64,000 nucleotides of DNA from positions 62,001-126,000 of the forward strand of contig NZ_JAIMCG010000012.1 in the NCBI RefSeq assembly GCF_019795295.1, in the 5' to 3' direction. The notes beneath the pieces were generated by a model. It saw nothing but the letters and a program-made list of their open reading frames with translations, did not search any database and was not told the origin of the DNA. This document shows positions 1-64,000 of the stretch, one piece after another (the first letter of the stretch is position 1; every line of letters starts with the position of its first letter). A program made the position numbers and the translations under genes. The DNA comes from Cupriavidus sp. AU9028 (GTDB lineage Bacteria > Pseudomonadota > Gammaproteobacteria > Burkholderiales > Burkholderiaceae).

Positions 1-337
1 AGGCACCTCCCGCTCTGGCGCCACCATCATCGGCGGCATGCTGTTCGGCCTGTCGCGGCAGGTCGCCACCGAGTTCTCGTTCTTCCTGGCAATCCCGGTG
101 ATCTTCGGCGCCAGCGTCTACGAGCTGTACAAGGCGCGCTCGGTGCTATCCGCCGACGACATCGGCGTGTTCGCGATCGGCTTCCTTTTCGCTTTCCTGT
201 CGGCGTTCCTGTGCGTGCGCTGGCTGCTGCGTTTCGTCGCCACGCACGATTTCCGGCCGTTCGCCTGGTACCGGATCGTGTTCGGGGTGCTGGTGCTGGC
301 CACCGCGCAGATGGGGCTGGTGGCCTGGCACGCGTAA
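1..337 (+). CDS. uppP: Undecaprenyl-diphosphatase, C-terminal part
   Basis: Partial gene cut by the window edge; reading frame open from base 2 to a TAA at 335-337. It encodes the last 111 residues of an integral membrane phosphatase that recycles undecaprenyl diphosphate to the monophosphate carrier for peptidoglycan and other wall polymers. The first residues visible are GTSRSGATI, the family's phosphate-binding signature. They are followed by about four hydrophobic helices (around [36 protein letters not shown] and [14 protein letters not shown]), ending with the short tail normal for BacA/UppP. The N-terminal half with the other catalytic residues lies outside the window, so intactness cannot be judged. 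Confidence 0.93.
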
Positions 338-360
338 GGGGCGCTAGCGCGGGGCTGCTT

Positions 361-476
361 GCCCTCTCCCCCGGCCCCTCTCCCGCAAGCGGGCGAGGGG
401 AGCACACCGGCAGGGCGTCGATCGCCAATGGTTTGCTCCCCTCTCCCGCCCAGCGGGAGAGGGGCCGGGGGAGGGC
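361..476. repeat. Inverted pair of GC-rich REP-like palindromes
   Basis: The 26-base block at 361-386 (starting GCCCTCTCCCCCGG) recurs as its reverse complement at 453-476 with two bases missing. Inside each arm is a smaller hairpin, CCCCTCTCCCGC...GCGGGCGAGGGG around 376-400 and its counterpart at 437-465. GGTTTGCTCCCCTC (430-443) mirrors GAGGGGAGCACACC (395-408). The whole region is therefore one long imperfect palindrome between two convergent genes (uppP and trmB). It resembles the CCCTCTCCC-type intergenic repeats of many Burkholderiales and Xanthomonads. It may act as a bidirectional transcription stop, though no U-tract is present. Confidence 0.8.
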
Positions 477-500
477 AGCCCTGGCAGCCCGGAAAGCCCG

Positions 501-1295
501 TCAGCCCCCCGCTCCCTCCCGCTTGCGAAACACCACATCCCACACCCCATGCCCGAGCCGCAGTCCGCGGCGCTCGAACTTGGTGACCGGGCGATAGTCC
601 GGCCGCGGCGCAAAGCCGCCGTCCGCCGCGCTGCCCGTGTTGACCAGCGCCGGCTCGCCCGACAGCACCTCGACCATCTGGTGCGCATACTCTTCCCAGT
701 CGGTGGCGCAATGGAAATAGCCGCCGGGTTTGAGCCGGCTCGCCAGCAGCTTGACCAGCGGCGGCTGCACCAGCCGGCGCTTGTTGTGGCGCTTCTTGTG
801 CCAGGGGTCCGGGAAGAAGATATGGACGCCGTCCAGGCAGTCCTCGGTCAGCATGTGCGCGATGACCTCGACCGCATCGTGCTGCAGGATGCGGATATTG
901 CCGATGTCGCGCTCGCCGATCAGCTTGAGCAGCGCGCCCACGCCCGGCTCGTGCACCTCGCAGCCCAGGAAGTTGTCGTGCGGGCGCAGCTGCGCGATAT
1001 GCGCGGTGGTCTCGCCCATGCCGAAGCCGATCTCGAGGATCGTCGGCGCCTCGCGGCCGAAGGCCGCCGCCAGGTCCAGCGGCTGCGGCGTGTAGGGCAG
1101 CACGAAGCGTGGTCCCAGTTCGTCGATCGCGCGCTGCTGCCCGGTGGAGGTGCGGCCGGCGCGGCGCACGAAGGAACGGATGCGGCGCGGATGGGCGACG
1201 TCGTCCGGCGCCGCGGAATTTTCGGAGGCGGGGGAATCGGCGGAAATGGCGGAATCCACCGGCGGGATCGGGGAGATCGGTTCGTCAGGAAGCAT
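501..1295 (-). CDS. trmB: tRNA (guanine-N7-)-methyltransferase
   Basis: Puts the m7G46 modification on tRNA using S-adenosylmethionine. The chosen start gives 264 residues. The N-terminal 35 or so residues are Pro/Ser/Ala-rich and variable. A Rossmann methyltransferase core follows, with the SAM loop [14 protein letters not shown] near residues 88-101, an acidic CEVHEPGVG strand, HDAVEV, and the TrmB signature [15 protein letters not shown] near residue 160. The C-terminal [10 protein letters not shown] and TKFERRG motifs, which bind substrate, are also present. An in-frame ATG ten codons upstream (1325) is possible; neither start has a convincing ribosome-binding site. Family certain, start uncertain. 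Its upstream flank carries a GATC-rich repeat tract. Confidence 0.95.
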
Positions 1296-1350
1296 GGCAA
1301 CAAAAAAGCCGCCGAGGCAGACCACCGGTGGGTGGTGGCTGGGCGGCTAA

Positions 1351-1425
1351 CGGATCGGCTAGCGGATCAGTATCGGATCCAATATCGAATATCGAATCGA
1401 GGATCGGATCGCGGATTGGATCGGG
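1351..1425. repeat. GGATC-rich short-repeat tract upstream of trmB
   Basis: In about 75 bases the tetramer GATC occurs six times, mostly as GGATCG or CGGATC, interspersed with ATCGAATATCGAATCGA. The tract lies between trmB and the SRPBCC gene, both on the minus strand, in the region that would carry the trmB promoter. No ORF with coding character covers it. Function unknown: it could be a slippage-made low-complexity tract, a cluster of methylation sites, or a set of protein-binding half-sites. Confidence 0.6.
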
Positions 1426-1532
1426 CAGGCCGGATGGCTTGCCCGCCTGCGCAGCGAATTCTACCCCAATGGTGGCAGTTGCCCGTTGCAGGCGCCCGCC
1501 GCCGGCGAGCCATGGAAGAACCGCCTTGCGGT

Positions 1533-1979
1533 TCACCCCGCGGGAATCTCCGGCTCGACCACCCTCGCCAGCAGCTCCAGCGACTGCTGCCAGCCCAGCC
1601 GGCATGCATCGGGCGGAATGGCATCCGGCAGCCCGGTCTGCTCGACGTGCAGTTCGGTGCCGCTCGAGACCGCCCGCAGCTCGAAGGTCGTCAGCATTTC
1701 CCCGGGAAGATTGGCATCGTCGAAGCGGTCCGTGACGACGATCCGTTCGTTGGGCACCAGTTCGCGATACTCGCCGCCGAAGCTGTGCGTCTGGCCGCCG
1801 GAGAAGTTGGTGAACGACATCCGGTAGCGGCCGCCCACGCGCGCGTCCAGCTCGTGGACGGTGGCCGTGAAGCCGTCCGGCGCGTTCCATTTGGCGATGG
1901 CGGCCGGGTCCAGCAGGGCGCGATAGACCCGCTCCGCGGGCGCGCGAAAAACCCGGACCAGGGTGAGGTTGTAGGGCAT
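1533..1979 (-). CDS. SRPBCC / AHSA1-domain protein
   Basis: 148 residues forming a single START-like hydrophobic-cavity fold of the AHSA1 (activator of Hsp90 ATPase homologue 1-like) group. Family features visible are the opening strand LTLVRVFRAPAERVYRALLD, the WNAPDGF turn, RVGGRYRMSF, GEYRELVPNERIVVTDRF, and a C-terminal helix beginning GWQQSLELLARVVE. The ligand of these proteins is usually unknown. The gene begins ten bases after the stop of the upstream VOC-family gene, so the two are probably co-transcribed. This SRPBCC plus PhnB-like pairing is common in bacteria and usually carries no known pathway. Function beyond the fold is not inferred. Confidence 0.88.
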   Translation of the reverse strand: MPYNLTLVRVFRAPAERVYRALLDPAAIAKWNAPDGFTATVHELDARVGGRYRMSFTNFSGGQTHSFGGEYRELVPNERIVVTDRFDDANLPGEMLTTFELRAVSSGTELHVEQTGLPDAIPPDACRLGWQQSLELLARVVEPEIPAG

Positions 1980-1989
1980 GGGAACTCCT

Positions 1990-2424
1990 TCAAGCCTGCG
2001 CCGCCGGTTCGGGCGACACCATCACCATCCACTGCACGCCAAAGCGGTCGAACAGCTGCCCATAACAGGGCGAAAAGAAGGTCGCGCCCGGTGGCATCAC
2101 CACGCGCCCGCCATCGGCAAGCTTGTCGAACACGCTGCGGACCTGCTCCTCCGACTCGTATTGCAGCGTCAAACTGAAGCCACTGAAGCCGCTGCGCTGG
2201 CCCGGCACGTCGTCGCTGAGCATCACGCGCTGGCCGTCCAGCAGGAAGCTGGCATGCATCAGCTTCTGCGGTCCGCCCGGCGGGATGTACTCGGCAGGCA
2301 CCGGCTCGGGACTGTCCGAATAGCGCATCCGCGACTCGACCTGCGCGCCCAGCGCCTGTTGATAGAAGTCCAGGGCCTCCTCGGCCCGTCCGTCGAAGAA
2401 CAGCAGATAGGGTTCGATCTTCAT
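1990..2424 (-). CDS. PhnB-like VOC (glyoxalase/bleomycin-resistance fold) protein
   Basis: 144 residues, starting at an ATG with AGGAG nine bases upstream, in preference to a longer in-frame extension that has no ribosome-binding site. The sequence has the paired beta-alpha-beta-beta-beta units of the VOC superfamily in the PhnB/3-demethylubiquinone-type arrangement: KIEPYLLFFDGRAEEALDFY, the central MHASFLLDGQRVMLSDD strand, and the C-terminal GQLFDRFGVQWMV strand, characteristic of this subgroup. No complete set of metal ligands can be assigned with confidence. It is the first gene of a two-gene unit with the SRPBCC protein. The substrate is unknown; despite the family name there is no phosphonate locus nearby. 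Confidence 0.88.
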   Translation of the reverse strand: MKIEPYLLFFDGRAEEALDFYQQALGAQVESRMRYSDSPEPVPAEYIPPGGPQKLMHASFLLDGQRVMLSDDVPGQRSGFSGFSLTLQYESEEQVRSVFDKLADGGRVVMPPGATFFSPCYGQLFDRFGVQWMVMVSPEPAAQA

Positions 2425-2633
2425 TGATGTCTCCTGTGCCTGGGTTGTCACTGCGGCGACGCGGGCGGGCAGACGCGCCGATGCGCCAGACGCTACTCTA
2501 GGACGGATCGGCGGGCTTGCGCAGGGCGGGGGAGGGACACCCATCACAAGTGGGATGGGCCGTTGCGGCACTGGACCGACTGCACCCGGTGAAGTAGATT
2601 GGAATGCACTTGCCAGAAAACAGGAGAAGGGCC

Positions 2634-3272
2634 GTGGTTCCGTTCGACGATTGGTTGCTTTTTGCTGGCGCAGCGTTGCTGATGGTCCTGACCCCCGGCC
2701 CGAACATGGTCTACCTGATCTCGCGCTCGATCTGCCAGGGCAAGCGGGCCGGCGTGGTGTCGCTGCTTGGCGTCATTGCCGGCTTCCTCGTGCACATGTT
2801 CGCCGCCGCCGCCGGCCTGACCGCGCTGTTCCTGGCCATCCCGTTCGCATACCTGGTGCTCAAGTGGGCCGGGGCGGCCTACCTGCTGTATCTGGCATGG
2901 CAGGCGGTCAAGCCCGGGGCGCGCTCGCCCTTCGAGGCGCGCGCCTTGCCTGTCGATCCGCCGGGACGCCTGTTTCTGATGGGCTTCGTCACCAATCTGC
3001 TGAACCCGAAGATCGCCGTCTTCTATCTGTCGATCTTTCCCCAGTTCGTCACGCCGGAACATGGCTCGGTGTTCGCGCAGAGCATCCAGCTGGGCATCAC
3101 GCAGATCGTGGTCAGTTTCTCCGTCAATCTGGCGATCGCGCTGTCGGCCGGCACGCTGGCCGCATGGTTTGCGCGCAGCCCGCGCTGGCTGGCCGCGCAG
3201 CGGTATCTGATGGGAACGGTGCTGGCTGCGCTGGCCGTGAAGATGGCACTGGAGCCGAGACGGGCTGCCTGA
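2634..3272 (+). CDS. LysE/RhtB-family amino-acid exporter
   Basis: A 212-residue inner-membrane exporter with about six hydrophobic segments. Family marks are the first helix WLLFAGAALLMVLTPGPNMV with the LTPGPN signature, a positively charged loop ISRSICQGKRAG, and the second-half motif FVTNLLNPKIAVFYLSIFPQF. I chose a GTG start because AGGAG sits eight bases before it and the protein then begins VPFDDWLLF like other members. An ATG ten codons upstream lacks a ribosome-binding site. Such proteins export basic or neutral amino acids or related metabolites; the substrate cannot be told from sequence. It stands alone, divergent from the VOC gene. Confidence 0.92.
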   Translation: MVPFDDWLLFAGAALLMVLTPGPNMVYLISRSICQGKRAGVVSLLGVIAGFLVHMFAAAAGLTALFLAIPFAYLVLKWAGAAYLLYLAWQAVKPGARSPFEARALPVDPPGRLFLMGFVTNLLNPKIAVFYLSIFPQFVTPEHGSVFAQSIQLGITQIVVSFSVNLAIALSAGTLAAWFARSPRWLAAQRYLMGTVLAALAVKMALEPRRAA

Positions 3273-3299
3273 GCAGCGAGGGAGGGGACTACGGAAGAC

Positions 3300-3374
3300 T
3301 GGAGCGGGCGATGGGAATCGAACCCACGTCTTTAGCTTGGGAAGCTAAGGTAATAGCCATTATACGACGCCCGC
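3300..3374 (-). tRNA. tRNA-Gly (anticodon CCC)
   Basis: On the minus strand the sequence begins GCGGGCG and ends CGCCCGC followed by T and an encoded CCA (3300-3302). The 7-bp acceptor stem is perfect. The anticodon arm is TTAGC-TTCCCAA-GCTAA, giving anticodon CCC, which reads GGG. The T arm is GTGGG-TTCGATT-CCCAT. The D-arm region contains the glycine-type TATAATGGCTATTA. Confidence 0.97.
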
Positions 3375-3383
3375 GGATGCCGG

Positions 3384-3413
3384 ATTCTATGCGCGAACCG
3401 CCGCGCAAGGCAA
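3384..3413 (-). promoter_or_regulatory. Sigma-70-type promoter of tRNA-Gly
   Basis: On the minus strand TTGCCT (3408-3413), an 18-base spacer and TAGAAT (3384-3389) lie directly upstream of the tRNA. The predicted start of transcription is within a few bases of the mature 5' end. The site falls in the short gap after the aldose-epimerase stop. Confidence 0.6.
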
Positions 3414-3432
3414 GCGCGGCGCCTCGGAACGG

Positions 3433-4389
3433 TCAGTCGATGCGAACGCCGATCCGGCACGCCGCCCGCACGCTGTTCCCGGGCGCCACTCGCAACGCTT
3501 CTCCCCGATGCACCCCGTCCGGCAGCCCCAGCCACGGCTCGACGCAATAGTGGTCGGCCTGCTCGTGTTCTGCCCAGGTCGTCATCGCATGCCAGGCCAG
3601 CGCGTCCGGGGTCTTCGGCGCCAGGTCGAACGCCAGCGTCAGGGCAGGGCGAGCGCCGGCCGCCGGGATGGAAAGCGCAGGCCCGCGGCCATTGCCCGCA
3701 AGCCGGTGGAAGGTGTCCTGCAGGCGCGGATCGTCCAGTGCATACACGGACTCGCCCGCTTCCGCTTCGGTCAGTCCGCCATCCGCGCGCTGGCGTAGCC
3801 GCTCGGCGGGCGGCATGGCGAGGCGGCACTGGCTGCGCAACGCCGCCGGCACGGCAAAGTAGAAATGATGGCCGGCCTGGAAGGGCAGGGGTGTGTCGCC
3901 CAGGTTGTGCACCTCGAACACCGCCTCCAGCCCGTCTGGCAGCAACCGATAGCCGACCTCGAAGCGAAAGGCGAAGGGGTAGGCCTCCCGCGTTGCAGCG
4001 CTGTCCGCCAGCGACATCGTGATGCTCCCCGTGGGGTCGAGCGTGGCGACCTCGAACGGCAGGTCGCGGGCAAAGCCGTGCTGCGGCATGGCGTGCACCT
4101 TGCCGAGCGGATCGCGCCAGCGGCCGGCTTCGCCGTCGACGAAATGACGGCCGATCAGCGGGAACAGCAGGGGATTGCCGCCACGGATCTTCGCCGGGCG
4201 CGTCCAGTCGGCCGGATCGGGCCAGTGCAGCAGATCGATGCCCCGATGGACCCAACGTACCAGCCGGCCGCCGGCCTGCGGCGCCAGCAGCAGCATGTTG
4301 CGCTCGTCGCCGAGGCGCACGAGTGGCTGCTGCTGGAAGCGGACCGTGGCACGGTGCAGGTCGTCGGCACTGGGGCGGGGGGCGGACAT
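3433..4389 (-). CDS. Aldose 1-epimerase family protein (GalM/YeaD-like)
   Basis: 318 residues with the galactose-mutarotase beta-sandwich pattern. Landmarks are GGNPLLFPLIGRH (near residue 70), MPQHGFARDLPFEV (near 100), AGHHFYFAVP (near 168) and HYCVEPWLG (near 282). The HGF, HHFYF and EPW positions are where the family keeps the sugar-binding histidines and the catalytic glutamate. Members interconvert alpha and beta anomers of hexoses or hexose-6-phosphates. No sugar-catabolic genes flank it, so a general house-cleaning role is likely. It is convergent with LysE and upstream of tRNA-Gly on the same strand. Which sugar it prefers cannot be judged. Confidence 0.88.
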   Translation of the reverse strand: MSAPRPSADDLHRATVRFQQQPLVRLGDERNMLLLAPQAGGRLVRWVHRGIDLLHWPDPADWTRPAKIRGGNPLLFPLIGRHFVDGEAGRWRDPLGKVHAMPQHGFARDLPFEVATLDPTGSITMSLADSAATREAYPFAFRFEVGYRLLPDGLEAVFEVHNLGDTPLPFQAGHHFYFAVPAALRSQCRLAMPPAERLRQRADGGLTEAEAGESVYALDDPRLQDTFHRLAGNGRGPALSIPAAGARPALTLAFDLAPKTPDALAWHAMTTWAEHEQADHYCVEPWLGLPDGVHRGEALRVAPGNSVRAACRIGVRID

Positions 4390-4565
4390 GGGCGGGCTCC
4401 GTATGGCAAGGCAAGCTGCATCTTACCCAGTCCGTCGCACGCGCTGCGCGTGGCAGCCCACAGAAGGACGGGCGGTTCCGCCACCGCCGCGTCGGATCGC
4501 AAGCGAAACAGGCCGAGGGACGATGCCGCTTCGGCACTGCCGCCCTCCGGCCCCGCTCCCACGCC

Positions 4566-6590
4566 TCAGGCCGCGTCGGCGCTGGCCCGCTCGCCGAGAT
4601 ACTGGCGCGCGTAGGCGAAGTACCAGGCCAGCGTCTCCGGATTGGCCATCGCATCCGGATTGGCGATGCGCTCGGGGTCGTGCCCGAGCAGCAATTTCTT
4701 GATGGGCACTTCCATCTTCTTGCCCGACAGCGTGCGCGGCACGCCGGGCACCTGCAGGATCGCGTCGGGCACGTGCCGGGGCGAGAGCGCCTCCCGTATC
4801 CGCGCCCGCATCGTGTCGATCAACGCGGGCGACAGCTCGGTGCCGTCGCGCAGCACCACGAACAGGGCCATGTACGATGGCCGGCCCAGGTATTCCAGGT
4901 CGACGACGAGGCTGTCGAGCACCTCGGGCAGGTCCTCGACCACCCGATACAGTTCGCTGGTGCCCATCCGCACGCCCTGCCGATTGATGGTCGCGTCGGA
5001 GCGTCCGTAGATCACCGCGCCGCCGCGCGGGGTGATGCGGATCCAGTCGCCGTGCCGCCAGACGCCCGGATAGACGTCGAAATAGCTGTCGCGGTAGCGC
5101 TTGCCGTCCTCGTCGCCCCACAGGTAGAGCGGCATCGACGGCATCGGTTCGGTGCAGACGAGTTCGCCGACCTGATCGATCAGCGGCTGCCCCGCCTCGT
5201 CGAACGCCTCGACCCTGGCGCCGAGGCAGCGGCACTGCATCTCGCCCGCATGCACCGGCAGCAGCGGGCAGCCGGCGACGAACGAACCGGCGAAATCGGT
5301 GCCGCCCGACATCGGCGCCAGCCAGATATCCTCGCGCACCGTGCGATAGACCCAGTCGTAGGCTTCGGGCGGCAGCGGCGAACCGGTCGACCCCAGGGCC
5401 CGCAGCCGGCTCAGGTCGGCCTCGCGCGCGGGCACGATGCCGGCCTTGATCGCGGCCGAGAAGAAGGCCGCGCCGGCGCCGAACACGGTCACGCCGGCAT
5501 CCTGCACGAAGCGCCACAGCACGCCCGCATCGGGCCAGCCCGGATTGCCGTCGTACAGCGCGATGGTGCTGCCCAGCAGCAGCCCGGCAACCTGCGCGTT
5601 CCACATGATCCAGCCGCTGCTGCTGTACCAGTGGAAGACATCGTCGGGCCCCAGGTCGTTGTGAAAGCCCATCAGCTTGAGCTGTTCGATGACGATGCCG
5701 CCGTGGCCGTGCACGATGGGTTTGGGCATGCCGGTGGTGCCCGACGAGTAGACGATCCACAGCGGATGGTCGAAGGGCACGCTGTCGATCGACAGCGGCG
5801 CCGGCCGGGCCAGCAGCGCGTCCCAGCGGTGGACCCGCAGCTTGCGGGCCGGGTCGTTACCCGTGTCGATCGCCGCGCCCAGCCGCGGCAGGATCACCAG
5901 GTCGGTCAGCGACGGCAGCGCCGCGGCCAGTTGGGCCACCACGCCGGAGCGGTCGTGCGCCTTGCCGCCGTAGCGATACCCGTCCACCACGATCAGCACC
6001 TTCGGCGCGATCTGCCGGAAGCGGTCCGCCACCGCGACCTGGCCCATGTCGGGCGCGCAGCCGGACCAGATCGCGCCGACCGCCGCGGTTGCGAGAAACG
6101 CCACCACGGTCTGCGGGATGTTGGGCAGGTAGCCGGCCACCCGGTCGCCGCGCTGCACGCCCATGCCGCGCAAGGCCTCTGCCAGCGCGCCGACCTGCTG
6201 CTCCAGTTCGTCCCAGCCGATCTGCGCCAGCGGCTGGTCCTCGCCGGCGTAGCGGATGGCGGCGCGCCGGCGCTGCTCGCCGGTGCCGGCGTGGCGGAAC
6301 ACCTGCTGCACATAGTTCAGCGTGGCGCCCTCGAACCAGCGCGCGCCGGGCATGGCGCGCGCGCCGAGCACGCGCTGCGCCGGCGTGTCGAAGCGCAGGT
6401 CGAAGTACTCGCGCACCGCGTCCCAGAACGCTTCGATGTCGCGGACCGACCAGTGCCACAGCGCGTCGTAGTCGGCAAAGTCCAGTCCGCGCGCATCGCG
6501 CAGCCATTGCATGAAGCCGGTCAGCCGCGCGCGTTCGCGTACCGCTTGCGGCGGGCTCCAGACCAGCTTGCCTTCCTCGATGGTGCTCAT
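4566..6590 (-). CDS. aacS: Acetoacetate-CoA ligase
   Basis: 674 residues, the usual size of bacterial acetoacetyl-CoA synthetase, starting behind a strong AGGAGG. It adenylates acetoacetate and forms acetoacetyl-CoA in the cytosol, feeding ketone bodies or polyhydroxybutyrate turnover. The N-terminal ACS domain contains LWHWSVRDIEAFWDAV and ARWFEGATLNYV. The adenylation core has the P-loop YSSGTTGMPKPIVHGHGG, then FHWYSSSGWIMWN, APMSGGTDFAGSFV, and the hinge HGDWIRITPRGGAVIYGRSD. The catalytic lysine region is RTLSGKKMEVPIKKLL near the C-terminus. SSGWIMWN and SGGTDF distinguish acetoacetyl- from acetyl-CoA synthetases. It sits 87 bases downstream of a GabD-type dehydrogenase on the same strand, perhaps one transcript. 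Confidence 0.95.
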   Translation of the reverse strand: MSTIEEGKLVWSPPQAVRERARLTGFMQWLRDARGLDFADYDALWHWSVRDIEAFWDAVREYFDLRFDTPAQRVLGARAMPGARWFEGATLNYVQQVFRHAGTGEQRRRAAIRYAGEDQPLAQIGWDELEQQVGALAEALRGMGVQRGDRVAGYLPNIPQTVVAFLATAAVGAIWSGCAPDMGQVAVADRFRQIAPKVLIVVDGYRYGGKAHDRSGVVAQLAAALPSLTDLVILPRLGAAIDTGNDPARKLRVHRWDALLARPAPLSIDSVPFDHPLWIVYSSGTTGMPKPIVHGHGGIVIEQLKLMGFHNDLGPDDVFHWYSSSGWIMWNAQVAGLLLGSTIALYDGNPGWPDAGVLWRFVQDAGVTVFGAGAAFFSAAIKAGIVPAREADLSRLRALGSTGSPLPPEAYDWVYRTVREDIWLAPMSGGTDFAGSFVAGCPLLPVHAGEMQCRCLGARVEAFDEAGQPLIDQVGELVCTEPMPSMPLYLWGDEDGKRYRDSYFDVYPGVWRHGDWIRITPRGGAVIYGRSDATINRQGVRMGTSELYRVVEDLPEVLDSLVVDLEYLGRPSYMALFVVLRDGTELSPALIDTMRARIREALSPRHVPDAILQVPGVPRTLSGKKMEVPIKKLLLGHDPERIANPDAMANPETLAWYFAYARQYLGERASADAA

Positions 6591-6677
6591 GTCTCCTCCT
6601 GCCCTCGTTCCGGGGCGTGATGGTGCAGCGCTATCGTGGTGGCCCGCGCCGCGCGGTGGCGGACGCGGATCGGGGGA

Positions 6678-8159
6678 CTACATGCCGCCCAGGCACAGGT
6701 ACTTCAGTTCCAGGTATTCATCGATGCCGTAGCGCGAGCCTTCGCGGCCCAGGCCGGACTGCTTGACCCCGCCGAAGGGGGCGACTTCATTGGAGATCAG
6801 CCCGGTGTTGATGCCGACCATGCCGTATTCGAGCTGCTCGGCCACGCGCCAGATGCGGCCGATGTCGCGGCTGTAGAAGTATGACGCCAGGCCGAACTCG
6901 GTGGCATTGGCCAGGTCCACGACTTCCTGCTCGTCGCGGAAACGGAACACGGCTGCCACGGGTCCGAAGGTCTCCTCGCGCGCAATCAGCATGTCCGGGG
7001 TGGCGTCGGCCAGCACGGTCGGGGCGACGAAGCGGTCCGAGCCGAGGCCGGGCACCAGTTCGCCGCCGGTCAGCACGCGCGCGCCGCGCGAGGTGGCATC
7101 GTCGATATGCTGGCGCACCTTGCGAACCGCGTCGTCGTCGATCAGCGGCCCCTGTGCCACCCCCGTCTCGAAGCCGTTGCCAACGCGCAGGGTCTTCGCC
7201 TGCTCGGCCAGCCTGGCGACGAAGGCGTCGTAGATCGACTCGTGTACGTAAAAGCGGTTGGTGCAGACGCAGGTCTGGCCGGCATTGCGATACTTCGACG
7301 CAATCGCGCCTTCGACCGCGGCGTCCAGGTCGGCGTCCTCGAACACGATGAAGGGGGCGTGGCCACCCAGTTCCAGCGCCACCTTCTTGACCGTCGGCGC
7401 GCACTGTTCCATCAGGATCCGGCCCACCGGGGTCGAACCGGTGAACGACAGATGGCGGACCACCGGCGAGGCGCACAGGGTCTTGCCGATCGCCACCGAC
7501 TGGCCGGCATCGCCGGTAACGATGTTGAGCACGCCCGGCGGAATGCCGGCGCGCTGAGCCAGTTCGGCCATCGCCAGCGCGCTCAGCGGCGTCTGCTCGG
7601 CGGGCTTGATCACGATGGTGCAGCCGGCGGCCAGCGCGGGGGCGCACTTGCGCGTGATCATCGCGATCGGGAAGTTCCAGGGCGTGATCGACGCGCAGAC
7701 GCCGATCGGCTGCTTGAGCACCACCATCCGCTTGTCGGACCAGGTGGAGGAGGGCACGTCGCCGCTGACGCGCTTGGCTTCCTCCGCGAACCACTCGATG
7801 AAGGAGGCGCCGTACACCACCTCGCCCCGGGCCTCGGCCAGCGGCTTGCCCTGCTCGGCGGTCATCAGCGCGGCCAGATCGTCGGCATGCTGCATCAGCA
7901 GGTCATACCAGCGGCGCATCAGGTTGGCGCGATCCTTGGCGGTACGGGCACGCCAGGCCGGCCAGGCGCGCTCGGCGGCGGCGATCGCGCGCTCGGTTTC
8001 CTCGGCGCCGAGGTTGGCCACCTGCACCAGCGTCTCCCCGGTGGCGGGATCGGTCACCGGGAAGCGGCCACCGCTGTCCGCGTCCACCCAGTTGCCATCG
8101 ATATAGGACTGCTGGCGGATCAGGCCGCGGTCCTGAATCCGTTCAAGCGCTTGCGCCAT
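6678..8159 (-). CDS. gabD: NAD(P)-dependent succinate-semialdehyde-type dehydrogenase
   Basis: 493 residues, the length of class-I/II succinate-semialdehyde and glutarate-semialdehyde dehydrogenases. The start follows GGAG with good spacing; a start 12 codons earlier is less likely. It oxidises a semialdehyde to the dicarboxylate. Aldehyde-dehydrogenase landmarks are ITPWNFPIAMITRKCAPA, FTGSTPVGRILM, the general-base glutamate in LELGGHAPFIVF and the nucleophilic cysteine in NAGQTCVCTNRFYV. EEIFGP-type EETFGPVAAVFRF and the terminal PFGGVKQSGLGREGSRYGIDEYLE are also present. The VCTNRFYVHE segment is typical of GabD. No GABA transaminase is beside it, so the exact semialdehyde (succinic, glutaric or other) is an inference. 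Confidence 0.88.
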   Translation of the reverse strand: MAQALERIQDRGLIRQQSYIDGNWVDADSGGRFPVTDPATGETLVQVANLGAEETERAIAAAERAWPAWRARTAKDRANLMRRWYDLLMQHADDLAALMTAEQGKPLAEARGEVVYGASFIEWFAEEAKRVSGDVPSSTWSDKRMVVLKQPIGVCASITPWNFPIAMITRKCAPALAAGCTIVIKPAEQTPLSALAMAELAQRAGIPPGVLNIVTGDAGQSVAIGKTLCASPVVRHLSFTGSTPVGRILMEQCAPTVKKVALELGGHAPFIVFEDADLDAAVEGAIASKYRNAGQTCVCTNRFYVHESIYDAFVARLAEQAKTLRVGNGFETGVAQGPLIDDDAVRKVRQHIDDATSRGARVLTGGELVPGLGSDRFVAPTVLADATPDMLIAREETFGPVAAVFRFRDEQEVVDLANATEFGLASYFYSRDIGRIWRVAEQLEYGMVGINTGLISNEVAPFGGVKQSGLGREGSRYGIDEYLELKYLCLGGM

Positions 8160-8283
8160 GGTGATCTCCGGTCTGTGCTGAAATCCGATGACCAATGATA
8201 GCCGCTAGCGGCGGGGCGTGTCCGGCACCTCAGAGGTGGGGCGCAATCAGGAATGGGGGCGGCGTGCGGCCCTCTCGCCCAGC

Positions 8284-9813
8284 TCACCCCTTCCGCTCGA
8301 ACAGCGTTTCCCACATCTGGTCGACCCGCGACTTGATGCCCGCCTCCATCTCGATCGGTCGCCCCCACTCGCGCGTGGTTTCGCCCGGCCACTTGTCGGT
8401 GGCGTCGATCCCCATCTTCGATCCCAGCCCGGACACCGGCGAGGCAAAGTCGAGGTAGTCGATGGGCGTGTTGTCGACCATCACGGTGTCACGGGTCGGA
8501 TCGACCCGGGTGGTGATCGCCCAGATCACCTCCTTCCAGTCCCGCACGTCGACGTCGTCGTCCACCACCACGATGAACTTGGTGTACATGAACTGGCGCA
8601 GGAAGCTCCAGACGCCGAACATCACGCGCTTGGCATGGCCGGCGTACTGCTTCTTCATCCGCACCAGTGCCATCCGGTAGCTGCATCCTTCGGGCGGCAG
8701 ATAGAAGTCGGTGATCTCCGGAAACTGCTTCTGCAGCAGCGGCACGAACACCTCGTTCAGCGCCACGCCGAGCACGGCCGGCTCATCGGGCGGCTTGCCG
8801 GTATAGGTGGAGTGATAGATCGGGTCGCGCCGCATGGTGATGCGGTCGATGGTGAAGACCGGGAACCAGTCCTGCTCGTTGTAATAGCCGGTATGGTCGC
8901 CGAACGGGCCTTCCAGCGCATGCTCGTAGCCGCTCGGGTGGTTCGGGTCGGGCTGGATATGGCCTTCGAGCACGATCTCCGCCGACGCCGGCACGCTCAG
9001 TTCCGCCAGCGTGGGCGTAATGCAGCTGGCCAGCGCCGTGCGGCTGCCGCGCAACAGGCCGGCGAACTGGTATTCGGAGAGCGTGTCGGGCACCGGCGTC
9101 ACCGCCCCCAGCATCGTTGCCGGGTCGGCGCCCAGCGCCACGGCGATGGGGAAGGGCTTGCCCGGGTTGGCCAGCGCGTGCTCGCGGAAATCCAGCGCGC
9201 CGCCGCGATGGGCCAGCCAGCGCATGATCACCCGATTGTGGCCGATCACCTGCTGCCGGTAGATCCCCAGGTTCTGCCGCTTCTTGTGCGGGCCGCGCGT
9301 GACCACCAGCCCCCAGGTAATCAGCGGCGCCGCATCGCCGGGCCAGCACCACTGGATCGGCAACCGCGACAGATCGACGTCATTGCCTTCCCACACCACC
9401 TCCTGGCAGGCCGGCGCCGAGACGCGCCTGGGCGCCATGTCCCACACCGACTTGGCCAGCGTGAACAGCTTGCCCGCCTCGCGCAGCCCGCGCGGTGGCT
9501 CCGGCTCCTTCAGGACCGACAACACCCGGCCGATGTCGCGCAGGTCCGCCAGTGTTTCCGCGCCCATGCCCAGCGCGACCCTGCGTGGTGTCCCGAACAG
9601 ATTGGCGAGGACCGGAATATCGAAAATCGCTTCAGCTCCTTGAACGCTTTCACGGGCGGGCCGCTCGAACAGCACTGCGGGGCCCTCGGCGCGCAGCAGG
9701 CGGTCGCAGATCTCGGTCATTTCGAGCCTGGGCGAGACGGGTTGCGCGACGCGCCTCAGTTCGCCCTGCCGTTCGAGTTGGCCGATGAAGTCGCGCAAGT
9801 CGTTGTATTTCAT
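8284..9813 (-). CDS. ubiD: UbiD-family decarboxylase (3-octaprenyl-4-hydroxybenzoate carboxy-lyase)
   Basis: 509 residues from [10 protein letters not shown], the classical UbiD start; an upstream in-frame extension of 54 codons is not expected. It removes the carboxyl group of the ubiquinone precursor with prenylated FMN made by UbiX. Seen are [14 protein letters not shown], the central [30 protein letters not shown] (prFMN and metal region), [11 protein letters not shown] and [17 protein letters not shown], which carry the conserved Arg/Glu residues. The C-terminal [15 protein letters not shown] and KWPGE segments are also typical of true UbiD rather than broader homologues. Regulation: see the inverted repeat overlapping a possible -10 element upstream. 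Confidence 0.95.
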
Positions 9814-10451
9814 GTCAGATAGGCCCGGAAGCCACGGTGCAGCATGGCGCCTTCCCGTGGTTTGAGTGATTTTATGTGCTCTTTGACGGCAAGAAGCCGA
9901 AAAAAATTGCGCGCAAAGGTATCGCCAAATTGTAAGTATTTTTGGTGATCCGAAGGAGTCTTGCGGCGCAAGCATCCTCGACGCGGCGCGGGTTTCCGAG
10001 GAGATCGGGGACCGTGCGCCACCGGATACAACCGTGTTACATATTCCTTTTAGTTATTATCTCGCCAAACGTTATTCTTGACTAGGTATAAACCGCTTCA
10101 TACAATCGCGTCTGCTCAAGGAAGTGCTGCATCGCAACAACGAAAACTTGACCTTGTCAAGCGCGAACATCGCGGCAGCTTCACCAGATCCATTCTCGGA
10201 CCTCCTGTACGAAACGGTCCATCGGATCGCCACCGGCGCAGCCGGTGCGTCACGTTGAGTCTTCGCTGCAGAGCGAACTCCCCCAAGGGTTCCCTCTGTT
10301 AAATCGCTGGGCGCATGGGGAGCGCTCACCAACAACCGATGCCGGTCGCCTCTGCAAGGGCGGTGCGGTGTCCTTACTTAATACGTTGTCTGCGGACGGA
10401 CGCGCCCGGGTTTTGCCCTGGCCGGCGTGGCGACAGCGGATGGAGGTAAGC
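9814..10451. other. 638-bp gene-free region between ubiD and the lytic transglycosylase
   Basis: More A/T-rich than its surroundings and without a coding-like frame. It holds, from left to right, a 9-bp inverted repeat with one wobble (ATCGCCAAA 9921-9929, TTTGGTGAT 9941-9949) overlapping a minus-strand TACAAT (9928-9933) that could be the ubiD -10 box. A near-consensus plus-strand promoter follows at 10078-10106, and then about 340 bases of apparent leader. The leader contains hairpins CTTGAC-CTT-GTCAAG (10147-10161) and CACCGGC-GCA-GCCGGTG (10231-10247). No U-run terminator is visible inside it. Confidence 0.6.
10078..10106 (+). promoter_or_regulatory. Strong sigma-70-type promoter
   Basis: TTGACT (10078-10083), a 17-base spacer and TACAAT (10101-10106) match the sigma-70 consensus at ten of twelve positions with ideal spacing. 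It points towards the lytic transglycosylase start at 10452, giving a leader of about 340 bases or a separate small RNA. Confidence 0.75.
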
Positions 10452-11594
10452 ATGAGTGGTTGGAAAACCCTTCATCTTCCCGGTGTCGGGCGGGCATTGC
10501 AGGTTCGCTTCCGTCAACCGGTCCCGGGTGTCCGGCGTGCGCTGCAAGTTCGCCTGGCCCACCCGGTCGCAGGCCGCGCCTTGCGCAGCGGCCGCGCCAC
10601 GCTGAAGTTCGCGCTGAACAGTGCCGGTGTGCTGGCCATGGTCGCGGGCGTTTCGTTGACGGTCAGCCAGGAATGGCGGACGGCGTTCGCCGGCATGCTG
10701 GCGGGCGACGAGGCCCCGGCGGTGCTGCTCGAGGCCGCCACGGCGTCCGGTAGCGCCCTTGCATCGGCCGATACGGTACACGCCAGTGTCGACCCCGCTG
10801 CCAGCGGTCCGATCCCGGTCGCGGCCGGCGCCGTGCAGGCCGCCGCCCAGCCGGCCCGGCTCGGCACGGCGGGCCTGCCCAGCGTCTCCGGTGTCGACGA
10901 GTGGGCGCATACCAGCACCCAGACCAAGGTGCCGTCGGTCGCCCACCTCGCCGCCCGTATCCCGGCGCAGCGGGTTGCCCTTGAGGCGCGCTACAGCAAC
11001 TCGCTGGACAGCGCCCGCGAGCAGGCCGTCGTCGCCGACTACATCGCCCGCAAGTACCGCGTGGCGGCGCAGGCGACCTCGCAACTGGTCAAGGCCGCCT
11101 ATCTGACCGGCCGCGAGGTCGGCATCGATCCGCTGCTGATCCTGGGCGTGATCGCGATCGAGTCCAGCTTCAATCCGTTCGCGGAAAGCGGCATGGGCGC
11201 CCAGGGCCTGATGCAGGTGATGACCAAGGTCCACCAGGACAAGTACGAGCACGTCGGCGGCGTCGCCGCGGCGCTCAATCCGTACGCCAACATCAAGATC
11301 GGTGCGCTGGTGCTGAAGGACTGCATCGCCCGCGCCGGTTCGATCGAAGGCGGCCTGAAGTACTACGTCGGCGCGACCACCGCTACCGATGGCGGCTACG
11401 GCGCCAAGGTGCTGGCCGAGCGCTCGCGGCTGCGTCGCGTGCTGGGGCTGGGCGATGCGCCGGCCGCCGCGCCCGGCACGGCCCCCGAGCCGCTGCCGGG
11501 TCCGTCGTCGACCAAGACCCAGGCCGAGCACACGCCCGAAGCGGATGGCGTGGTCGATGTCGAGGCCGTGCCGCAGGTGCCGCGCAAGGCCTGA
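10452..11594 (+). CDS. Membrane-anchored lytic transglycosylase (SLT domain)
   Basis: 380 residues starting at an ATG with GGAGG five bases upstream; longer in-frame starts are not supported. Cleaves the MurNAc-GlcNAc bond of peptidoglycan in the periplasm. A basic N-terminus of about 50 residues precedes one hydrophobic segment (around LKFALNSAGVLAMVAGVSLT), so the protein is probably inner-membrane anchored. The C-terminal half is an SLT domain with the catalytic glutamate in LGVIAIESSFNPFAES, the GAQGLMQV motif, and NIKIGALVLKDCI followed by GGLKYYVGA. The N-terminal stretch RFRQPVPGVRRALQVRLAHP is an internal repeat of unknown meaning. The C-terminal 40 residues are Pro/Ala-rich. It has its own promoter and terminator. 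Confidence 0.9.
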   Translation: MSGWKTLHLPGVGRALQVRFRQPVPGVRRALQVRLAHPVAGRALRSGRATLKFALNSAGVLAMVAGVSLTVSQEWRTAFAGMLAGDEAPAVLLEAATASGSALASADTVHASVDPAASGPIPVAAGAVQAAAQPARLGTAGLPSVSGVDEWAHTSTQTKVPSVAHLAARIPAQRVALEARYSNSLDSAREQAVVADYIARKYRVAAQATSQLVKAAYLTGREVGIDPLLILGVIAIESSFNPFAESGMGAQGLMQVMTKVHQDKYEHVGGVAAALNPYANIKIGALVLKDCIARAGSIEGGLKYYVGATTATDGGYGAKVLAERSRLRRVLGLGDAPAAAPGTAPEPLPGPSSTKTQAEHTPEADGVVDVEAVPQVPRKA

Positions 11595-11622
11595 CCGTTC
11601 GCTGTTGGCCCGAGCAGGCAAG

Positions 11623-11652
11623 AAAACACCGTCCCTCGGGACGGTGTTTTTC
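11623..11652. terminator. Bidirectional rho-independent terminator
   Basis: AAAACACCGTCC (11623-11634), a four-base loop and GGACGGTGTTTTT form a strong stem with a T-run on the plus strand and an A-run on the other side. It can therefore stop both the transglycosylase transcript and the converging aminotransferase transcript. Confidence 0.9.
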
Positions 11653-11679
11653 GTTGTGCCGCAGTTCGGCGGCTGCAGT

Positions 11680-12864
11680 TCAGCGGCCGAACAGCTTGGC
11701 GAGCCTGCCGATGGCGTCTTCGATATGCGCCATCGAGGTCGCGTACGAGATGCGAATGTGGCTGCTGGCGGTATGGGGGCCGAAATCCATGCCCGGCACC
11801 AGCACCACCCCCGCCTCCTGCAGGATCGCCTGCGTCAGCCGGTCGGCATCCCCGGCGGCAGGGTGGTTGACCTGCCGGCAGTCGGCATAGACGTAGAAGG
11901 CGCCGTCCGGTCTGACCGGCACCTGCAGCCCGACCGACTCCAGCGCCGGCACGATCCTGTCGCGGCGCTCGCGGAACTGCGCCTTGCGCTCGTCGTAGAT
12001 GGACAGCGCCTCCGGCGTGAAGCAGGCCAGCGCGGCATGCTGCGCGACCGCCGAGGCGCAGATGAACAGGTTCTGCGCGACCTTCTCGAAGGCCGGCACC
12101 AGCGCGTCCGGCACCACCAGCCAGCCCAGGCGCCAGCCGGTCATGTTGAAGTACTTCGAGAAGCTGTTGACCGTGACGACATTGTCGTCGAGGCTGAGCG
12201 CGGACACCGGCGCGCCGTCATACGAGAGGCCCTGGTAGATCTCGTCGACGATGGCAAAGCCGTCGCGCTGCCGCACCTCGGCAAGAATCTGCCGCAGCTC
12301 CTCGGGCAGGATCGAGGTGCCGGTGGGGTTCGACGGGGAGGCCAGCAGCACGCCACGGGTCGCGTCGCCCCAATGCTCGCGGACCTGCGCGGCGCTCAGC
12401 TGGAAGCGCTGCTGCGGACCGCTCGGGATCATCTTCGCGTGGCCGTCGAAGGCGGCCACGAAATGCCGGTTGCAGGGATAGCTGGGATCGGGCATCAGCA
12501 CTTCCGCGCCAATCTCGACCAGTACCGCGCACGCCAGCAGCAGCGCGCCCGAAGCCCCGGCGGTCACGATGACGCGCCGGGCCGGCACGTCGATGCCATA
12601 CGCCGTGCGGTAATAGCCGGCGATCGCCTCCCGCAGCGGCTCGATGCCGAGCGCGCCGGTGTATTGCGTGACGCCCCGGCGCATCGCTTCGGCGGCGGCT
12701 CGCACCACCGGTTCGGCGGCGGTGAAGTCCGGCTCCCCGATGCCCATATGGATGATGCTGCGGCCCGCGCGCTCCAGTTCGGCGGCCTGCTTGGCCAGTT
12801 CCATCACGTGGAAGGGGCGGATGTTGGCGAGACGGGAGGCGGTGGCGAGTTGTTGCGGGTCCAT
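11680..12864 (-). CDS. PLP-dependent class-I aminotransferase
   Basis: 394 residues, fold type I, probably a cytosolic amino-acid:2-oxoacid aminotransferase. Visible are the N-terminal IIHMGIGEPDFTAAEPV, TQYTGALGIEPLREAIAGYY, TAGASGALLLA (PLP phosphate region), PSNPTGTSILPEEL, FAIVDEIYQGLSYDG with the PLP-contacting Asp and Tyr, and the Schiff-base lysine in NSFSKYFNMTGWRLGW. SHIRISYATSMAHIEDAIGR holds the substrate-binding arginine. It is close to aminotransferases annotated as AspC- or AlaA-like in Burkholderiaceae; the specific substrate cannot be read off. No clear Shine-Dalgarno precedes the start. A terminator separates it from nusB upstream. Confidence 0.9.
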   Translation of the reverse strand: MDPQQLATASRLANIRPFHVMELAKQAAELERAGRSIIHMGIGEPDFTAAEPVVRAAAEAMRRGVTQYTGALGIEPLREAIAGYYRTAYGIDVPARRVIVTAGASGALLLACAVLVEIGAEVLMPDPSYPCNRHFVAAFDGHAKMIPSGPQQRFQLSAAQVREHWGDATRGVLLASPSNPTGTSILPEELRQILAEVRQRDGFAIVDEIYQGLSYDGAPVSALSLDDNVVTVNSFSKYFNMTGWRLGWLVVPDALVPAFEKVAQNLFICASAVAQHAALACFTPEALSIYDERKAQFRERRDRIVPALESVGLQVPVRPDGAFYVYADCRQVNHPAAGDADRLTQAILQEAGVVLVPGMDFGPHTASSHIRISYATSMAHIEDAIGRLAKLFGR

Positions 12865-12931
12865 GGTCGGTGCGAAAGGAGAAGCTGCGGCGGATGGCGA
12901 GTCCGGCCGCGGAAAAGCGAGCGCGGGAATG

Positions 12932-12955
12932 AAAACACCCGCCCTGGGCGGGTGT
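12932..12955 (-). terminator. Rho-independent terminator after nusB
   Basis: On the minus strand ACACCCGCCC-A-GGGCGGGTGT is a perfect ten-base inverted repeat followed by TTTTCATT, 34 bases beyond the nusB stop. It marks the end of the long glyA-to-nusB co-directional run. Confidence 0.88.
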
Positions 12956-12988
12956 CCGGAATCGGCCGGGGGAAGACCCGTCCGACTC

Positions 12989-13486
12989 CTAGCGGCGGGC
13001 CGCCACTTCGGTGGCGCGCACTTGTGCCGCCACCTTGTCCAGCACGCCGTTGACGTACTTGTAACCTTCGACGCCGCCGAAGGTCTTGGTCAGCTCGACG
13101 GCCTCGTTGATGACGACCTTGTACGGGATGTCGAGGCAGTGGACCAGCTCGTAGCTGCCCACCAGCAGCGCAGCGCGCTCGATCGGCGACAGTTCCTCGA
13201 CCGGACGGTCGAGGAATGGCGAGAAGGCGGCGGTCAACCGCTCCTCTTCGCGCACCGCGCCGCCCAGCAGCGCGTCGAAGTGCTCGCGGTCCGCCTTGTT
13301 GAAGCCCTGCGCGTCATGCAGGTGGGCCTGGATCGCGCCGATATCGGTGCGGTTCAGCAGCCATTGATACAGCCCCTGCAGCGCCAGCTCGCGCGAGCGG
13401 CGGCGCGCGCTCTTGGGCGGCGCCTTGGCGTCAGTGCGGGCCGCCGGCCGTGCGCCGGGCTTGCCGCCCTGGGGTGCGTCACTCAT
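12989..13486 (-). CDS. nusB: Transcription antitermination factor NusB
   Basis: 165 residues. With NusE, NusA and NusG it loads on boxA RNA and prevents premature termination in rRNA operons. A basic, low-complexity N-terminus (about 30 residues) precedes the all-helical domain. It starts [20 protein letters not shown], the arginine-rich RNA-binding helix, and continues through [23 protein letters not shown] and [19 protein letters not shown] to [12 protein letters not shown], all strongly conserved. Its ATG at 13486 lies eight bases inside the end of ribH, so translation is coupled to lumazine synthase. The ribH-nusB pair is widespread in proteobacteria. Confidence 0.96.
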
Positions 13487-13982
13487 CGTCGTCCTCGTCT
13501 TCGTCGTCCTGGGCGCCGCGCAGCGAATCCAGCGCGGCCACCAGGTTTGCCATTTCCACGGCGGCACGGGCGCAGTCGCGGCCCTTCTCGCGCGTGCGCG
13601 CGTGCGCCTGCTCGTCGGTGTCGACGGTCAGCACGCCATTGGCGATCGGCACGTTGAAGTCCAGGCCCACGCGCGTGATGCCCGCGCCCGACTCATTGGC
13701 CACCAGCTCGAAGTGATAGGTCTCGCCGCGTACCACCGCGCCGAGCGCGATCAGTGCATCGAACTGGCCGCTCTCGGCCATCTTCTGCAGCGCCAGCGGG
13801 ATTTCCAGCGCGCCGGGCACCGTGACGAGCAGCGTGTCCTCGCCCTCGATGCCGAGCGATTCGAGCTCGGCCACGCAGGCTTCGCGCAGTTCGTCGCAGA
13901 TCGCCTCGTTGAAGCGGGCCTGCACGATGCCGATGCGAAGGCCTTCGCCATCCATATTGCTCGGGTAGAAACCGTGTTCCAT
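13479..13982 (-). CDS. ribH: 6,7-dimethyl-8-ribityllumazine synthase
   Basis: 167 residues, beginning behind AGGAG. Condenses 5-amino-6-ribitylaminouracil with 3,4-dihydroxy-2-butanone-4-phosphate, the penultimate step to riboflavin; members assemble as pentamers or 60-mers. Landmarks are [50 protein letters not shown] with the catalytic histidine, and [16 protein letters not shown]. The C-terminus is an unusually acidic tail (DDEDEDDDE) beyond the conserved helix, seen in related Burkholderiaceae. Part of the ribD-ribE-ribBX-ribH-nusB run; it overlaps nusB by eight bases. Confidence 0.97.
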
Positions 13983-14144
13983 TGTTGTTCTCCTGTGCGG
14001 AAGCGGACGCCAGGCGGTGTCCGCGGAATTTCGGGGAGGGCGGGCGTCGGCCCGCGGCGCTTGCGGCTGCCGCTGCTGCGGCCGAGGGTGCGGCAGCGGG
14101 TGCGGCGAATCGTGGGGCAGAAAAATGTCCCCGCCCATGGTCCG

Positions 14145-15254
14145 TCAGTCCGCCTCGCCGTGCATCGGCTGATAGCCCGTTACTTCAAGGTTATAACCGG
14201 TCATGCTCGGCATCCGCAGCGGAGACGACAGCACGCGCATGCGGCCCACGCCGACATCGCGCAGGATCTGCGCGCCGATGCCATAGGTGCGCAGGTCGGG
14301 CTTGCGCGGTGTGCGGGACTTCGGCTCGTCCAGCGCGGTGAACTGTTCGACCAGTTGCTGGGCGCTGTCGCCGCAGTTCAGCAGCACCATCACGCCGCTG
14401 TCGGCCGCGCCGATCGCTTCCAGCGCCGCCGGCATGGTCCACGAGTGCGTGGTGGCGGACACTTCCAGCAGGTCCAGCACCGACAGCGGCTCATGCACGC
14501 GCACCAGCGTTTCGCGGTCGGCGCGCGGCTCGCCCTTGATCAGCGCCAGATGGACGCGGCCGCTCGGTTTGTCCCGGTAGGCGATGCTGCGGAAGGTGCC
14601 GTAGGGGGTGCGCATGTCACGCTCGCCCACCCGCTCGACGATGCACTCGTGGCGGCTGCGGTAATGGATCAGGTCGGCGATGGTGCCGATCTTCAGACCG
14701 TGCTGCTGCGCGAATTCGATCAGGTCGGGCAGGCGCGCCATGCTGCCGTCGTCCTTCATGATCTCGCAGATCACCGCGGCGGGCGTCACGCCGGCCAGGG
14801 CCGCCAGATCGCAACCGGCCTCGGTATGGCCCGCGCGCATCAGCACGCCGCCCGGCTGCGCCGTCAGCGGAAAGATGTGGCCGGGCTGCACCAGGTCGGA
14901 CGGCCTGGCGTCGCGCGCCACGGCGGCCTGCACGGTGCGGGCCCGGTCCGCCGCGGAGATGCCGGTGGTCACGCCTTCAGCTGCCTCGATCGACACCGTG
15001 AACGCGGTGCCGTAGGACGTGCCGTTGCGGCTGACCATCGGCTGCAGTTCCAGCTGGCGGCAGCGTTCGGCCGTCAGCGTCAGGCAGATCAGACCGCGGC
15101 CGTACTTCGCCATGAAATTGATCGCTTCCGGCGTGACGAAGTCGGCAGCAAGGACCAGGTCGCCTTCATTCTCCCGGTCTTCCTCGTCCACGAGGATAAC
15201 CATGCGGCCGGCGCGAATCTCGGCAATGATGTCTTCGGTGGGGGAGATCGTCAT
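14145..15254 (-). CDS. ribB: 3,4-dihydroxy-2-butanone-4-phosphate synthase with degenerate GTP-cyclohydrolase-II domain (RibBX type)
   Basis: 369 residues, starting at [13 protein letters not shown]. The N-terminal 205 residues are a complete RibB domain converting ribulose-5-phosphate to the four-carbon riboflavin precursor: [45 protein letters not shown] and [11 protein letters not shown] are intact. The remainder aligns with GTP cyclohydrolase II ([21 protein letters not shown]). However, where RibA has a zinc site with three cysteines (GD-x-x-x-S-x-RCDCG), this protein reads [20 protein letters not shown] with none. The second half therefore cannot be a normal cyclohydrolase and a separate ribA is expected elsewhere. 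Family known in proteobacteria as RibBX. A promoter-like element lies at 15423-15449. Confidence 0.93.
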
Positions 15255-15422
15255 GGGATAGCGGGCGAAATCGGAGCGCAGCGTGCGGCAGAAGTGAAGC
15301 GAAAGCCCACGACAGACGGCGCGCACGGCGGCGCGCGAATGGCGGGGCAAGGCAAGGGCGGTGCGCAGGCAGGGATGCCGGGCGCGGGCGCCTGGCTGCC
15401 GCTGACCGCGGCCCAGCCCGAC

Positions 15423-15449
15423 ATTGTACGCGATGCCGGGCGCGGGCAA
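15423..15449 (-). promoter_or_regulatory. Possible promoter for ribBX
   Basis: On the minus strand TTGCCC (15444-15449) and TACAAT (15423-15428) are separated by 15 bases; shifting the -35 to GCTTGC gives 17. It lies in the 224-base gap between ribE and ribBX, with a leader of about 165 bases. I looked for an FMN riboswitch there and did not find its conserved core. Confidence 0.4.
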
Positions 15450-15478
15450 GCGCCGCAGGCCGCCGCCCGGGGTGGGAA

Positions 15479-16111
15479 TCAGCGGGCCGCCTGGGGCAGC
15501 CGTTCTGCCTGCAGCATCCGCTCGACATAGCGCGCGATCAGGTCGATCTCCAGATTGACCTGGACCCCGGGGCGCAGCGCGTGCAGCGTGGTCACTTCGA
15601 GCGTGTGGGGAATCAGGTTGATCGAGAAGAGGCAGCCTTGCGCGTCGTCCTCGACCCGGTTGACGGTCAGCGACACGCCATTGACCACGATCGAGCCCTT
15701 GTAGGCCAGGTAACGGCCCAGGTCATGCGATGCCCGCACCCGCAGCTCGTGCGACTCGCCCACCGGCGCGAAGTGCACCACCTCGCCCAGGCCGTCGACA
15801 TGGCCCGATACCAGGTGCCCGCCGAGCCGGTCGGCCAGCCGCAGGGCCTTTTCCAGATTGACGGGGCCGGGCTGGTCCAGCCCGCGGGTCTTGTCCAGCG
15901 ATTCGCGCGACACGTCGACATCGAAATGGCCGGCCTCCAGCGCGACCACGGTCATGCAGGCGCCCTGGATGGCGATGCTGTCCCCGATGGCGACATCGGA
16001 CAGGTCCAGGGCACCCGCGTCGACCCGCAGCCTGACACCGGCATCCTCGTTGCTGCCCAGCGGCGTGACCGATTCGATGCGGCCAACGGCCGCGACAATG
16101 CCTGTAAACAT
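15479..16111 (-). CDS. ribE: Riboflavin synthase alpha chain
   Basis: 210 residues beginning MFTGIVAAVGRIE, the near-invariant start of the family, chosen over an ATG three codons upstream. Performs the dismutation of two lumazine molecules to riboflavin. Two tandem lumazine-binding beta-barrels are seen. The first has GDSIAIQGACMTVVAL and FDVDVSRESLDKT; the second has LGGHLVSGHVDGLGEV, YKGSIVVNGVSLTVN and the C-terminal trimerisation helix NLEIDLIARYVERML. Lies between ribD and ribBX on the same strand. No strong ribosome-binding site was found, perhaps reflecting coupled or low expression. Confidence 0.95.
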   Translation of the reverse strand: MFTGIVAAVGRIESVTPLGSNEDAGVRLRVDAGALDLSDVAIGDSIAIQGACMTVVALEAGHFDVDVSRESLDKTRGLDQPGPVNLEKALRLADRLGGHLVSGHVDGLGEVVHFAPVGESHELRVRASHDLGRYLAYKGSIVVNGVSLTVNRVEDDAQGCLFSINLIPHTLEVTTLHALRPGVQVNLEIDLIARYVERMLQAERLPQAAR

Positions 16112-16190
16112 GGTGAGCACCAGAAACGCAATGGGAAAAGCCGCATGCTAGCAGCAGTGCGTCCCGGCTGCCTCGATGGGCGGCCGGCGC

Positions 16191-17327
16191 TCAGGCGAGC
16201 GCCTTGCCGGCAATTGGGGTCGCCTTGCGCGCGATCAGCCGCACATCGTCGCCGATGGTGCGCACGTCATGCCACTGGTAGGCGGGCGCATCGGCCAGCC
16301 GCGCCAGCGGCGGCAGGTTGAACATGCCGCGCGCGTCGCCGAGCAGCTTCGGCGCCAGGTAGACCAGCAGTTCGTCGACGCAGCCGGCACGGATCAGCGA
16401 GCCATTCAGCTTGAAGCCGGCTTCGACGTGCAGCTCGTTGATGCCACGCTGGCCAAGCTCGGCGACCATGGCCGCCAGGTCGACCTTGCCGCGCGCGTCC
16501 GGCAGGCAGAACACCTGCGCGTTGCGCGCTTCCAGTTGTGCACGCCGCTCGGGGTCGTCGACCGCGCAGAAGATCAGAACCGGCCGGGCGAACTCGCCGC
16601 TGTCCGGTGCCAGTACGCGGGCATCGAGCGGCAGTTCGAGGCGGGAGTCCACCACCACCCGCTGCGGCTGGCGGGGCGTATCGACGGCACGGACCGTCAG
16701 TTGCGGATCGTCGTCGCGAACCGTGCCGATGCCCGTCAGGATGGCGCAGGCGCGTGCCCGCCACAGGTGGCCGTCGTCGCGCGCGGCCGGACCGGTAATC
16801 CACTGGCTGGTGCCATCGTGCAGCGCCGTGCCGCCGTCGAGCGAGGCGGCGACTTTCATCCGCACCCACGGCTGTCCGCGCGTCATCCTTGAAACAAAGC
16901 CGATATTCAGCTCGCGTGCCTCGCGCTCCAGCAGTCCGCAGCGCACGTCGATGCCGGCGTCGCGCAGGCGCTGCAGCCCACGGCCGGACACGCTCGGATT
17001 GGGATCCTCCATCGCCGCGACGACACGGGCGATACCCGCGCGCACCAGCGCGTCCGCGCACGGCGGCGTTCGGCCGACATGGCTGCACGGTTCCAGCGTG
17101 ACGTAGGCGGTCGCGCCGGCGACGTCGAAACCGCGCGCCTTCGCGTTCTTCATCGCCTGGATCTCGGCGTGATCCTGCCCGGCCGGCTGCGTGAATCCCT
17201 CGCCGATGACTTTGCCGTCGCGGATCAGCACGCAGCCGACGCGCGGATTGGGCGTCGTGATGTACATGCCTCGTTCGGCCAGCGCCAGGGCACGTTGCAT
17301 CGCGGTGTGATCGGCTTCGGAGAACAT
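16191..17327 (-). CDS. ribD: Bifunctional pyrimidine deaminase/reductase
   Basis: 378 residues from MFSEADHTAM. Catalyses deamination and then NADPH reduction of the pyrimidine intermediate in riboflavin synthesis. The N-terminal deaminase (residues 1-150) has the zinc motif: HAEIQAM supplying His and the catalytic Glu, and LEPCSHVGRTPPC supplying the two cysteines. NPRVGCVLIRDGKVIGEGF is also typical. The reductase half shows VRMKVAASLDGGTAL, SQWITGPAAR, GIGTVRDDDPQLTVR and INELHVEAGFKLNGSLI. It follows the fimT-like pilin gene by 51 bases, so a pilin operon directly precedes the riboflavin genes. Confidence 0.96.
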   Translation of the reverse strand: MFSEADHTAMQRALALAERGMYITTPNPRVGCVLIRDGKVIGEGFTQPAGQDHAEIQAMKNAKARGFDVAGATAYVTLEPCSHVGRTPPCADALVRAGIARVVAAMEDPNPSVSGRGLQRLRDAGIDVRCGLLEREARELNIGFVSRMTRGQPWVRMKVAASLDGGTALHDGTSQWITGPAARDDGHLWRARACAILTGIGTVRDDDPQLTVRAVDTPRQPQRVVVDSRLELPLDARVLAPDSGEFARPVLIFCAVDDPERRAQLEARNAQVFCLPDARGKVDLAAMVAELGQRGINELHVEAGFKLNGSLIRAGCVDELLVYLAPKLLGDARGMFNLPPLARLADAPAYQWHDVRTIGDDVRLIARKATPIAGKALA

Positions 17328-17377
17328 TCGCGGTCCGGTTCGGGGTGGATGAGGGAGGGCTGGGCCGGGGCGCGTCG

Positions 17378-17926
17378 TCAGCGTGCTGCCGCGAGCGTGG
17401 CCTCGTTGCAATCGCGGTCCTTGCCCGGCACGCAGATGCGGATCGCGCCGTGCGCGCCCAGCCGCACCTGCCGGCGGGCCTTGCCGCAACGCACGGTAAA
17501 GGTGACAGCCACGAAGCCGCCCCGTCGTGAGCGAGAGTATCCCACAGGCGCGAGGCGCAGGGCCGGGCCATCCGCTGCGGCATGCGTTCCCATCGCGATG
17601 CGGACGCACCGGTGCGGTGACCGTACCGCCTGCAGCACCGTGGCGTCCCGGCCGGAGCCGGCAACGATCTGCCAGCCGGCGGCAGGGGCCGGCGGCTGTG
17701 CCGGCGCGGAGGCGGGAACCAGCATGATCTCGGCACGCCAGGCGCTCGCCATCGCCGCCGCAGTGCGGATCGACGCGGCGAGCAGGTCGGCGGCTTGCTG
17801 CGCACGCTGGTGGTCCAGCCAGTGCACGAGTTGCGGCGTGGCGGTCGCCGCCAGCAGCGCGATGACGGTCGCCGTGGTCATCAGTTCGACGAGGACGCCG
17901 CCGCGCGCCGGCCCGGTTCTCAGCAC
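17378..17926 (-). CDS. FimT/GspH-type minor pilin
   Basis: 182 residues if translation starts at the GTG at 17926, which overlaps the stop of the preceding pilin gene by seven bases and has GGGGG upstream. That start gives a ten-residue leader ending GG, then V-LVELMTTATVIALLAATATP. This is a type IV prepilin N-terminus with Glu at +5, though the first mature residue is Val rather than the usual Phe. The rest resembles GspH/FimT pseudopilins, with a C-terminal PGKDRDCNEA cysteine loop. Minor pilins prime pilus assembly and shape the tip. An ATG start at 17977 would give a 27-residue leader and cannot be excluded. Confidence 0.78.
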   Translation of the reverse strand: MLRTGPARGGVLVELMTTATVIALLAATATPQLVHWLDHQRAQQAADLLAASIRTAAAMASAWRAEIMLVPASAPAQPPAPAAGWQIVAGSGRDATVLQAVRSPHRCVRIAMGTHAAADGPALRLAPVGYSRSRRGGFVAVTFTVRCGKARRQVRLGAHGAIRICVPGKDRDCNEATLAAAR

Positions 17927-18396
17927 GGTTGGCCCCCTGGCAGTGGGGCCGCCCTGTCCCTGGGGATGCGCAGCCACTCCCCGGTGCTGCGCAGGACCAT
18001 CGCCTCGCAGTCGCTGGCGTCGTTGCCATCGTCACGCAGGGGCCGCGCCTTCAGCTCGACGCAGGCATCGAGGCCGACGTCCGGGCAGGCCCGGGCATCG
18101 ATCCGATAGCGGGGCGAGGCCGGCGGCTCGGGCACGAGCCGCGGCCAGTTGCCGGCCGGACGGCCCGTGCCGGGTTCCGCATGGGTGCCGGCCGCAAGGG
18201 CATGGCGCTGCAGGGTCAGCATGGCGTCGATCATCGCGGCCCGTGCCTGCACGTGCCAGCCTCGCTGCAGATGGCGCTGCCAGTTGGCGATGGCAAAGGC
18301 CGCGAGCAGCGACAGGATGGCAAGCGTGGCGATCGCTTCGGGCAGCGTGAAGCCGCGGCGCGTGGCGGCGCGGGGTCGGACCTGGCTTCGGGTCAT
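17920..18396 (-). CDS. Type IV pilin-like protein (PilE-like minor pilin)
   Basis: 158 residues. The 15-residue basic leader ends RRG, followed by FTLPEAIATLAILSLLAAFAIANWQ. This is a textbook prepilin cleavage site and hydrophobic assembly helix with Phe at +1 and Glu at +5. The globular part contains cysteines (ACPDVGLDAC and DCEAM) likely to form the D-region disulfides. The start ATG overlaps the upstream pilX-like stop as ATGA, and the stop overlaps the fimT-like start. It is a small pilin with the prolonged polar loop expected of a minor, not major, subunit. Confidence 0.82.
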   Translation of the reverse strand: MTRSQVRPRAATRRGFTLPEAIATLAILSLLAAFAIANWQRHLQRGWHVQARAAMIDAMLTLQRHALAAGTHAEPGTGRPAGNWPRLVPEPPASPRYRIDARACPDVGLDACVELKARPLRDDGNDASDCEAMVLRSTGEWLRIPRDRAAPLPGGQPC

Positions 18397-19112
18397 GGTG
18401 CCGGCTCCGGGATCAGTTCACGCCAGGCGATGCGCCGGCTGGTACGGTCCAGCGTCGCGCCCGGCGCCTGGGGTATCGACCCGATCCATTCGCTTTGCAG
18501 CACCACGCGGGCGACCGGTGCCACGGTCCGTCCTGGCGAGCGGCCGAAGCCCAGCGCGGTGATGCGATACCGCTGTGCGCCCGCGGGATAGGGCGCCGGC
18601 GCGTCGCCCAGGTGCTCGATCAGATAGCGCGGTGGCACCAGTGGCCCGCCCATGTCCGGTGCAATGGTCGGAACGACGGCGCCGGTGACCGCGCCGAAGG
18701 CGGTACCGATGCCCGCGGCGAGCGCCACGGTCCCGCCGGTCGGTGTCATCCATGGCGCCCATGCAGCGGGCCGGCCTGGCGCCGGGGTGCAGTGGTGCCT
18801 GCGGGCGCCCGCGCCGCACGCACCGGGTGCCGGCCACTGTCGCCCGGCCTCGTGGTTCTTGCCGGACGCCAGCGCCAGCAGCTCGGCCTGCCCATCGAGC
18901 AGCGCCGCCTCGGCCGCCCGGAATGCCACCTCCCGGTCCAGTTGCAGGCCGACGCTCCGATAGCCCTGTTGCAGCAGCGACAGCGCGGACGCGGCTGCGC
19001 CCGCAGCGATCGCCAGCAAGCCGACGACGCTCATCAGTGTCGCGGCGCCGTGGGCGCAGCCCCGCGCCCGCTGTCCGCAGCCAGTGAGGGGGCGGGAGCG
19101 AAGCGTTAGCAT
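18393..19112 (-). CDS. pilX: PilX-like type IV pilus assembly protein
   Basis: 239 residues. The N-terminus carries RGCAHGAATLMSVVGLLAIAAGAAASAL, and then LQLDREVAFRAAEAALLDGQAELL, the PilX N-terminal helix with its AFRAAEAAL signature; unlike the true pilins it lacks the Glu+5. The ATG at 19112 overlaps the pilW stop (ATGCTAA); an ATG five codons earlier (19127) has no ribosome-binding site. The remainder has two cysteines (GACGAGARRHHC) and a C-terminal beta region ending RRIAWRELIPEP. Works with PilV and PilW in the pilus priming complex in the inner membrane and periplasm. Confidence 0.82.
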   Translation of the reverse strand: MLTLRSRPLTGCGQRARGCAHGAATLMSVVGLLAIAAGAAASALSLLQQGYRSVGLQLDREVAFRAAEAALLDGQAELLALASGKNHEAGRQWPAPGACGAGARRHHCTPAPGRPAAWAPWMTPTGGTVALAAGIGTAFGAVTGAVVPTIAPDMGGPLVPPRYLIEHLGDAPAPYPAGAQRYRITALGFGRSPGRTVAPVARVVLQSEWIGSIPQAPGATLDRTSRRIAWRELIPEPAP

Positions 19113-20023
19113 CGCTGCCCCGGACATGGCGGCGTCGGGTTGCGCAACTGCACGGTGGTGGCAAAGACGCGCCGCAAGCGTGCCGGCTGCATGGGCGGCC
19201 GGAACACGGTATCGGCATTCTCTTCCCCGGGCAGCAGCGGCGGCATCAACGCGATGGCAGTCGATGACCGGTCCGCGGTGCGATTGCCATTCGCCGCCCG
19301 CAGCACCAGGGCGACGCGTACCGCAAGCACCTGGCGCCAGCCCGCTTCGTCGGCGATCGCGTCGGCCCGGACGAAGGCATCGACCATCCCGTCGCCGTCG
19401 CGATCGACCCCGAAGCGAAACTGCAGGGTTTCGACGCCGCGCGCCAGCACCGCGGTCGCCCAGCCCGCCGTTGCGCCGGCCTGCGACGCCCCAGGCGCGC
19501 CCTCCGGGCGGCCAGGGTAGCGGCACAGCAGTTGCGGCTCGCCGTCGAGTCCCGCGCCGAGATACAGCAGATTGGCCACCGCGTAGTCGGCAATCGCGCC
19601 CGGCTGAACCGGAAAGCCGCTGCAATCGGTCAGGTAGCGGTCCGGCAGGGCTTGCGCCGCAGCGGAGGCGGGACCGCCGAAGCGCACCAGCAGCGCGTCG
19701 CTTGCACCGAGGCCGGGACCGGCGCAATGCAACCCCCCGGTGCTGGATGGCCGGGCGCAATCGTCGCGGCCTTGCAGCGGGACCGGGACCGCTTGCGCGT
19801 GCGGCCACGCGCCGATGCCGCCCGGCCGCCAGCCGGCGTGTCGCACCAGGTGCGCGATCGCGTCGAGCGCGGCCCGGCCCTGCTGGTCCAGCTGGACGTC
19901 CGCGACGGCATGGCGATACGCCGCGAGGACCGCGCGCAAGGCGACCGTGGCGCCGGTCGCGACGATCGCGCCGAGCGCCATGCCGACCAGCAGCTCGACC
20001 AGCGTCGCGCCGCGCTGGGTCAT
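19106..20023 (-). CDS. pilW: PilW-like minor pilin
   Basis: 305 residues. The ATG at 20023 overlaps the pilV stop (ATGA) and gives a very short leader MTQRG, followed by ATLVELLVGMALGAIVATGA. Glu is at +5 and Ala, not Phe, at +1. After the helix comes RAALDAIAHLVRHAGWRPGG, typical of PilW (the AGW motif), then a long variable beta domain with several cysteines. Near the C-terminus is FGVDRDGDGMVDAFV, an Asp-rich loop that looks like a calcium-binding DxDGDG turn. An ATG five codons upstream (20038) would lengthen the leader. Role: minor pilin in the priming complex. Confidence 0.85.
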   Translation of the reverse strand: MTQRGATLVELLVGMALGAIVATGATVALRAVLAAYRHAVADVQLDQQGRAALDAIAHLVRHAGWRPGGIGAWPHAQAVPVPLQGRDDCARPSSTGGLHCAGPGLGASDALLVRFGGPASAAAQALPDRYLTDCSGFPVQPGAIADYAVANLLYLGAGLDGEPQLLCRYPGRPEGAPGASQAGATAGWATAVLARGVETLQFRFGVDRDGDGMVDAFVRADAIADEAGWRQVLAVRVALVLRAANGNRTADRSSTAIALMPPLLPGEENADTVFRPPMQPARLRRVFATTVQLRNPTPPCPGQRC

Positions 20024-20553
20024 TGGCGTCCGGTCCATAGCGCGACGGCCTTCAAGGCGGCGGTTGGCACTGCCGTCGGTTTCAACGTTGCCGCCATCGC
20101 CACCATGACGATCTGCGGACCGGGCGGGCAGGCAAGGCTGCCTTGCTGCACGGCGGCGCACCAGCGCGGCGCGGGTAGACGAGGCCGTGCGGGGAAGGGC
20201 GAGGGCGGAAAAGCGGACTGGGGCGGCGCCGAGGTAACGGCATCGCCCAGCGCGGGTTGCAGCGCCGGCCATTGCGCGGGCGGGGTCGGGCCGTGGGCGC
20301 AGCGAGGCCAGCACAGGGCCATCAGCTCGGCCGCCTCGGCGGCGTTGCCCGTTGCCGCGGCCACGCCGGCAAGCTCCTGCCACCGGGCGAGGGCGCGCGG
20401 GGCAAGCGCCGCGAGCGGCAACAGTCCGGTACCGAGCAGCGACAGCGCGACCAGGGCTTCCGTCAGCAGAAATCCGCCATGGCGGCGTGCCGCGCCGCTT
20501 CCCTTGGGCGCCGGACACCGTGTTGCCGGCTGCGTTTGCACGCTCCGTTCCAT
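20020..20553 (-). CDS. pilV: PilV-like minor pilin
   Basis: 177 residues and the first gene of the five-gene minor-pilin operon, preceded by AAGGAG at good spacing. The 27-residue leader is basic and ends RRHGG. The mature N-terminus FLLTEALVALSLLGTGLLPLA has Phe at +1 and Glu at +5. Downstream is an alanine-rich helix (AAATGNAAEAAELMALC), then a proline-rich region, and a C-terminal strand PQIVMVAMAATLKP. The order pilV-pilW-pilX-pilE-fimT, all joined by stop/start overlaps, implies tightly balanced translation. I find no pilY1 adhesin gene in the set, which is unusual for this group. Confidence 0.82.
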   Translation of the reverse strand: MERSVQTQPATRCPAPKGSGAARRHGGFLLTEALVALSLLGTGLLPLAALAPRALARWQELAGVAAATGNAAEAAELMALCWPRCAHGPTPPAQWPALQPALGDAVTSAPPQSAFPPSPFPARPRLPAPRWCAAVQQGSLACPPGPQIVMVAMAATLKPTAVPTAALKAVALWTGRQ

Positions 20554-20691
20554 CGCTTCGCTCCTTCAGGCAAGAGCCTGGAGGGTACGGCCGGGGCTGC
20601 CGGCACGACGTGTCGGACGGTGGGAAATGGATTGAAAGTCGTTACCGCCACCGAAGCGGGGCGCTTCGGATTCGAGATGAGCGCGGACGGC

Positions 20692-21156
20692 TCAGCGCTT
20701 CGCGTTGCCCGAGGTCACTTCCGCCAGCACGTCGGAGAACTCCGAGACATCCTCGAAGCTGCGGTACACCGAGGCAAAGCGGATATAGGCAATCTTGTCC
20801 AGCCGGCGCAGTTCGCGCATGACCAGCTCGCCGACCTGGCTGCTTGGAATTTCCTTCTGCCCCAGCGCCAGCAGTTTCTCTTCGATGCGGGAAATCGCCT
20901 CGTCGATGGCTTCGGCCGACACCGGCCGCTTGCGCAGTGCCAGCCGCATCGAGTCCTTCAGCTTGGCGCGGGTGTAATCGACCCGGCTGCCGTTCTTCTT
21001 GACGATGGCAGGGAAGAACAGCTCGATCCGCTCATAGGTGGTGAAGCGGCGATCGCAGGTTTCGCACCGCCGGCGGCGCCGTACGGTGTCGCCTTCCTCG
21101 GACATGCGGGTGTCGAGCACCTGCGTATTCGAGTGGCCGCAGAACGGGCATTTCAT
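20692..21156 (-). CDS. nrdR: Ribonucleotide-reductase repressor NrdR
   Basis: 154 residues from [12 protein letters not shown], ignoring an 11-codon upstream extension. Zinc-ribbon plus ATP-cone repressor that senses ATP/dATP and binds NrdR boxes before nrd genes. The ribbon has CPFC at residues 3-6 and CETC near 31-34 within [18 protein letters not shown]. The ATP-cone follows ([19 protein letters not shown] and ISRIEEKLL), ending with [18 protein letters not shown] and [16 protein letters not shown]. Lies 138 bases after glyA on the same strand, a conserved pairing in beta-proteobacteria. Confidence 0.97.
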
Positions 21157-21294
21157 GTCGGACCCCCAGGCAGGCGTGCGCCGCGGCACGCGGGTATTGT
21201 CATTGTATGGGCAGCGGGGCGGCCGTCATCGGCAAGGCGGTCGCAGCCGGCGGCGGCGCGCAGGGCGCGCGGTCCGCCGCCGGCCGCGCTGGCG

Positions 21295-22542
21295 TCAGCC
21301 GTAGACCGGGTACCGGCGGGTCAGCGCCGAGACCTGCTCGCGCACGCGGGCGATATTGGCCTCGTCATGCGGATTGTCGAGGACGTCGGCGATCAGGTTG
21401 GCGACCTGGCGCGCTTCCTCTTCCTTGAAGCCGCGCGTGGTCATCGCCGGCGAACCGAGGCGGATGCCCGAGGTGACGAACGGCTTTTCCGGATCGTTCG
21501 GAATCGCGTTCTTGTTGACGGTGATATGCGCATCGCCGAGGATCTTCTCGGCTTCCTTGCCGGTGATCTTCTTGGCGCGCAGGTCGACCAGCATCACGTG
21601 GCTCTCGGTACGGCCCGAGACGATGCGCAGGCCGCGCTCGATCAGCGTGTCGGCCAGCACCTTGGCATTCTTGACCACCTGTTCCTGGTAGGCCTTGAAC
21701 TCGGGCGACAGCGCTTCCTTGAACGCCACCGCCTTGCCGGCGATCACGTGCATCAGCGGACCGCCCTGGATGCCGGGGAAGATCGCCGAGTTGATGGCCT
21801 TCTCGTGCTCGGCCTTCATCAGGATCACGCCGCCGCGCGGGCCGCGCAGGCTCTTGTGCGTGGTGGTGGTGACGAAGTCGGCGTGCGGCACCGGGTTCGG
21901 ATAGACACCCGCGGCGATCAGGCCGGCGTAGTGCGCCATGTCGACCATGAAATATGCGCCAACCGCCTTGGCCACGCGCGCGATCCGCTCGAAGTCGATG
22001 CGCAGCGCGAACGCCGAGGCGCCGGCGATGATCATCTTCGGCTTCTTCTCCTGCGCGAGCTTCTCGAGGGCGTCGTAGTCGATGTCCTCCTGCTCGTTCA
22101 GGCCGTAGCTGACCACGTTGAACCACTTGCCGCTCATGTTCAGCGCCATGCCATGGGTCAGGTGGCCGCCCTCTGCCAGGCTCATGCCCATGATGGTGTC
22201 GCCCGGCTTGAGCATGGCGAAGAACACGCCCTGGTTGGCCTGCGAGCCGGAGTTCGGCTGCACGTTGGCGGCATCCGCGCCGAACAGTTGCTTGACGCGG
22301 TCGATCGCCAGCTGCTCGACGATGTCGACGTATTCGCAGCCGCCGTAATAGCGCTTGCCGGGGTAGCCCTCGGCGTACTTGTTGGTCAGCTGCGAGCCCT
22401 GCGCGGCCATCACGGCCGGCGAGGTGTAGTTCTCGGAAGCGATCAGCTCGATATGGTCTTCCTGGCGCTGATTCTCTTTCTCGATGGCGGCGAAGAGCTC
22501 GGGGTCGATCTGGTCGATCGTATAGCGGCTGCGTTCGAACAT
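21295..22542 (-). CDS. glyA: Serine hydroxymethyltransferase
   Basis: 415 residues. Interconverts serine and glycine with tetrahydrofolate, the main source of one-carbon units; cytosolic PLP enzyme. Seen are [59 protein letters not shown], and the PLP-binding lysine in [33 protein letters not shown] is near the C-terminus. The start [17 protein letters not shown] is typical for the group; an upstream in-frame extension is just riboswitch and leader sequence. A ZTP-type riboswitch ends about 170 bases upstream, tying expression to folate/purine one-carbon status. Confidence 0.98.
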
Positions 22543-22711
22543 GGCGGAACTCGTGTGAAAAGAAGGCTGGATCGGAATGCCGGGGCCGGTCTGCCACGGC
22601 GCGATGGTTCGATGGGATCGAAGGGCGCGCTGGGGAGAGCCGAGCGCACCGCGCCGGCTGCACCGGATCGACCGGAGCGCACGGCGCAGGGCGCACCCTG
22701 CTTCCCATTCG

Positions 22712-22848
22712 CTGCCCAGGCGAGCGGCAGGCGCGGCGGCTGCGGGAACGGCCCCGGTTGTGCTTTCGGGGCCTGCGCCGCAACGTGGCGCCAGAGAACT
22801 TGCGCTTCCTCGTGGTAGTACCCACTGACTTCGCCAGTCGCGCAAGGT
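22712..22848 (-). promoter_or_regulatory. ZTP (pfl-motif) riboswitch upstream of glyA
   Basis: On the minus strand a 7-bp P1 stem CTTGCGC (22840-22846) pairs with GCGCAAG (22799-22805). Between them are the motif's conserved parts: GACTGGCGAAGTCA, then a GTGG-GTACTA-CCAC hairpin and GAGGAAGC. After a roughly 70-base linker that contains its own hairpin (GGCCCC...GGGGCC) comes the P3 hairpin TGCC-GCTCGCCT-GGGCA (22713-22729), matching the family's TGCC-N8-GGGCR. From memory, the Fusobacterium ulcerans ZTP riboswitch has GACTGACGGAACGTGG...CCAC and TGCCGACCGTCTGGGCG in the same order. These RNAs bind ZMP/ZTP, which build up when 10-formyl-THF is short, and turn on one-carbon genes such as glyA. 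Confidence 0.9.
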
Positions 22849-22971
22849 GGAATGGTTGGGCGGGAGTTTACGCGAGCGCCGGGGCCGCCGCAAGCGACCG
22901 CCCCCGCGGTGCAGGCTCACCTGGCGCTCCAAGTCTGTCGGACGATACGGCGTTGCAATGTCGGACACCTC

Positions 22972-23005
22972 TTGACACCGATCCAGGCGTGCTCTCCGCT
23001 ACAAT
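22972..23005 (+). promoter_or_regulatory. Putative promoter of the ybgC-tol operon
   Basis: A perfect -10-like TACAAT at 23000-23005 ends seven bases before the ybgC ATG. The only good -35, TTGACA at 22972-22977, is 22 bases away, too far for a normal sigma-70 promoter. If TACAAT is used, transcription would begin at or next to the A of ATG, giving a leaderless message. Confidence 0.45.
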
Positions 23006-23012
23006 CGCGGCC

Positions 23013-23417
23013 ATGACGAATTTCGTGTGGCCGTTACGCGTCTATTGGGAAGATACCGACGCGGGCGGCGTGGTGTTCTACGCCAACTATCTGAAGTTTT
23101 TCGAACGCGCGCGTACCGAGTGGCTGCGCGCACTCGGCATCGGCCAGCAGGCCCTCGCCGACGAAGCCGGCGTGGTTTTCGTCGTGCGCAGCACGGCGGT
23201 GGAATACAATGCGCCCGCCCGGCTGGACGACCTGCTCGAGATCCGCACCCGAATTGAACGGGTAGGACCCGCCTCGGTCCAATTCGCCCAGGAAGCGTGG
23301 CGCGACGAGCACATGCTCGCCGCCGGCAACATCCGGGTCGGGTGCGTGGACCGCCAGACCTTCCGCCCGGCCCCGATTCCCGCATCCGTTCTCGCAACCA
23401 TCAAGACCGCTCGATGA
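23013..23417 (+). CDS. ybgC: YbgC acyl-CoA thioesterase of the Tol-Pal operon
   Basis: 134 residues, hot-dog fold, starting [19 protein letters not shown]. Hydrolyses acyl-CoA thioesters; in the Tol-Pal operon it is linked to phospholipid metabolism at the envelope. The motif [27 protein letters not shown] contains the catalytic Asp in DTDAGG and the YxNYLxFxE helix that define the subfamily. The [20 protein letters not shown] strand follows. It is the first gene of ybgC-tolQ-tolR-tolA-tolB-pal-cpoB; its stop overlaps the tolQ ATG (ATGA). Confidence 0.95.
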
Positions 23418-24097
23418 ATCCTGTGACCGTCACGCAAGACATGTCGATCATTTCGCTGGTGATGCAGGCCAGCATCCTGGTGCAGGCCGTGATGGCCCTG
23501 CTGGTCGCCTTGTCCTTGTTCTCCTGGACCTATATTTTCCGCAAGCACATGGCGCTGCGCGCGGCTCGCACGCAAACCGAAGGGTTCGAGCGGGACTTCT
23601 GGGCCGGCGGCGACCTGCAGGCGCTGTACCAGAGCGCGGCCAACAACCGCCACAGCACTGGCGCGCTGGAGCGCATCTTCGAGTCCGGCATGGGCGAATA
23701 CCTGAAGACGCGCGAACGCAGCACGGATGCCGGCGCGCTGCTCGACGCCGCGCGCCGCGCGATGCGGGCGGCCTACCAGCGCGAGATGGACGTGCTCGAA
23801 TCCCATCTGCCCTTCCTCGCCTCGGTCGGTTCGGTCAGCCCGTACATCGGTCTGTTCGGCACGGTCTGGGGGATCATGAACGCGTTCCGTGGCCTGTCCA
23901 ACGTGCAGCAGGCCACGCTGGCCGCCGTCGCCCCCGGCATCGCCGAAGCGCTGGTGGCCACCGCGATCGGCCTGTTCGCGGCGATTCCCGCGGTGATCGC
24001 CTACAACCGCTATGCCACCGAGATCGACCGGCTGGCGATCCGCTTCGAGAGCTTCATGGAGGAGTTCCTCAACATCCTGCAGCGGCAGACCCGCTGA
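23414..24097 (+). CDS. tolQ: Tol-Pal system inner-membrane motor protein TolQ
   Basis: 227 residues, a MotA/TolQ/ExbB-family protein that forms the proton-driven motor with TolR and energises TolA to hold the outer membrane to the septum. Three hydrophobic helices are visible: the first around [21 protein letters not shown], the second in [20 protein letters not shown], and the third in [20 protein letters not shown]. Conserved GTVWGIM and the Thr/Pro residues of the ion path are present. A large cytoplasmic loop follows the first helix. Starts within the ybgC stop codon. Confidence 0.97.
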
Positions 24098-24124
24098 CGG
24101 CAACCGGACGAGGAGAGCGAAGCA

Positions 24125-24562
24125 ATGGCAGCGATCCAGCGCCGCGGCGGTTCCCGCCGCCGGGCCAGCGCCGAAATCAACGTCGTGCCGTACATCGACG
24201 TGATGCTCGTGCTGCTGGTCATCTTCATGGTGGCCGCACCGCTGGTCAGCCCCGCGGTGGTCGATCTGCCGACCGTGGCCGATGCCACCCCGCAGCAGAA
24301 GACCCCGCCGATCGTCGTCACCGTGCACGAGGACGGCAAGCTGACCGCGGCCGGCAAGGACGCCGAGGGCAAGTCGTTCGAGCGCAAGCTGGACAACCAG
24401 GGGCTGCTCGACTTCGTGCACCAGCGCCAGAACGAGAATCCCGACCAGCCGGTGGTGATCGCCGCCGCGCGCTCGGTCAAGTACGAAGCCGTGCTGGACG
24501 TGATGTCCGTGCTCAAGGCCGATGGCGTCAAGCGCGTCGGCCTGATGGTCAAGTCGAAATAA
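24125..24562 (+). CDS. tolR: Tol-Pal system protein TolR
   Basis: 145 residues, ExbD/TolR family, behind GAGGAG. A short basic cytoplasmic head (RRGGSRRRASAEINVV) is followed by a single membrane helix, PYIDVMLVLLVIFMVAAPLV. The aspartate in YIDVMLVLL is the proton-carrying residue of the motor. The periplasmic domain of about 95 residues includes PPIVVTVHEDGKLTAAGKD and PVVIAAARSVKYEAVLDVM. The insert KDAEGKSFERKL is a little longer than in E. coli. Works with TolQ and TolA. Confidence 0.97.
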   Translation: MAAIQRRGGSRRRASAEINVVPYIDVMLVLLVIFMVAAPLVSPAVVDLPTVADATPQQKTPPIVVTVHEDGKLTAAGKDAEGKSFERKLDNQGLLDFVHQRQNENPDQPVVIAAARSVKYEAVLDVMSVLKADGVKRVGLMVKSK

Positions 24563-24593
24563 CGCGGGCGGACAGCGCCCGGATCACGACAGG

Positions 24594-25640
24594 ATGGTTC
24601 GCCCGTTTTCGATGAAGAACGCCGACTACCCGTATCAGCCGGTCAAGGAGCGCGGAACGCTGCGCGCCTTCCTGCTGGCGCTCTTCATGCATCTGCTGCT
24701 GGGCCTGGCGCTGTACTACGGCATCAACTGGCAGATCAGCACGCCGGCCGGCGTCGAGGCCGAGCTGTGGGAAGAGATTCCAGACGTACCGACGCCGCCC
24801 GAGACGCCGCGTCCCCCGCCGGTCGCGCCGCCGGCTCCGCCCCGGCCCGTGGTCCAGCCACGCGCCGAGGAGGACGCCGACATCGCGCTGGAGCGCCAGA
24901 AGCGCCGTGAAGCCGAGCAGCGCGAGGCCGCTCGCCTGAAAGAAGAACAGGCGCGCAAGGAACGGCAGGAGCGCGAGGAGCGCGAGGCCGCGCAGCGCAA
25001 GGAAGAACAGCGCAAGGAAGAACAGCGCAAAGAGGCCCAGCGCAAGGAAGCCCAGCAGAAGGAAGCGCAACGCAAGGAAGAGCAGCGGAAAGAGGCCCAG
25101 CGCAAGGAAGAGCAGCGCAAGGAAGAGCAGCGCAAGCTCGCCGAGGAACAGAAGAAGCGCGACCAGGCCCGGGAGCAGGCCGAAGCGAAGGCGAAGTCCG
25201 AGGCCGCCGCCAAGGCGAAGGCTGCCAAGGCCAAGGCGGACGCGGAAGCGAAGGCGCGCCAGGAAGCGGCCAATGCGCAGCGCCAGAGCGAACTGGCACG
25301 CCTGAAGGCGCTGGCCGGGGGCGGCGCGGGTGGCGGCACCAGCGGCGACAACGTCGGCTCGGGCGGGCGCGCCTCGCCCGGCTATGCCGACCGCGTGCGG
25401 CGCCGCGTCAAGCCGAATATCGTCTTCACCGAAGATGTGCCGGGCAATCCGACCGCGGTGGTGACCGTGTCGCTGGCGCCGGACGGGTCGTTGCTGTCGG
25501 CGCGGCTGTCCAAGTCCAGCGGCAATTCCGCCTGGGACAATGCCGTGCTGCGCGCCGTCGAGCGGTCCGATCCGCTGCCGCGCGACGAGAACGGCAAGGC
25601 CCCGGCGAACTTCACGATCACTTTCCGGCCGAAGGACTAG
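24594..25640 (+). CDS. tolA: Tol-Pal system cell-envelope protein TolA
   Basis: 348 residues. One membrane helix (LRAFLLALFMHLLLGLALYYG) anchors it. A proline-rich stretch follows, then a long charged coiled coil (about residues 95-245) made largely of KEEQRKEAQ-type repeats and a Lys/Ala-rich part. The C-terminal TonB-like domain begins at YADRVRRRVKPNIVF and includes NPTAVVTVSLAPDGSLLSAR and AVERSDPLPRD. It spans the periplasm between TolQR and TolB/Pal. The start could also be the ATG six codons downstream; both have weak ribosome-binding sites. Confidence 0.95.
   Translation: MVRPFSMKNADYPYQPVKERGTLRAFLLALFMHLLLGLALYYGINWQISTPAGVEAELWEEIPDVPTPPETPRPPPVAPPAPPRPVVQPRAEEDADIALERQKRREAEQREAARLKEEQARKERQEREEREAAQRKEEQRKEEQRKEAQRKEAQQKEAQRKEEQRKEAQRKEEQRKEEQRKLAEEQKKRDQAREQAEAKAKSEAAAKAKAAKAKADAEAKARQEAANAQRQSELARLKALAGGGAGGGTSGDNVGSGGRASPGYADRVRRRVKPNIVFTEDVPGNPTAVVTVSLAPDGSLLSARLSKSSGNSAWDNAVLRAVERSDPLPRDENGKAPANFTITFRPKD
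24993..25142 (+). repeat. Ten 15-base repeat units inside tolA
   Basis: Ten contiguous units encode QRKEE or QRKEA (one QQKEA and a final QRKLA), at DNA level variants of CAGCGCAAGGAAGAA. They form the centre of the TolA coiled coil. Tandem copies of this quality can change number by slippage, so the length of this part probably varies between strains. Confidence 0.85.
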
Positions 25641-25833
25641 GGCCGCTGCGGCCATGATTTGCAACATTGTGCAACCGCGATCCTGCCGGGCGAAGCCGAT
25701 GGCTACCATCGGCGGTCGCCCCAAGCGGCACGGACGCCGCGTGTCGGGGCAAGACCGGCCGTCCGGGGCCCGAGAAGGGATCCCCGCGGCGATGTCGAAA
25801 CAACTTGTTTGACGATCTCGAGTGAGGAGCAGT

Positions 25834-27168
25834 ATGCGATCGCTTTGGGCCTTCCTGCATGGCACTGTCCGCCATCGCCGATCCGCCCGTCACGCCATCC
25901 TGGCGTGGCTGACCATGGCCATGGCCATGACCCTGATGTCCGGCGCCGCCCGGGCGCAACTGAACGTGGAGATCACCGGAGTCGGCTCGAGCCAGTTCCC
26001 GGTGGCCGTCGCCAACTTCCAGGGTGAAAGCGCGGCGCCGACCAACCTGACCGCGATCATCCGCGCCGACCTGCAGCGCAGCGGGCGCTTTCGCAATGTC
26101 GATGTCGCCGGTGCCACCGTGGCCGAGACCGCCAATGTCGACCTGGCCTCGTGGAAGACGCGCGGTGCCGACGCCTTCGTCGCCGGCAGCGTGACGCCGG
26201 CGGCCGGCGGGCGCTACGAAGTGCGCTTCCGCCTTTACGACACGGTCAAGGGCGCCAGCCTCGGCGGCCTGGCCTTCACCGTCGGCCAGGACCAGCTGCG
26301 CGTCACCGCGCACAAGATCGCCGACTATATCTACGAGAAGCTGCTCGGCGAGCGCGGCGTGTTTGCCACCCGCCTGTCCTACGTGTCCCGCGTGGGCAAC
26401 CGCTTCCAGCTGCTGATCTCCGACTCGGATGGCCAGAACGCCCGCGTGGCGCTGACCAGCAACGAGCCGATCATCTCGCCGTCGTGGTCGCCGGACGGCG
26501 CCAAGGTCGCCTACGTCTCGTTCGAAGCCAAGAAGCCCGTGGTCTACGTGCACGACCTGGCGACCGGCAAGCGCACGCTGGTGTCGAACCAGAAGGGCAA
26601 CAACAGCGCGCCGTCGTGGTCGCCGGACGGCCGCAAGCTGGCGCTGGCGCTGTCGCGCGACGGCAATACCCAGATCTACCTGGTCAACGCCGACGGCTCC
26701 GGCCTGCGCCGCCTGACCCGCAGCAGCGCCATCGACACCGAGCCGCAGTTCTCGCCCGATGGCCGCAGCATCTACTTCACCAGCGATCGCGGCGGCGCGC
26801 CGCAGATCTACCGGATGTCCGCCGAGGGCGAGGAAGCCGGCGGGGCGCAGCGCGTGACCTTCAAGGGCAGCTACAACGTCAGTCCGCGCATTTCCCCGGA
26901 CGGCAAGCAACTGGCGTACATTACGCGCGGAGGCGGTTTCAAGCTGCAGCTGATGGACCTGGCGACGGGCGATGTCACTTCGCTGACCGACACCTCGAAT
27001 GACGAAGCGCCGAGCTTCGCCGCCAACGGCAAGTACATTCTGTATGCCACGCGCTCGGGTGGGCGCTCGGTACTGGCCGCGGTGTCTACCGATGGACGGT
27101 CCAAACAGGTTTTGTCCCTCCAGTCCGGCGAGGTTCGCGAGCCGTCCTGGGGACCGTTTATGCAATAA
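25834..27168 (+). CDS. tolB: Tol-Pal system periplasmic beta-propeller TolB
   Basis: 444 residues; the ATG at 25834 follows GAGGAG, so a GTG four codons earlier is not used. A long basic signal peptide (to about SGAARAQ, residue 42) exports it. The N-terminal D1 domain ([20 protein letters not shown]) binds Pal and TolA. The C-terminal six-bladed propeller is visible as repeated S-x-SWSPDGxKxAYVS blades: [48 protein letters not shown], and [15 protein letters not shown]. Residue content is typical and undamaged. Confidence 0.97.
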
Positions 27169-27189
27169 CACCAACAGGAGCGTCTCACC

Positions 27190-27708
27190 ATGTCGAAAAT
27201 GATGACCAAGTCCCTTGCCCTCGCCGCGCTGCTGGCGCTGGGCGCCTGTAGCTCCGGCGTCAAGCTGGACGACACGGCCAACGCTGGCGCCGGTGCCGGC
27301 GCGGGCGCAGCCGGCACGGACCCGCGCGCGGTCGCGCCGGTGGACGTCTCGCGCGATCCGCTGAACGACCCGAACAGCCCGCTGGCCAAGCGCAGCGTCT
27401 ACTTCGACTTCGACAGCTATGCCGTCAAGCCGGAGTACCAGGGCATGCTGTCCGAGCACTCCAAGTACCTGCAGGGCAACCGCAGCCGTCGCATCCTGAT
27501 CCAGGGCAACACCGACGAACGCGGCACCAGCGAGTACAACCTGGCGCTGGGCCAGAAGCGTGCGGAAGCGGTGCGCCGTTCGCTGTCGACCATGGGCGTG
27601 CCCGAAAGCCAGATGGAAGCGGTCAGCCTGGGCAAGGAAAAGCCCAAGGCCACCGGCCACGACGAAGCATCGTGGGCTGAAAACCGCCGCGCCGATATCG
27701 TCTACTAA
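27190..27708 (+). CDS. pal: Peptidoglycan-associated lipoprotein Pal
   Basis: 172 residues. The signal peptide ends in a lipobox, LALGAC, so the mature protein is an outer-membrane lipoprotein acylated on Cys 20. A short Gly/Ala-rich linker (NAGAGAGAGAAG) leads into the OmpA-like domain: SVYFDFDSYAVKPEYQGML, ILIQGNTDERGTSEYNLALG and QKRAEAVRRSL. These contain the Asp and Arg that clasp diaminopimelate in the cell wall. It follows tolB by 21 bases with an AGGAG. Confidence 0.97.
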   Translation: MSKMMTKSLALAALLALGACSSGVKLDDTANAGAGAGAGAAGTDPRAVAPVDVSRDPLNDPNSPLAKRSVYFDFDSYAVKPEYQGMLSEHSKYLQGNRSRRILIQGNTDERGTSEYNLALGQKRAEAVRRSLSTMGVPESQMEAVSLGKEKPKATGHDEASWAENRRADIVY

Positions 27709-27729
27709 TCCCGCCGGAAGCTCGATCAC

Positions 27730-28488
27730 ATGAAAGCACGCGTCTCTTCCTTGTCTTGGCTTGTCGCCGCGGTCTGCTCCGGCCTGTTGCCGGTCTGCCA
27801 GGCGCAGGCAGGTGTCTTCGACGATGACGAGGCGCGTCGCGCCATCATCACGCTGCGTGACCAGTTCAACGGCTTCCAGGCCACGGCCACGCAGCGGATC
27901 GAGCAGAACAGCCGCGCCCAGATCGAGATGCAGAACCAGCTCGAAGGCATGCGGCAGGAAGTCGCGCGCCTGCGCGGCCAGAATGAAGTGCTGCAGAACG
28001 AATTGACGACGCTGCAGCGCAACCAGAAGGACTTCTATGCCGATCTGGACGGCCGGCTGAAGAAGTTCGAGCCGCAGCAGGTCAACGTCGAAGGGCAGGA
28101 GGGCCTGTCCCAGCCCGGCGAGAAGGCCGAATATGATGCGGCGCTCAAGCAGTTCCAGACCGGCGACTTCAAGGGTTCCGGTACCACGTTCTCGAACTTC
28201 ATCAAGAAGTATCCGCAGAGCCCCTATGTGCCGCTGGCGCAGTACTGGCTCGGCAACTCGTTGTACGCCCAGCGCGACTACAAGGGATCGATCACCGTGC
28301 TGCAGAACATGGTGTCCGCGTATCCGACCCACGCCAAGGTGCCCGACGCGATGATCGCCATCGCCAACAACCAGCTGGAATCGAACCAGAAGGTGGCGGC
28401 GCGCAAGACGCTGGAACAGGTCGTGGCCAAGTACCCCGGCACGGAAGGCGCCCAGGCGGCAAGCAACCGGCTCAAGACGCTGAAGTAG
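27730..28488 (+). CDS. cpoB: Cell-division coordinator CpoB (YbgF)
   Basis: 252 residues. A signal peptide ends near CQAQA. A periplasmic coiled coil follows (about residues 40-115: RIEQNSRAQIEMQNQLEGM, VLQNELTTLQRNQKDF), and then a C-terminal TPR domain. The domain starts EKAEYDAALKQFQTGDFKGS and includes FIKKYPQSPYVPLAQYWLGN and AYPTHAKVPDAMIAIANNQ. It binds TolA and links Tol-Pal to peptidoglycan synthesis at division. Last gene of the Tol operon; a terminator follows. Confidence 0.95.
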   Translation: MKARVSSLSWLVAAVCSGLLPVCQAQAGVFDDDEARRAIITLRDQFNGFQATATQRIEQNSRAQIEMQNQLEGMRQEVARLRGQNEVLQNELTTLQRNQKDFYADLDGRLKKFEPQQVNVEGQEGLSQPGEKAEYDAALKQFQTGDFKGSGTTFSNFIKKYPQSPYVPLAQYWLGNSLYAQRDYKGSITVLQNMVSAYPTHAKVPDAMIAIANNQLESNQKVAARKTLEQVVAKYPGTEGAQAASNRLKTLK

Positions 28489-28531
28489 GCCGGCTGCGCA
28501 CCTTCTTCTGCGCACGCAGGGGAGAACCAGA

Positions 28532-28557
28532 GGGGCCCGCGACCAGCGGGCCTTTTG
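28532..28557 (+). terminator. Rho-independent terminator of the tol-pal operon
   Basis: GGCCCGC (28534-28540), a five-base loop GACCA and GCGGGCC (28546-28552) are followed by TTTT. It lies 45 bases after cpoB and separates it from queC. Confidence 0.85.
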
Positions 28558-28623
28558 CCGTGGCGCTACAATATCGGGTTACCCATTTTCATAGCGGCCG
28601 AGGCATTGGCGGCCGTCCCGATC

Positions 28624-29301
28624 ATGACGCCACGCGCAATCGTCCTGTTGTCCGGCGGACTCGACTCCGCCACCGTGCTCGCCATGGCCCGCGCCCAGGG
28701 CTTCGAAACCTATGCGCTGTCGATGCGCTATGGCCAGCGGCACAGCTCGGAACTGGACGCCGCCCGGCGCGTTGCCGCGGCGCTGGGCGCGAAGCGCCAT
28801 GAAATCGTCGATCTGGATCTGCGCCGCTTCGGCGGTTCCGCGCTGACCGACGACGCGCTCGACGTGCCGACCGACGGCGCCAGCGAAGGCATTCCCATTA
28901 CCTACGTGCCCGCGCGCAATACCATCATGCTGTCGCTGGCCCTCGGCTGGGCCGAGGCAGTGGGCGGGCGCGACCTGTTCTTCGGTGCCAACGCCGTGGA
29001 CTATTCCGGCTACCCGGATTGCCGCCCCGAGTACGTGCGAGCCTACGAGGCGCTGGCCAACCTGGCGACCAAGGCCGGCGTCGAAGGCGAGCGGATTCGC
29101 GTCCATGCGCCGATCATCGACATGACCAAGGCAGAGATCATCCGGGAAGGCGTCCGGCTGGGGGTCGACTACAGCATGACGGTGTCGTGCTACCAGGCCG
29201 ACGACGACGGCCGGGCCTGCGGCCTCTGCGATTCCTGCCGTATCCGCCGCGCCGGCTTCGACGCGGCCGGCGTGGCAGACCCCACGCGCTATCAGGGCTG
29301 A
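28624..29301 (+). CDS. queC: 7-cyano-7-deazaguanine (preQ0) synthase
   Basis: 225 residues from [20 protein letters not shown]; longer in-frame starts fall inside the preceding terminator. Converts 7-carboxy-7-deazaguanine to preQ0 with ATP and ammonia, in queuosine tRNA modification. SGGLDS is the PP-loop. Also seen are [52 protein letters not shown] and the zinc site formed by [20 protein letters not shown] (four cysteines). No other queuosine gene is beside it. A TACAAT box lies about 35 bases upstream but without a good -35. Confidence 0.96.
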
Positions 29302-29356
29302 AGCTTCCGCTGACTCCTCCAACTCAAGCACATCACCGCCCCGGTGGCCACTCGTT

Positions 29357-30472
29357 ATGCCTGACATCGACGTCCCCGCACTGAGCCGCCTCGTGCTGCT
29401 GAGCACCTTCGGCCTGACCTTCCTGTTCGGGGCGGTCCTGCAACGGACCCACTTCTGCACCATGGGCGCCGTCTCCGACATCGTCAACATGGGCGACTGG
29501 ACCCGGATGCGAATGTGGGTGCTCGCCATTGGCGTGGCCATGATCGGCACCGGCCTGCTGGCCTGGGGCGGCCTGATCGACCCCGCCCGCACCATCTACG
29601 CGGCCAGCCAGCTCAACTGGCTGTCGGCGCTGGTCGGCGGCCTGCTGTTCGGCTTCGGCATGGTGCTGGCCTCCGGTTGCGGCAGCAAGACGCTGGTGCG
29701 CATCGGTGCCGGCAACCTCAAGTCGCTGGTGGTGTTCGTCTTCCTGGGCTTGTCTGCCTATATGACGTTGCGCGGCCTGTTCGGCGTCATCCGGGTCAAC
29801 ACGGTGGATGGCGTGGCCGTCGCGCTGCCCACCTCGCAGGACCTGCCGTCCCTGCTGGCGCAGGGCGGCGGCATGGCGCGCAACACGCTGCAACTGGTGC
29901 TGGGGCTCGTGCTCGGCGGCGTGCTGTCGTTGTGGGCGCTGGCCGGCAAGGGCTTTCGCACCTTCGACAATCTGCTGGGCGGCATCGCCGTCGGCCTGAT
30001 CATCGTGGCGATGTGGTACGTCTCCGGCCATGTCGGCTTCGTGCCGGAGGACCCGGACACGCTGGAAGAGGTCTTCGTCGCCACCAACAGCGGCCGCATG
30101 GAGAGCCTGAGCTTCGTCGCCCCTTACGCCTACACGCTGGACTGGCTGATGATGTTCAGCGACAAGAGCAAGGTGCTGACCATTGGGATCGTCAGCGTGA
30201 TCGGCGTGATCGCCGGCGCGGCGGCCTATGCGCTGGCCACGCGCACCTTCCGCTGGGAAGGCTTCGGCAACGCCGAGGACGTCGCCAACCATATCGTTGG
30301 CGGCATCCTGATGGGAGCGGGCGGCGTCACCGCGCTGGGTTGCACCATCGGACAGGGCCTGTCCGGTGTGTCGACGCTCGCGATCGGCTCCTTCATCGCG
30401 CTGGCCGGCATTCTCGCCGGCGCGGTGCTGGCGTTCCGCTATCAGATGTGGCGCCTGGAGCGGATGGTCTGA
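29357..30472 (+). CDS. YeeE/YedE-family sulfur (thiosulfate-type) transporter
   Basis: 371 residues with about nine to ten hydrophobic segments. The family moves thiosulfate or related sulfur through the inner membrane by hand-over between conserved cysteines. Three are seen in their motifs: RTHFCTMGA (residue about 36), VLASGCGSKTLVR (about 113) and TALGCTIGQGLSGVS (about 330). They lie at the places expected for both halves of the pseudo-symmetric fold. Length fits the single-chain YedE-type proteins. No TusA/SirA-like partner (YeeD/YedF) is adjacent. The gene stands alone between queC and tRNA-Lys. Confidence 0.9.
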   Translation: MPDIDVPALSRLVLLSTFGLTFLFGAVLQRTHFCTMGAVSDIVNMGDWTRMRMWVLAIGVAMIGTGLLAWGGLIDPARTIYAASQLNWLSALVGGLLFGFGMVLASGCGSKTLVRIGAGNLKSLVVFVFLGLSAYMTLRGLFGVIRVNTVDGVAVALPTSQDLPSLLAQGGGMARNTLQLVLGLVLGGVLSLWALAGKGFRTFDNLLGGIAVGLIIVAMWYVSGHVGFVPEDPDTLEEVFVATNSGRMESLSFVAPYAYTLDWLMMFSDKSKVLTIGIVSVIGVIAGAAAYALATRTFRWEGFGNAEDVANHIVGGILMGAGGVTALGCTIGQGLSGVSTLAIGSFIALAGILAGAVLAFRYQMWRLERMV

Positions 30473-30484
30473 GCCCGCCTGTCG

Positions 30485-30514
30485 TTGACAGCATAAAAGC
30501 TATCTGTCTATAAT
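30485..30514 (+). promoter_or_regulatory. Consensus sigma-70 promoter of tRNA-Lys
   Basis: TTGACA (30485-30490), 18 bases, TATAAT (30509-30514): both hexamers match the consensus exactly. The tRNA begins 17 bases after the -10. Confidence 0.92.
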
Positions 30515-30531
30515 CGCGGCTTCTGTTTTTT

Positions 30532-30607
30532 GGGTCGTTAGCTCAGCCGGTAGAGCAGCGGACTTTTAATCCGTTGGTCGCAGGTTCGAATCCTGCACGA
30601 CCCACCA
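30532..30607 (+). tRNA. tRNA-Lys (anticodon TTT)
   Basis: 76 bases including the encoded CCA. Acceptor stem GGGTCGT/ACGACCC, D arm GCTC-AGCCGGTAGA-GC, anticodon loop CTTTTAA giving anticodon TTT, T arm GCAGG-TTCGAAT-CCTGC. All stems pair fully. Confidence 0.99.
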
Positions 30608-30614
30608 GCATTGC

Positions 30615-30649
30615 AAAGGGCCTGTGACGCAAGTCACAGGCCCTTTTTG
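30615..30649 (+). terminator. Terminator after tRNA-Lys
   Basis: AAAGGGCCTGTGAC (30615-30628), loop GCAA, then GTCACAGGCCC followed by TTTTTGTTT. A long perfect stem; it also faces the converging AI-2E gene. Confidence 0.93.
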
Positions 30650-30675
30650 TTTGCGCGGGCAAGCGGGACGCTGGC

Positions 30676-31722
30676 CTACAGCCCCTTGTCGTGGTCCCGC
30701 ATCGACGCGAACAGGTCCCAGCTGGCGATGAACAGCGCGGCGATCAGCGGCCCGATCACGAAGCCATTGATACCGAACAGCGACAGTCCGCCCAGCGTGG
30801 AGATCAGGATCACCCAGTCCGGCATCTTGGTGTCCTTGCCGACCAGGATCGGGCGCAGCACGTTGTCCACCGAGCCGATGACCACCGCGCCGAAGGCGAT
30901 GACGATCACGCCCTTGACGATCGCGCCGGTCAGCAGGAAGTAGATCGCCACCGGCGCCCAGATCAGGCCCGCCCCGATGGCGGGCAGCAGCGATAGCGCT
31001 GCCATCACGACCCCCCACAGGATCGGGCCCTGGATGCCCAGGCCCCAGAACAGCAGGCCGCCGAGCAGACCCTGCAGCAGCGCCACGGCGATATTGCCCT
31101 TGATGGTGGCGCGGATGACCCCGGTGAACTTCTGCAGCAGCAGCAGCTTGTGCTGGTCGTCCAGCGGCAGCGCCATGCGGATGCGCCGGCTGATGCGGGC
31201 ACCGTCGCGCAGCAGGAAGAACAGCAGGTACAGCATGATGCCGAAGCTGATGACGAACTGGGCGGTGTTCTGCCCGATGCTCAGGGCCTGGGTTGCGATG
31301 TACTGGCTGGCCTGCCCGGCGGCATTGGCCAGCTTTTCCTGCACGCTGGCGAAGTCGGTCAGTTCCAGGCGCGTCAGTTGCGCGCTGATCGGAGCGGGCA
31401 GGGCCCGCATGGCCTGTTCGAAATACGCGCCGAAGTTGATCTGGCCGGAGCGGATCTGCTGTACGACGTACGTGCCTTCGCTGATCAGCGAAGCGCCGAC
31501 CAGGAACATCGGCACCACCACCACCACGAGGCAGAGCAGCAGGGTCACCAGCGAAGCCGTATTCGCGCGGCCGTTCATCCGGCGCGTCATCCAGTTGTTG
31601 ACCGGCGTGAAGATGATGGCGAGGATCACGCCCCAGAAGACCGCGCTGAAGAACGGCAGCAGCACCCAGAAAAAGGCGACGGTGACGATCGCCAGCAGGA
31701 TATAGAACGCCTTCTGTTGCAT
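30676..31722 (-). CDS. AI-2E/PerM-family membrane protein
   Basis: 348 residues, about eight membrane segments. The two N-terminal helices (FYILLAIVTVAFFWVLLPFF, FWGVILAIIFTPV) and LVTLLLCLVVVVVPMFLVG come first, then a soluble loop of about 80 residues. The C-terminal bundle contains GIQGPILWGVVMAALSLLPAIGAGLIW and FGAVVIGSVDNVLRPILVG, the signature region, followed by LGGLSLFGINGFVIGPLIAAL. Members are called AI-2 exporters, or sodium/proton antiporters in some species; the substrate here is not known. Downstream of the DUF883/holin group on the same strand. Confidence 0.92.
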   Translation of the reverse strand: MQQKAFYILLAIVTVAFFWVLLPFFSAVFWGVILAIIFTPVNNWMTRRMNGRANTASLVTLLLCLVVVVVPMFLVGASLISEGTYVVQQIRSGQINFGAYFEQAMRALPAPISAQLTRLELTDFASVQEKLANAAGQASQYIATQALSIGQNTAQFVISFGIMLYLLFFLLRDGARISRRIRMALPLDDQHKLLLLQKFTGVIRATIKGNIAVALLQGLLGGLLFWGLGIQGPILWGVVMAALSLLPAIGAGLIWAPVAIYFLLTGAIVKGVIVIAFGAVVIGSVDNVLRPILVGKDTKMPDWVILISTLGGLSLFGINGFVIGPLIAALFIASWDLFASMRDHDKGL

Positions 31723-31867
31723 GGATTCAGGTTGCTACCGGGAGGGGCGCTACCGCAGCGCGTGCGCCGGACATGGATGCCGAACGACCCGGACGCGCGG
31801 CGGTGCGCCCGGCAGGGATGAAAGCTGCGGCATGGCCGCGCGTCGCCAACGCGCGCACGGCATCCTC

Positions 31868-32452
31868 TCAGCGTACCAGCGGATCGTGAAAGCCAGTGGC
31901 ATCGCGCCCGCCAGCGGCGAGCGCCGGATCGGCAGTCACGGTGGCAGCGTCGCCTTGCTGGCGCTGGCGCCGCCTGGCGCGCGCCGGGCGCTCCGGCCGT
32001 TCGCCGGGGCTTTGCGCCCTGGCCTGCTGCCAGGTCTGGTACAGCCAGTAGGCGGCGCCGCCCAGCGCGCCCCATTTCGACGCCTTGACGCCCCAGCGCA
32101 GCACCGGTACGCGCCGCAGCAGCGGCAGCGCCAGCGATACCGCCGTGCCGAGCACCGGGTATTTCTGCGCCAGGCCGAACATCTTCCACATCGACTGCGG
32201 CCGCGCCATACGCGGCACCCAGGCACCGAAGCGCAGCAGCGAACGCGCGCTGTTGCGCACGTCGTGCAGCGCATGCACGCAGTCGTAGCGCTCCAGTGCT
32301 GCCCGCGTGATCAGCAGTTCCTTGCGTACCTCGAGGGGCAGGTTGATTTCGCGGGTCATCCGCGTCGGGCGATGCGGGTCCGCGGCCGGCGGGACGGACG
32401 TTTCGACCGTGGTAGGCGGAATCGGCGCTTCCGGGATTCGGTTGGCTGTCAT
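31868..32452 (-). CDS. Conserved protein of unknown function in the YqjDE-like cluster
   Basis: 194 residues; the start ATG overlaps the stop of the holin-X gene (ATGA). The first 30 residues are Pro/Thr-rich. A helical core follows: TREINLPLEVRKELLITRAALERYD, LHDVRNSARSLLRF, YPVLGTAVSLALPLLRRVPVL, and a hydrophobic GALGGAAYWLYQTW. The last 40 residues are basic and disordered. It occupies the position of YqjK in the E. coli yqjDEK set but is longer. I recall similar Burkholderiaceae proteins labelled DUF3318 but cannot confirm it. Probably membrane-associated. Confidence 0.75.
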   Translation of the reverse strand: MTANRIPEAPIPPTTVETSVPPAADPHRPTRMTREINLPLEVRKELLITRAALERYDCVHALHDVRNSARSLLRFGAWVPRMARPQSMWKMFGLAQKYPVLGTAVSLALPLLRRVPVLRWGVKASKWGALGGAAYWLYQTWQQARAQSPGERPERPARARRRQRQQGDAATVTADPALAAGGRDATGFHDPLVR

Positions 32453-32829
32453 TGGCGCAGGCTCTCCCGGTCCTTGTCGATCTCGGCCAGCGTGGCCTCG
32501 AACAGGGGCGGCGAGTCGCGCAGGACCTTGCGCGCAGCGAGCAGGCAGCCGCCGCCCAGCAGAAGGTAGATCACGAGCAGCGCGCTGAGCGCCTGGACGC
32601 GGTATTCGTCCCAGAACATCAGCACGATCAGGCCGGTCAACGCGAACAGCGCCAGCGCAAAGAACACCAGGCCGACCAGCGCCAGCAGTGCCATGCGCAA
32701 CAGGCGGCTTTTCTCTTCGGAGAGTTCGACGCTGGCCAGTTCGAGCCGGGTCAGCACCATTGCGACGATGGAACTGCCCAGCGTCCGCAGGGACTCGAAC
32801 AGCTTGGGAGGAGAGGTGTCGTCGGTCAT
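32449..32829 (-). CDS. Holin-X / YqjE-type small membrane protein
   Basis: 126 residues. An amphipathic N-terminal helix (LFESLRTLGSSIVAMVLTRLELASVELSEEK, in pieces) precedes two membrane helices, LLALVGLVFFALALFALTGL and LSALLVIYLLLGGGCLLAA. A charged tail (EATLAEIDKDRESLRQ) ends it. This is the phage-holin-superfamily-6/YqjE pattern. In other proteobacteria such proteins sit with DUF883 proteins and bind the inner membrane in stress or stationary phase. They are not lytic phage holins. Coupled by ATGA overlap to the next gene. Confidence 0.85.
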   Translation of the reverse strand: MTDDTSPPKLFESLRTLGSSIVAMVLTRLELASVELSEEKSRLLRMALLALVGLVFFALALFALTGLIVLMFWDEYRVQALSALLVIYLLLGGGCLLAARKVLRDSPPLFEATLAEIDKDRESLRQ

Positions 32830-33062
32830 GCGGATGCGCGGTTAGGTGGGAAGGACGCCGCCGGCCAGCATGCTGGCGGTGCGCCATCATGCCGGGCGCG
32901 GCACGACTGCAACACGCGGGCGCGAGGGCCGGCGATCGGGGAGGGGGGTGCCACGGAGGCCGCGGCACGCCCGCCACGCCGGGGTCGGGCAGGAGCGACG
33001 GCGCAGACGGAATCTGCGCGAGCCGCGCCGGCGCCAGACCGCCGGCACATGCCTGCCGACGC

Positions 33063-33380
33063 TTACTTGCGGTTCAGCAGCAGGCCGATCAGCAGACCGG
33101 CGCCGGCAGCAATGCCGACAGCGCGCCACGGATGATCGTGGACATAATCGTCAGTGGCGCGGGCGGCAGCCTTGCCGCGCGTCACAACGGCGTCCTGCAG
33201 GTCCTGCGCCTTCTCCTTGGCCTGTTTCAGCAGGCCCATGCCGCGCTCGCGCAGCTCGGCGGCCTTCTCGCCGGTGGTCGAGGCGGCTTGCTTGAGCAGC
33301 TCCTCGGCATCGGACAGGACGGTCTTGACATCGCTCATCAGTTTCTCCTGGTTGCGGGCGGTCGTTTCGGGTATTTGCAT
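33063..33380 (-). CDS. DUF883 (YqjD/ElaB-like) ribosome- and membrane-associated protein
   Basis: 105 residues from an ATG behind AGGAAGG; a second in-frame ATG at 33338 also has AGGAG and would give 91 residues. The body is a long helix (VKTVLSDAEELLKQAASTTGEKAAELRERG and LKQAKEKAQDLQDAVVTRG, in pieces). It ends in the family's C-terminal membrane anchor DHPWRAVGIAAGAGLLIGLLLNRK, whose GxxxGxxxG-like glycines and final RK are typical. E. coli YqjD and ElaB tether ribosomes to the membrane in stationary phase. First gene of the cluster with holin-X and the unknown protein. Confidence 0.9.
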   Translation of the reverse strand: MQIPETTARNQEKLMSDVKTVLSDAEELLKQAASTTGEKAAELRERGMGLLKQAKEKAQDLQDAVVTRGKAAARATDDYVHDHPWRAVGIAAGAGLLIGLLLNRK

Positions 33381-33734
33381 TTTTCCTTCCTCGCTCGTCG
33401 AAGTGGGTCTTCTCGCCGTGCTGCATGCTAAGTTCTTCCTAGGATATGCGGCAGGCTCCAAAGGTTTCAAGACAACGAGTCCTACAAGGCATGTAGGACA
33501 TCGGCGCAGCGGAGCGAAAGTTGACGGTTGGAAGGCCGAAACCGGTAGAAAACCGTGCAGGAGGATTCCCGCTGCCATCGGCGGACCTTGGGGCGCCTTC
33601 CGATCTGGACCGCTGCACCGGCGGCGCGAGGCACCTAATGACTTCAGGTGATGTTGTAGTGACTTTATATTTGTTTGTGTCTGTTCGCAATCGGAATAGA
33701 CTGAATCCCACCCGATCGAGAAAGGAGGCTCACC
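33381..33734. other. 354-bp divergent intergenic region before the peroxiredoxin
   Basis: No coding frame. It should hold divergent promoters for the DUF883 gene and the peroxiredoxin. A weak plus-strand candidate is TTGTGT (33675-33680), 16 bases, TAGACT (33697-33702). A five-base inverted repeat CACCT-N9-AGGTG lies at 33632-33650. The 60 bases before the peroxiredoxin are notably A/T-rich. Confidence 0.5.
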
Positions 33735-34373
<639 letters not shown>

Positions 34374-34434
34374 CAATGAAAAAGCGCCGCGCGGCAATGC
34401 CGGCGGCGCTCGATGATGCTTCGGACAGTCTTCG

Positions 34435-34460
34435 GGCCCGGCCTCTCGCCGGGCCTTTTT
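34435..34460 (+). terminator. Terminator after the peroxiredoxin gene
   Basis: GGCCCGGC (34435-34442), loop CTCTC, GCCGGGCC (34448-34455), then TTTTT. Just before the converging gcdH stop. Confidence 0.9.
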
Positions 34461-34470
34461 CATTGGCCGA

Positions 34471-35664
34471 TCAGAAGAAGGCCTGCAGACCGGTCTGCGC
34501 GCGGCCCAGGATCAGCGCGTGGATGTCGTGCGTGCCCTCGTAGGTGTTGACCACCTCCAGGTTGACGACGTGCCGGATCACGCCGAACTCGTCCGAGATG
34601 CCGTTGCCGCCCAGCATGTCGCGGGCGACGCGGGCGATGTCCAGGGACTTGCCGCAGGAGTTGCGCTTCATGATCGAGGTGATTTCGACCGCGGCGGTGC
34701 CTTCGTCCTTCATCCGACCGAGGCGCAGGCAGCCCTGCAGGCCCAGCGTGATCTCGGTCTGCATGTCGGCCAGCTTCTTCTGCACCAGCTGCGTGGCGGC
34801 CAGCGGGCGGCCGAACTGCTTGCGGTCCAGCGTGTACTGGCGCGCGGTATGCCAGCAGAACTCGGCGGCGCCCAGCGCGCCCCAGGCGATGCCGTAGCGG
34901 GCCGAGTTCAGGCAGGTAAACGGACCCTTCAGGCCGCTGACGTTCGGCAGCAGGTTCTCCTCCGGCACGAACACCTGGTCCATGACGATTTCACCGGTGA
35001 TCGAGGTGCGCAGGCCCACCTTGCCGTGGATGGCCGGTGCGCTCAGGCCCTTCCAGCCCTTCTCGAGGATGAAGCCGCGAATCGCGTCCTTGCCATCGTC
35101 GCCGGCCAGCTTGGCCCAGACCACGAACACGTCGGCGATCGGCGAGTTGGTGATCCACATCTTGGCGCCGCTCAGCTCATAGCCGCCGTCGACCTTCTTC
35201 GCACGGGTGACCATCGAGCCCGGGTCCGAGCCGTGGTTCGGTTCGGTCAGGCCGAAGCAGCCGATCCACTCGCCGGTGGCCAGCTTGGGCAGGTACTTCT
35301 GCTTCTGCGCTTCGCTGCCGAATTCGTTGATCGGCACCATCACCAGCGACGACTGCACGCTCATCATCGAGCGGTAGCCCGAATCGACGCGCTCCACTTC
35401 ACGGGCGATCAGGCCGTAGCTGACGTAGTTCAGGCCCGGGCCGCCGTACTGCTCGGGAATGGTGGGGCCGAGCAGGCCCAGTTCGCCCATCTCGCGGAAG
35501 ATCTCGATGTCGGTCTTTTCGTGGCGGAACGATTCCAGCACGCGCGGCATCAGCTTGTCCTGGCAGTACGCCTGGGCCGCGTCGCGGATCATGCGTTCGT
35601 CGTCGCTCAGCTGCTGGTCCAGCAGCAGCGGGTCGGCCCAGTGGAATTCGGCATTGGCTGCCAT
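34471..35664 (-). CDS. gcdH: Glutaryl-CoA dehydrogenase
   Basis: 397 residues from [13 protein letters not shown], behind AAGGAG. A FAD enzyme that oxidises and decarboxylates glutaryl-CoA to crotonyl-CoA in lysine, tryptophan and dicarboxylate catabolism. It shows [36 protein letters not shown] (FAD/substrate), [18 protein letters not shown] and [18 protein letters not shown]. Near the C-terminus [19 protein letters not shown] carries the catalytic Glu and the GcdH-specific signature. Divergent from an IclR regulator, with an IclR-type palindrome in between. Confidence 0.95.
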
Positions 35665-35768
35665 GGAGGTCTCCTTCGGTTCAGGCGATGGCGTTACGGC
35701 GGGAGTCGGCGCAAGGCTGCTGCTCCCGGCACTCAAGGATAATCGGATCGGGACGGTCGGTACTGCAA

Positions 35769-35794
35769 GTTCCGCATTGCGGAACAGTGTTCCG
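35769..35794. promoter_or_regulatory. IclR-type operator between gcdH and iclR
   Basis: GTTCCGC-ATT-GCGGAAC (35769-35785) is a perfect seven-base inverted repeat, and a third half-site GTTCCG follows at 35789-35794. The TTCCGC/GCGGAA pattern is that of known IclR-family operators. It lies about 105 bases upstream of each start. Confidence 0.78.
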
Positions 35795-35899
35795 ATAGGC
35801 TAGTATAGCGCAAAGGCTGTCGGCGGATGCAAGCACCTGGGGCGATCCTCCCTTGCCGTCTCGCCGGTCCGCCTCCTGTCCATTGGAGTGCACTTGACG

Positions 35900-36694
35900 A
35901 TGTCCACCCAGCCTCTGCCGTCCGCGCCAGCCGCCGCCCGCGAAAGCGACCCCAACTTCGTTACCGCGCTGGCGCGCGGGCTGGAGCTGCTGCGGTGCTT
36001 TCGTACCGGCGAGACCATGCTCGGCAACCAGGACTTCGTGCGCCGCACCGGCTATCCGAAGGCGACCGTGAGCCGGCTGGCCGGGACGCTGGTGCAGCTG
36101 GGCTATCTGCGTTACGACGACAGCCTGGGCAAGTACGCACTCGATGCCGGGGTGCTCGCGCTCGGCTTCGCCTATCTGGCCAGTTCGGACGTGGTGGCGC
36201 TGGCGCGCCCGCATATGCTGGCGTTCGCGCAGACGCACGGCGTGTCGGTGTCGCTGGGAAGGCGCGAGCGGCTGGAAGTGGTCTATCTGGAGTCGATCCG
36301 CAACGATGCGGGCGCGATGCTGGGCCTGGGCGTCGGTTCGCGGCTATCGCTGCTGTCCAGCTCGATGGGACGGGCCTATCTGGCCGCGCTGCCCACGGGG
36401 CGGCGGGAGAAGCTGCTGGGCGAACTGGCGGCGGCCTATCCGGAGCAGTGGCGCAGCCAGGAGGCGCCGATGCGCGCCGCGCTGGAGCGGGCGCAGCAGC
36501 TGGGCTACGCCTCGTCGTTCCGCGACTGGCACCCGGCGATCCACGCGTGCGCGGTGGCATTCAAGCCCGTGGGGGAGAAGGAGCTGCATATGCTCAGCTG
36601 CAGCGCCTCCTACGTGGCGGTCGACGAGGCAGCCTTCCATGACAGGCTGGCGCCGGCGCTGATGGAGCTGGCGCAGCGGCTGTCGGGTGCCTGA
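35900..36694 (+). CDS. IclR-family transcriptional regulator
   Basis: 264 residues from MSTQPLPSAP (ATG at 35900, GGAG upstream). The N-terminal winged helix-turn-helix is visible in TALARGLELLRCF and NQDFVRRTGYPKATVSRLAG. The C-terminal effector domain contains YALDAGVLALGFAYLAS, SVSLGRRERLEVVYLESIR, SSSMGRAYLAALP and AVAFKPVGEKELHMLSCS. Divergent transcription and the palindrome between them suggest it controls gcdH. The effector is likely glutarate, glutaryl-CoA or a related acid, which is inference only. Confidence 0.93.
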   Translation: MSTQPLPSAPAAARESDPNFVTALARGLELLRCFRTGETMLGNQDFVRRTGYPKATVSRLAGTLVQLGYLRYDDSLGKYALDAGVLALGFAYLASSDVVALARPHMLAFAQTHGVSVSLGRRERLEVVYLESIRNDAGAMLGLGVGSRLSLLSSSMGRAYLAALPTGRREKLLGELAAAYPEQWRSQEAPMRAALERAQQLGYASSFRDWHPAIHACAVAFKPVGEKELHMLSCSASYVAVDEAAFHDRLAPALMELAQRLSGA

Positions 36695-36717
36695 ACGAGG
36701 CAGGCGACGGCAGCGGA

Positions 36718-37614
36718 TTACAGGTCGGTGCGCAGCTTCCACAGCTCGGGGAACAGCACCACGTCGAGCATCTTGCGCAGATAGCTGACGCCAGCGGTGC
36801 CGCCGGTGCCGCGCTTGAAGCCGATCACCCGTTCGACCGTGGTGACATGCCGGAAGCGCCATTGGCGGAAGGCGTCCTCCAGGTCGACGAATTTCTCGCC
36901 CAGTTCGTACAGTTGCCAGTGCGCCTCGGGTTTGCGGTAGATCTCCAGCCAGGCGGCTTCGACCGACGCGTTCTCACCGGCCGGCTGGGTCCAGTCGCGC
37001 TCGACGCATTGGGGGTCGATGGCGAAGCCGCGGCGCGCCATCAGGCGGATGGCCTCGTCGTACAGCGATGGCGTGCGCAGCGCCTCCTCGACCAGCGCGT
37101 GATGCTCGGCGCGATGGGCATGCGGGCGCAGCATCGCGGCGTTCTTGTTGCCGAGGATGAACTCGATCTCCCGGTACTGGAAGGACTGGAAGCCGGACGA
37201 CATGCCCAGGTACGGCCGCATCGCCGAGTACTCGGGCGGCGTCATCGTGGCGAGCACATTCCACGCCTGCACCAGCTGGTCCATGATGCGCGAAACTCGG
37301 GTCAGCATCTTGAAGGCCGGCGGCAGATCGTCGCGCTTGACCGCCTCGCGCGCCGCGCGCAGCTCGTGCAGCATCAGCTTCATCCACAGTTCGGTGGTCT
37401 GGTGCTGGACGATGAACAGCATCTCGTTGTGATCGGGCGAGAGCGGATGCTGCGCGTTCAGGATCTGGTCCAGCGCCAGGTAGTCGCCGTAGCTCATCTG
37501 CTGCTCGAAGGACATCTGGGCGCCGTGCCACTGGGCGTCCTTCGATGCGTCCCCGTGGAAGGGGCAGCCGCCTGCGGGGCTGGCCGGTGCGTCGTTGCTG
37601 TTGCCGGATTGCAT
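36718..37614 (-). CDS. kynA: Tryptophan 2,3-dioxygenase
   Basis: 298 residues from the ATG with AGGA eight bases upstream; an ATG five codons earlier (37629) is also possible. Haem enzyme opening the indole ring of tryptophan to N-formylkynurenine. Family segments are [70 protein letters not shown], and the substrate-binding [32 protein letters not shown] contains the proximal haem histidine. The N-terminal CPFHG is seen in Cupriavidus proteins. Third gene of kynB-kynU-kynA. Confidence 0.97.
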
Positions 37615-37666
37615 TTGTGGGTCCTGCATGGTTGTTGCGTGGTGGCGAGGGCAGCCGTGCGGCCAG

Positions 37667-38923
37667 TTACGTTACCGCCCCGCGTTCCTGGAACGCCGGG
37701 TCGCGCCACTGCTCGCCGTCGAGCACGTCCCGCAGCGCCTCGACTGCATCCCAGACATCGGCAAAGCCGGTGTACAGCGGCGTGAAGCCGAAGCGCATGA
37801 TGTTCGGTTCACGATAGTCGCCAATCACGCCGCGCGCGATCAGGGCCTGCACCACGGCGTAGCCTTCGGGATGGGCGAAGCTGACCTGGCTGCCGCGGCA
37901 GGCGTGCGCGCGTGGCGTGACCAGCGTCAACGGATGCCGCCCGCAGCGCGATTCCACCAGTTCGATGAACAGGTCGGTCAGCTGCAGCGACTTGGCCCGC
38001 AGCGCCTGCATGTCGGTGCGCGCGAAGATCTCCAGCCCACACTCCACCATGGCGAGCGACGTGATCGGCTGGGTGCCGCAGAGGAATCGCGCGATGCCCG
38101 GGCGCGGGCGGTAATGCGGCTCCATCGCGAACGGCTGCGCATGACCCCACCAGCCGGACAGGGGTTGCCAGAAGGCGTCGCGCAGCGCCGGGGCGACCCA
38201 CAGGAAGGCCGGCGCGCCGGGGCCGCCGTTCAGGTACTTGTAGGTGCAGCCGACCGCGTAGTCGGCGCCGCAGCCGTTCAGCGACACCGGCACGGCGCCG
38301 GCCGAATGCGCCAGGTCCCACACCGTCAGTGCGCCCCGCGCGTGCGCCAGCTCGGTCAGCGCCGCCATGTCGAGCATCTCGCCGCTGCGGTAGTTGACGT
38401 GGGTCAGCATCAGCACCGCGACGTCCTCGCGCACCGCGGCGTCGATGGCGTCCGGAGAATCGACCAGGCGCAGGCTGTAGCCCTGCTGCAGCAGGTCGGC
38501 CAGCCCCTGCGCGATATAGAGATCGGTGGGGAAGTTGCTGCGCTCGGACACGATCACCTTGCGCGCGGGATCGCGCTGTCCCTGCACGCGCAGCGCGGCG
38601 GCCAGTACCTTGAACAGGTTGGCCGAGGTGGTGTCGGTCACCACCACTTCGTCCGGACCGGCGCCGATCAGCGGCGCCAGCAGGTTGCCCAGCCGCTGCG
38701 GCAGCGCGAACCAGCCGGCGGTATTCCAGCTGCGGATCAGGCCCTCGCCCCATTCCTGCTCCACCACCAGGGCGGCACGGGCAGCGGCCGCGCGCGGGCG
38801 CGCGCCCAGCGAATTGCCGTCGAGGTAGATCACGCCCTCGGGCAGCGCGAAGGCCGTGCGCAGGGGGGCCAGAGGATCTTGCCGGTCCAGTGCCAGGCAT
38901 TGCTCGCGGGTTTGGATCGTCAT
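37667..38923 (-). CDS. kynU: Kynureninase
   Basis: 418 residues. PLP enzyme cleaving kynurenine to anthranilate and alanine. Seen are [107 protein letters not shown], and the Schiff-base lysine in [36 protein letters not shown] and [13 protein letters not shown] close the list. All key residues are intact. Lies 48 bases after kynB and 52 before kynA. Confidence 0.98.
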
Positions 38924-38971
38924 GGTGTCCGGTTCGATTTGCAGTGGAAGGGCGGGGAAATTGGCCGCGGT

Positions 38972-39643
38972 TCAGCGCAGGCTGCGCAGCACGGCGCGCA
39001 CGGGGCTGGCGTCCAGGGTGGCGAAGCGCAGCGGCAAGGCGATCAGCTCGTAGTCGCCGGGCGGGACCGCATCGAGCACCAGTCCTTCGAGAATCGCCAT
39101 GCGGTGCCGGTGCACGGTGTGATGCGCGTCCATGGTTTTCGACTGCTGCGGGTCGAGCGACGGCGTGTCGATGCCGACCAGCCGCACGCCATGCGCGGCC
39201 AGCCGATCGAGCGTGGCCGGGGCGACCGCGCAGAAGTTGGCGTCCCAGCTCGCCAGCGGTGCGTTGGCGTAGGTCCGCAGCAACACGCGCGGCGGCACGC
39301 CATCGAGCTGGCCCTCCAGGTGCGCCGGCTCGACCAGCGGCGACGCGCCGATGCAATGGATGACACGGCAAGGGCCGAGGTAGGCGGTCAGGTCGACTTC
39401 GCCGATCGGTACGCCGGCGGCGTCGTAATGCAGCGGGGCGTCGGCGTGCGCGCCGGTGTGCGGCGACAGCGTGATGCGTCCGACGTTGACGGGGCAATGC
39501 TGGTCAAGCTGCCAGGCGACCTCCTGCCGGAAGGGCGTGTCGCCCGGCCAGACCGGCGTGGCCGGCGACAGCGGCGGACTGATGTCCCACAGCCGGCGCT
39601 GTTCCGAGTGGTGCAAGGCTTCCGAGGCGATGGCGTGGTCCAT
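38972..39643 (-). CDS. kynB: Kynurenine formamidase
   Basis: 223 residues, the bacterial zinc-type formamidase (cyclase family). Hydrolyses N-formylkynurenine to kynurenine and formate. The signature [16 protein letters not shown] carries the HxGxHxDxPxH metal site. [20 protein letters not shown] at the N-terminus and the C-terminal [27 protein letters not shown] are typical. First gene of the kyn operon; the divergent kynR lies 143 bases away. Confidence 0.97.
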
Positions 39644-39679
39644 GGTCAGGCGCGCGCGGCGGCGACGGTCGGGATGGGG

Positions 39680-39753
39680 GCATGATAGTCAATCTCGCCT
39701 CGAATGAGCTTGCTATCTGGTGGGGCGAAACGCGGAATAGTCGAATATCATGC
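39680..39753. promoter_or_regulatory. Candidate KynR-binding region between kynB and kynR
   Basis: GCATGATA (39680-39687) recurs as its exact reverse complement TATCATGC (39746-39753), 58 bases apart. ATAGTC also repeats at 39685-39690 and 39737-39742. Spaced palindromic half-sites across a divergent promoter fit an Lrp-family octamer that wraps DNA. Lrp-type KynR is known to activate kyn genes in related bacteria; the sites here are my proposal. Confidence 0.45.
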
Positions 39754-39786
39754 GAGGAATTCAAGAAATCAGGCAAGAATTTTCGA

Positions 39787-40284
39787 ATGAACCTCGACGC
39801 CACCGACCTGCGCATCCTCGAGTGCCTGCAAAGGAATGGGCGCATCAGCAACCAGGAACTGGCCGAGCGCGTGGCGCTGTCGCCATCGGCTTGCCTGCGG
39901 CGCGTTCGCCTGCTGGAAGAGAGCGGCATCATTGGCGGCTATCACGCCTGGTTCGACGCCGAGCGGCTGGGGCTGGAGCTGGAAGCCATCGTGCAGGTGT
40001 CGATGCGGCATGACGTGGAGGGCTGGCACGACACCTTCAACGCCGCGGTGCAGGGCTGGCCGGAGGTGCTGTCCGCCTATGTGATCACCGGCGATAGCAA
40101 TTACATCCTGCGCGTGCAGGCGCGCAATCTGAAGCACTACTCGGACTTCATCGTGAACCGGCTGTATCGGACGCCGGGCGTGATGGATATCCGCTCCAAC
40201 ATCGTGCTGCAGCGGATCAAGACCGGGGGATCGCCGCTGGCGCTGCTGCAGCCCGGCGCCCCCCGCGACACGGTGCCGGGCTGA
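39787..40284 (+). CDS. kynR: Lrp/AsnC-family regulator of the kynurenine operon
   Basis: 165 residues from MNLDATDLRILECLQRNGR, the classical Lrp start; upstream in-frame codons are promoter sequence. The helix-turn-helix NQELAERVALSPSACLRRVRLLEESG is at residues 20-45 (read in two pieces). The RAM effector domain follows: LELEAIVQVSMRHDVEGW, EVLSAYVITGDSNYILRV and YSDFIVNRLYRTPGV. Divergent from kynB, as in other beta-proteobacteria where KynR responds to kynurenine. Confidence 0.92.
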   Translation: MNLDATDLRILECLQRNGRISNQELAERVALSPSACLRRVRLLEESGIIGGYHAWFDAERLGLELEAIVQVSMRHDVEGWHDTFNAAVQGWPEVLSAYVITGDSNYILRVQARNLKHYSDFIVNRLYRTPGVMDIRSNIVLQRIKTGGSPLALLQPGAPRDTVPG

Positions 40285-40308
40285 TGGCGGGATGCGGCGG
40301 GGAGGGAG

Positions 40309-40746
40309 CTAGCGCGTGGTGCCGGCGTGCAGTGCGATCAGCCGCCGCAGCGTCTGCTTGAGCCGTTCGCTGTCGCTGCCGCCGAAGGCGGCCAGCACCT
40401 GGGCTTCGTGCGCCGCCGCCTGCTGCAGCAGCGGCTGCGCGCGCTGGCGGCCACTGTCGGTGATCGACACCAGCGCATGGCGGCGATCCGGCGCGCTCCC
40501 GCGATGACGCACCACCAGCCCGTCCGCCTGCATGCGGTCGATCAGCTTGGTCAGCGTCGGCTGCTTGGTCAGCGTGATGTCGGCCAGCGTGCCCACCGTG
40601 CAGGCCTCGCGGTCGGCCAGCGTGGCCAGTACCCGCCATTCCGGCACGCTCAGGCCCGCCGCCTCCACCTTGCGATGGAATTCGCCGGAGATCAGGTGGC
40701 TGGCTCGCGCAAGCAGATAGGGCAGGTAGCCGTCGACGAAGGTCAT
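40309..40746 (-). CDS. MarR-family regulator of the NicX-like catabolic island
   Basis: 145 residues, winged helix: YLLARASHLISGEFHRKVEA (dimer helix), SVPEWRVLATLADREACTV, LADITLTKQPTLTKLIDRM (recognition helix) and the wing VRHRGSAPDRRHALVSITDSG. MarR repressors respond to aromatic acids or their CoA esters. It lies 40 bases downstream of the flavin-reductase gene, in one unit with it. Both are divergent from the dioxygenase operon, whose control region contains overlapping palindromes. The nicotinate regulator NicR is also of this family; orthology is not claimed. Confidence 0.9.
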   Translation of the reverse strand: MTFVDGYLPYLLARASHLISGEFHRKVEAAGLSVPEWRVLATLADREACTVGTLADITLTKQPTLTKLIDRMQADGLVVRHRGSAPDRRHALVSITDSGRQRAQPLLQQAAAHEAQVLAAFGGSDSERLKQTLRRLIALHAGTTR

Positions 40747-40786
40747 GGTCGGTCCGTGCCCGCCCGCCGCTGTGCTGTCGCGCCGC

Positions 40787-41341
40787 TCAGTCGCGCAGCG
40801 GACAGATGGTGGAAAACTCGCCGCTCTGGAAGATCAGCGGCAGCCCGCCGCCTTCGCGAATGCCGCAGCGCTCGACTTCGCCGACGAAGATCACGTGATC
40901 GCCTTCGTCATAGCGGCTGCGGTTGTGGCATTCGAACCAGGCCAGCGCATTGCCCAGGATCGGCAGGCCGGTCTCGGACAGCCGGTAGTCGACGCCGGCG
41001 AAGCGGTCTCCCTTGAGCGTCGCGAAGCGCTGGCACAGGTCCAGCTGCGTGGCGGCCAGCACGTTGACGATGTAGTGCGAACCGCCGCGGAACATCGGCA
41101 GGCTGTTGGCGCTGGTGGCCATGCTCCACAGCACCAGTGGCGGGTCCAGCGAGACCGAGTTGAACGAGCTGGCGGTGACGCCAACGAACGGCGGGTCGCC
41201 GGCCGTTTGCCGGATCCCGCGTGTGGTGATCACGGTTACGCCGGTGGCGAACTGCGACAGCGCGCGGCGGAAGTGCCGGGCATCGAAGTCGGGCGCGGCG
41301 GCCTGACCCTGGCGGGACGGGTTGGTGTCAGGCAATCCCAT
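40787..41341 (-). CDS. NAD(P)H:flavin oxidoreductase (HpaC-like reductase component)
   Basis: 184 residues from ATG 41341; an ATG eight codons earlier lies inside a palindrome and is less likely the start. Single flavin-reductase-like split barrel: FDARHFRRALSQFATGVTVIT, GVTASSFNSVSLDPPLVLWS, FRGGSHYIVNVLAATQLDLC, RFATLKGDRFAGVDYRL, LAWFECHNRSRYDEGDHVIFVGEV. These proteins hand reduced FMN or FAD to a separate oxygenase. Here the only plausible partner is the acyl-CoA-dehydrogenase-fold protein across the divergent promoter. The insert RQTAGDPPFV is slightly unusual. Confidence 0.88.
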   Translation of the reverse strand: MGLPDTNPSRQGQAAAPDFDARHFRRALSQFATGVTVITTRGIRQTAGDPPFVGVTASSFNSVSLDPPLVLWSMATSANSLPMFRGGSHYIVNVLAATQLDLCQRFATLKGDRFAGVDYRLSETGLPILGNALAWFECHNRSRYDEGDHVIFVGEVERCGIREGGGLPLIFQSGEFSTICPLRD

Positions 41342-41357
41342 AGCTGAGGCACCACTG

Positions 41358-41380
41358 AATTTCATGAAATTTCATATATT
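41358..41380. promoter_or_regulatory. Overlapping palindromes, candidate MarR operator
   Basis: AATTTCATGAAATT (41358-41371) and ATGAAATTTCAT (41364-41375) are both perfect palindromes and share eight bases. TATATT (41375-41380) follows as a possible -10 for the plus-strand operon. This A/T-rich island stands out in a region of very high G+C and lies between the flavin reductase and the dioxygenase genes. Confidence 0.6.
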
Positions 41381-41521
41381 ATTGGCGCCAGACGGGGGAA
41401 TCACAAGCGCCGCGGCCATTGCGCTGGCGGCGGCGTCGGGCGCGCCGTTCTCTCTCGACTGCCCGAAACCCGCAACAGTCATGCCCGGTGTCCGGCGGGC
41501 CGCGCCGTCAGGAGGAGAGAC

Positions 41522-42598
41522 ATGCTGCTCGAGCAGATCGAACATCGCTGGCTGGCGGCCTTTCGCCGCACGCTGGAGCTTTGCGCGCTGGCGCCCGGCG
41601 ATGTGGTAGGGATTGTAACGGAGTCGCAATCCCGACAAGTCCTTGTGGAGTTGGCCGACCTGGCGGTGCAGGCGATGGGAGCGACGCCCGTTCGCCTGCG
41701 CGTGCCGACGCCCGCGCTCGACGTGCCGGCGCCGGTGCGCTCGACCGGGGCCAGCGACGCGCTGCAGCAGCTGGAGCCGGTGATCGCGGCGCTGTCGCGC
41801 TGCCAGCTGGTACTCGACTGCACGGTGGAGGGCCTGCTGCATGCGCCAGAGCTGCCGCGCATTCTGGCGGGCGCCGACGGCGTGGTGCCCCGCCTGCTGA
41901 TGATCAGCAACGAACATCCGGAAATCCTCGAACGCTGCCTGCCCGATGCCCAGCTGGAAAGCACGGTCCGGGCGGCAATGCGGCGGCTGCGCGGTGCGCG
42001 CCAGATGCAGGTGAGCTCCGCCGCCGGCACGTCGCTGCAGATCGGCCTGGACGGCGCCCGCGTCGGCGGGGTCTGGGGCTACTGCAACAAGCCAGGCCAG
42101 GTCGCCCACTGGCCGGGCGGCCTATGCCTGGCCTTCCCCGGCGCCGGTCAGGTCAGCGGCACGCTGGTGCTGGCGCCGGGCGACGTCAACCTGACCTTCA
42201 AGACCTATCTGCGCGACCGCATCGTCTGCCAGATCGAGAACGACCATATCGTCGCCATCGAGGGCAGCGGCGTCGATGCGGAGATGATGCGCGGGTACTA
42301 CGCGGCGTGGGCGGATCGCGAGGGCAGCCAGGCCGCCTATGCGGTGTCGCATGTCGGCTGGGGGCTGAACCGGCGCGCGCGCTGGGATGCGCTGGCCTTC
42401 TACGACAAGCGCGACTGCAACGGCACCGAGCTGCGCGCCTTCGCCGGCAACTTCCTCTATTCGACCGGCGCCAACGAGGTGGCGGGCCGGCACACGCTGG
42501 GCCACTTCGACCTGCCGCTGCGCAACTGCACGGTCGCGCTCGATGGCGTGAACGAGGTCGATCAGGGCCAGCTGGTGGAGCCGGGCGCCCAGGGGTAA
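41522..42598 (+). CDS. NicX-like extradiol dioxygenase homologue (2,5-dihydroxypyridine dioxygenase family)
   Basis: 358 residues. Collinear with NicX, the Fe(II) enzyme that opens 2,5-dihydroxypyridine to N-formylmaleamate, throughout its C-terminal two thirds: GTLVLAPGDVNLTFKTYLRD, SHVGWGLNRRARWDA (His277), RAFAGNFLYSTGANEVAG and GHFDLPLRNC (His328, Asp330). HWPGG (His196) is kept. The Glu I recall in NicX just before this (TEYGYADEP) is replaced here (GVWGYCNKP), so the metal site or substrate may differ. The N-terminal third is divergent. Often mislabelled leucyl aminopeptidase. First gene of a four-gene operon; 38 bases before the NicD-like hydrolase. Confidence 0.8.
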   Translation: MLLEQIEHRWLAAFRRTLELCALAPGDVVGIVTESQSRQVLVELADLAVQAMGATPVRLRVPTPALDVPAPVRSTGASDALQQLEPVIAALSRCQLVLDCTVEGLLHAPELPRILAGADGVVPRLLMISNEHPEILERCLPDAQLESTVRAAMRRLRGARQMQVSSAAGTSLQIGLDGARVGGVWGYCNKPGQVAHWPGGLCLAFPGAGQVSGTLVLAPGDVNLTFKTYLRDRIVCQIENDHIVAIEGSGVDAEMMRGYYAAWADREGSQAAYAVSHVGWGLNRRARWDALAFYDKRDCNGTELRAFAGNFLYSTGANEVAGRHTLGHFDLPLRNCTVALDGVNEVDQGQLVEPGAQG

Positions 42599-42635
42599 CG
42601 TCAACGCCTTCCCTTCCGTCACGAGACACGCTTCC

Positions 42636-43472
42636 ATGCCAACCGATCCGGACGCCTTGCCCTCTCCCCAACTGCAGCGCCATGCCAACGGCATCGCCAC
42701 CCTGACCGCCGGCACCGGGCCGGTGGCGCTCGTGCTGCTGCACGGGATCGGCGGCGGCAAGGCGGCCTGGCCCGGACAGCTCGCCGCACTGGCCGCGTGC
42801 GGCTACCGGGCGGTGGCGTGGGACATGCCCGGGTACGGCGACTCGCCGCTGATCGACCCCTACGACTTCGCCGCACTGGCGGCGGCGCTGGTGCCCGTGC
42901 TGGATGCCGAGCGGCAGCAGGGCCGCCGCGTGGTGCTGCTCGGGCACAGCATGGGCGGCATGGTGGCGCAGGAAGCCTGCGCGGCCACGCCGGAGCGGAT
43001 CGACGGCATGGTGCTGTCGGGCACGTCGGCCGCCTTCGGCAAGCCGGATGGCGACTGGCAGCAGGAGTTCGTCGCCGCCCGCACCGCGCCGCTGGATGCG
43101 GGGCAGAGCATGGCGTCGCTGGCCGCCAGCCTGGTGCGCGGCATGGTGGCGCCCGATGCGCCGGCCGAGGGAGTGGCGCTGGCCACCTCGGTGATGGCGG
43201 CCGTGCCGCCGCAGACCTATCGCGCCGCGCTCGGTGCGCTGGTGCGTTTCGACCGGCGCGAGGCGCTTGGCCGCATTGCCGTGCCGGTGCTGCTGCTGGC
43301 GGGCGAGCACGACCGCAATGCCGCGCCGGCGGTGATGGAGCGGATGGCGCCGCGCATCGCCGATGCCGAATACCGGTGCCTGCCAGGCGTCGGCCACCTG
43401 GCCAACATGGAACGGCCGGACCTGTTCAATGCCGCGCTGCTGGACTTCCTGCAGCGCCGCTTTCCGCTGTGA
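42636..43472 (+). CDS. Alpha/beta hydrolase, NicD (N-formylmaleamate deformylase)-like
   Basis: 278 residues. Canonical alpha/beta-hydrolase: oxyanion LLHGIGGGKAAW, AWDMPGYGDSPL, nucleophile Ser105 in LLGHSMGGMVAQEA, Asp226 in LLLAGEHDRNAAP, His254 in LPGVGHLANMERPDLFN. Next to a NicX-like dioxygenase the natural reading is hydrolysis of the N-formyl or amide product of ring opening, as NicD does. The family also contains 3-oxoadipate enol-lactonases and C-C hydrolases, so the reaction is an inference from context. Cytosolic; 60 bases before the next gene. Confidence 0.82.
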   Translation: MPTDPDALPSPQLQRHANGIATLTAGTGPVALVLLHGIGGGKAAWPGQLAALAACGYRAVAWDMPGYGDSPLIDPYDFAALAAALVPVLDAERQQGRRVVLLGHSMGGMVAQEACAATPERIDGMVLSGTSAAFGKPDGDWQQEFVAARTAPLDAGQSMASLAASLVRGMVAPDAPAEGVALATSVMAAVPPQTYRAALGALVRFDRREALGRIAVPVLLLAGEHDRNAAPAVMERMAPRIADAEYRCLPGVGHLANMERPDLFNAALLDFLQRRFPL

Positions 43473-43532
43473 TGACCACGCCGGCCTGACCGAACGCTCC
43501 GATCGGCACAGCCGCCCTTGCGAGGAACCCCG

Positions 43533-44777
43533 ATGCAGCTCGACTTCATTCCGGCCGTTGGCGAGGCCGATTTCACCGAGGCGCAGGCGCGCCTGCTGTC
43601 GTTGGCCAACCGGCTGGGCCGCGAGCGCTTCGCGCCGCGGGCGGCGCAGTGGGACCGCGAGGCCAGCTTCCCCTTCGCCAACTACGACGACCTGCGCGAG
43701 GCCGGCCTGCTGGCGCTGTGCGTGCCGCGCGAATTCGGCGGGCAGGGCGCGGATTTCGCCACCTATTGCATGATCGGCGCGGAGATCGGCCGCTTCTGCG
43801 GCGCCACCGCGCTGACTTACAACATGCACATCTGCTCGACGATGTGGACAGGCGTGCTGGCCGACGGCATCCCGATGACGCCCGAGCAGCGCAAAGAGCA
43901 TGCATCGCGCCGCGGCCTGCATTTCGAGCGGGTGGTGCGCGACGGCGCGGTCTACGCGCAGCCGTTTTCCGAAGGATCGGCCGCGGCCGCCGGCAAGGCG
44001 CCCTTCGGTACCGCGGCGCGCAAGGTCGAGGGCGGCTGGGTGCTCAATGGCCGCAAGATCTTCGCCTCGCTGTCGGGCGCGGCCGATTACTACGGCATCC
44101 TTTGCACCGAGGACCGCGGCGACCAGCATCCCGACATGCGCGACACGCTCTATATCGCGGTGCCCGCCAGCGCCGAGGGCGTGACGGTGACGGGCGACTG
44201 GGACCCGATGGGCATGCGCGGCACGGTGTCGCGCACGCTGCTGCTCAAGGACGTGTTCGTCGCCGACCACGAGCAGCTGATGCCGCGCGGGGTCTACTAC
44301 AAGGCCGCGCAGACGTGGCCGGCGATGTTCTTCACGCTGTCGCCGACCTACCTGGGCATCGCGCAGGCCGCATACGATTTCACGGTGCAGTACCTGCGCG
44401 GCGAGGTGCCGGGCCAGCCGCCAGTCAAGCGGCGGATGTACCCGACCAAGCAGATCGCGGTGGCGCAGATGCGCATCCAGCTCGAATCGATGCGCTCGCT
44501 GTTCTGGCGGGCGATCCATGAAGCCGGCCCCAATCCGTCGCGCGACCAGCGTCTGCGCCTGTACGCCGCCCACTACAGCGTGATGGAGGGCGCCAACGAT
44601 ATCGCCCGGCTGGCGATCCGCACCTGTGGCGGCCAGTCGATGCTCAAGGACCTGCCGCTGGAACGGCTGTATCGCGATTCGCGTTGCGGCGCGCTGATGC
44701 TGCCGTGGACGGCCGAGCTGATCCTCGACCGGATGGGGCGGGAAACGCTGTACGAGCCGGGCGAGCGCGACGAATGA
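43533..44777 (+). CDS. Acyl-CoA-dehydrogenase-fold flavoprotein, possibly a monooxygenase
   Basis: 414 residues from ATG 43533 (GAGGAA upstream). All ACAD domains are there: N-terminal helices (LREAGLLALCVPREFGGQGA), middle barrel (PFSEGSAAAAGKAPFGTAARK, GGWVLNGRKIFASLSGAADY), C-terminal helices (YTKQ-like YPTKQIAVAQMRIQLESM, YSVMEGANDIARLAIRTCGG). Where dehydrogenases have the catalytic Glu in a YEGT motif, this protein reads RDSRCGALMLPWTAEL (381-396), with no equivalent Glu. That pattern is shared with ACAD-fold flavin monooxygenases which use a separate reductase, and one is encoded across the promoter. A dehydrogenase role is not excluded. Its stop overlaps the ligase start (ATGA). Confidence 0.8.
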   Translation: MQLDFIPAVGEADFTEAQARLLSLANRLGRERFAPRAAQWDREASFPFANYDDLREAGLLALCVPREFGGQGADFATYCMIGAEIGRFCGATALTYNMHICSTMWTGVLADGIPMTPEQRKEHASRRGLHFERVVRDGAVYAQPFSEGSAAAAGKAPFGTAARKVEGGWVLNGRKIFASLSGAADYYGILCTEDRGDQHPDMRDTLYIAVPASAEGVTVTGDWDPMGMRGTVSRTLLLKDVFVADHEQLMPRGVYYKAAQTWPAMFFTLSPTYLGIAQAAYDFTVQYLRGEVPGQPPVKRRMYPTKQIAVAQMRIQLESMRSLFWRAIHEAGPNPSRDQRLRLYAAHYSVMEGANDIARLAIRTCGGQSMLKDLPLERLYRDSRCGALMLPWTAELILDRMGRETLYEPGERDE

Positions 44778-46474
44778 CGATGGCAGATCGACCCTCCGGC
44801 GATGCAGCGGGGCCGGCGCGCAAGCAGCGGGGCCGCGGCGCCGGGGGGCCGCCCCACATCGGAGCGGACCGTCTCGGCGCGCTGCTCAAGCCGCTGCATG
44901 CGCTGGCACTGGCCGAGCCGTTGCGCCCGGCGCTGGACTTCCAGGGCAGCACCATCGGCTACGGCAAGCTGTGGAGCCGCATCGAACGCGTCACTGCCCA
45001 CCTTGCTGCGTCCTGGGACGTCGGCAAGGGCGACCGCGTGGCGACGCTATGCTTCAACCACGACCTGCAGCTGGCGATGCTGTTCGCCTGCGCTCGCCTC
45101 GGGGCGATCTTCCTGCCGCTGAACTACCGGCTCGCCGTGCCCGAACTGGCCACGATCGCCGCGCATGCTGGCGTGCGGGCGATCTTCCACGACGACGCGC
45201 ACGCCGGGCTGGCCGATGCGGTATGCATGCAACTGGGCGAGGCCGCCGCCGCCGGCGCCGCGCAGATCCTCGCCGATCCGATCGCCGGCACGATGGTGCC
45301 GGCCGCATTGCCGCAGGCACCGGCGCACGCGCATATCGACCGGCTGATCGACCGCGCCGCGCCAGCCGACCCGGACCCCGGGCCGATGCCGGACGATACA
45401 CCGGTGCTGCTGGTGTACACCTCCGGCACCACCGGGCAGCCGAAGGGGGCGCTGCATACGCAGGCGGCGCTGCTGGCCAATGCCCGCGCCAGCTGGTGGG
45501 CGCACGGGATGACGGGCGACGACCATGTCCTGAGCACGTTGCCGCTATTCCATGTCGGGGGCCTGTGCATCCAGACGCTGCCCGCGCTGCTGGCCGGCGC
45601 CCGCGTCACGCTGCACGAACGCTTTGCGCCGGCCGACTGGCTGGACGCGGTGGCGCACGCCAGGCCGACGCTGTCGCTGATGGTGCCCGCTACGCTGCGG
45701 GCGGTGCTGGAGCACCCGGCGTGGCCGGGCACCGACCTGTCCTCGCTGCGCGGGGTGATGGCCGGCTCGTCGACCATACCGCTCGCCTATATCGACGCCT
45801 TTCATGCGCGCGGGGTGCCGCTGGGCCAGATCTATGGCGCCACCGAGACCGGTCCGGTGTCCGTGGTGCTGCGCCTCGATCAGGCGATGGCGCGGCCGGG
45901 GTATGCCGGCTGGCCGCAACCGGAGGCGCAGGTACGCCTGACCGCCGAGAACGGCAGCGAAGTGGCCGACGGCGAGGTCGGCGAGATCTGGCTGCGCGCG
46001 CCCAACCTGATGCGCGGGTACTGGCGCGACCCGGCGCATCCGGCCTTCGTGGACGGGTGGTTCCGTTCCGGTGACCTGGCGCACCGCGACGTCGATGGCT
46101 GCATCGAGGTGGTGGGGCGCAGCAAGGACATGATCATCTCCGGTGGCGAGAACATCTATCCGGCGGAGATCGAGAACGAACTGGTGGTGCTGCCCGAGGT
46201 CGGTGAATGCGCCGTGGTCGGGCTGCCGGATCCGCGCTGGGGCGAAGTGCCCGTCGCCGCGATCGTGCCGGCGAGCGGAGCCGATCCGGCGCGGCTGCAG
46301 CCCGAGGCGATACGCGAGGCGCTGTCGGCACGGATCGCCCGCTTCAAGCTGCCGCGCGAGGTGGTGCTGGTCGATGCGCTGCCCAAGAGTGCGCTGGGCA
46401 AGGTGGTCAAGCCGCGCCTGCGAGCCATGCTGGAGGCGGCGCGGCGCGACGGCGGTCCGGCGCCCGCTCCCTGA
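44774..46474 (+). CDS. AMP-dependent acyl/aryl-CoA ligase
   Basis: 566 residues; the ATG lies in the stop of the preceding gene. Adenylate-forming enzyme: LLVYTSGTTGQPKGALHTQA (P-loop), STLPLFHVGGLCIQTLPAL, IYGATETGPVSVVLR, EIWLRAPNLMRGYW, GWFRSGDLAHRD, and the catalytic lysine region LPKSALGKVVKPRLR. The first 30 residues are Gly/Arg-rich and disordered. Presumably it activates the substrate acid of the island as a CoA thioester before hydroxylation and ring opening. Acid specificity (aryl or alkyl) cannot be deduced. Confidence 0.87.
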   Translation: MTMADRPSGDAAGPARKQRGRGAGGPPHIGADRLGALLKPLHALALAEPLRPALDFQGSTIGYGKLWSRIERVTAHLAASWDVGKGDRVATLCFNHDLQLAMLFACARLGAIFLPLNYRLAVPELATIAAHAGVRAIFHDDAHAGLADAVCMQLGEAAAAGAAQILADPIAGTMVPAALPQAPAHAHIDRLIDRAAPADPDPGPMPDDTPVLLVYTSGTTGQPKGALHTQAALLANARASWWAHGMTGDDHVLSTLPLFHVGGLCIQTLPALLAGARVTLHERFAPADWLDAVAHARPTLSLMVPATLRAVLEHPAWPGTDLSSLRGVMAGSSTIPLAYIDAFHARGVPLGQIYGATETGPVSVVLRLDQAMARPGYAGWPQPEAQVRLTAENGSEVADGEVGEIWLRAPNLMRGYWRDPAHPAFVDGWFRSGDLAHRDVDGCIEVVGRSKDMIISGGENIYPAEIENELVVLPEVGECAVVGLPDPRWGEVPVAAIVPASGADPARLQPEAIREALSARIARFKLPREVVLVDALPKSALGKVVKPRLRAMLEAARRDGGPAPAP

Positions 46475-46561
46475 CCCCGGGCCCTGCAAGGCGTCGGACG
46501 GGCGGGTATCATCGGTCGTCAGGCCGCCAGCCCGGCGGCATTCAGGCTTTCAGGAGCGGCG

Positions 46562-47134
46562 ATGACCGACGCAAGCGACAACAGGGCAGCACAAAGCGAG
46601 ATCGCCACCCTCGGCGGCGGATGTTTCTGGTGCCTCGAAGCGGTGTACCAGCAGGTCGAGGGCGTGCTGGCGGTCGAATCCGGCTACACCGGCGGACATG
46701 TGGACGACCCGAGCTACGAACAGGTCTGCAGCGGCGAGACCGGCCATGCGGAAGTGGTGCGGCTGCGCTTCGATCCCGCGGCGATCTCCTACCGCGAGAT
46801 CCTGGAGATCTTCTTCGCGATCCACGATCCGACCACGCTGAACCGTCAGGGCAACGATGTCGGCACGCAGTACCGCTCGGTGATCTACACCCATTCGGAC
46901 GCGCAGCGCCAGACCGCCGAGGCGGTGATGGCCGATATCGCCGCGCAGCAACTGTACGACGGACCGCTGGTGACACGAATCGAGCCCGAGCAGCCCTACT
47001 GGGCCGCCGAGCCTTATCACCAGAACTACTGGCGCACCCACCCCGGACAGGGCTACTGCGCGTTCGTCATCACGCCCAAGGTGTCGAAGTTCCGCCAGCG
47101 TTTCGCTCACCGGCTGCGCGCCGAGGCGAGCTGA
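46562..47134 (+). CDS. msrA: Peptide-methionine (S)-S-oxide reductase
   Basis: 190 residues. Repairs oxidised methionine. The catalytic Cys21 is in ATLGGGCFWCLEAVYQQVEG; GYTGGHVDDPSYEQVCSGETGHAEVV, FFAIHDPTTLNRQGNDVGTQYRS (both read in pieces) and EPYHQNYWRTHPGQGYCAFV are intact. The second cysteine in GYC near the C-terminus may act as the resolving one. Single gene between the catabolic island and the converging DUF72 gene. Confidence 0.97.
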   Translation: MTDASDNRAAQSEIATLGGGCFWCLEAVYQQVEGVLAVESGYTGGHVDDPSYEQVCSGETGHAEVVRLRFDPAAISYREILEIFFAIHDPTTLNRQGNDVGTQYRSVIYTHSDAQRQTAEAVMADIAAQQLYDGPLVTRIEPEQPYWAAEPYHQNYWRTHPGQGYCAFVITPKVSKFRQRFAHRLRAEAS

Positions 47135-47150
47135 CCGCGACGCGCGCGAG

Positions 47151-48191
47151 CTACAGCCGCTGCGCGATGGCCTGGGCCAGCCGCGCCAGTGTCAGCGGCG
47201 CGCAGCCCTCGGCGTTGTTGCTGACGATGACGTAGGCCGGCTGCTCGTTGCGCAGGGTGGCCGCGACGAGCTCGGCCGCTGCCTGCACGGTTTCGTCGTC
47301 CGGGGCCCGCAGCTTGTCGAAAGGCTGGAAGGCCAGCTCGGCCTGTTCGTAGCCATAGCCCTCGCGCAGCAGCCAGCGCAGCACCAGCGGACCGGGTGCG
47401 CCCTCGTCCAGCAGCGCCTGCGCCGACGCCTGGCGCGCCACCGGTGGCATCCGCTCCCGTACGCCGCAACCGAAGCGCACGCCGCGCGCCTTCAGCAGCT
47501 TGATGAAGCGCGGCGTCAGCAGCGCGGCATCGCGCAGCTCGACGGTATAGCAGGCGTGCGGATTGCGCTGCGGATCGAGCGGCGGCAACGCCGACAGGAA
47601 GGCGTCGAGCCGCGCCAGGAAGGCTCCGGCATCGGCAGCCATGGCGCCAAGCGGCGACAGCTGGAACAGCAGCGGCCCGCATTTGGCGCCGAGCCCCGCG
47701 GTGGCCGGCTCGATGAAGTCGCGCACGGCGATGGCCACGTCGAGGAAGGCCGCATTGGGCAGTCGCCCGGCGCCGTTCGACGCGCGCAGCCAGGCATCGC
47801 AGACGCTGGCCGGCGCCTTGACGACGAAGCGAAAGTCGCTGGGAACCTGCGCCCCGTAGGACAGGTAATCGGCCAGCGGAATCGGCGCGTAGAAGCCCCG
47901 GTCGATTCCTGCTGCCCGCAGCAGCGGGTGGCGCGAGTAGGCGGCCAGTCCCTTGCGCGACAACGTGCTTTCGCTGTGATCGCCGGCCCAGACCATGCCC
48001 TTCCAGCCGGGATAGGACCAGGTCGAGGTCCCGAGATACAGATGCCGCGGCAGACGCGCCGCCAGGGCCATCAGCGCCGGATCGGGCGGGGCCGGCATCA
48101 CCGCGCCGGTGCGGCCCTTGCCGCCTGCGTCTGCCTGTTGCCTGTCCGGCTGCTGGTCAGCCGGCACGTCTGCGAACAAATCCTCGGTCAA
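47151..48191 (-). CDS. DUF72 (YecE-like) family protein
   Basis: 346 residues if translation begins at a TTG with GAGGA upstream (48191), just 22 bases after the cfa stop; no ATG gives a reasonable N-terminus except Met near 48097 (MPAPPDP). TIM-barrel-like family with LYLGTSTWSYPGWKGMVW, FYAPIPLADYLSYGAQVPSDFRF, GPLLFQLSPLGAM, YTVELRDAALLTPRFIKLL and AYVIVSNNAEGCAPLTL. Function is not established for the family; a nucleic-acid repair role has been suggested. In one unit with cfa. Confidence 0.85.
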   Translation of the reverse strand: MTEDLFADVPADQQPDRQQADAGGKGRTGAVMPAPPDPALMALAARLPRHLYLGTSTWSYPGWKGMVWAGDHSESTLSRKGLAAYSRHPLLRAAGIDRGFYAPIPLADYLSYGAQVPSDFRFVVKAPASVCDAWLRASNGAGRLPNAAFLDVAIAVRDFIEPATAGLGAKCGPLLFQLSPLGAMAADAGAFLARLDAFLSALPPLDPQRNPHACYTVELRDAALLTPRFIKLLKARGVRFGCGVRERMPPVARQASAQALLDEGAPGPLVLRWLLREGYGYEQAELAFQPFDKLRAPDDETVQAAAELVAATLRNEQPAYVIVSNNAEGCAPLTLARLAQAIAQRL

Positions 48192-48213
48192 TGTCCTCGT
48201 CCAGGTATCGATG

Positions 48214-49446
48214 TCAGTCCAGCGTCGTCTCGTAGATATAGCGGCGCGACCACGGCAAGGTGCTGGCGCGGCGGCTGGCCTTGTGGCAGACGACCTGATA
48301 GATCGACATTTTCTCGCCTTCGAAGGCCTGCGCACAACCGGCCAGGTAGACGCGCCAGATGCGGTACTTGCGCTCGCCGATCATCTCGCGGATGGTGTCG
48401 CCCCTGGCCTCGAAGTTGTCGGCCCAATGCCGCAACGTCGTCGCGTAGTGCCGGCGCAGCAGCTCGACATCGAAGGCCTCCAGCCCGCCCTTGCTGAGCG
48501 TATCGAGCACCAGGCCGATATGCGGCAGCTCCCCTTGCGGGAACACATAGCGATTCATGAACTCCGCGCCGTCCATCGGCTCCTTGCCGTTGTCGGCATC
48601 CGGGGTGGTGATGCCATGGTTCATGGCCACCCCGTCGTCGGCCAGCAGCTCGCACATCCGGGAGAAATAGCGGACCAGATTGTCCTTGCCGACATGCTCG
48701 AACATGCCGACGCTGGTGATGCGGTCGAAGGTGCCGCCAACGTCGCGATAGTCCTGCAGGCGGATCTCGATGCGGTCCGACAGGCCCGCCTCCCGCACGC
48801 GTTCGGTCGCCAGGGCGAACTGGTTTTCCGACAGCGTGATGCCGACACAGCGCGCGCCGAATTTCTGCGCGGCGCGCAGCACCAGTGCACCCCAGCCGCA
48901 GCCGATATCGAGCAGGGTCTGGCCCGGCTGCAGGCGGATCTTGGTCAGGATATGGTCGATCTTCTTCAGCTGGGCGGTGGCCAGGTCTTCGTTGCCGTGC
49001 TCGAAGTAGGCGCACGAATAGACCATGTTTGGGTCCAGCCACAGCCGGTAGAAGTCGTTCGAGACGTCGTAGTGGTACTCGATGGACTTCTTGTCTTCCT
49101 GCCGGGTGTGCGAGAAGTGCCTTGCCACGCGGGCGATGGCGCTGCCGGCCAGCTTGCTGGTCGCGCTGGACAGGCCGTAGGCCACCTCGATGATGTCCGA
49201 GAGCCTGCCGTCGACGTCGATCTTTTCCTGGACATACGCCTCGCCCAGGTTGTCCAGGGTCGGGCTGAGCAGCAGCGGCAGCGCGGCCGCTTCGCGCACG
49301 GTCAGCGTGACCGCCGGCTGGGTGCTGCGCGCCAGCGAATACTCGTGCCCATCCCACAGACGCAGCTTGACCGGCAGGTCGGCCTGCTCGCGCATGCCCG
49401 CGATCCAGCGGTCCAGTTGCGTGTCCAGTGCTTGCTTGAAAAACAT
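48214..49446 (-). CDS. cfa: Cyclopropane-fatty-acyl-phospholipid synthase
   Basis: 410 residues from MFFKQALDTQLDRW, behind GGAGGAA. Transfers a methylene group from S-adenosylmethionine to unsaturated phospholipid chains, protecting membranes from acid and stationary-phase stress. Seen are EAYVQEKIDVDGRLSDII (N-terminal lipid domain), EYHYDVSNDFYRLWLDPNMVYSCAYF, the SAM motif LLDIGCGWGALVLRAA, GITLSENQ, ITSVGMFEHVGKDN and MNRYVFPQGELPHIG. A complete enzyme. The DUF72 gene follows. Confidence 0.96.
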   Translation of the reverse strand: MFFKQALDTQLDRWIAGMREQADLPVKLRLWDGHEYSLARSTQPAVTLTVREAAALPLLLSPTLDNLGEAYVQEKIDVDGRLSDIIEVAYGLSSATSKLAGSAIARVARHFSHTRQEDKKSIEYHYDVSNDFYRLWLDPNMVYSCAYFEHGNEDLATAQLKKIDHILTKIRLQPGQTLLDIGCGWGALVLRAAQKFGARCVGITLSENQFALATERVREAGLSDRIEIRLQDYRDVGGTFDRITSVGMFEHVGKDNLVRYFSRMCELLADDGVAMNHGITTPDADNGKEPMDGAEFMNRYVFPQGELPHIGLVLDTLSKGGLEAFDVELLRRHYATTLRHWADNFEARGDTIREMIGERKYRIWRVYLAGCAQAFEGEKMSIYQVVCHKASRRASTLPWSRRYIYETTLD

Positions 49447-49606
49447 GCGGCTTCCTCCCGATGAATGGCGGCATACTTCTCGAAACAACGACTTGAACTG
49501 CTTTCGCGCCCCGTTGGTGCTTTATACGCCAAAGCGGTCGGCGATGCTGTGGCCTGTGCCGGGCAAACGACAGCCACCACTGCAATTGTGGCCGGCGGGC
49601 GACTCC

Positions 49607-50245
49607 TTACGGCGACAGACGCGCGATCCGCCACGCGCCATTGGGCTCGCGCAGATAGACGATGCGGTCGTGCAGCCGCGACGGCCGGCCCTGCCAGAAC
49701 TCGACGCGGGTCGGCACCAGCAGGTAGCCGCCCCAGTGCGGTGGGCGCGGCGGATCGTCGCCGAAGCGCTCGCGAAAGGCCGCCTCCCGTTGCTCCAGGA
49801 AGGCGCGATCCGGCACCTCCGCGCTCTGCTCCGACGCCCATGCACCGAGCCGCGAGCCCAGCGGGCGCGACAGAAAGTAAGCGTCGCTTTCCGCGTCGCT
49901 GACCTTCTGTACCCGGCCTTCGATGCGCACCTGGCGCTCCAGCTGCACCCAATGGAACAGCAGGGCCGCCAGCGGATTGGCGTCCAGGTCGAGGCCCTTG
50001 CGGCTCTGGTAGTTGGTGAAGAAGGTAAAGCCGCGGGCATCGAGACCCTTGAGCAGCACGATGCGCGCGGAGGGCTGGCCGTCGGCATTGACGGTTGCCA
50101 GCGTCATCGCGTTCGGCTCGGGCAACTTGGCGTTCAGCGCTTCGTCGAACCAGCGCTGGAATTGGTCGATCGGATCGGCGGCGACGTCGTTCTCCGTCAG
50201 GGAACCGAGAACATAGGAACGGCGCAGGTCGGCGAGTTGGGTCAT
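49607..50245 (-). CDS. pdxH: Pyridoxamine 5'-phosphate oxidase
   Basis: 212 residues from [19 protein letters not shown] enzyme making pyridoxal 5'-phosphate. Seen are [41 protein letters not shown] (in two parts), [56 protein letters not shown] and the C-terminal [16 protein letters not shown]. All FMN- and PLP-binding stretches are present. It supplies PLP for the several PLP enzymes of the region but is not operon-linked to them. Confidence 0.97.
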
Positions 50246-50379
50246 GGCACGGCGTGAGGGAGTCGTTCGGATTGGCTGGCGTCCACGCTGGCGGCGTTGT
50301 GCGCGGCACTGCCTTCGAGTATAGCGAACGCGATGCCGCTTTCCCTTGCGCTGGCGCAGTCGCGCCGCTTGCAGGTCGC

Positions 50380-51570
50380 TCAGCCCGGCGGCTGCAGCTT
50401 GCGCGCCTGGTGCCGGGAGTAGTAGCCCGCCATGCCCATCGCGCCGGCCATCGACAGGAAGATCGGCAGCATGCCGAGCGCCGTGCCCACCACGCCGAAG
50501 GTCAGCGGCCACACCACCTGGCTGGTGTTCAACACCGCCGAGCGCAAGCCGAGGGCTTCGCCCGCGCGACCCGAGGGGGAGGCGCTATGCAGGATGTTCA
50601 TCACGTTCGGCTGCGCGCTGCCCAGCGCGAGGCCGAGCAGGAACGCCAGGCAGCACATCAGCCAGAACTGGGAAACGAAGGGGTAGAGCAAGTAGGCGAA
50701 GCCGCCGACCATCAGCGCGGCGCGGATGATCTTCCATTCCGACAGCCGCCGCGCGATCAGCGGCATGGCGATGCGGATCGCCAGCGTGGCGATGGCAAAC
50801 GACCCCAGCACCCAGCCGATCGAGGAGGGCGACAGGCCGACGCGCGTGCCCTGGATCGGAATCAGGAAGGCATGCAGGTCCCAGGCGGCCGACAGCACGG
50901 CACTGGCGACGAATACCGCGCGCAGTTCCGGGTAGAAGAGCAGATCCAGCGCCGAGCGACGGCTGCCGTCCTCGGCGGCGCGCTGCGCCGCGCGGGCCCC
51001 GCTGGCCGGCAGCCGGTCGTGCACGAGCCGCAGCCCCACCTGGCCGATCAGCGCCACCGCCACCAGCACCAGGAACGCAGGCCGGAATCCGGCGTGCTCG
51101 ATGACATAGCCGACCACCACCGGACCGAGCGTGCCGGACACCGACAGGCCCAGCGCGTGCCAGGTGTAATTGCGCAAGCGGGTCTGGTCGGTGGAGATCT
51201 GCCCGATCAGCAGTTGCATCGCGACCTGGACCAGCATGAAGCCGACGCCGATCAGCGCGCACGACAGGTATAGCGCGCTGACGCTCTGCCACAGGGCCGG
51301 CAGCAGCGTGCCACCCACCACCATCAGCGAACCGGCGGTCATCGGCCGCCGCGGGCCGATTTCGTCGATGCGGCGGCCGGCGTGGATGGCCAGCACCATC
51401 GGCAACAGGGCGTACAGCGACATCAACAGGCCCAGCGTCAGCGGGGAGGCCTTCAGGGACAGCGCGAACAGCGAGACGACGACCCGGCTGGCGTTGAACG
51501 CAACGTGGTTGCACACCGTCAGCGCGATCAGCACGCTGATCGGCAGGGCGGCGGCGGGTGTCGGCGTCAT
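50380..51570 (-). CDS. Major-facilitator-superfamily transporter
   Basis: 396 residues, twelve hydrophobic helices. After helix two is an MFS motif-A-like loop ([18 protein letters not shown]). The central cytoplasmic loop is rich in Arg and Ala ([19 protein letters not shown]). Likely an exporter of small molecules; no substrate clue. The 3' neighbour is pdxH on the same strand; 257 bases separate it from the asmA-like gene upstream, including a palindrome at 51694-51718. Confidence 0.88.
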
Positions 51571-51693
51571 GCGCGGGTTCGGATTCGGAGGAGGGGCAAG
51601 AGGCCGGTTCGAGGGGGCGGGAACCGGGCAAGCGTCACATCGAGCGGCGCCTTCCGGTGCCGGCTTCAATGTAAATGGCCGTTTAATTATGAA

Positions 51694-51718
51694 ACCGTTG
51701 TGAACATTGCACAACGGT
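51694..51718 (-). terminator. Hairpin between the AsmA-like and MFS genes (terminator or operator)
   Basis: ACCGTTGTG (51694-51702), AACATTG, CACAACGGT (51710-51718): a perfect nine-base inverted repeat. On the minus strand it is followed by TTCATAATTAAAC, so it could end the AsmA transcript, 110 bases after its stop. It also lies 124 bases upstream of the MFS start and could be an operator instead. Confidence 0.5.
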
Positions 51719-51827
51719 CCAGGGCAAAGGCGGCGCAAAGTTGGTGCAGCGGCGCACCAAGTGTTGCGTTGCCGCACCAGACGCGCCGGCCACCGTCGGA
51801 AGGGAGGGCCGGTGTTGCGCGGGAGCC

Positions 51828-54140
51828 TCAACCGCCGCCGAACATGGAGTTGCGGTCCGAGGTGCGTCCTTGCCCGCCTGCGGGCGCATTGTCGGGCACG
51901 GGGGCGGTCTTCCCGGCCGTGCCCTGCTGCCCTTGCCCGCCCTGAGCTCCCGGCTCGGTCTTGCCCGCCGCGGCCGGCGCGCTGGCGTCGGCGGGGCGGC
52001 CGCGATAGGTCTTGCCCGGCGGCGGCGCGGTGGGACGCTTGCGCAGCTCTGCCAGCAGCTTGCTGCACTGGCTGTCTTCCTCCGGCGTCAGGTCGATCAG
52101 CGGCACGACGGTGGCCACCGGTGCAAGCAGCGCCAGCGCGACCGCGCCGCCGGCCCGCAGGGCCAGCACGCCGATATCGGGACTGACGCGCGGGTTCTTC
52201 AGCGTGCCGCCCACGTACAGCGGCGAGCGCAGCGAGAACAGCCGCAGGCCCTTGGAGTCCGGGTTGATGGTCAGGCCCAGTTGCTCGTTGGCAAGGTTGA
52301 CCACCCCGGTGGCATTGATCACCGCGTCCTGCGTGTCCACGACGAAGGTACGGGCGCGCGCCATGCCGTCGGTGAAGGTGAAATCGGCCACGCCGCAGTT
52401 GATCTGCACCGGCTTGTCGCCGAACAGCTTGGCGATGATGACGCTGCCTACGTTCAGCCCCATCGCTTCGAGCAGGAACTTGCTGATGGTGCCGTTCTCG
52501 ATCAGCAGCCGTCCCTCGCCATTGGACGAGCCGAGCAGCGCGGCCACCGAATTGCCGGTCGCGGACAGCTTGGCCGCGCCGTTGACCTCGCCGACGCTGG
52601 CCTGCATCGACTCCAGGTCCGGGAACAGCTGCTTGAGCTTCAGGCGCCGCGCGGTCATGTCGATGGTCGCGGCCATCGGCTCCCGCTTGCCGTTCAGTTG
52701 CAGCGTCGATACCAGGTTGCCGCCCGCCACGCCAAAGTTGAGCGGGTCCAGCCGCAGCACGCCGTCCTGCAGCTTGATATGGGTGCGCAGGTCGGTGATC
52801 GGCAGGTCCTCGTCGCGCACGATGCGCTGGCCGGTGAAGCGCACGTCGGCGTCGATGCTGTCCCACCGGTCGGTGCGGAACGGCGCCACCGGCAGCGCCT
52901 TGTTGGCCGGCTGCTTGACCACCGGGGAGGAGGGATCGGCGCGGTCGCGCTTGGACTCCGTGCCGACCACCGGCGCGAGGTCGGCGAACCGCAGCTGCCT
53001 GGACACCAGTTCTCCGGACAGCAGCGGCCTCGGCTCGCGCTGGGTATAGCCGAGCGTGCCCGACAGATCGCTGCTGCCGACGCGGCCGGTGAACTTCTCG
53101 TAGCGGAAGACGGACGCGCCTTTCTCCAGATTGGCCACCAGCCGGCCTTCCGTACGGTAGGGCGGGGTTTCCGGCAGCACGATGCCGGTCAGCGCATACA
53201 GGTGAGACATGCTTTCGCCCGACAGTTGCAGCCGCAGGTCCAGCGCGGCCAGCCGTGCGGGGTCGGTCAGCGTCCCCTCGATCTGCGCGCGCGTGGTGCC
53301 GACCCGCACGTCCGCCTGCAGGGGGAAGGGGCGGCTGGCATCGCGCAGGCTCAGCACCGCGCCGGCCTTGCCGCTGGCGTTGATGGTGGCCTGGTTGTAG
53401 CGGCCGGTGGCGCGCCAGCGAATGCCGTACGGCGCGTCGCCGCCGGCCTTGCCGGTGGCGCCTGGCGTGCTGGCGGCATCGGCTGCCGGCGGCGGTGCGC
53501 TCGCGGCGGCCGGGGCGCTGCTGCTGCCGGTCAGCGGGCCGTCACGCTCGCGGTCGTACAGCGCGGCGTGGTCGATGGTGTCGATGCTGGCGCGCAGCTG
53601 GATCTTGCTGGCGGCATCGTCGAGCGACAGGTTGCCGCGCGTCAGCACGATCTCGCCCAGGTCCAGTTGCCAGCGCGATGGCTCTTCGTCTTCCTTCTTC
53701 GGGAAGGTCCAGTTGTTGCGCTTGTCGGCCAGCCGTTCCAGCCAGACGGCCGGCCCGTCGACAGTGACGGATGGCAGCGAAATCGTGCGGGTGATCAGGG
53801 GAAGGGGCCGCAGCACGAAGATCAGTTCGCGCGCTGTCGCCATGTTGGGCTGCTCGGCCCATTCCGGGTTGCCCACGGTGATGTCCCGCGCCGACAGTCG
53901 GGGCCAGGGCACCCAGCTGCGCCAGCCGGCCTCGTTCTCGGGCCGGCGGAATGTGAGCACCAGGTCGCCGTTGACCGCGAAGGGGCGGCCAATGGCATCG
54001 CTGACTTTCTGGTTCAGCCACGGCTTGAGCCGGTTCCAGTCGAAGACGAGGATAAAGATCACCACTGCCGCAATCAGCACGACGGGTGTCAGTGCGCTGA
54101 TGAGCAGTACCTTGCGGCGCAGGGACATGCGCAGGGACAT
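51828..54140 (-). CDS. AsmA-family (AsmA/TamB-like) envelope protein
   Basis: 770 residues. A basic start and one membrane helix (KVLLISALTPVVLIAAVVIFILVF, read in two pieces) anchor it to the inner membrane; the rest is periplasmic. The N-terminal AsmA domain shows PWLNQKVSDAIGRPFAVNGD, PRLSARDITVGNPEW and IFVLRPLPLITRTISLPSV. An Ala/Pro/Ser-rich linker lies near residues 205-240 (SSSAPAAASAPPPAADAAST). The C-terminal AsmA_2 part has MTARRLKLKQLFPDLESM and NGTISKFLLEAMGLNVG. The last 60 residues are Gly/Pro/Gln-rich, ending FGGG. The family is linked to phospholipid transport to the outer membrane. Confidence 0.9.
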   Translation of the reverse strand: MSLRMSLRRKVLLISALTPVVLIAAVVIFILVFDWNRLKPWLNQKVSDAIGRPFAVNGDLVLTFRRPENEAGWRSWVPWPRLSARDITVGNPEWAEQPNMATARELIFVLRPLPLITRTISLPSVTVDGPAVWLERLADKRNNWTFPKKEDEEPSRWQLDLGEIVLTRGNLSLDDAASKIQLRASIDTIDHAALYDRERDGPLTGSSSAPAAASAPPPAADAASTPGATGKAGGDAPYGIRWRATGRYNQATINASGKAGAVLSLRDASRPFPLQADVRVGTTRAQIEGTLTDPARLAALDLRLQLSGESMSHLYALTGIVLPETPPYRTEGRLVANLEKGASVFRYEKFTGRVGSSDLSGTLGYTQREPRPLLSGELVSRQLRFADLAPVVGTESKRDRADPSSPVVKQPANKALPVAPFRTDRWDSIDADVRFTGQRIVRDEDLPITDLRTHIKLQDGVLRLDPLNFGVAGGNLVSTLQLNGKREPMAATIDMTARRLKLKQLFPDLESMQASVGEVNGAAKLSATGNSVAALLGSSNGEGRLLIENGTISKFLLEAMGLNVGSVIIAKLFGDKPVQINCGVADFTFTDGMARARTFVVDTQDAVINATGVVNLANEQLGLTINPDSKGLRLFSLRSPLYVGGTLKNPRVSPDIGVLALRAGGAVALALLAPVATVVPLIDLTPEEDSQCSKLLAELRKRPTAPPPGKTYRGRPADASAPAAAGKTEPGAQGGQGQQGTAGKTAPVPDNAPAGGQGRTSDRNSMFGGG

Positions 54141-54340
54141 GAATTGGAACTCCTGGTCGCCGCGCTGACCTGCTGGTGCCGGCAGCCAGGCGACATGCGG
54201 ACCATCGTGAGGCTATTGTATATTTGGCACCTCCGGGCCTCCTGTCCGCCACTGGCTGACATCGATGCCAGCCGATTCTTCAATTCCCCACGCTGCGGCC
54301 ATCCCCTTGCGGGCCGGCCGCTGTCCCGAGTACCCGCTGC

Positions 54341-55240
54341 ATGGCGCAAGACGACTTCCGCAACGATCGCCCCGGCGACGTTGCCGCTTTCTCCGCAATG
54401 ACGCCGGCCGAACCGCTGCCGGCGCCGCCGACCCCAGTCGATGACGACTACGACCGCCGCTTCGGTGGCGTGGCGCGGTTGTATGGCGCCGCGGGCCTGG
54501 CGCGGCTGGAGGCGGCCAACATCTGCGTGGTCGGCATCGGCGGGGTCGGCAGCTGGGCCGCCGAGGCGCTGGCGCGGAATGCGGTGGGGCGGGTCACGCT
54601 GATCGACCTGGACCACATCGCCGCCTCGAACACCAACCGGCAGATTCATGCGCTCGGGGACCAGTACGGCCGCGCCAAGGTCGAGGCGATGGCCGAGCGG
54701 ATGATGCAGATCAATCCCCGTATTCGCGTGCGCACCATCGACGATTTCGTCACAGCGGAGAATGTCGAAGCCTTGCTGGCCGGGCACGACTACGTGATCG
54801 ACGCGATCGACTCGGTACGCGTGAAGATCGGGATGCTCGGTTGGGCCCGCCGGCAGGCAGCGCGCATCATCACCTGCGGCGGCGCCGGCGGTCAGCTCGA
54901 TCCCACCCGCGTGCGGATTGCCGACCTGTCGCGCACGGTACAGGACCCGCTGCTGGCCAAGGTGCGCTCCGGCCTGCGCAAGCACTGGGGCTGGCCGCGC
55001 GATCCGAAAAAGCCGTTCGGCGTGCCGGCCGTGTATTCCGACGAGCCGTTGCGTTACCCCGAGCCGGAGCAGCAGGCCTGCGGCCTCGACGAGGCGCCCT
55101 TCACCGATGCCGCGCACCCGCCACGCAGCGGGCCCCAGGGGCTGGCGTGCGCGGGGTTTGGCTCCTCGGTCGGCGTGACGGCGGTGTTTGGCTTTGTTGC
55201 CGCTTCGGCGGCGTTGACCGCGATCGCGGCATCCCGATGA
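54341..55240 (+). CDS. tcdA: tRNA threonylcarbamoyladenosine dehydratase
   Basis: 299 residues. E1-like ATP enzyme that cyclises t6A37 of tRNA to ct6A. Seen are YDRRFGGVARLYGAAGLARL, the nucleotide fold NICVVGIGGVGSWAAEALAR, VTLIDLDHIAASNTNRQIHA, VIDAIDSVRVKIGML, ITCGGAGGQLDPTRVRIADL, then YPEPEQ and the final GFGSSVGVTAVFGFVAASAA. The N-terminal 35 residues are acidic/Pro-rich; an internal Met at 54398 could be the start. Its stop overlaps the hemerythrin ATG. Confidence 0.95.
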   Translation: MAQDDFRNDRPGDVAAFSAMTPAEPLPAPPTPVDDDYDRRFGGVARLYGAAGLARLEAANICVVGIGGVGSWAAEALARNAVGRVTLIDLDHIAASNTNRQIHALGDQYGRAKVEAMAERMMQINPRIRVRTIDDFVTAENVEALLAGHDYVIDAIDSVRVKIGMLGWARRQAARIITCGGAGGQLDPTRVRIADLSRTVQDPLLAKVRSGLRKHWGWPRDPKKPFGVPAVYSDEPLRYPEPEQQACGLDEAPFTDAAHPPRSGPQGLACAGFGSSVGVTAVFGFVAASAALTAIAASR

Positions 55241-55716
55241 GCGAGTTCATGCGCGAACCCTGCAACCCGCCTGCTGGCGATCCCGACCTCGATTGCAGTG
55301 CCCTGCCGCCGGCACTGCGGCTGGGCGAGCCGGTCACCGACCATCTGCACGCCGAATTCCTGCTACTGCTCGAACAGGCGGCGCAGGCGCCCGATGGGGC
55401 GCTGCTCGCCGCGCTGGACGAGTGGCTGGACCATACCCGCTACCACTTCGGCCAGGAGGAGGCGTGGATGGAAGCGATGGGCTACGGCCCGCGCGACTGC
55501 CATCGCACCGAGCACGAGCAGATGCTGGCGATTGCCGCGCGGGCGCGCGGCTGCGTCGAGCAGGGGGATGCCGAAACCGGACGCCGCCTGATCGCGGAAC
55601 TGCCGGGCTGGCTGGCCCAGCACATTGGCCAGCGCGATGCGCCGATGGTCGCGCATATGCGCGAGAACGGCTTCACGCTGGTGGAAGGGCCGGTGCAAGG
55701 GCAGGCCGCGCCGTAA
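55237..55716 (+). CDS. Hemerythrin-domain protein (bacteriohemerythrin-like)
   Basis: 159 residues, coupled to tcdA by an ATGA overlap. Diiron O2-binding four-helix bundle; ligands appear in order: DHLHAEFLLLLEQ (His), DHTRYHFGQEEAWMEAMGY (His, His, Glu), HRTEHEQML (His) and QHIGQRDAPM (His, Asp). All are in the expected spacing, so the diiron site is probably functional. The N-terminus (MSEFMREPCNPPAGD) is free of a signal peptide, so it is cytosolic. Roles in the family include O2 delivery or sensing and nitric-oxide defence. Confidence 0.85.
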   Translation: MSEFMREPCNPPAGDPDLDCSALPPALRLGEPVTDHLHAEFLLLLEQAAQAPDGALLAALDEWLDHTRYHFGQEEAWMEAMGYGPRDCHRTEHEQMLAIAARARGCVEQGDAETGRRLIAELPGWLAQHIGQRDAPMVAHMRENGFTLVEGPVQGQAAP

Positions 55717-55758
55717 CGCCGGGCCTGCCTGGCGCCTTTGACTGCGGCCGCCCCGCCG

Positions 55759-56601
55759 TCAGTTCAGCACGGCGCTCAACTGGCGTCGCCAGCTGGCGAC
55801 GCTCTGCGGGTCGGGCATCATGCCGAACACCGACAGCATGGTCTTGCGGCCGATATCGTCGCCGAAGGCGCGGTTCTGCCGCACGATCTCCAGCAGTTGT
55901 GCCAGCGCGGGCTCGTACTGGCGCCGCGCGATCAGCAGCTGGGCGAGATCCAGCCGGGCCTGCAGATCGCTCGGGTCCGCCTGCACGCGGCCGGCCAGCG
56001 TGGCCTCGTCGGGCAGGCCGGCCAGGCCGCGCAATGCCTCCAGCCGCGTGACCAGCGCCGCATGGCCTTCCTCCTGGGCGGCGCGCTCGGTCAGCATGCC
56101 GAACTCGGTCTCGGCCGCCTGCATCGCGTTCTCGTCCAGCAGGAAGCCGATGTACTCGATGCGGGCCTCGTCGAAGCCGGGATCGAACGCCACCGCGGCC
56201 TGGAACGCGGCGCGGGCCGCTTCCCGGTCGCCCTGCGCCAGCGCTGCGCGGGCCTGCCGCAGCGACACCTGGCCGGGGTTCGGGGTCACCCGCTCGATGA
56301 ACTGGCGCAGCCCCGATTCGGGCAGCACGCCGACAAACTGGTCCACTGGCCGGCCGTCGACGAAGGCGATCACGTGCGGAATGCTGCGGACGGCGAAATG
56401 CGCCGCCAGCGGCTGATTTTCGTCGACGTTGACCTTCGCCAGCTTCCAGCGCCCGCCGGCCTCGCGCTCCAGCTTCTCCAGCAACGGGCCCAGGGTCTGG
56501 CAGGGACCGCACCAGGGGGCCCAGAAGTCGACCAGCACCGGCACGCGGCGCGACAGCTCGACCACGTCGTTTTCGAAGTTCTGCAGGGTTACGTCGCTCA
56601 T
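55759..56601 (-). CDS. cnoX: Thioredoxin-TPR co-chaperone (CnoX/YbbN-like)
   Basis: 280 residues from MSDVTLQNFENDVVELSR, the usual start. The N-terminal thioredoxin domain has VLVDFWAPWCGPCQTLGP with both active-site cysteines, KLAKVNVDENQPLAAHFAVR and RSIPHVIAFVDGRPVDQFVG (cis-Pro). The C-terminal 160 residues are TPR-like helices (LRQARAALAQGDREAARAAF, LAQLLIARRQYEPALAQLLE). E. coli CnoX lost the first cysteine and acts as a holdase; here the complete WCGPC suggests true redox activity. Convergent with the hemerythrin gene. Confidence 0.93.
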   Translation of the reverse strand: MSDVTLQNFENDVVELSRRVPVLVDFWAPWCGPCQTLGPLLEKLEREAGGRWKLAKVNVDENQPLAAHFAVRSIPHVIAFVDGRPVDQFVGVLPESGLRQFIERVTPNPGQVSLRQARAALAQGDREAARAAFQAAVAFDPGFDEARIEYIGFLLDENAMQAAETEFGMLTERAAQEEGHAALVTRLEALRGLAGLPDEATLAGRVQADPSDLQARLDLAQLLIARRQYEPALAQLLEIVRQNRAFGDDIGRKTMLSVFGMMPDPQSVASWRRQLSAVLN

Positions 56602-56762
56602 CGGTTGCCTCGATAGTTCGCTGTCCGGCACATTCCGGACACTCGGTTCCGTGGAACAGGTAAGGTCGGACCGCAGCGAATCAAGCATGTTCAGTGCAGC
56701 CCGCCGCGCGGACATCGCAAGCCGTCCGGGCGGGCCTTGGGGATTGTCCCCCATTGGAAATA

Positions 56763-56774
56763 GAACGATCGTTC
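56763..56774. promoter_or_regulatory. TetR-type palindrome before the acyl-CoA ligase
   Basis: GAACGATCGTTC is a perfect 12-base palindrome, followed by TATATT (56779-56784) and flanked by TCAGT-N7-ACTGA. GAACG-centred palindromes are used by TetR-family regulators of fatty-acid genes (FadR/PsrA/DesT type). It lies 95 bases upstream of the ligase ATG. Confidence 0.6.
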
Positions 56775-56868
56775 AGTTATATTGACTGACGATCCGAAAA
56801 CCGGCACGTCGCCCGCGCCCGCCAGTGCCTGGCGACAGCCAAGACGGCCAAGACAGCCAGGAGACACC

Positions 56869-58566
56869 ATGCCCGACCAGCAGCCTCGCCCTCATTTCCA
56901 GTTCTGGCCCAAGCGCCTTCCCACGGCGATCGTGCTGCCCGAAACCTCGCTCTGGTACAACCTGGAGGTGTCCGCACGGCGCTACGCCGACAAGGCGGCG
57001 ATCCGCTATTTTGGCAAGGCGATCACCTTCCGGGAACTGGAGGAGCAGGCCACGGCGCTGGCCGGCTGGCTGCAGCAGAAGGCCGGCGTTGCCAAGGGCG
57101 ACCGCGTGCTGCTGTACATGCAGAACTGCCCGCAGTTCATCCTGTCCTACTACGCCATCCTGCGCGCCGATGCGGTGGTGGTGCCGGTCAACCCGATGAA
57201 CCGGGCCGAGGAGTTCAAGCACTATGTGACCGACGCCGGCGCCACCGTGGCGATCTGCAGCGCCGACCTGGCCGGCGGTGTCGCCGCCGCCAACGCCGAA
57301 CTGCCGGCGGAGCAGCAGCTGCAACATTTGCTGGTCACCCACTATGCCGACGCGCTGCCGTCGTCCCATGTCCATCCCGAGGACGAGCCGCCGGCCTGGC
57401 TCACCGCCGAGCATCCGCTGCCGGAAGGAGCGACGCCATGGACCGAGGCGATGCAGGCGGGGCTGCAGCCCGGTCCGCATACCGCCGGGCCGGACGACAT
57501 GGCGGTGATGCCGTACACCTCGGGCACCACCGGCTTTCCCAAGGGCTGCATCCATACGCACCGCTCGGTGATGCACAACGTCGTCGGCGGCGCGACCTGG
57601 TCCGGCGGGGGCGCGGAGTCGGTGATCCTGTCGGTGCTGCCGCTGTTCCATGTCACCGGCATGCAGTACGGCATGAACGGGCCGATCTACAGCGGTGCCA
57701 CGGTGGTGATGCTGCCGCGCTGGGACCGGGAGGTGGCCGGGCGGCTGATCTCGCGGTATCAGGTCACGCACTGGACCAATATCCCGACCATGGTGATCGA
57801 TTTCCTCGCCAGCCCGAACCTGGAGAGCTTCGACCTGTCGAGCCTGCGCTATATCGGCGGGGGCGGCGCGGCGATGCCGCAGGCCGTCGCCGAGCGGCTG
57901 CGCGAACAGTTCGGGCTGAACTATCTGGAGGGCTACGGCCTGTCGGAAACGATGGCGCCGACCCACAGCAATCCCTACGACCGTCCCAAGCTGCAGTGCC
58001 TGGGCGTGCCGACCTTCAACACCGATGCGCGCGTGGTCGATCCCGCCACGCTGCAGGAGCTGCCGCCGGGCGAGGTGGGCGAGATCATCGTGTCGGGCCC
58101 GCAGGTATTCAAGGGCTACTGGGGCAAGCCCGACGCGACGCGCGAGGCCTTCATCGAGTTCGAGGGCAAGACCTTCTTCCGCACCGGCGATCTGGGGCGG
58201 ATGGACGAGGACGGGTATTACTTCATCACCGACCGGCTCAAGCGGATGATCAACGCGTCGGGTTTCAAGGTCTGGCCCGCCGAGGTGGAAAACCTGCTGT
58301 ATCGCCATCCGGACGTGCAGGAGGCCTGCATCATCGGCACGCGCGATCCGTATCGCGGCGAGACCGTCAAGGCGGTGGTCGTGCTGAAGGCCCACGCCCG
58401 CGGCAAGACCACGCCGGAGCAGATCATCGACTGGGCCAAGGAGAACATGGCGGCCTACAAGTACCCGCGAGTGGTCGAGTTCGTCGATGCGCTGCCCAAG
58501 TCGGGTACCGGCAAGGTGATGTGGCGGCAGTTGCAGGAGGCGGAGAACGCGGCCCGGCGCGGCTGA
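56869..58566 (+). CDS. Long-chain acyl-CoA ligase family protein
   Basis: 565 residues from MPDQQPRPHFQFW behind AGGAG. Seen are PETSLWYNLEVSARRYADKA, VMPYTSGTTGFPKGCIHTH, VLPLFHVTGMQYGMNGPIYS, LEGYGLSETMAPTHSNPYD, FFRTGDLGRMDEDGYY, the ASGFKVWPAEVENLLY motif and the catalytic lysine in LPKSGTGKVMWRQL. FKVWPAEVE is typical of medium/long-chain fatty-acid ligases. The GAACGATCGTTC palindrome upstream hints at control by a fatty-acyl-CoA-sensing TetR repressor, which is not encoded in the window. Confidence 0.9.
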   Translation: MPDQQPRPHFQFWPKRLPTAIVLPETSLWYNLEVSARRYADKAAIRYFGKAITFRELEEQATALAGWLQQKAGVAKGDRVLLYMQNCPQFILSYYAILRADAVVVPVNPMNRAEEFKHYVTDAGATVAICSADLAGGVAAANAELPAEQQLQHLLVTHYADALPSSHVHPEDEPPAWLTAEHPLPEGATPWTEAMQAGLQPGPHTAGPDDMAVMPYTSGTTGFPKGCIHTHRSVMHNVVGGATWSGGGAESVILSVLPLFHVTGMQYGMNGPIYSGATVVMLPRWDREVAGRLISRYQVTHWTNIPTMVIDFLASPNLESFDLSSLRYIGGGGAAMPQAVAERLREQFGLNYLEGYGLSETMAPTHSNPYDRPKLQCLGVPTFNTDARVVDPATLQELPPGEVGEIIVSGPQVFKGYWGKPDATREAFIEFEGKTFFRTGDLGRMDEDGYYFITDRLKRMINASGFKVWPAEVENLLYRHPDVQEACIIGTRDPYRGETVKAVVVLKAHARGKTTPEQIIDWAKENMAAYKYPRVVEFVDALPKSGTGKVMWRQLQEAENAARRG

Positions 58567-58598
58567 TCCTGTGCCGGGGCGGGGGCGGCGCGCGGGTC

Positions 58599-59402
58599 TC
58601 AGTGGCCTCGCGCCCGCATCAGCATCTTCACCATGGTCTTGTAGCCGCGCTGGCGGGCATGGCGCGTCGGCGTGTTGCCGTCCCGATCGGCCAGGTTGGC
58701 GTCGGCGCCCGCATCGAGCAGCAGCTGCACCACCTGTTCATAGCGCGCACTGCCGTCGCCAAGCACGATTGCTTCCAGCAGGGCGGTCCAGCCCAGCCCG
58801 TTCACGTGGTCGACCTGCACGCCCGCCTGCAGCAGCAGCCGGACCACCTCCGGGTTGCCGCGTTGCGCGGCCACCGTCAACGCCGTGCCCCGGTAGCGGT
58901 CCATCGCGTTGGGGTCGCCGCCGTGCGCCAGCGCCAGCCGCACCAGCTCGACCTGGTTGGTCGCCGCCGCCAGCAGGATGGCGCTGTTCGATTCCCGGTC
59001 CTGATGGTTGACGTCCGCCCCCGCCTGCATCAGCGCCCGCGCAATGCGGGCGTGCCGCAGGTTGACGGCGACCAGCAGCGCGGTGCGGCCGCGCTCGTCC
59101 TGTGCATGGGCCGAGGCGCCGGCCGCGATCAACCGTTGCACCAGTTCCAGGTCTCCGGCGGCAGCGGCGACCAGCAGGTTGCGGTCCAGCGCGGTAACGC
59201 CGCCGGTGCGGCGCGCGGTCGAGCCCTGTGGCGGGGAAGGGCGCGGCTTGGCAGGCCCTGGCGAGGTGGCGATCGATGCGGGCCGCATGCCGGGCGGCAT
59301 CGCGCCTGCGCTGGCCAGCAGGGCGCCTCCCAGCAGCAGCGTTCCCAGTCCCAGTGCCTCGGCGGCCTTCAGGCGGCGGGGATGGGCAGTGGGCGTGGAC
59401 AT
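58599..59402 (-). CDS. Exported ankyrin-repeat protein
   Basis: 267 residues. A signal peptide or anchor (KAAEALGLGTLLLGGALLASAGAM, in pieces) precedes about 35 Pro/Ser-rich residues and five to six ankyrin repeats: LVAAAAGDLELVQRLIAAGA, TALLVAVNLRHARIARALMQ, AILLAAATNQVELVRLALAHG, TALTVAAQRGNPEVVRLLLQ, ALLEAIVLGDGSARYEQVVQ, and NTPTRHARQRGYKTMVKML. Likely a periplasmic protein-binding scaffold. Lies 14 bases after chaC on the same strand. Confidence 0.87.
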   Translation of the reverse strand: MSTPTAHPRRLKAAEALGLGTLLLGGALLASAGAMPPGMRPASIATSPGPAKPRPSPPQGSTARRTGGVTALDRNLLVAAAAGDLELVQRLIAAGASAHAQDERGRTALLVAVNLRHARIARALMQAGADVNHQDRESNSAILLAAATNQVELVRLALAHGGDPNAMDRYRGTALTVAAQRGNPEVVRLLLQAGVQVDHVNGLGWTALLEAIVLGDGSARYEQVVQLLLDAGADANLADRDGNTPTRHARQRGYKTMVKMLMRARGH

Positions 59403-59416
59403 GGTCGGGTGTGCCG

Positions 59417-60223
59417 TCAGGCGGCGGCGCGGCGCGGGCCGGGGGCGGGATCGGCGGCAGGTTCGGTCACCGGGTCGCTGGGCGCCGGCCTTGCCGGGTC
59501 GGCGCTCCTCGCCTGCGCGGCCAGCGCATCCGCGGCCTGGATCTGCCGCCACAGCCGGCTCAGGTAGGGATCGTCCAGGCCGTGCGTGGCCAGTCCCAGC
59601 ACGGTCTGGTGCAGGTAGTCCCGCGCCGGGCCGTACAGACCGCAGGCGTGTTGCAGGCATCCGACGATCTGCTCGTCCGGCAGCCGGCCGGCATAGGCTT
59701 CATGGGAGCGGTTCATCACGAAAGCGAGCGCTCGCTGGGGGGTCGGCTCGCCCGCCAGTTTCACGCGCAGCCAGCGGGGGTGATAGGCCCCCGTCATCAT
59801 CTCGCGGCGCCACAGTACGCGAAATTCCTGCTCAAGAACCGCCTCCGGTATCCGAAAGACCATGCCATGGCAGGAGCCGCCGCGGTCCAGCCCGAGCACG
59901 AGTCCGGGACGGTCCCAGGTGCCGCGATTGATGCGGGAATACAGATAGAAGCCGCGATGGTAGCCGTGCACGGTCGCCAGGCGCCGCTCGGTGTGCACCA
60001 CCATCGGGTTCCAGATCAGCGAGCCGTAGCCGAACAGCCAGACATCGCCGCCGTGCCTGTCATCGGCGCCTGCGCCGGCGGTGGCGATCCGGGGGCGGCT
60101 CTGCAGGGCGGCGCGCACGGACCGATCGAGTGCTTCGTCGGAAAGCAGCGTCGAGGCGACCGGGGTGCTGTTCAGGGATGCCCGCAGCCGGTCCGCCTCG
60201 AGATCTTGTCGGGTGATGGCCAT
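59417..60223 (-). CDS. chaC: Glutathione-specific gamma-glutamylcyclotransferase (ChaC)
   Basis: 268 residues. Degrades glutathione to 5-oxoproline and Cys-Gly. The signature VWLFGYGSLIWNPMV is complete; FYLYSRINRGTWDRPGLVLGL, CHGMVFRIPE and LWRREMMTGAYHPRWL (catalytic Glu in RREM) are present. GYLP-like RLPDEQIVGCLQHACGLYGPA follows. The first 55 residues and the Pro/Ala-rich last 35 extend the ChaC core at both ends. Operon with the ankyrin protein. Confidence 0.92.
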   Translation of the reverse strand: MAITRQDLEADRLRASLNSTPVASTLLSDEALDRSVRAALQSRPRIATAGAGADDRHGGDVWLFGYGSLIWNPMVVHTERRLATVHGYHRGFYLYSRINRGTWDRPGLVLGLDRGGSCHGMVFRIPEAVLEQEFRVLWRREMMTGAYHPRWLRVKLAGEPTPQRALAFVMNRSHEAYAGRLPDEQIVGCLQHACGLYGPARDYLHQTVLGLATHGLDDPYLSRLWRQIQAADALAAQARSADPARPAPSDPVTEPAADPAPGPRRAAA

Positions 60224-60399
60224 GAGTGCAAGGATAATGCAAAGGCCGGCAGCACAGTCGCATGGCCGTCGACCGCAAGGGGATGGACGCCGGTATGTCG
60301 GTTGACGGCAACGTCCGCCGGAAGGCCGGTGCGGCTGCTGTGGCGCATGCGCCGCCGGCAGTCGAATCTACGACGCATCACTGCAAGGAGAGAGGGGCA

Positions 60400-60720
60400 A
60401 TGGCGAGAACGCTTACGGTGGCCTTCGGCACCGGCCGGGAGTTCGAATACACGATTGGCGACAGCGAACTGGCGGGCATCAGCGACGATGCCGGCTGGGC
60501 GTGGTTCGACCGCGAATATGCCGAGCTGGACTGCAAGGCGTCGAGTCCGGTCGGCAAGGTGCTGGTGATCGACAAGATCCTGAGCGTGGCGCGCTTCTCG
60601 GGCGAGCAGCGCTTTGCCAACGACACGGATTGGGCGCGCGATTATGCGCGGCACGCGGCGCATCTGCTGGGACGCGACCGCGTGCGGGTGGACGTGGGGA
60701 ACGCCTCGATCGGCTTCTGA
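60400..60720 (+). CDS. Conserved hypothetical protein, 106 residues
   Basis: Starts at an ATG with AAGGAG and GAGGGG just upstream. I do not recognise the family. Mixed alpha/beta, acidic: ARTLTVAFGTGREFEYTIG, SDDAGWAWFDREYAEL, KVLVIDKILSVARF, NDTDWARDYARHAAHLLGRD, RVRVDVGNASIGF. No membrane segment, no cysteine pair except one Cys. Codon use is like its neighbours. It is convergent with the FKBP gene, with an 11-base gap. Upstream in-frame codons from 60262 are not needed. Confidence 0.7.
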   Translation: MARTLTVAFGTGREFEYTIGDSELAGISDDAGWAWFDREYAELDCKASSPVGKVLVIDKILSVARFSGEQRFANDTDWARDYARHAAHLLGRDRVRVDVGNASIGF

Positions 60721-60731
60721 CAGCCGGCCGG

Positions 60732-61079
60732 TCAGACCGACAGCAGTTCGACTTCGAACAGCAGCGTGGCGTTGGGCGGAATCACGCCGCCGGCGCCGCG
60801 CGCGCCGTAGCCCAGGTCCGCCGGAATGACGAGGCGACGGGTACCGCCCACCTTCATGCCCTGCACGCCTTCATCCCAGCCGCGGATCACATGGCCGGCG
60901 CCGAGGGGGAAGACGAAGGGGTCGTTGCGGTCCTTGCTCGAATCGAACTTGCGGCCCGGTTGGCCGTTCTCGTAGAGCCAGCCGGTGTAATGGACCGTGA
61001 CGTGCTTGCCGGCGGTCGCTTCGGCGCCATTGCCGGGGACGGTGTCTTCGTATTGCAGGCCGGAGGGGGTGGTGATCAT
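60732..61079 (-). CDS. FKBP-type peptidyl-prolyl cis-trans isomerase
   Basis: 115 residues from [14 protein letters not shown], behind AAGGAAA. One FKBP domain: [79 protein letters not shown], and [12 protein letters not shown]. All aromatic pocket residues are in place. No signal peptide, so cytosolic. A terminator of the upstream yaeQ gene lies right in front. Confidence 0.96.
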
Positions 61080-61104
61080 GCCGTTTCCTTTCGTGACGGG
61101 CGGG

Positions 61105-61139
61105 AAAAAAACGGCGGGCGATGAGAGCCATCGCCCGCC
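61105..61139 (-). terminator. Rho-independent terminator after yaeQ
   Basis: On the minus strand GGCGGGCGATG (61129-61139), loop GCTCT, CATCGCCCGCC (61113-61123) and then G and seven T. An 11-base perfect stem, the strongest terminator in the window. It lies 58 bases after the yaeQ stop and 26 before the FKBP start. Confidence 0.95.
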
Positions 61140-61197
61140 CCGGATGCGCCAGTGTAGCGGTTTTGGCAGCGCCGGTGCGCGCGGCGCCGGCTGCCGT

Positions 61198-61743
61198 TCA
61201 GCCGGCCTGCTGCCAGGTGTCCAGCCGCAACTGCACGCTGCGCTCGTCATCGCTGACCCAGATCTCGCCGTCCTGGATCGTCACGGTCAGCCGCATCGCC
61301 CGGCGGGCCAGTTGCGCCAGCTCCTCGACCGCTTCGCCGGGAATGCTCCGCACGGTCAGGTTGCGCAGCTTGCCGGCCTTGCCGGAGACGGATTTCCACC
61401 ATTCCCGCGCGCTGGCCGGCTGGTAGACGAAGACGGTGACCCGGTCGGCGCGCGAGGCGGCGCGCTTGAGACGGGCCTCGTCCGGCTGGCCGAGGTCGAT
61501 CCAGTGGGCGATGTCGCCGGTCAGCGTCTTTTCCCAGAGATCCGGCTCGTCCGGCTCGTCCAGGCCGCGCGTCAGCGCCAGGTCCTCGCTCGCCTCGCAG
61601 GCGAAGGCGAGCAGGCGCACCATCATGCGCGCATCGTTCTCGGACGGGTGCTGGGCGATGGTCAGGGTGTGGCTGCCGTAGTACTGCCGGTCCATATCGG
61701 AGATCGACAGCTCGGCCTTGCAGATGGTCGACTTCAGTGCCAT
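61198..61743 (-). CDS. yaeQ: YaeQ family protein
   Basis: 181 residues. Restriction-nuclease-like PD-(D/E)xK fold family of unknown cell role. Seen are [100 protein letters not shown] and [19 protein letters not shown]. Length is typical. Some E. coli work linked YaeQ to suppression of RfaH loss, but the function is not settled. Confidence 0.93.
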
Positions 61744-61810
61744 GCGGCGAGGGATCAGGGGTCAGGGGATGCGGTCACGAGGACCGGGACGCCTTGCGGG
61801 GCGAACGGAA

Positions 61811-61875
61811 TGGGGCGCGGCCGACAGCGGCGCGCCCCACGGCTGAAGCCGACGACGCGGCGCGTCGGCTTCAGC
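61811..61875. repeat. Two tandem hairpins at the end of a small membrane-protein gene
   Basis: TGGGGCGCG (61811-61819) pairs with CGCGCCCCA (61831-61839). GCTGAAGCCGAC (61842-61853) pairs with GTCGGCTTCAGC (61864-61875). The second stem covers the stop codon (61871-61873) of the minus-strand gene. No U-tract follows either. Both may protect the 3' end of the message or slow polymerase. Confidence 0.7.
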
Positions 61876-62194
61876 GGGACTTGCGGTAATCGCTGAGGTA
61901 GAAGCGCAGCAGCGCGGCGGCGGCGACCAGTGCCAGGAAGGCAGCGGCGATCACCATCGCCTGGCCGGCGGCACTGTCGATCTGGCCGTTGACGCCCAGT
62001 GCGATCAGGCGGCCGATCACCAGCACGGTCAGGATCGGGGTGACCAGGGAGCGCTTGCCATAGGTGCGCAGCACCCATGCCGGGAAGTTGCGCAGGAAAT
62101 GCGCGAGAAAATCGCGCGGAATACTGCAGACAAGACAGGCCCCTGCGGCAGCCAGTGACGCAGCCACCACATCCCCTACTCCAATGCCGAACAT
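61871..62194 (-). CDS. Small membrane protein of unknown function
   Basis: 107 residues. Three hydrophobic segments: GDVVAASLAAAGACLVCSIP, SLVTPILTVLVIGRLIAL and MVIAAAFLALVAAAALLRFY. A basic loop FLRNFPAWVLRTYGKRS lies between. I do not recognise the family; similar short proteins occur widely in Burkholderiaceae chromosomes. The coding strand is supported by third-position GC and codon use. Not operon-linked to a gene of known function (yaeQ downstream, 127 bases away). Confidence 0.65.
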   Translation of the reverse strand: MFGIGVGDVVAASLAAAGACLVCSIPRDFLAHFLRNFPAWVLRTYGKRSLVTPILTVLVIGRLIALGVNGQIDSAAGQAMVIAAAFLALVAAAALLRFYLSDYRKSR

Positions 62195-62333
62195 GCTATG
62201 CCCCGTTCCTCATGCCCCGGCTCTGCGGCAGGGGCCAAAATCAGCAAAGCGCTGATTCTACAGAAGATTCAAATGTGGTAGGGCGATGTGCCACACCTTC
62301 CGCTGCGGAAATTTCGGCGGTGAGGCACCGGCG

Positions 62334-62720
62334 TCACTGAGGCACCAGAACGGGCAACAGAAACAGCCCGACGATGCACAAAAACCCCAGCGTCCAGCAC
62401 AGCGAGCGCAACGTGGCGCGGTCGGCGAGATAGCAGACCGTGTAAAGCACCCGCAGCACGATGAAAGCGATGGCCAGCTCGTCGATGCGCGCCTGCGGTG
62501 CCTGCAGATGGCTTGCGCACAGCACCGCGGCGGCGAACAGCGGGAACGCCTCGAAGTGGTTGCGATGGGCGAGGTCGGCGCGGCGGGCGCGGCCGGACTG
62601 GCGCTCCAGCCAGGCGCGTGGATCGTGATTGTCGAAACCGGGCGCTCCCCATTTGGCAATGCCCACCGTCGCGATGGGCAGGATACCGGCAATCAGCACG
62701 CACCAGAAAGCGATTGGCAT
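62334..62720 (-). CDS. MAPEG-family membrane protein
   Basis: 128 residues, four membrane helices. MAPEG family marks: IAKWGAPGFDNHDPRAWLER and RARRADLAHRNHFEAFPLFA with the conserved NxxE (HRNHFEAFP) motif. IAFIVLRVLYTVCYLAD and LCWTLGFLCIVGLFLLPVLV form the last helices. In animals the family makes leukotrienes and glutathione adducts; the bacterial members' role is unknown. It lies between the S4 protein and the small membrane protein, all minus strand. Confidence 0.88.
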   Translation of the reverse strand: MPIAFWCVLIAGILPIATVGIAKWGAPGFDNHDPRAWLERQSGRARRADLAHRNHFEAFPLFAAAVLCASHLQAPQARIDELAIAFIVLRVLYTVCYLADRATLRSLCWTLGFLCIVGLFLLPVLVPQ

Positions 62721-62774
62721 GGCGGTCCCGGAGGGTTGGGTCGGTTGAGGGGAGGCGTTGGAGCGGGCGCTGGC

Positions 62775-62993
62775 TCAGGCGGCGACGACGCGAATCGTCA
62801 CGCCGGGCAGCCGGACGACCTGGCCGGCGCGGATCTTGGCCGTCTTGCGCGCCTCGGGCACGCCGTCGACGGTGACGTCGCCGGCGGCGACCAGCGCCTT
62901 GCCGGCGCCACCGCTATCGGCCACGCCGGTCAGCTTCAGCAGGTCGTTCAGCGCGATGAACTCGCGGTCCAGCGTAAAGGTAATGGTCTGCAT
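62775..62993 (-). CDS. S4-domain RNA-binding protein (YbcJ-like)
   Basis: 72 residues: one S4 domain, EFIALNDLLKLTGVADSGGA, KALVAAGDVTVDGVPEARKT, AKIRAGQVVRLPGVTIRVV. The A-G-x-V-x-V-N/D-G turn is the RNA-binding hairpin. E. coli YbcJ is the size match. Precise RNA target unknown. Just downstream of glnS on the same strand (68 bases). Confidence 0.93.
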   Translation of the reverse strand: MQTITFTLDREFIALNDLLKLTGVADSGGAGKALVAAGDVTVDGVPEARKTAKIRAGQVVRLPGVTIRVVAA

Positions 62994-63061
62994 GGAAAGG
63001 TTCGGTGCGGCAGGAAGCGGACGATGCTCGTCCGCTTCCCGCCATTGGGCTGGCTGGCGGC

Positions 63062-64000
63062 TTATTTGCCCCAGCTGTCCTTCAGCCCGACGATGCGGTT
63101 GAAGACCGGTCGGCCCGGCTGGCTGTCCACGCGGTCGGCGACGAAGTAGCCGTGCCGCTCGAACTGGAAGCGGTCCTCCGCGGCCGCGTCGCGCAGGCCC
63201 GGCTCCAGATAGGCGGTGATCACCCGCTTGGAGTCCTCGTTCAGCGCCTCGAGGAAGTTCTTGCCGCCCGAATCCGGATGCGGGTCCTTGAACAGCCGGT
63301 CGTACAGGCGCACTTCCGCTTCATAGGCATGCGCCGCGCTGACCCAGTGGATATTGCCCTTGACCTTGACGCTGTCGGCGCCCGGCGTGCCGCTCTTGGT
63401 GTCCGGCAGGTAGTTCGCATGGACCGCGATGACGTTGCCCTCGGCGTCCTTGTCCACGCCCGTGCATTCGATTACATAGCCATAGCGCAGCCGGACCTTG
63501 TTGCCCGGGAACAGGCGGAAGTAGCCCTTCGGAGGATTCTCGTTGAAGTCCTCGCGCTCGATCCACAGTTCGCGCGACAGCGGGAACACGCGGCGGCCCA
63601 GTTCGGGACGCTTCGGGTGCACCGGCGCCGAGCATTCCTCTTCCTGCCCCTCGGGGTAGTTGTCCAGGATCAGCTTGAGCGGGTCCAGCACTGCCACGCC
63701 GCGGGCGGCGCGGCCATCGAGATCGTCGCGGACCGCGCCTTCCAGCGTGCTCATGTCGATCCAGCTGTCGGACTTGGCCACGCCGACGCGATCGCAGAAT
63801 AGCTGGATCGATTCCGGCGTGAAGCCGCGGCGCCGGATCCCGACGATGGTCGGCATGCGCGGGTCGTCCCAGCCGTCCACGCGGCCCTCGGTCACCAGCT
63901 GCAGCAGCTTGCGCTTGCTGGTGATGGCGTAGGTCAGGTTGAGCCGGGCGAACTCGTACTGGTGCGGCAGCGGTTCGGTGAACACGCCGCTATCGCGCAG
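63062..64000 (-). CDS. glnS: Glutaminyl-tRNA synthetase, C-terminal part
   Basis: The last 312 residues of GlnRS, open to the window edge. Class Ic synthetase charging tRNA-Gln. Seen are PHQYEFARLNLTYAITSKRK (KMSKR-equivalent loop), RMPTIVGIRRRGFTPESIQL, AVLDPLKLILDNYPEGQEEE and the anticodon-binding beta-barrels with RELWIEREDFNENPPKGYFR, HWVSAAHAYEAEVRLYDRLF and GKNFLEALNEDSKRVITAYL. The HIGH end of the enzyme is beyond the window. Confidence 0.97.
   Translation of the reverse strand: MRDSGVFTEPLPHQYEFARLNLTYAITSKRKLLQLVTEGRVDGWDDPRMPTIVGIRRRGFTPESIQLFCDRVGVAKSDSWIDMSTLEGAVRDDLDGRAARGVAVLDPLKLILDNYPEGQEEECSAPVHPKRPELGRRVFPLSRELWIEREDFNENPPKGYFRLFPGNKVRLRYGYVIECTGVDKDAEGNVIAVHANYLPDTKSGTPGADSVKVKGNIHWVSAAHAYEAEVRLYDRLFKDPHPDSGGKNFLEALNEDSKRVITAYLEPGLRDAAAEDRFQFERHGYFVADRVDSQPGRPVFNRIVGLKDSWGK

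Follow-up and report, generated by a model that had tools for sequence, protein, structure and literature searches.

The published descriptions consulted here recognise two aerobic routes of auxin degradation, iac and iad. As described, the iad locus of Variovorax and other bacteria encodes the Rieske oxygenase IadCDE, the ligase IadF, the thiolase IadG, the dehydrogenase IadH and the amidase-like protein IadI, and it is governed by IadR, an auxin-binding repressor. According to the structural account (PMC9613470), IadR binds indole-3-acetate (IAA) at 0.41 uM, its residues S28, H32 and R46 lie at the IAA carboxylate and Y15 and W45 are among the indole contacts. The same account reports crystals with ten auxin or aromatic ligands and also counts the B. 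japonicum MarR protein 7kym as an IadR. The iac pathway is described as ending in catechol, with a MarR regulator in most loci. Its proteins include IacA, a flavoprotein of the ACAD type, the flavin reductase IacG, Rieske subunits, an SDR and an amidase (PMC11676955). Indole degradation by the iif/ind system, as reported, uses a two-component flavin oxygenase and yields anthranilate (PMC6221969). NicX, which opens 2,5-dihydroxypyridine, contacts N1 and O1 of its substrate through E177, and a narrow substrate range is reported for it (PMC7910607). Here we describe six genes of Cupriavidus sp. AU9028 that look like an undescribed route from an indole acid, which may be auxin, through ring opening to anthranilate.

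Results

The six-gene module and its genome

ORF calling and a Pfam scan of a 64,000-nt stretch of DNA (the window, meaning the whole stretch analysed) placed six adjoining genes at 40309..46474 (Table 1). The layout agreed with the preliminary description: a MarR regulator and a flavin reductase diverge from the other four genes, and the ligase start overlaps the stop of the ACAD-fold protein by 4 bases. The set is genuine and recurrent, its gene content and type of switch are clear, and its chemistry is what we infer. The kyn operon reported beside it was also recovered, with kynA, kynU and kynB as NCBIfam equivalogs above cut-off, followed by an Lrp/AsnC-type regulator (Pfam). No transporter gene was found among the proteins identified adjoining the module.

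Table 1. Features of the module and its kyn neighbourhood (window positions)
Feature	Position	Strand	Evidence
MarR-family regulator	40309..40746	-	145 aa; Pfam MarR; nearest solved relative Variovorax IadR
Flavin reductase, proposed oxygenase partner	40787..41365	-	192 aa; PF01613, E 3.6e-37
Putative MarR operator, palindrome TCATGAAATTTCATAT	41362..41377	not assigned	match to ATATGAAATTTCATAT
NicX-family non-heme Fe(II) dioxygenase, proposed ring opener	41522..42598	+	358 aa; 7cn3, E 2.6e-49
Alpha/beta-hydrolase, proposed deformylase or C-C hydrolase	42636..43472	+	278 aa; Abhydrolase_6
ACAD-fold flavoprotein, proposed oxygenase component	43533..44777	+	414 aa; Pfam ACAD domains
Acyl/aryl-CoA ligase, AMP-binding	44774..46474	+	566 aa; PF00501, E 1.3e-77
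kynA, kynU, kynB (-) and Lrp/AsnC-type regulator (+); context, outside module	36718..40284		NCBIfam, Pfam

The ten proteins of the locus that were scanned (Pfam, NCBIfam) included no nicA/B, nicC, nicE, nicF or nicD product and no maleamate or maleate enzyme. The absence of nic genes claimed earlier thus holds for these ten proteins but not for the genome, where genes like nicC, E, D, X and F are clustered on contig C14 with genes for Mo-hydroxylase subunits. Five abm-type genes lie together on contig C33, apart from the module. No convincing iad-type Rieske oxygenase was found in the genome, the best match being 31% over ~106 residues to the Labrenzia alpha subunit, and Pfam detected neither the Rieske oxygenase IadDE nor the reductase IadC in the module.

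The NicX-family dioxygenase

The window dioxygenase matched no Pfam or NCBIfam model at E 0.001, and it falls outside the PF02073 (M29) model, since a search of the whole genome with that profile returned zero matches. It does match 7cn3 in the PDB, a 2,5-dihydroxypyridine 5,6-dioxygenase. Equivalents of the Fe ligands H265, S302, H318 and D320 are all retained in the window protein and in 82 of the 83 module-type rows, the exception (L075) having a broken C-terminal part. The equivalent of E177 is Val184, and Glu occupies this position in none of the 83 module-type rows (Val 60, Gly 18, Thr 3, Asn 1, Ala 1). All six rows adjoining NicE/D/F relatives have Glu there, and L116 and L123 have Gln. 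The module dioxygenases form a clade apart from nic-type NicX, the copy in the same genome included.

These results bear on whether the substrate is a pyridine acid, or an acid of another N-heteroaromatic kind, activated with CoA, as would fit the substrate of 7cn3, the only solved dioxygenase relative found. Such a substrate is highly improbable given the replaced Glu, the separate clade, the separate nic-type cluster and the missing maleamate/maleate gene among the ten proteins scanned, and a pyridine or nicotinate reading of the module finds no support. The preliminary description had also held that grouping of the dioxygenase with the NicX of a nic cluster elsewhere in the genome would refute it. 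A nic-type cluster does exist, but the module enzyme groups apart from its NicX, and the core idea therefore survives.

The regulator and its putative operator

The best PDB matches of the window MarR were Variovorax IadR (7kki/7kfo, 128 bits) and an IadR mutant (7krh, 124 bits), then a Ruegeria protein (3cdh, 112 bits), and the remaining chains listed all scored below 57 bits. The B. japonicum protein 7kym reached only 32.8 bits and is itself counted as an IadR, so the kinship is specifically to the Variovorax type; it extends to the Ruegeria protein and is weak toward that of B. japonicum. Equivalents of the IadR contacts Y15, S28, H32, W45 and R46 are retained, while A18 is replaced by Tyr, which the iad MarRs of Labrenzia and Sulfitobacter also have, and V65 by Ile. 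Judged by kinship and by the IAA-carboxylate residues S28, H32 and R46, the protein belongs to the predicted IadR-type class. Equivalents of S28, H32, W45 and R46 are likewise kept in 64 of 77 MarR rows, a set in which four loci lie outside the module type and some loci appear twice. S28 is absent from the other 13, H32 too from 7 of these, and L117 and L127 have a MarR without S28 and a ligase nevertheless.

At up to 3 mismatches, ATATGAAATTTCATAT matched the window at a single site (mean 0.00 in 100 shuffles). Because this site overlaps the first ATG of the flavin reductase gene, translation may start at the Met at 41341. Operator-like sites at the same threshold were present in 37/81 module upstream regions and 2/2 iad loci (expected, 0.06 of 83). 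Two other operator-like sites lie elsewhere in the genome (contig C3, 12990; contig C22, 327811).

The same type of pathway could serve a different indole or quinoline acid, from tryptophan or from plants, in place of IAA (indole-3-carboxylate, indole-3-propionate, kynurenate or quinaldate), given the range of ligands crystallised with IadR, the Tyr at position A18 and the adjacency of kyn genes in Cupriavidus. Of the 6 plasmid loci inspected (24 matches overall), 4 have such a MarR on an iad-type operon, and two of these 4 share the operator, which makes a substrate other than IAA rather unlikely.

Hydrolase, flavoprotein, reductase and ligase

The hydrolase has the motifs GHSMG and GVGH, and its best NCBIfam models are PcaD-type, all under cut-off. 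In blastp against four candidate NicD proteins, taken from nic-type loci of Cupriavidus, it was 21-29% identical over the best stretches (E 0.002-0.021). The label "NicD-like" is therefore apt for the fold only; the relation to NicD is slight, and a specific kinship is not supported.

The ACAD-fold protein, which has an alternative start at TTG 43518, matched 5gj7/5z8t best in the PDB (124 bits). Acyl-CoA dehydrogenases have a catalytic Glu in the YEGT motif; the module protein lacks it at that motif, the stretch IYEGATEV of the abm-type ACAD being LMLPWTAEL here. A relative of this protein occurs on a Dolichospermum plasmid without the remaining module genes. FerA/HsaB-type NCBIfam matches of the flavin reductase were under cut-off, and the ligase shares no more than 27-32% identity with two ligases of iad loci and 29% with the abm-type one.

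Recurrence and neighbouring genes

The genome search proposed in the preliminary description showed that the module recurs with variants, some lacking the ligase, across Burkholderiales and Alphaproteobacteria. CoA ligase, two-component-type flavin oxygenase and NicX-family dioxygenase form one conserved unit, as had been suggested; no description of the gene set was found in the open-licence literature, which is weak evidence of novelty. Some module loci are flanked by housekeeping genes (D-Ala carboxypeptidase, DNA polymerase III delta', ylqF, truC), which give no hint of the substrate.

Kyn genes were found in 12 of 114 module loci and an AbmA relative in 20, plus L154/L155; none of the 9 NicX-type control loci has either. 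The kyn genes adjoin the module also in other Cupriavidus and in one Pandoraea MAG, and abm-type (anthraniloyl-CoA) genes, often with their own ligase, do so in several other lineages. AbmA itself occurs in 35 of 36 Cupriavidus genomes, whether or not the module is present.

Anthranilate itself might be the substrate, its CoA ester being hydroxylated before the NicX-like enzyme opens the ring, in a second route besides abm. This would be in keeping with the nearness of anthranilate-producing kyn genes and of abm-type genes. We regard this as quite improbable: the regulator is IadR-like, the abm-type neighbours often bring a ligase of their own, and the module would be redundant for anthranilate in a genome that already has five abm-type genes. 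The neighbours might also be incidental and the module an unrelated aryl-acid pathway with a borrowed IadR-like regulator. Neither kyn nor the tested abm genes occur in the fetched stretch of 77/114 loci, several of whose contigs are short, and some MarR variants lack the carboxylate residues; abm or kyn genes nevertheless adjoin the module in four or more settings that differ in arrangement, and we regard this reading as very improbable. The link to tryptophan-derived acids suspected at the outset is upheld by the IadR-like regulator and operator together with the kyn and abm neighbours.

Discussion

Our preferred reading, to which we give a probability of about 0.5, is a route that depends on CoA, differs from both iac and iad and leads from IAA or a close indole acid to anthranilate. 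IAA is the most likely indole carboxylic acid; its choice rests on the regulator, because the iad operons used for comparison encode nothing closely homologous to the four enzymes of the module. We infer the substrate, the order of steps and the products as follows. The IadR-like MarR would repress both divergent units until the acid binds, and the ligase would convert the acid to its acyl-CoA. The ACAD-fold protein with the flavin reductase could then hydroxylate the indole in its pyrrole ring, with the enol of an oxindole-3-acetyl-CoA as one possible product, and the NicX-family enzyme may cleave C2-C3, as NicX cleaves C5-C6 of 2,5-dihydroxypyridine, turning the hydroxylated carbon into a carboxyl and its neighbour into a carbonyl. 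The hydrolase would take off a C1 unit or split the beta-keto side chain. The end products would be anthranilate, acetyl-CoA and C1, with anthranilate presumably feeding the 2-aminobenzoyl-CoA (abm) pathway of the genome.

A fuller version is put forward tentatively, at rather less than even odds: a third aerobic bacterial auxin route, with IAA-CoA, a two-component flavoprotein, pyrrole opening by a NicX-family iron dioxygenase that lacks the pyridone-binding Glu, anthranilate and an IadR-type switch, of which the versions with a glutamine-synthetase-like ligase may act on tryptamine-like amines. If true, a third route would alter which freshwater, marine and soil bacteria are counted as auxin degraders from their genomes. 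The NicX family would gain a non-pyridine substrate, of which none was met in the literature searched, and tryptophan, auxin and anthranilate metabolism would be tied together in an easily testable way.

Comparison with known systems

With NicX (7cn3) the window protein has in common the sequence family, the four Fe ligands and the equivalents of H189 and L104/H105, whereas E177 is replaced, the clade is separate and the partner genes are others. The abm genes, which adjoin the module in several lineages, likewise concern anthranilate metabolism at the CoA level, but their oxygenase is a fused FAD/OYE protein and they form a separate gene set. The iif/ind system, as described, also has a two-component flavin oxygenase and gives anthranilate, the product proposed for the module. 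It combines iifC/iifD with an SDR and a further oxygenase, whereas no SDR is among the six module genes. It has an SDR and further enzymes where the module has a CoA ligase and a NicX-type enzyme.

The iac pathway, which joins an IacA-type flavoprotein to IacCDEF, resembles the module, going by its published description, in having an ACAD-type flavoprotein and a flavin reductase and in the MarR of most loci. It differs in leading to catechol and in having Rieske genes, of which Pfam found none in the module, and the published description, as far as drawn on here, includes neither a CoA ligase nor a NicX-type enzyme. The Rieske, thiolase and SDR proteins of the Labrenzia iad locus had no match among the module enzymes, and anthranilate, the iad end product, is indicated on the module side by kyn and abm neighbours only. 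Module and iad locus share an IadR-type MarR, a CoA ligase and, as proposed for the module, anthranilate as the product, and both iad loci examined for an operator have one similar to that of the module.

Organization and distribution of the module

Open reading frames and Pfam matches confirmed the six genes of the preliminary description at 40309-46474, where a MarR regulator and a flavin reductase are read leftward, and a NicX-like dioxygenase, an alpha/beta-hydrolase, an ACAD-fold protein and an AMP-binding ligase are read rightward, the first three separated by 37 and 60 bases and the last two overlapping by 4. These six genes are a recurring unit. Loci were counted as module loci when their dioxygenase was at least 50% identical along half or more of its length, and 114 fetched loci qualified (L082/L137 and L093/L094 are pairs of the same sequence); ACAD relatives (at least 50%) were present in 101 of them, the hydrolase in 97 and the ligase (at least 38%) in 68, several contigs being too short for the full set. 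The dioxygenase and the ACAD protein were the most constant pair across the module variants. The genome under study (42 contigs, 4.68 Mb; the window lies on contig C3) is one of 19 among 36 Cupriavidus genomes carrying a dioxygenase of at least 80%, and matches at E 1e-90 were found in 19 of 399 genomes sampled from the order and in 23 of 397 from the phylum. Nine Cupriavidus records and one Burkholderiaceae record supplied the ten closest named copies (82-85%) among the best 80 of 231 relatives. Two copies appeared broken: the dioxygenase frame of L075 is disrupted in its C-terminal part, and the ACAD protein and the ligase of L037 were each matched in two pieces.

Regulator and putative operator

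The module regulator is predicted to be of the auxin type. Its best solved relatives were the structures of IadR, the auxin-binding MarR repressor of the iad auxin-degradation locus, from Variovorax paradoxus CL14 (128 bits; 124 for the mutant 7krh), followed in the PDB by R. pomeroyi 3cdh (112 bits), and all further listed chains scored below 57 bits, among them B. japonicum 7kym (32.8 bits), to which the authors of the IadR paper (PMC9613470) likewise give the name IadR. In IadR, S28, H32 and R46 lie at the carboxylate of bound IAA, and Y15 and W45 are among the contacts to the indole (PMC9613470). At the positions of IadR Y15, A18, W45, R46 and V65 the window MarR has Y, Y, W, R and I, and at S28, H32 and R46 it has S, H and R. 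S28, H32, W45 and R46 are all kept in 64 of 77 aligned MarR sequences, a set that contains four non-module loci and repeats some loci. S28 is missing in all 13 exceptions and H32 too in seven (L020 = L117, L068, L127, L129, L133 and L140); in these seven, S28 is replaced by Tyr or Phe and H32 by Asp or Glu. Where this carboxylate pair is lacking, no ligase was detected in L129, L133 and L140, and one was detected in L117 and L127. The loss of these residues suggests that the MarRs concerned respond to other inducers.

Six of 24 plasmid records with an IadR-like MarR were inspected. Those of Labrenzia, Roseibium and two Sulfitobacter held iad-type operons with a reductase, Rieske alpha and beta subunits, an AMP-binding ligase, a thiolase and an SDR; in two of them the fetched stretch extended far enough to include a cyclase-family gene as well. 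The Caballeronia plasmid (L158) has no iad-type operon; its IadR-like MarR stands with AbmA-like fused hydroxylase/reductase, thioesterase, cupin, FAH, carbon-nitrogen hydrolase, Asp/Glu racemase and indolepyruvate oxidoreductase genes, possibly a 5-hydroxyanthranilate branch. The sixth record, from Burkholderia multivorans, carries no annotation.

When the divergent intergenic regions were searched for palindromes, repeats of the TATGAAATTTCATA type emerged at several module loci and at the two iad loci tested. Of 83 upstream regions, 39 had a best match to the putative operator ATATGAAATTTCATAT with no more than three mismatches (37 of 81 module and 2 of 2 iad regions, Labrenzia exactly), against 0.06 of 83 expected from mononucleotide shuffles, although some of the scored regions had served to derive the motif and related regions are not independent. 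Three operator-like sites occur in the whole genome. The module and iad loci would share this putative operator, and regulator and operator together are the strongest evidence for the proposed route from an indole acid to anthranilate.

Locations of the putative operator, module variants and related loci
Feature	Location	Remark
Putative MarR operator	window, 41362-41377	2 mismatches to ATATGAAATTTCATAT; only such site in the window
Variant with glutamine-synthetase-family ligase in place of CoA ligase	L120:14001-21729, L121:8263-20376, L151-L155	
Second ligase-free variant	L084:8998-18560, L090, L093, L096, L097	Pusillimonas, Thauera, a Burkholderiales MAG
Caballeronia plasmid cluster	L158:7880-18411	
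Gene near the module, L060	L060:5853-7169	
Further NicX-like gene and neighbours	L116:8082-15734	another Cupriavidus genome (G019)

Neighbouring genes

The genes kynA, kynU and kynB adjoin the module in Cupriavidus and a Pandoraea MAG (12 of 114 loci). In Limnohabitans and relatives the module adjoins a set led by a fusion of FAD_binding_3 to Oxidored_FMN, which matches the NCBIfam model 'bifunctional salicylyl-CoA 5-hydroxylase/oxidoreductase' with 1352 bits (cut-off 1078), and completed by an SDR, an enoyl-CoA hydratase, an ACAD and a benzoate-type ligase. We take this set to be the abm genes of the anthraniloyl-CoA pathway. In support of this reading, PMC8879955 names abm genes of C. metallidurans, a strain that did not grow there with anthranilate as the only source.

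AbmA relatives (at least 44%) occur in 20 of the 114 loci, including L068, L117, L126, L127 and six of the seven-genome group L142-L148, in which hydratase and SDR relatives are present in 7/7; an AbmA relative is also found at L154 and L155, glutamine-synthetase-type loci that fall outside the 114 owing to the 50% limit. AbmA, hydratase, abm ligase and kyn are all absent from 77 of the 114 loci, and kyn and abm genes were found at none of nine NicX-type control loci. Five abm-type genes lie together on contig C33 of the same genome as the window, and AbmA is present in 35 of 36 Cupriavidus genomes, so its presence does not track the module within the genus. The neighbours are good but not universal evidence pointing to anthranilate.

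Variants of the module

Ensifer and Aminobacter plasmids and their relatives carry a variant without CoA ligase. Besides dioxygenase, ACAD protein and flavin reductase it comprises a longer hydrolase, TetR, a glutamine-synthetase-family ligase and an APC permease, the permease being present in L120, L121 and L151-L153. A cupin and an FAH gene adjoin the variant in L121 and L151-L153, abm-type genes in L154 and L155, and its substrate is perhaps an amine. The second variant has the dioxygenase, hydrolase and ACAD protein without ligase, with flavin reductase and periplasmic binding protein downstream and a Zn-alcohol dehydrogenase in most of these loci. In L142-L148 the module is split around opine-dehydrogenase-like and 3-hydroxyacyl-CoA dehydrogenase genes, and an IlvD-type dehydratase, an NMT1-type binding protein and a second ACAD-type gene lie near it. 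A protein near the module of L060 has below-cut-off similarity to leucine-rich-repeat effector models.

Proposed pathway and comparison with NicX

With moderate confidence, we propose that the module converts an indole acid, its putative substrate, to anthranilate. NicX turns the hydroxylated carbon into a carboxyl and the neighbouring carbon into an N-formyl group. In an indole, hydroxylation at C2 (as the oxindole enol) or at C3 would create a similar C(OH)=C bond, here adjoining a fused benzene ring, and a small residue at the position of NicX E177 would leave room for that ring. If the ligase acts first, an oxygenated indole-3-acetyl-CoA would be opened to 2-aminobenzoylacetyl-CoA or its N-formyl form, from which the hydrolase would then yield anthranilate. 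IacA and IacG provide an example of an ACAD-type flavoprotein and a flavin reductase in an IAA route (PMC11676955).

Judged by sequence, the module dioxygenase resembles NicX, but nicotinate breakdown is probably not its role. Its match to Pseudomonas putida NicX (PDB 7cn3) has E 2.6e-49, and the residues given in the NicX paper (PMC7910607), according to which E177 binds N1 and O1 of 2,5-dihydroxypyridine, were mapped onto it. Among 83 module-type sequences this position is Val in 60, Gly in 18, Thr in 3, Asn in 1 and Ala in 1, and it is Glu in all six sequences adjoining NicE, NicD and NicF relatives; NicC and Mo-hydroxylase relatives also occur at four of these six loci, with none at L112 and L115. 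These counts exclude L052, whose frame was too long, and L118, which was absent from the alignment. In the FastTree tree with midpoint rooting, 17 NicX-type sequences formed one clade (support 0.999), in which L112, L118 and L119 repeat L025, L023 and L024 and loci L021-L030 are unannotated, and the other clade (support 0.943) held all 104 sequences with an ACAD partner and 13 without a detected partner. A second NicX of the genome that holds the window (37-39%) lies on contig C14 beside NicE-, NicF- and NicC-like genes, Mo-hydroxylase-type subunits and a NicD-like frame, names that were assigned from families and layout. At L116, a further NicX-like gene lies near its own flavin reductase, an ACAD-like gene and a branched-chain-type ABC transporter; Gln takes the place of E177 in it, and a search of this locus for NicE, NicD, NicF and NicC relatives found none.

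The preliminary description observed the module rightly, and its nicotinate-like reading is replaced here in view of the separate clade, the nic-type NicX on contig C14 and the E177 position: the window protein keeps the NicX iron ligands H265, S302, H318 and D320 together with L104, H105 and H189, whereas the equivalent of E177 is Val184.
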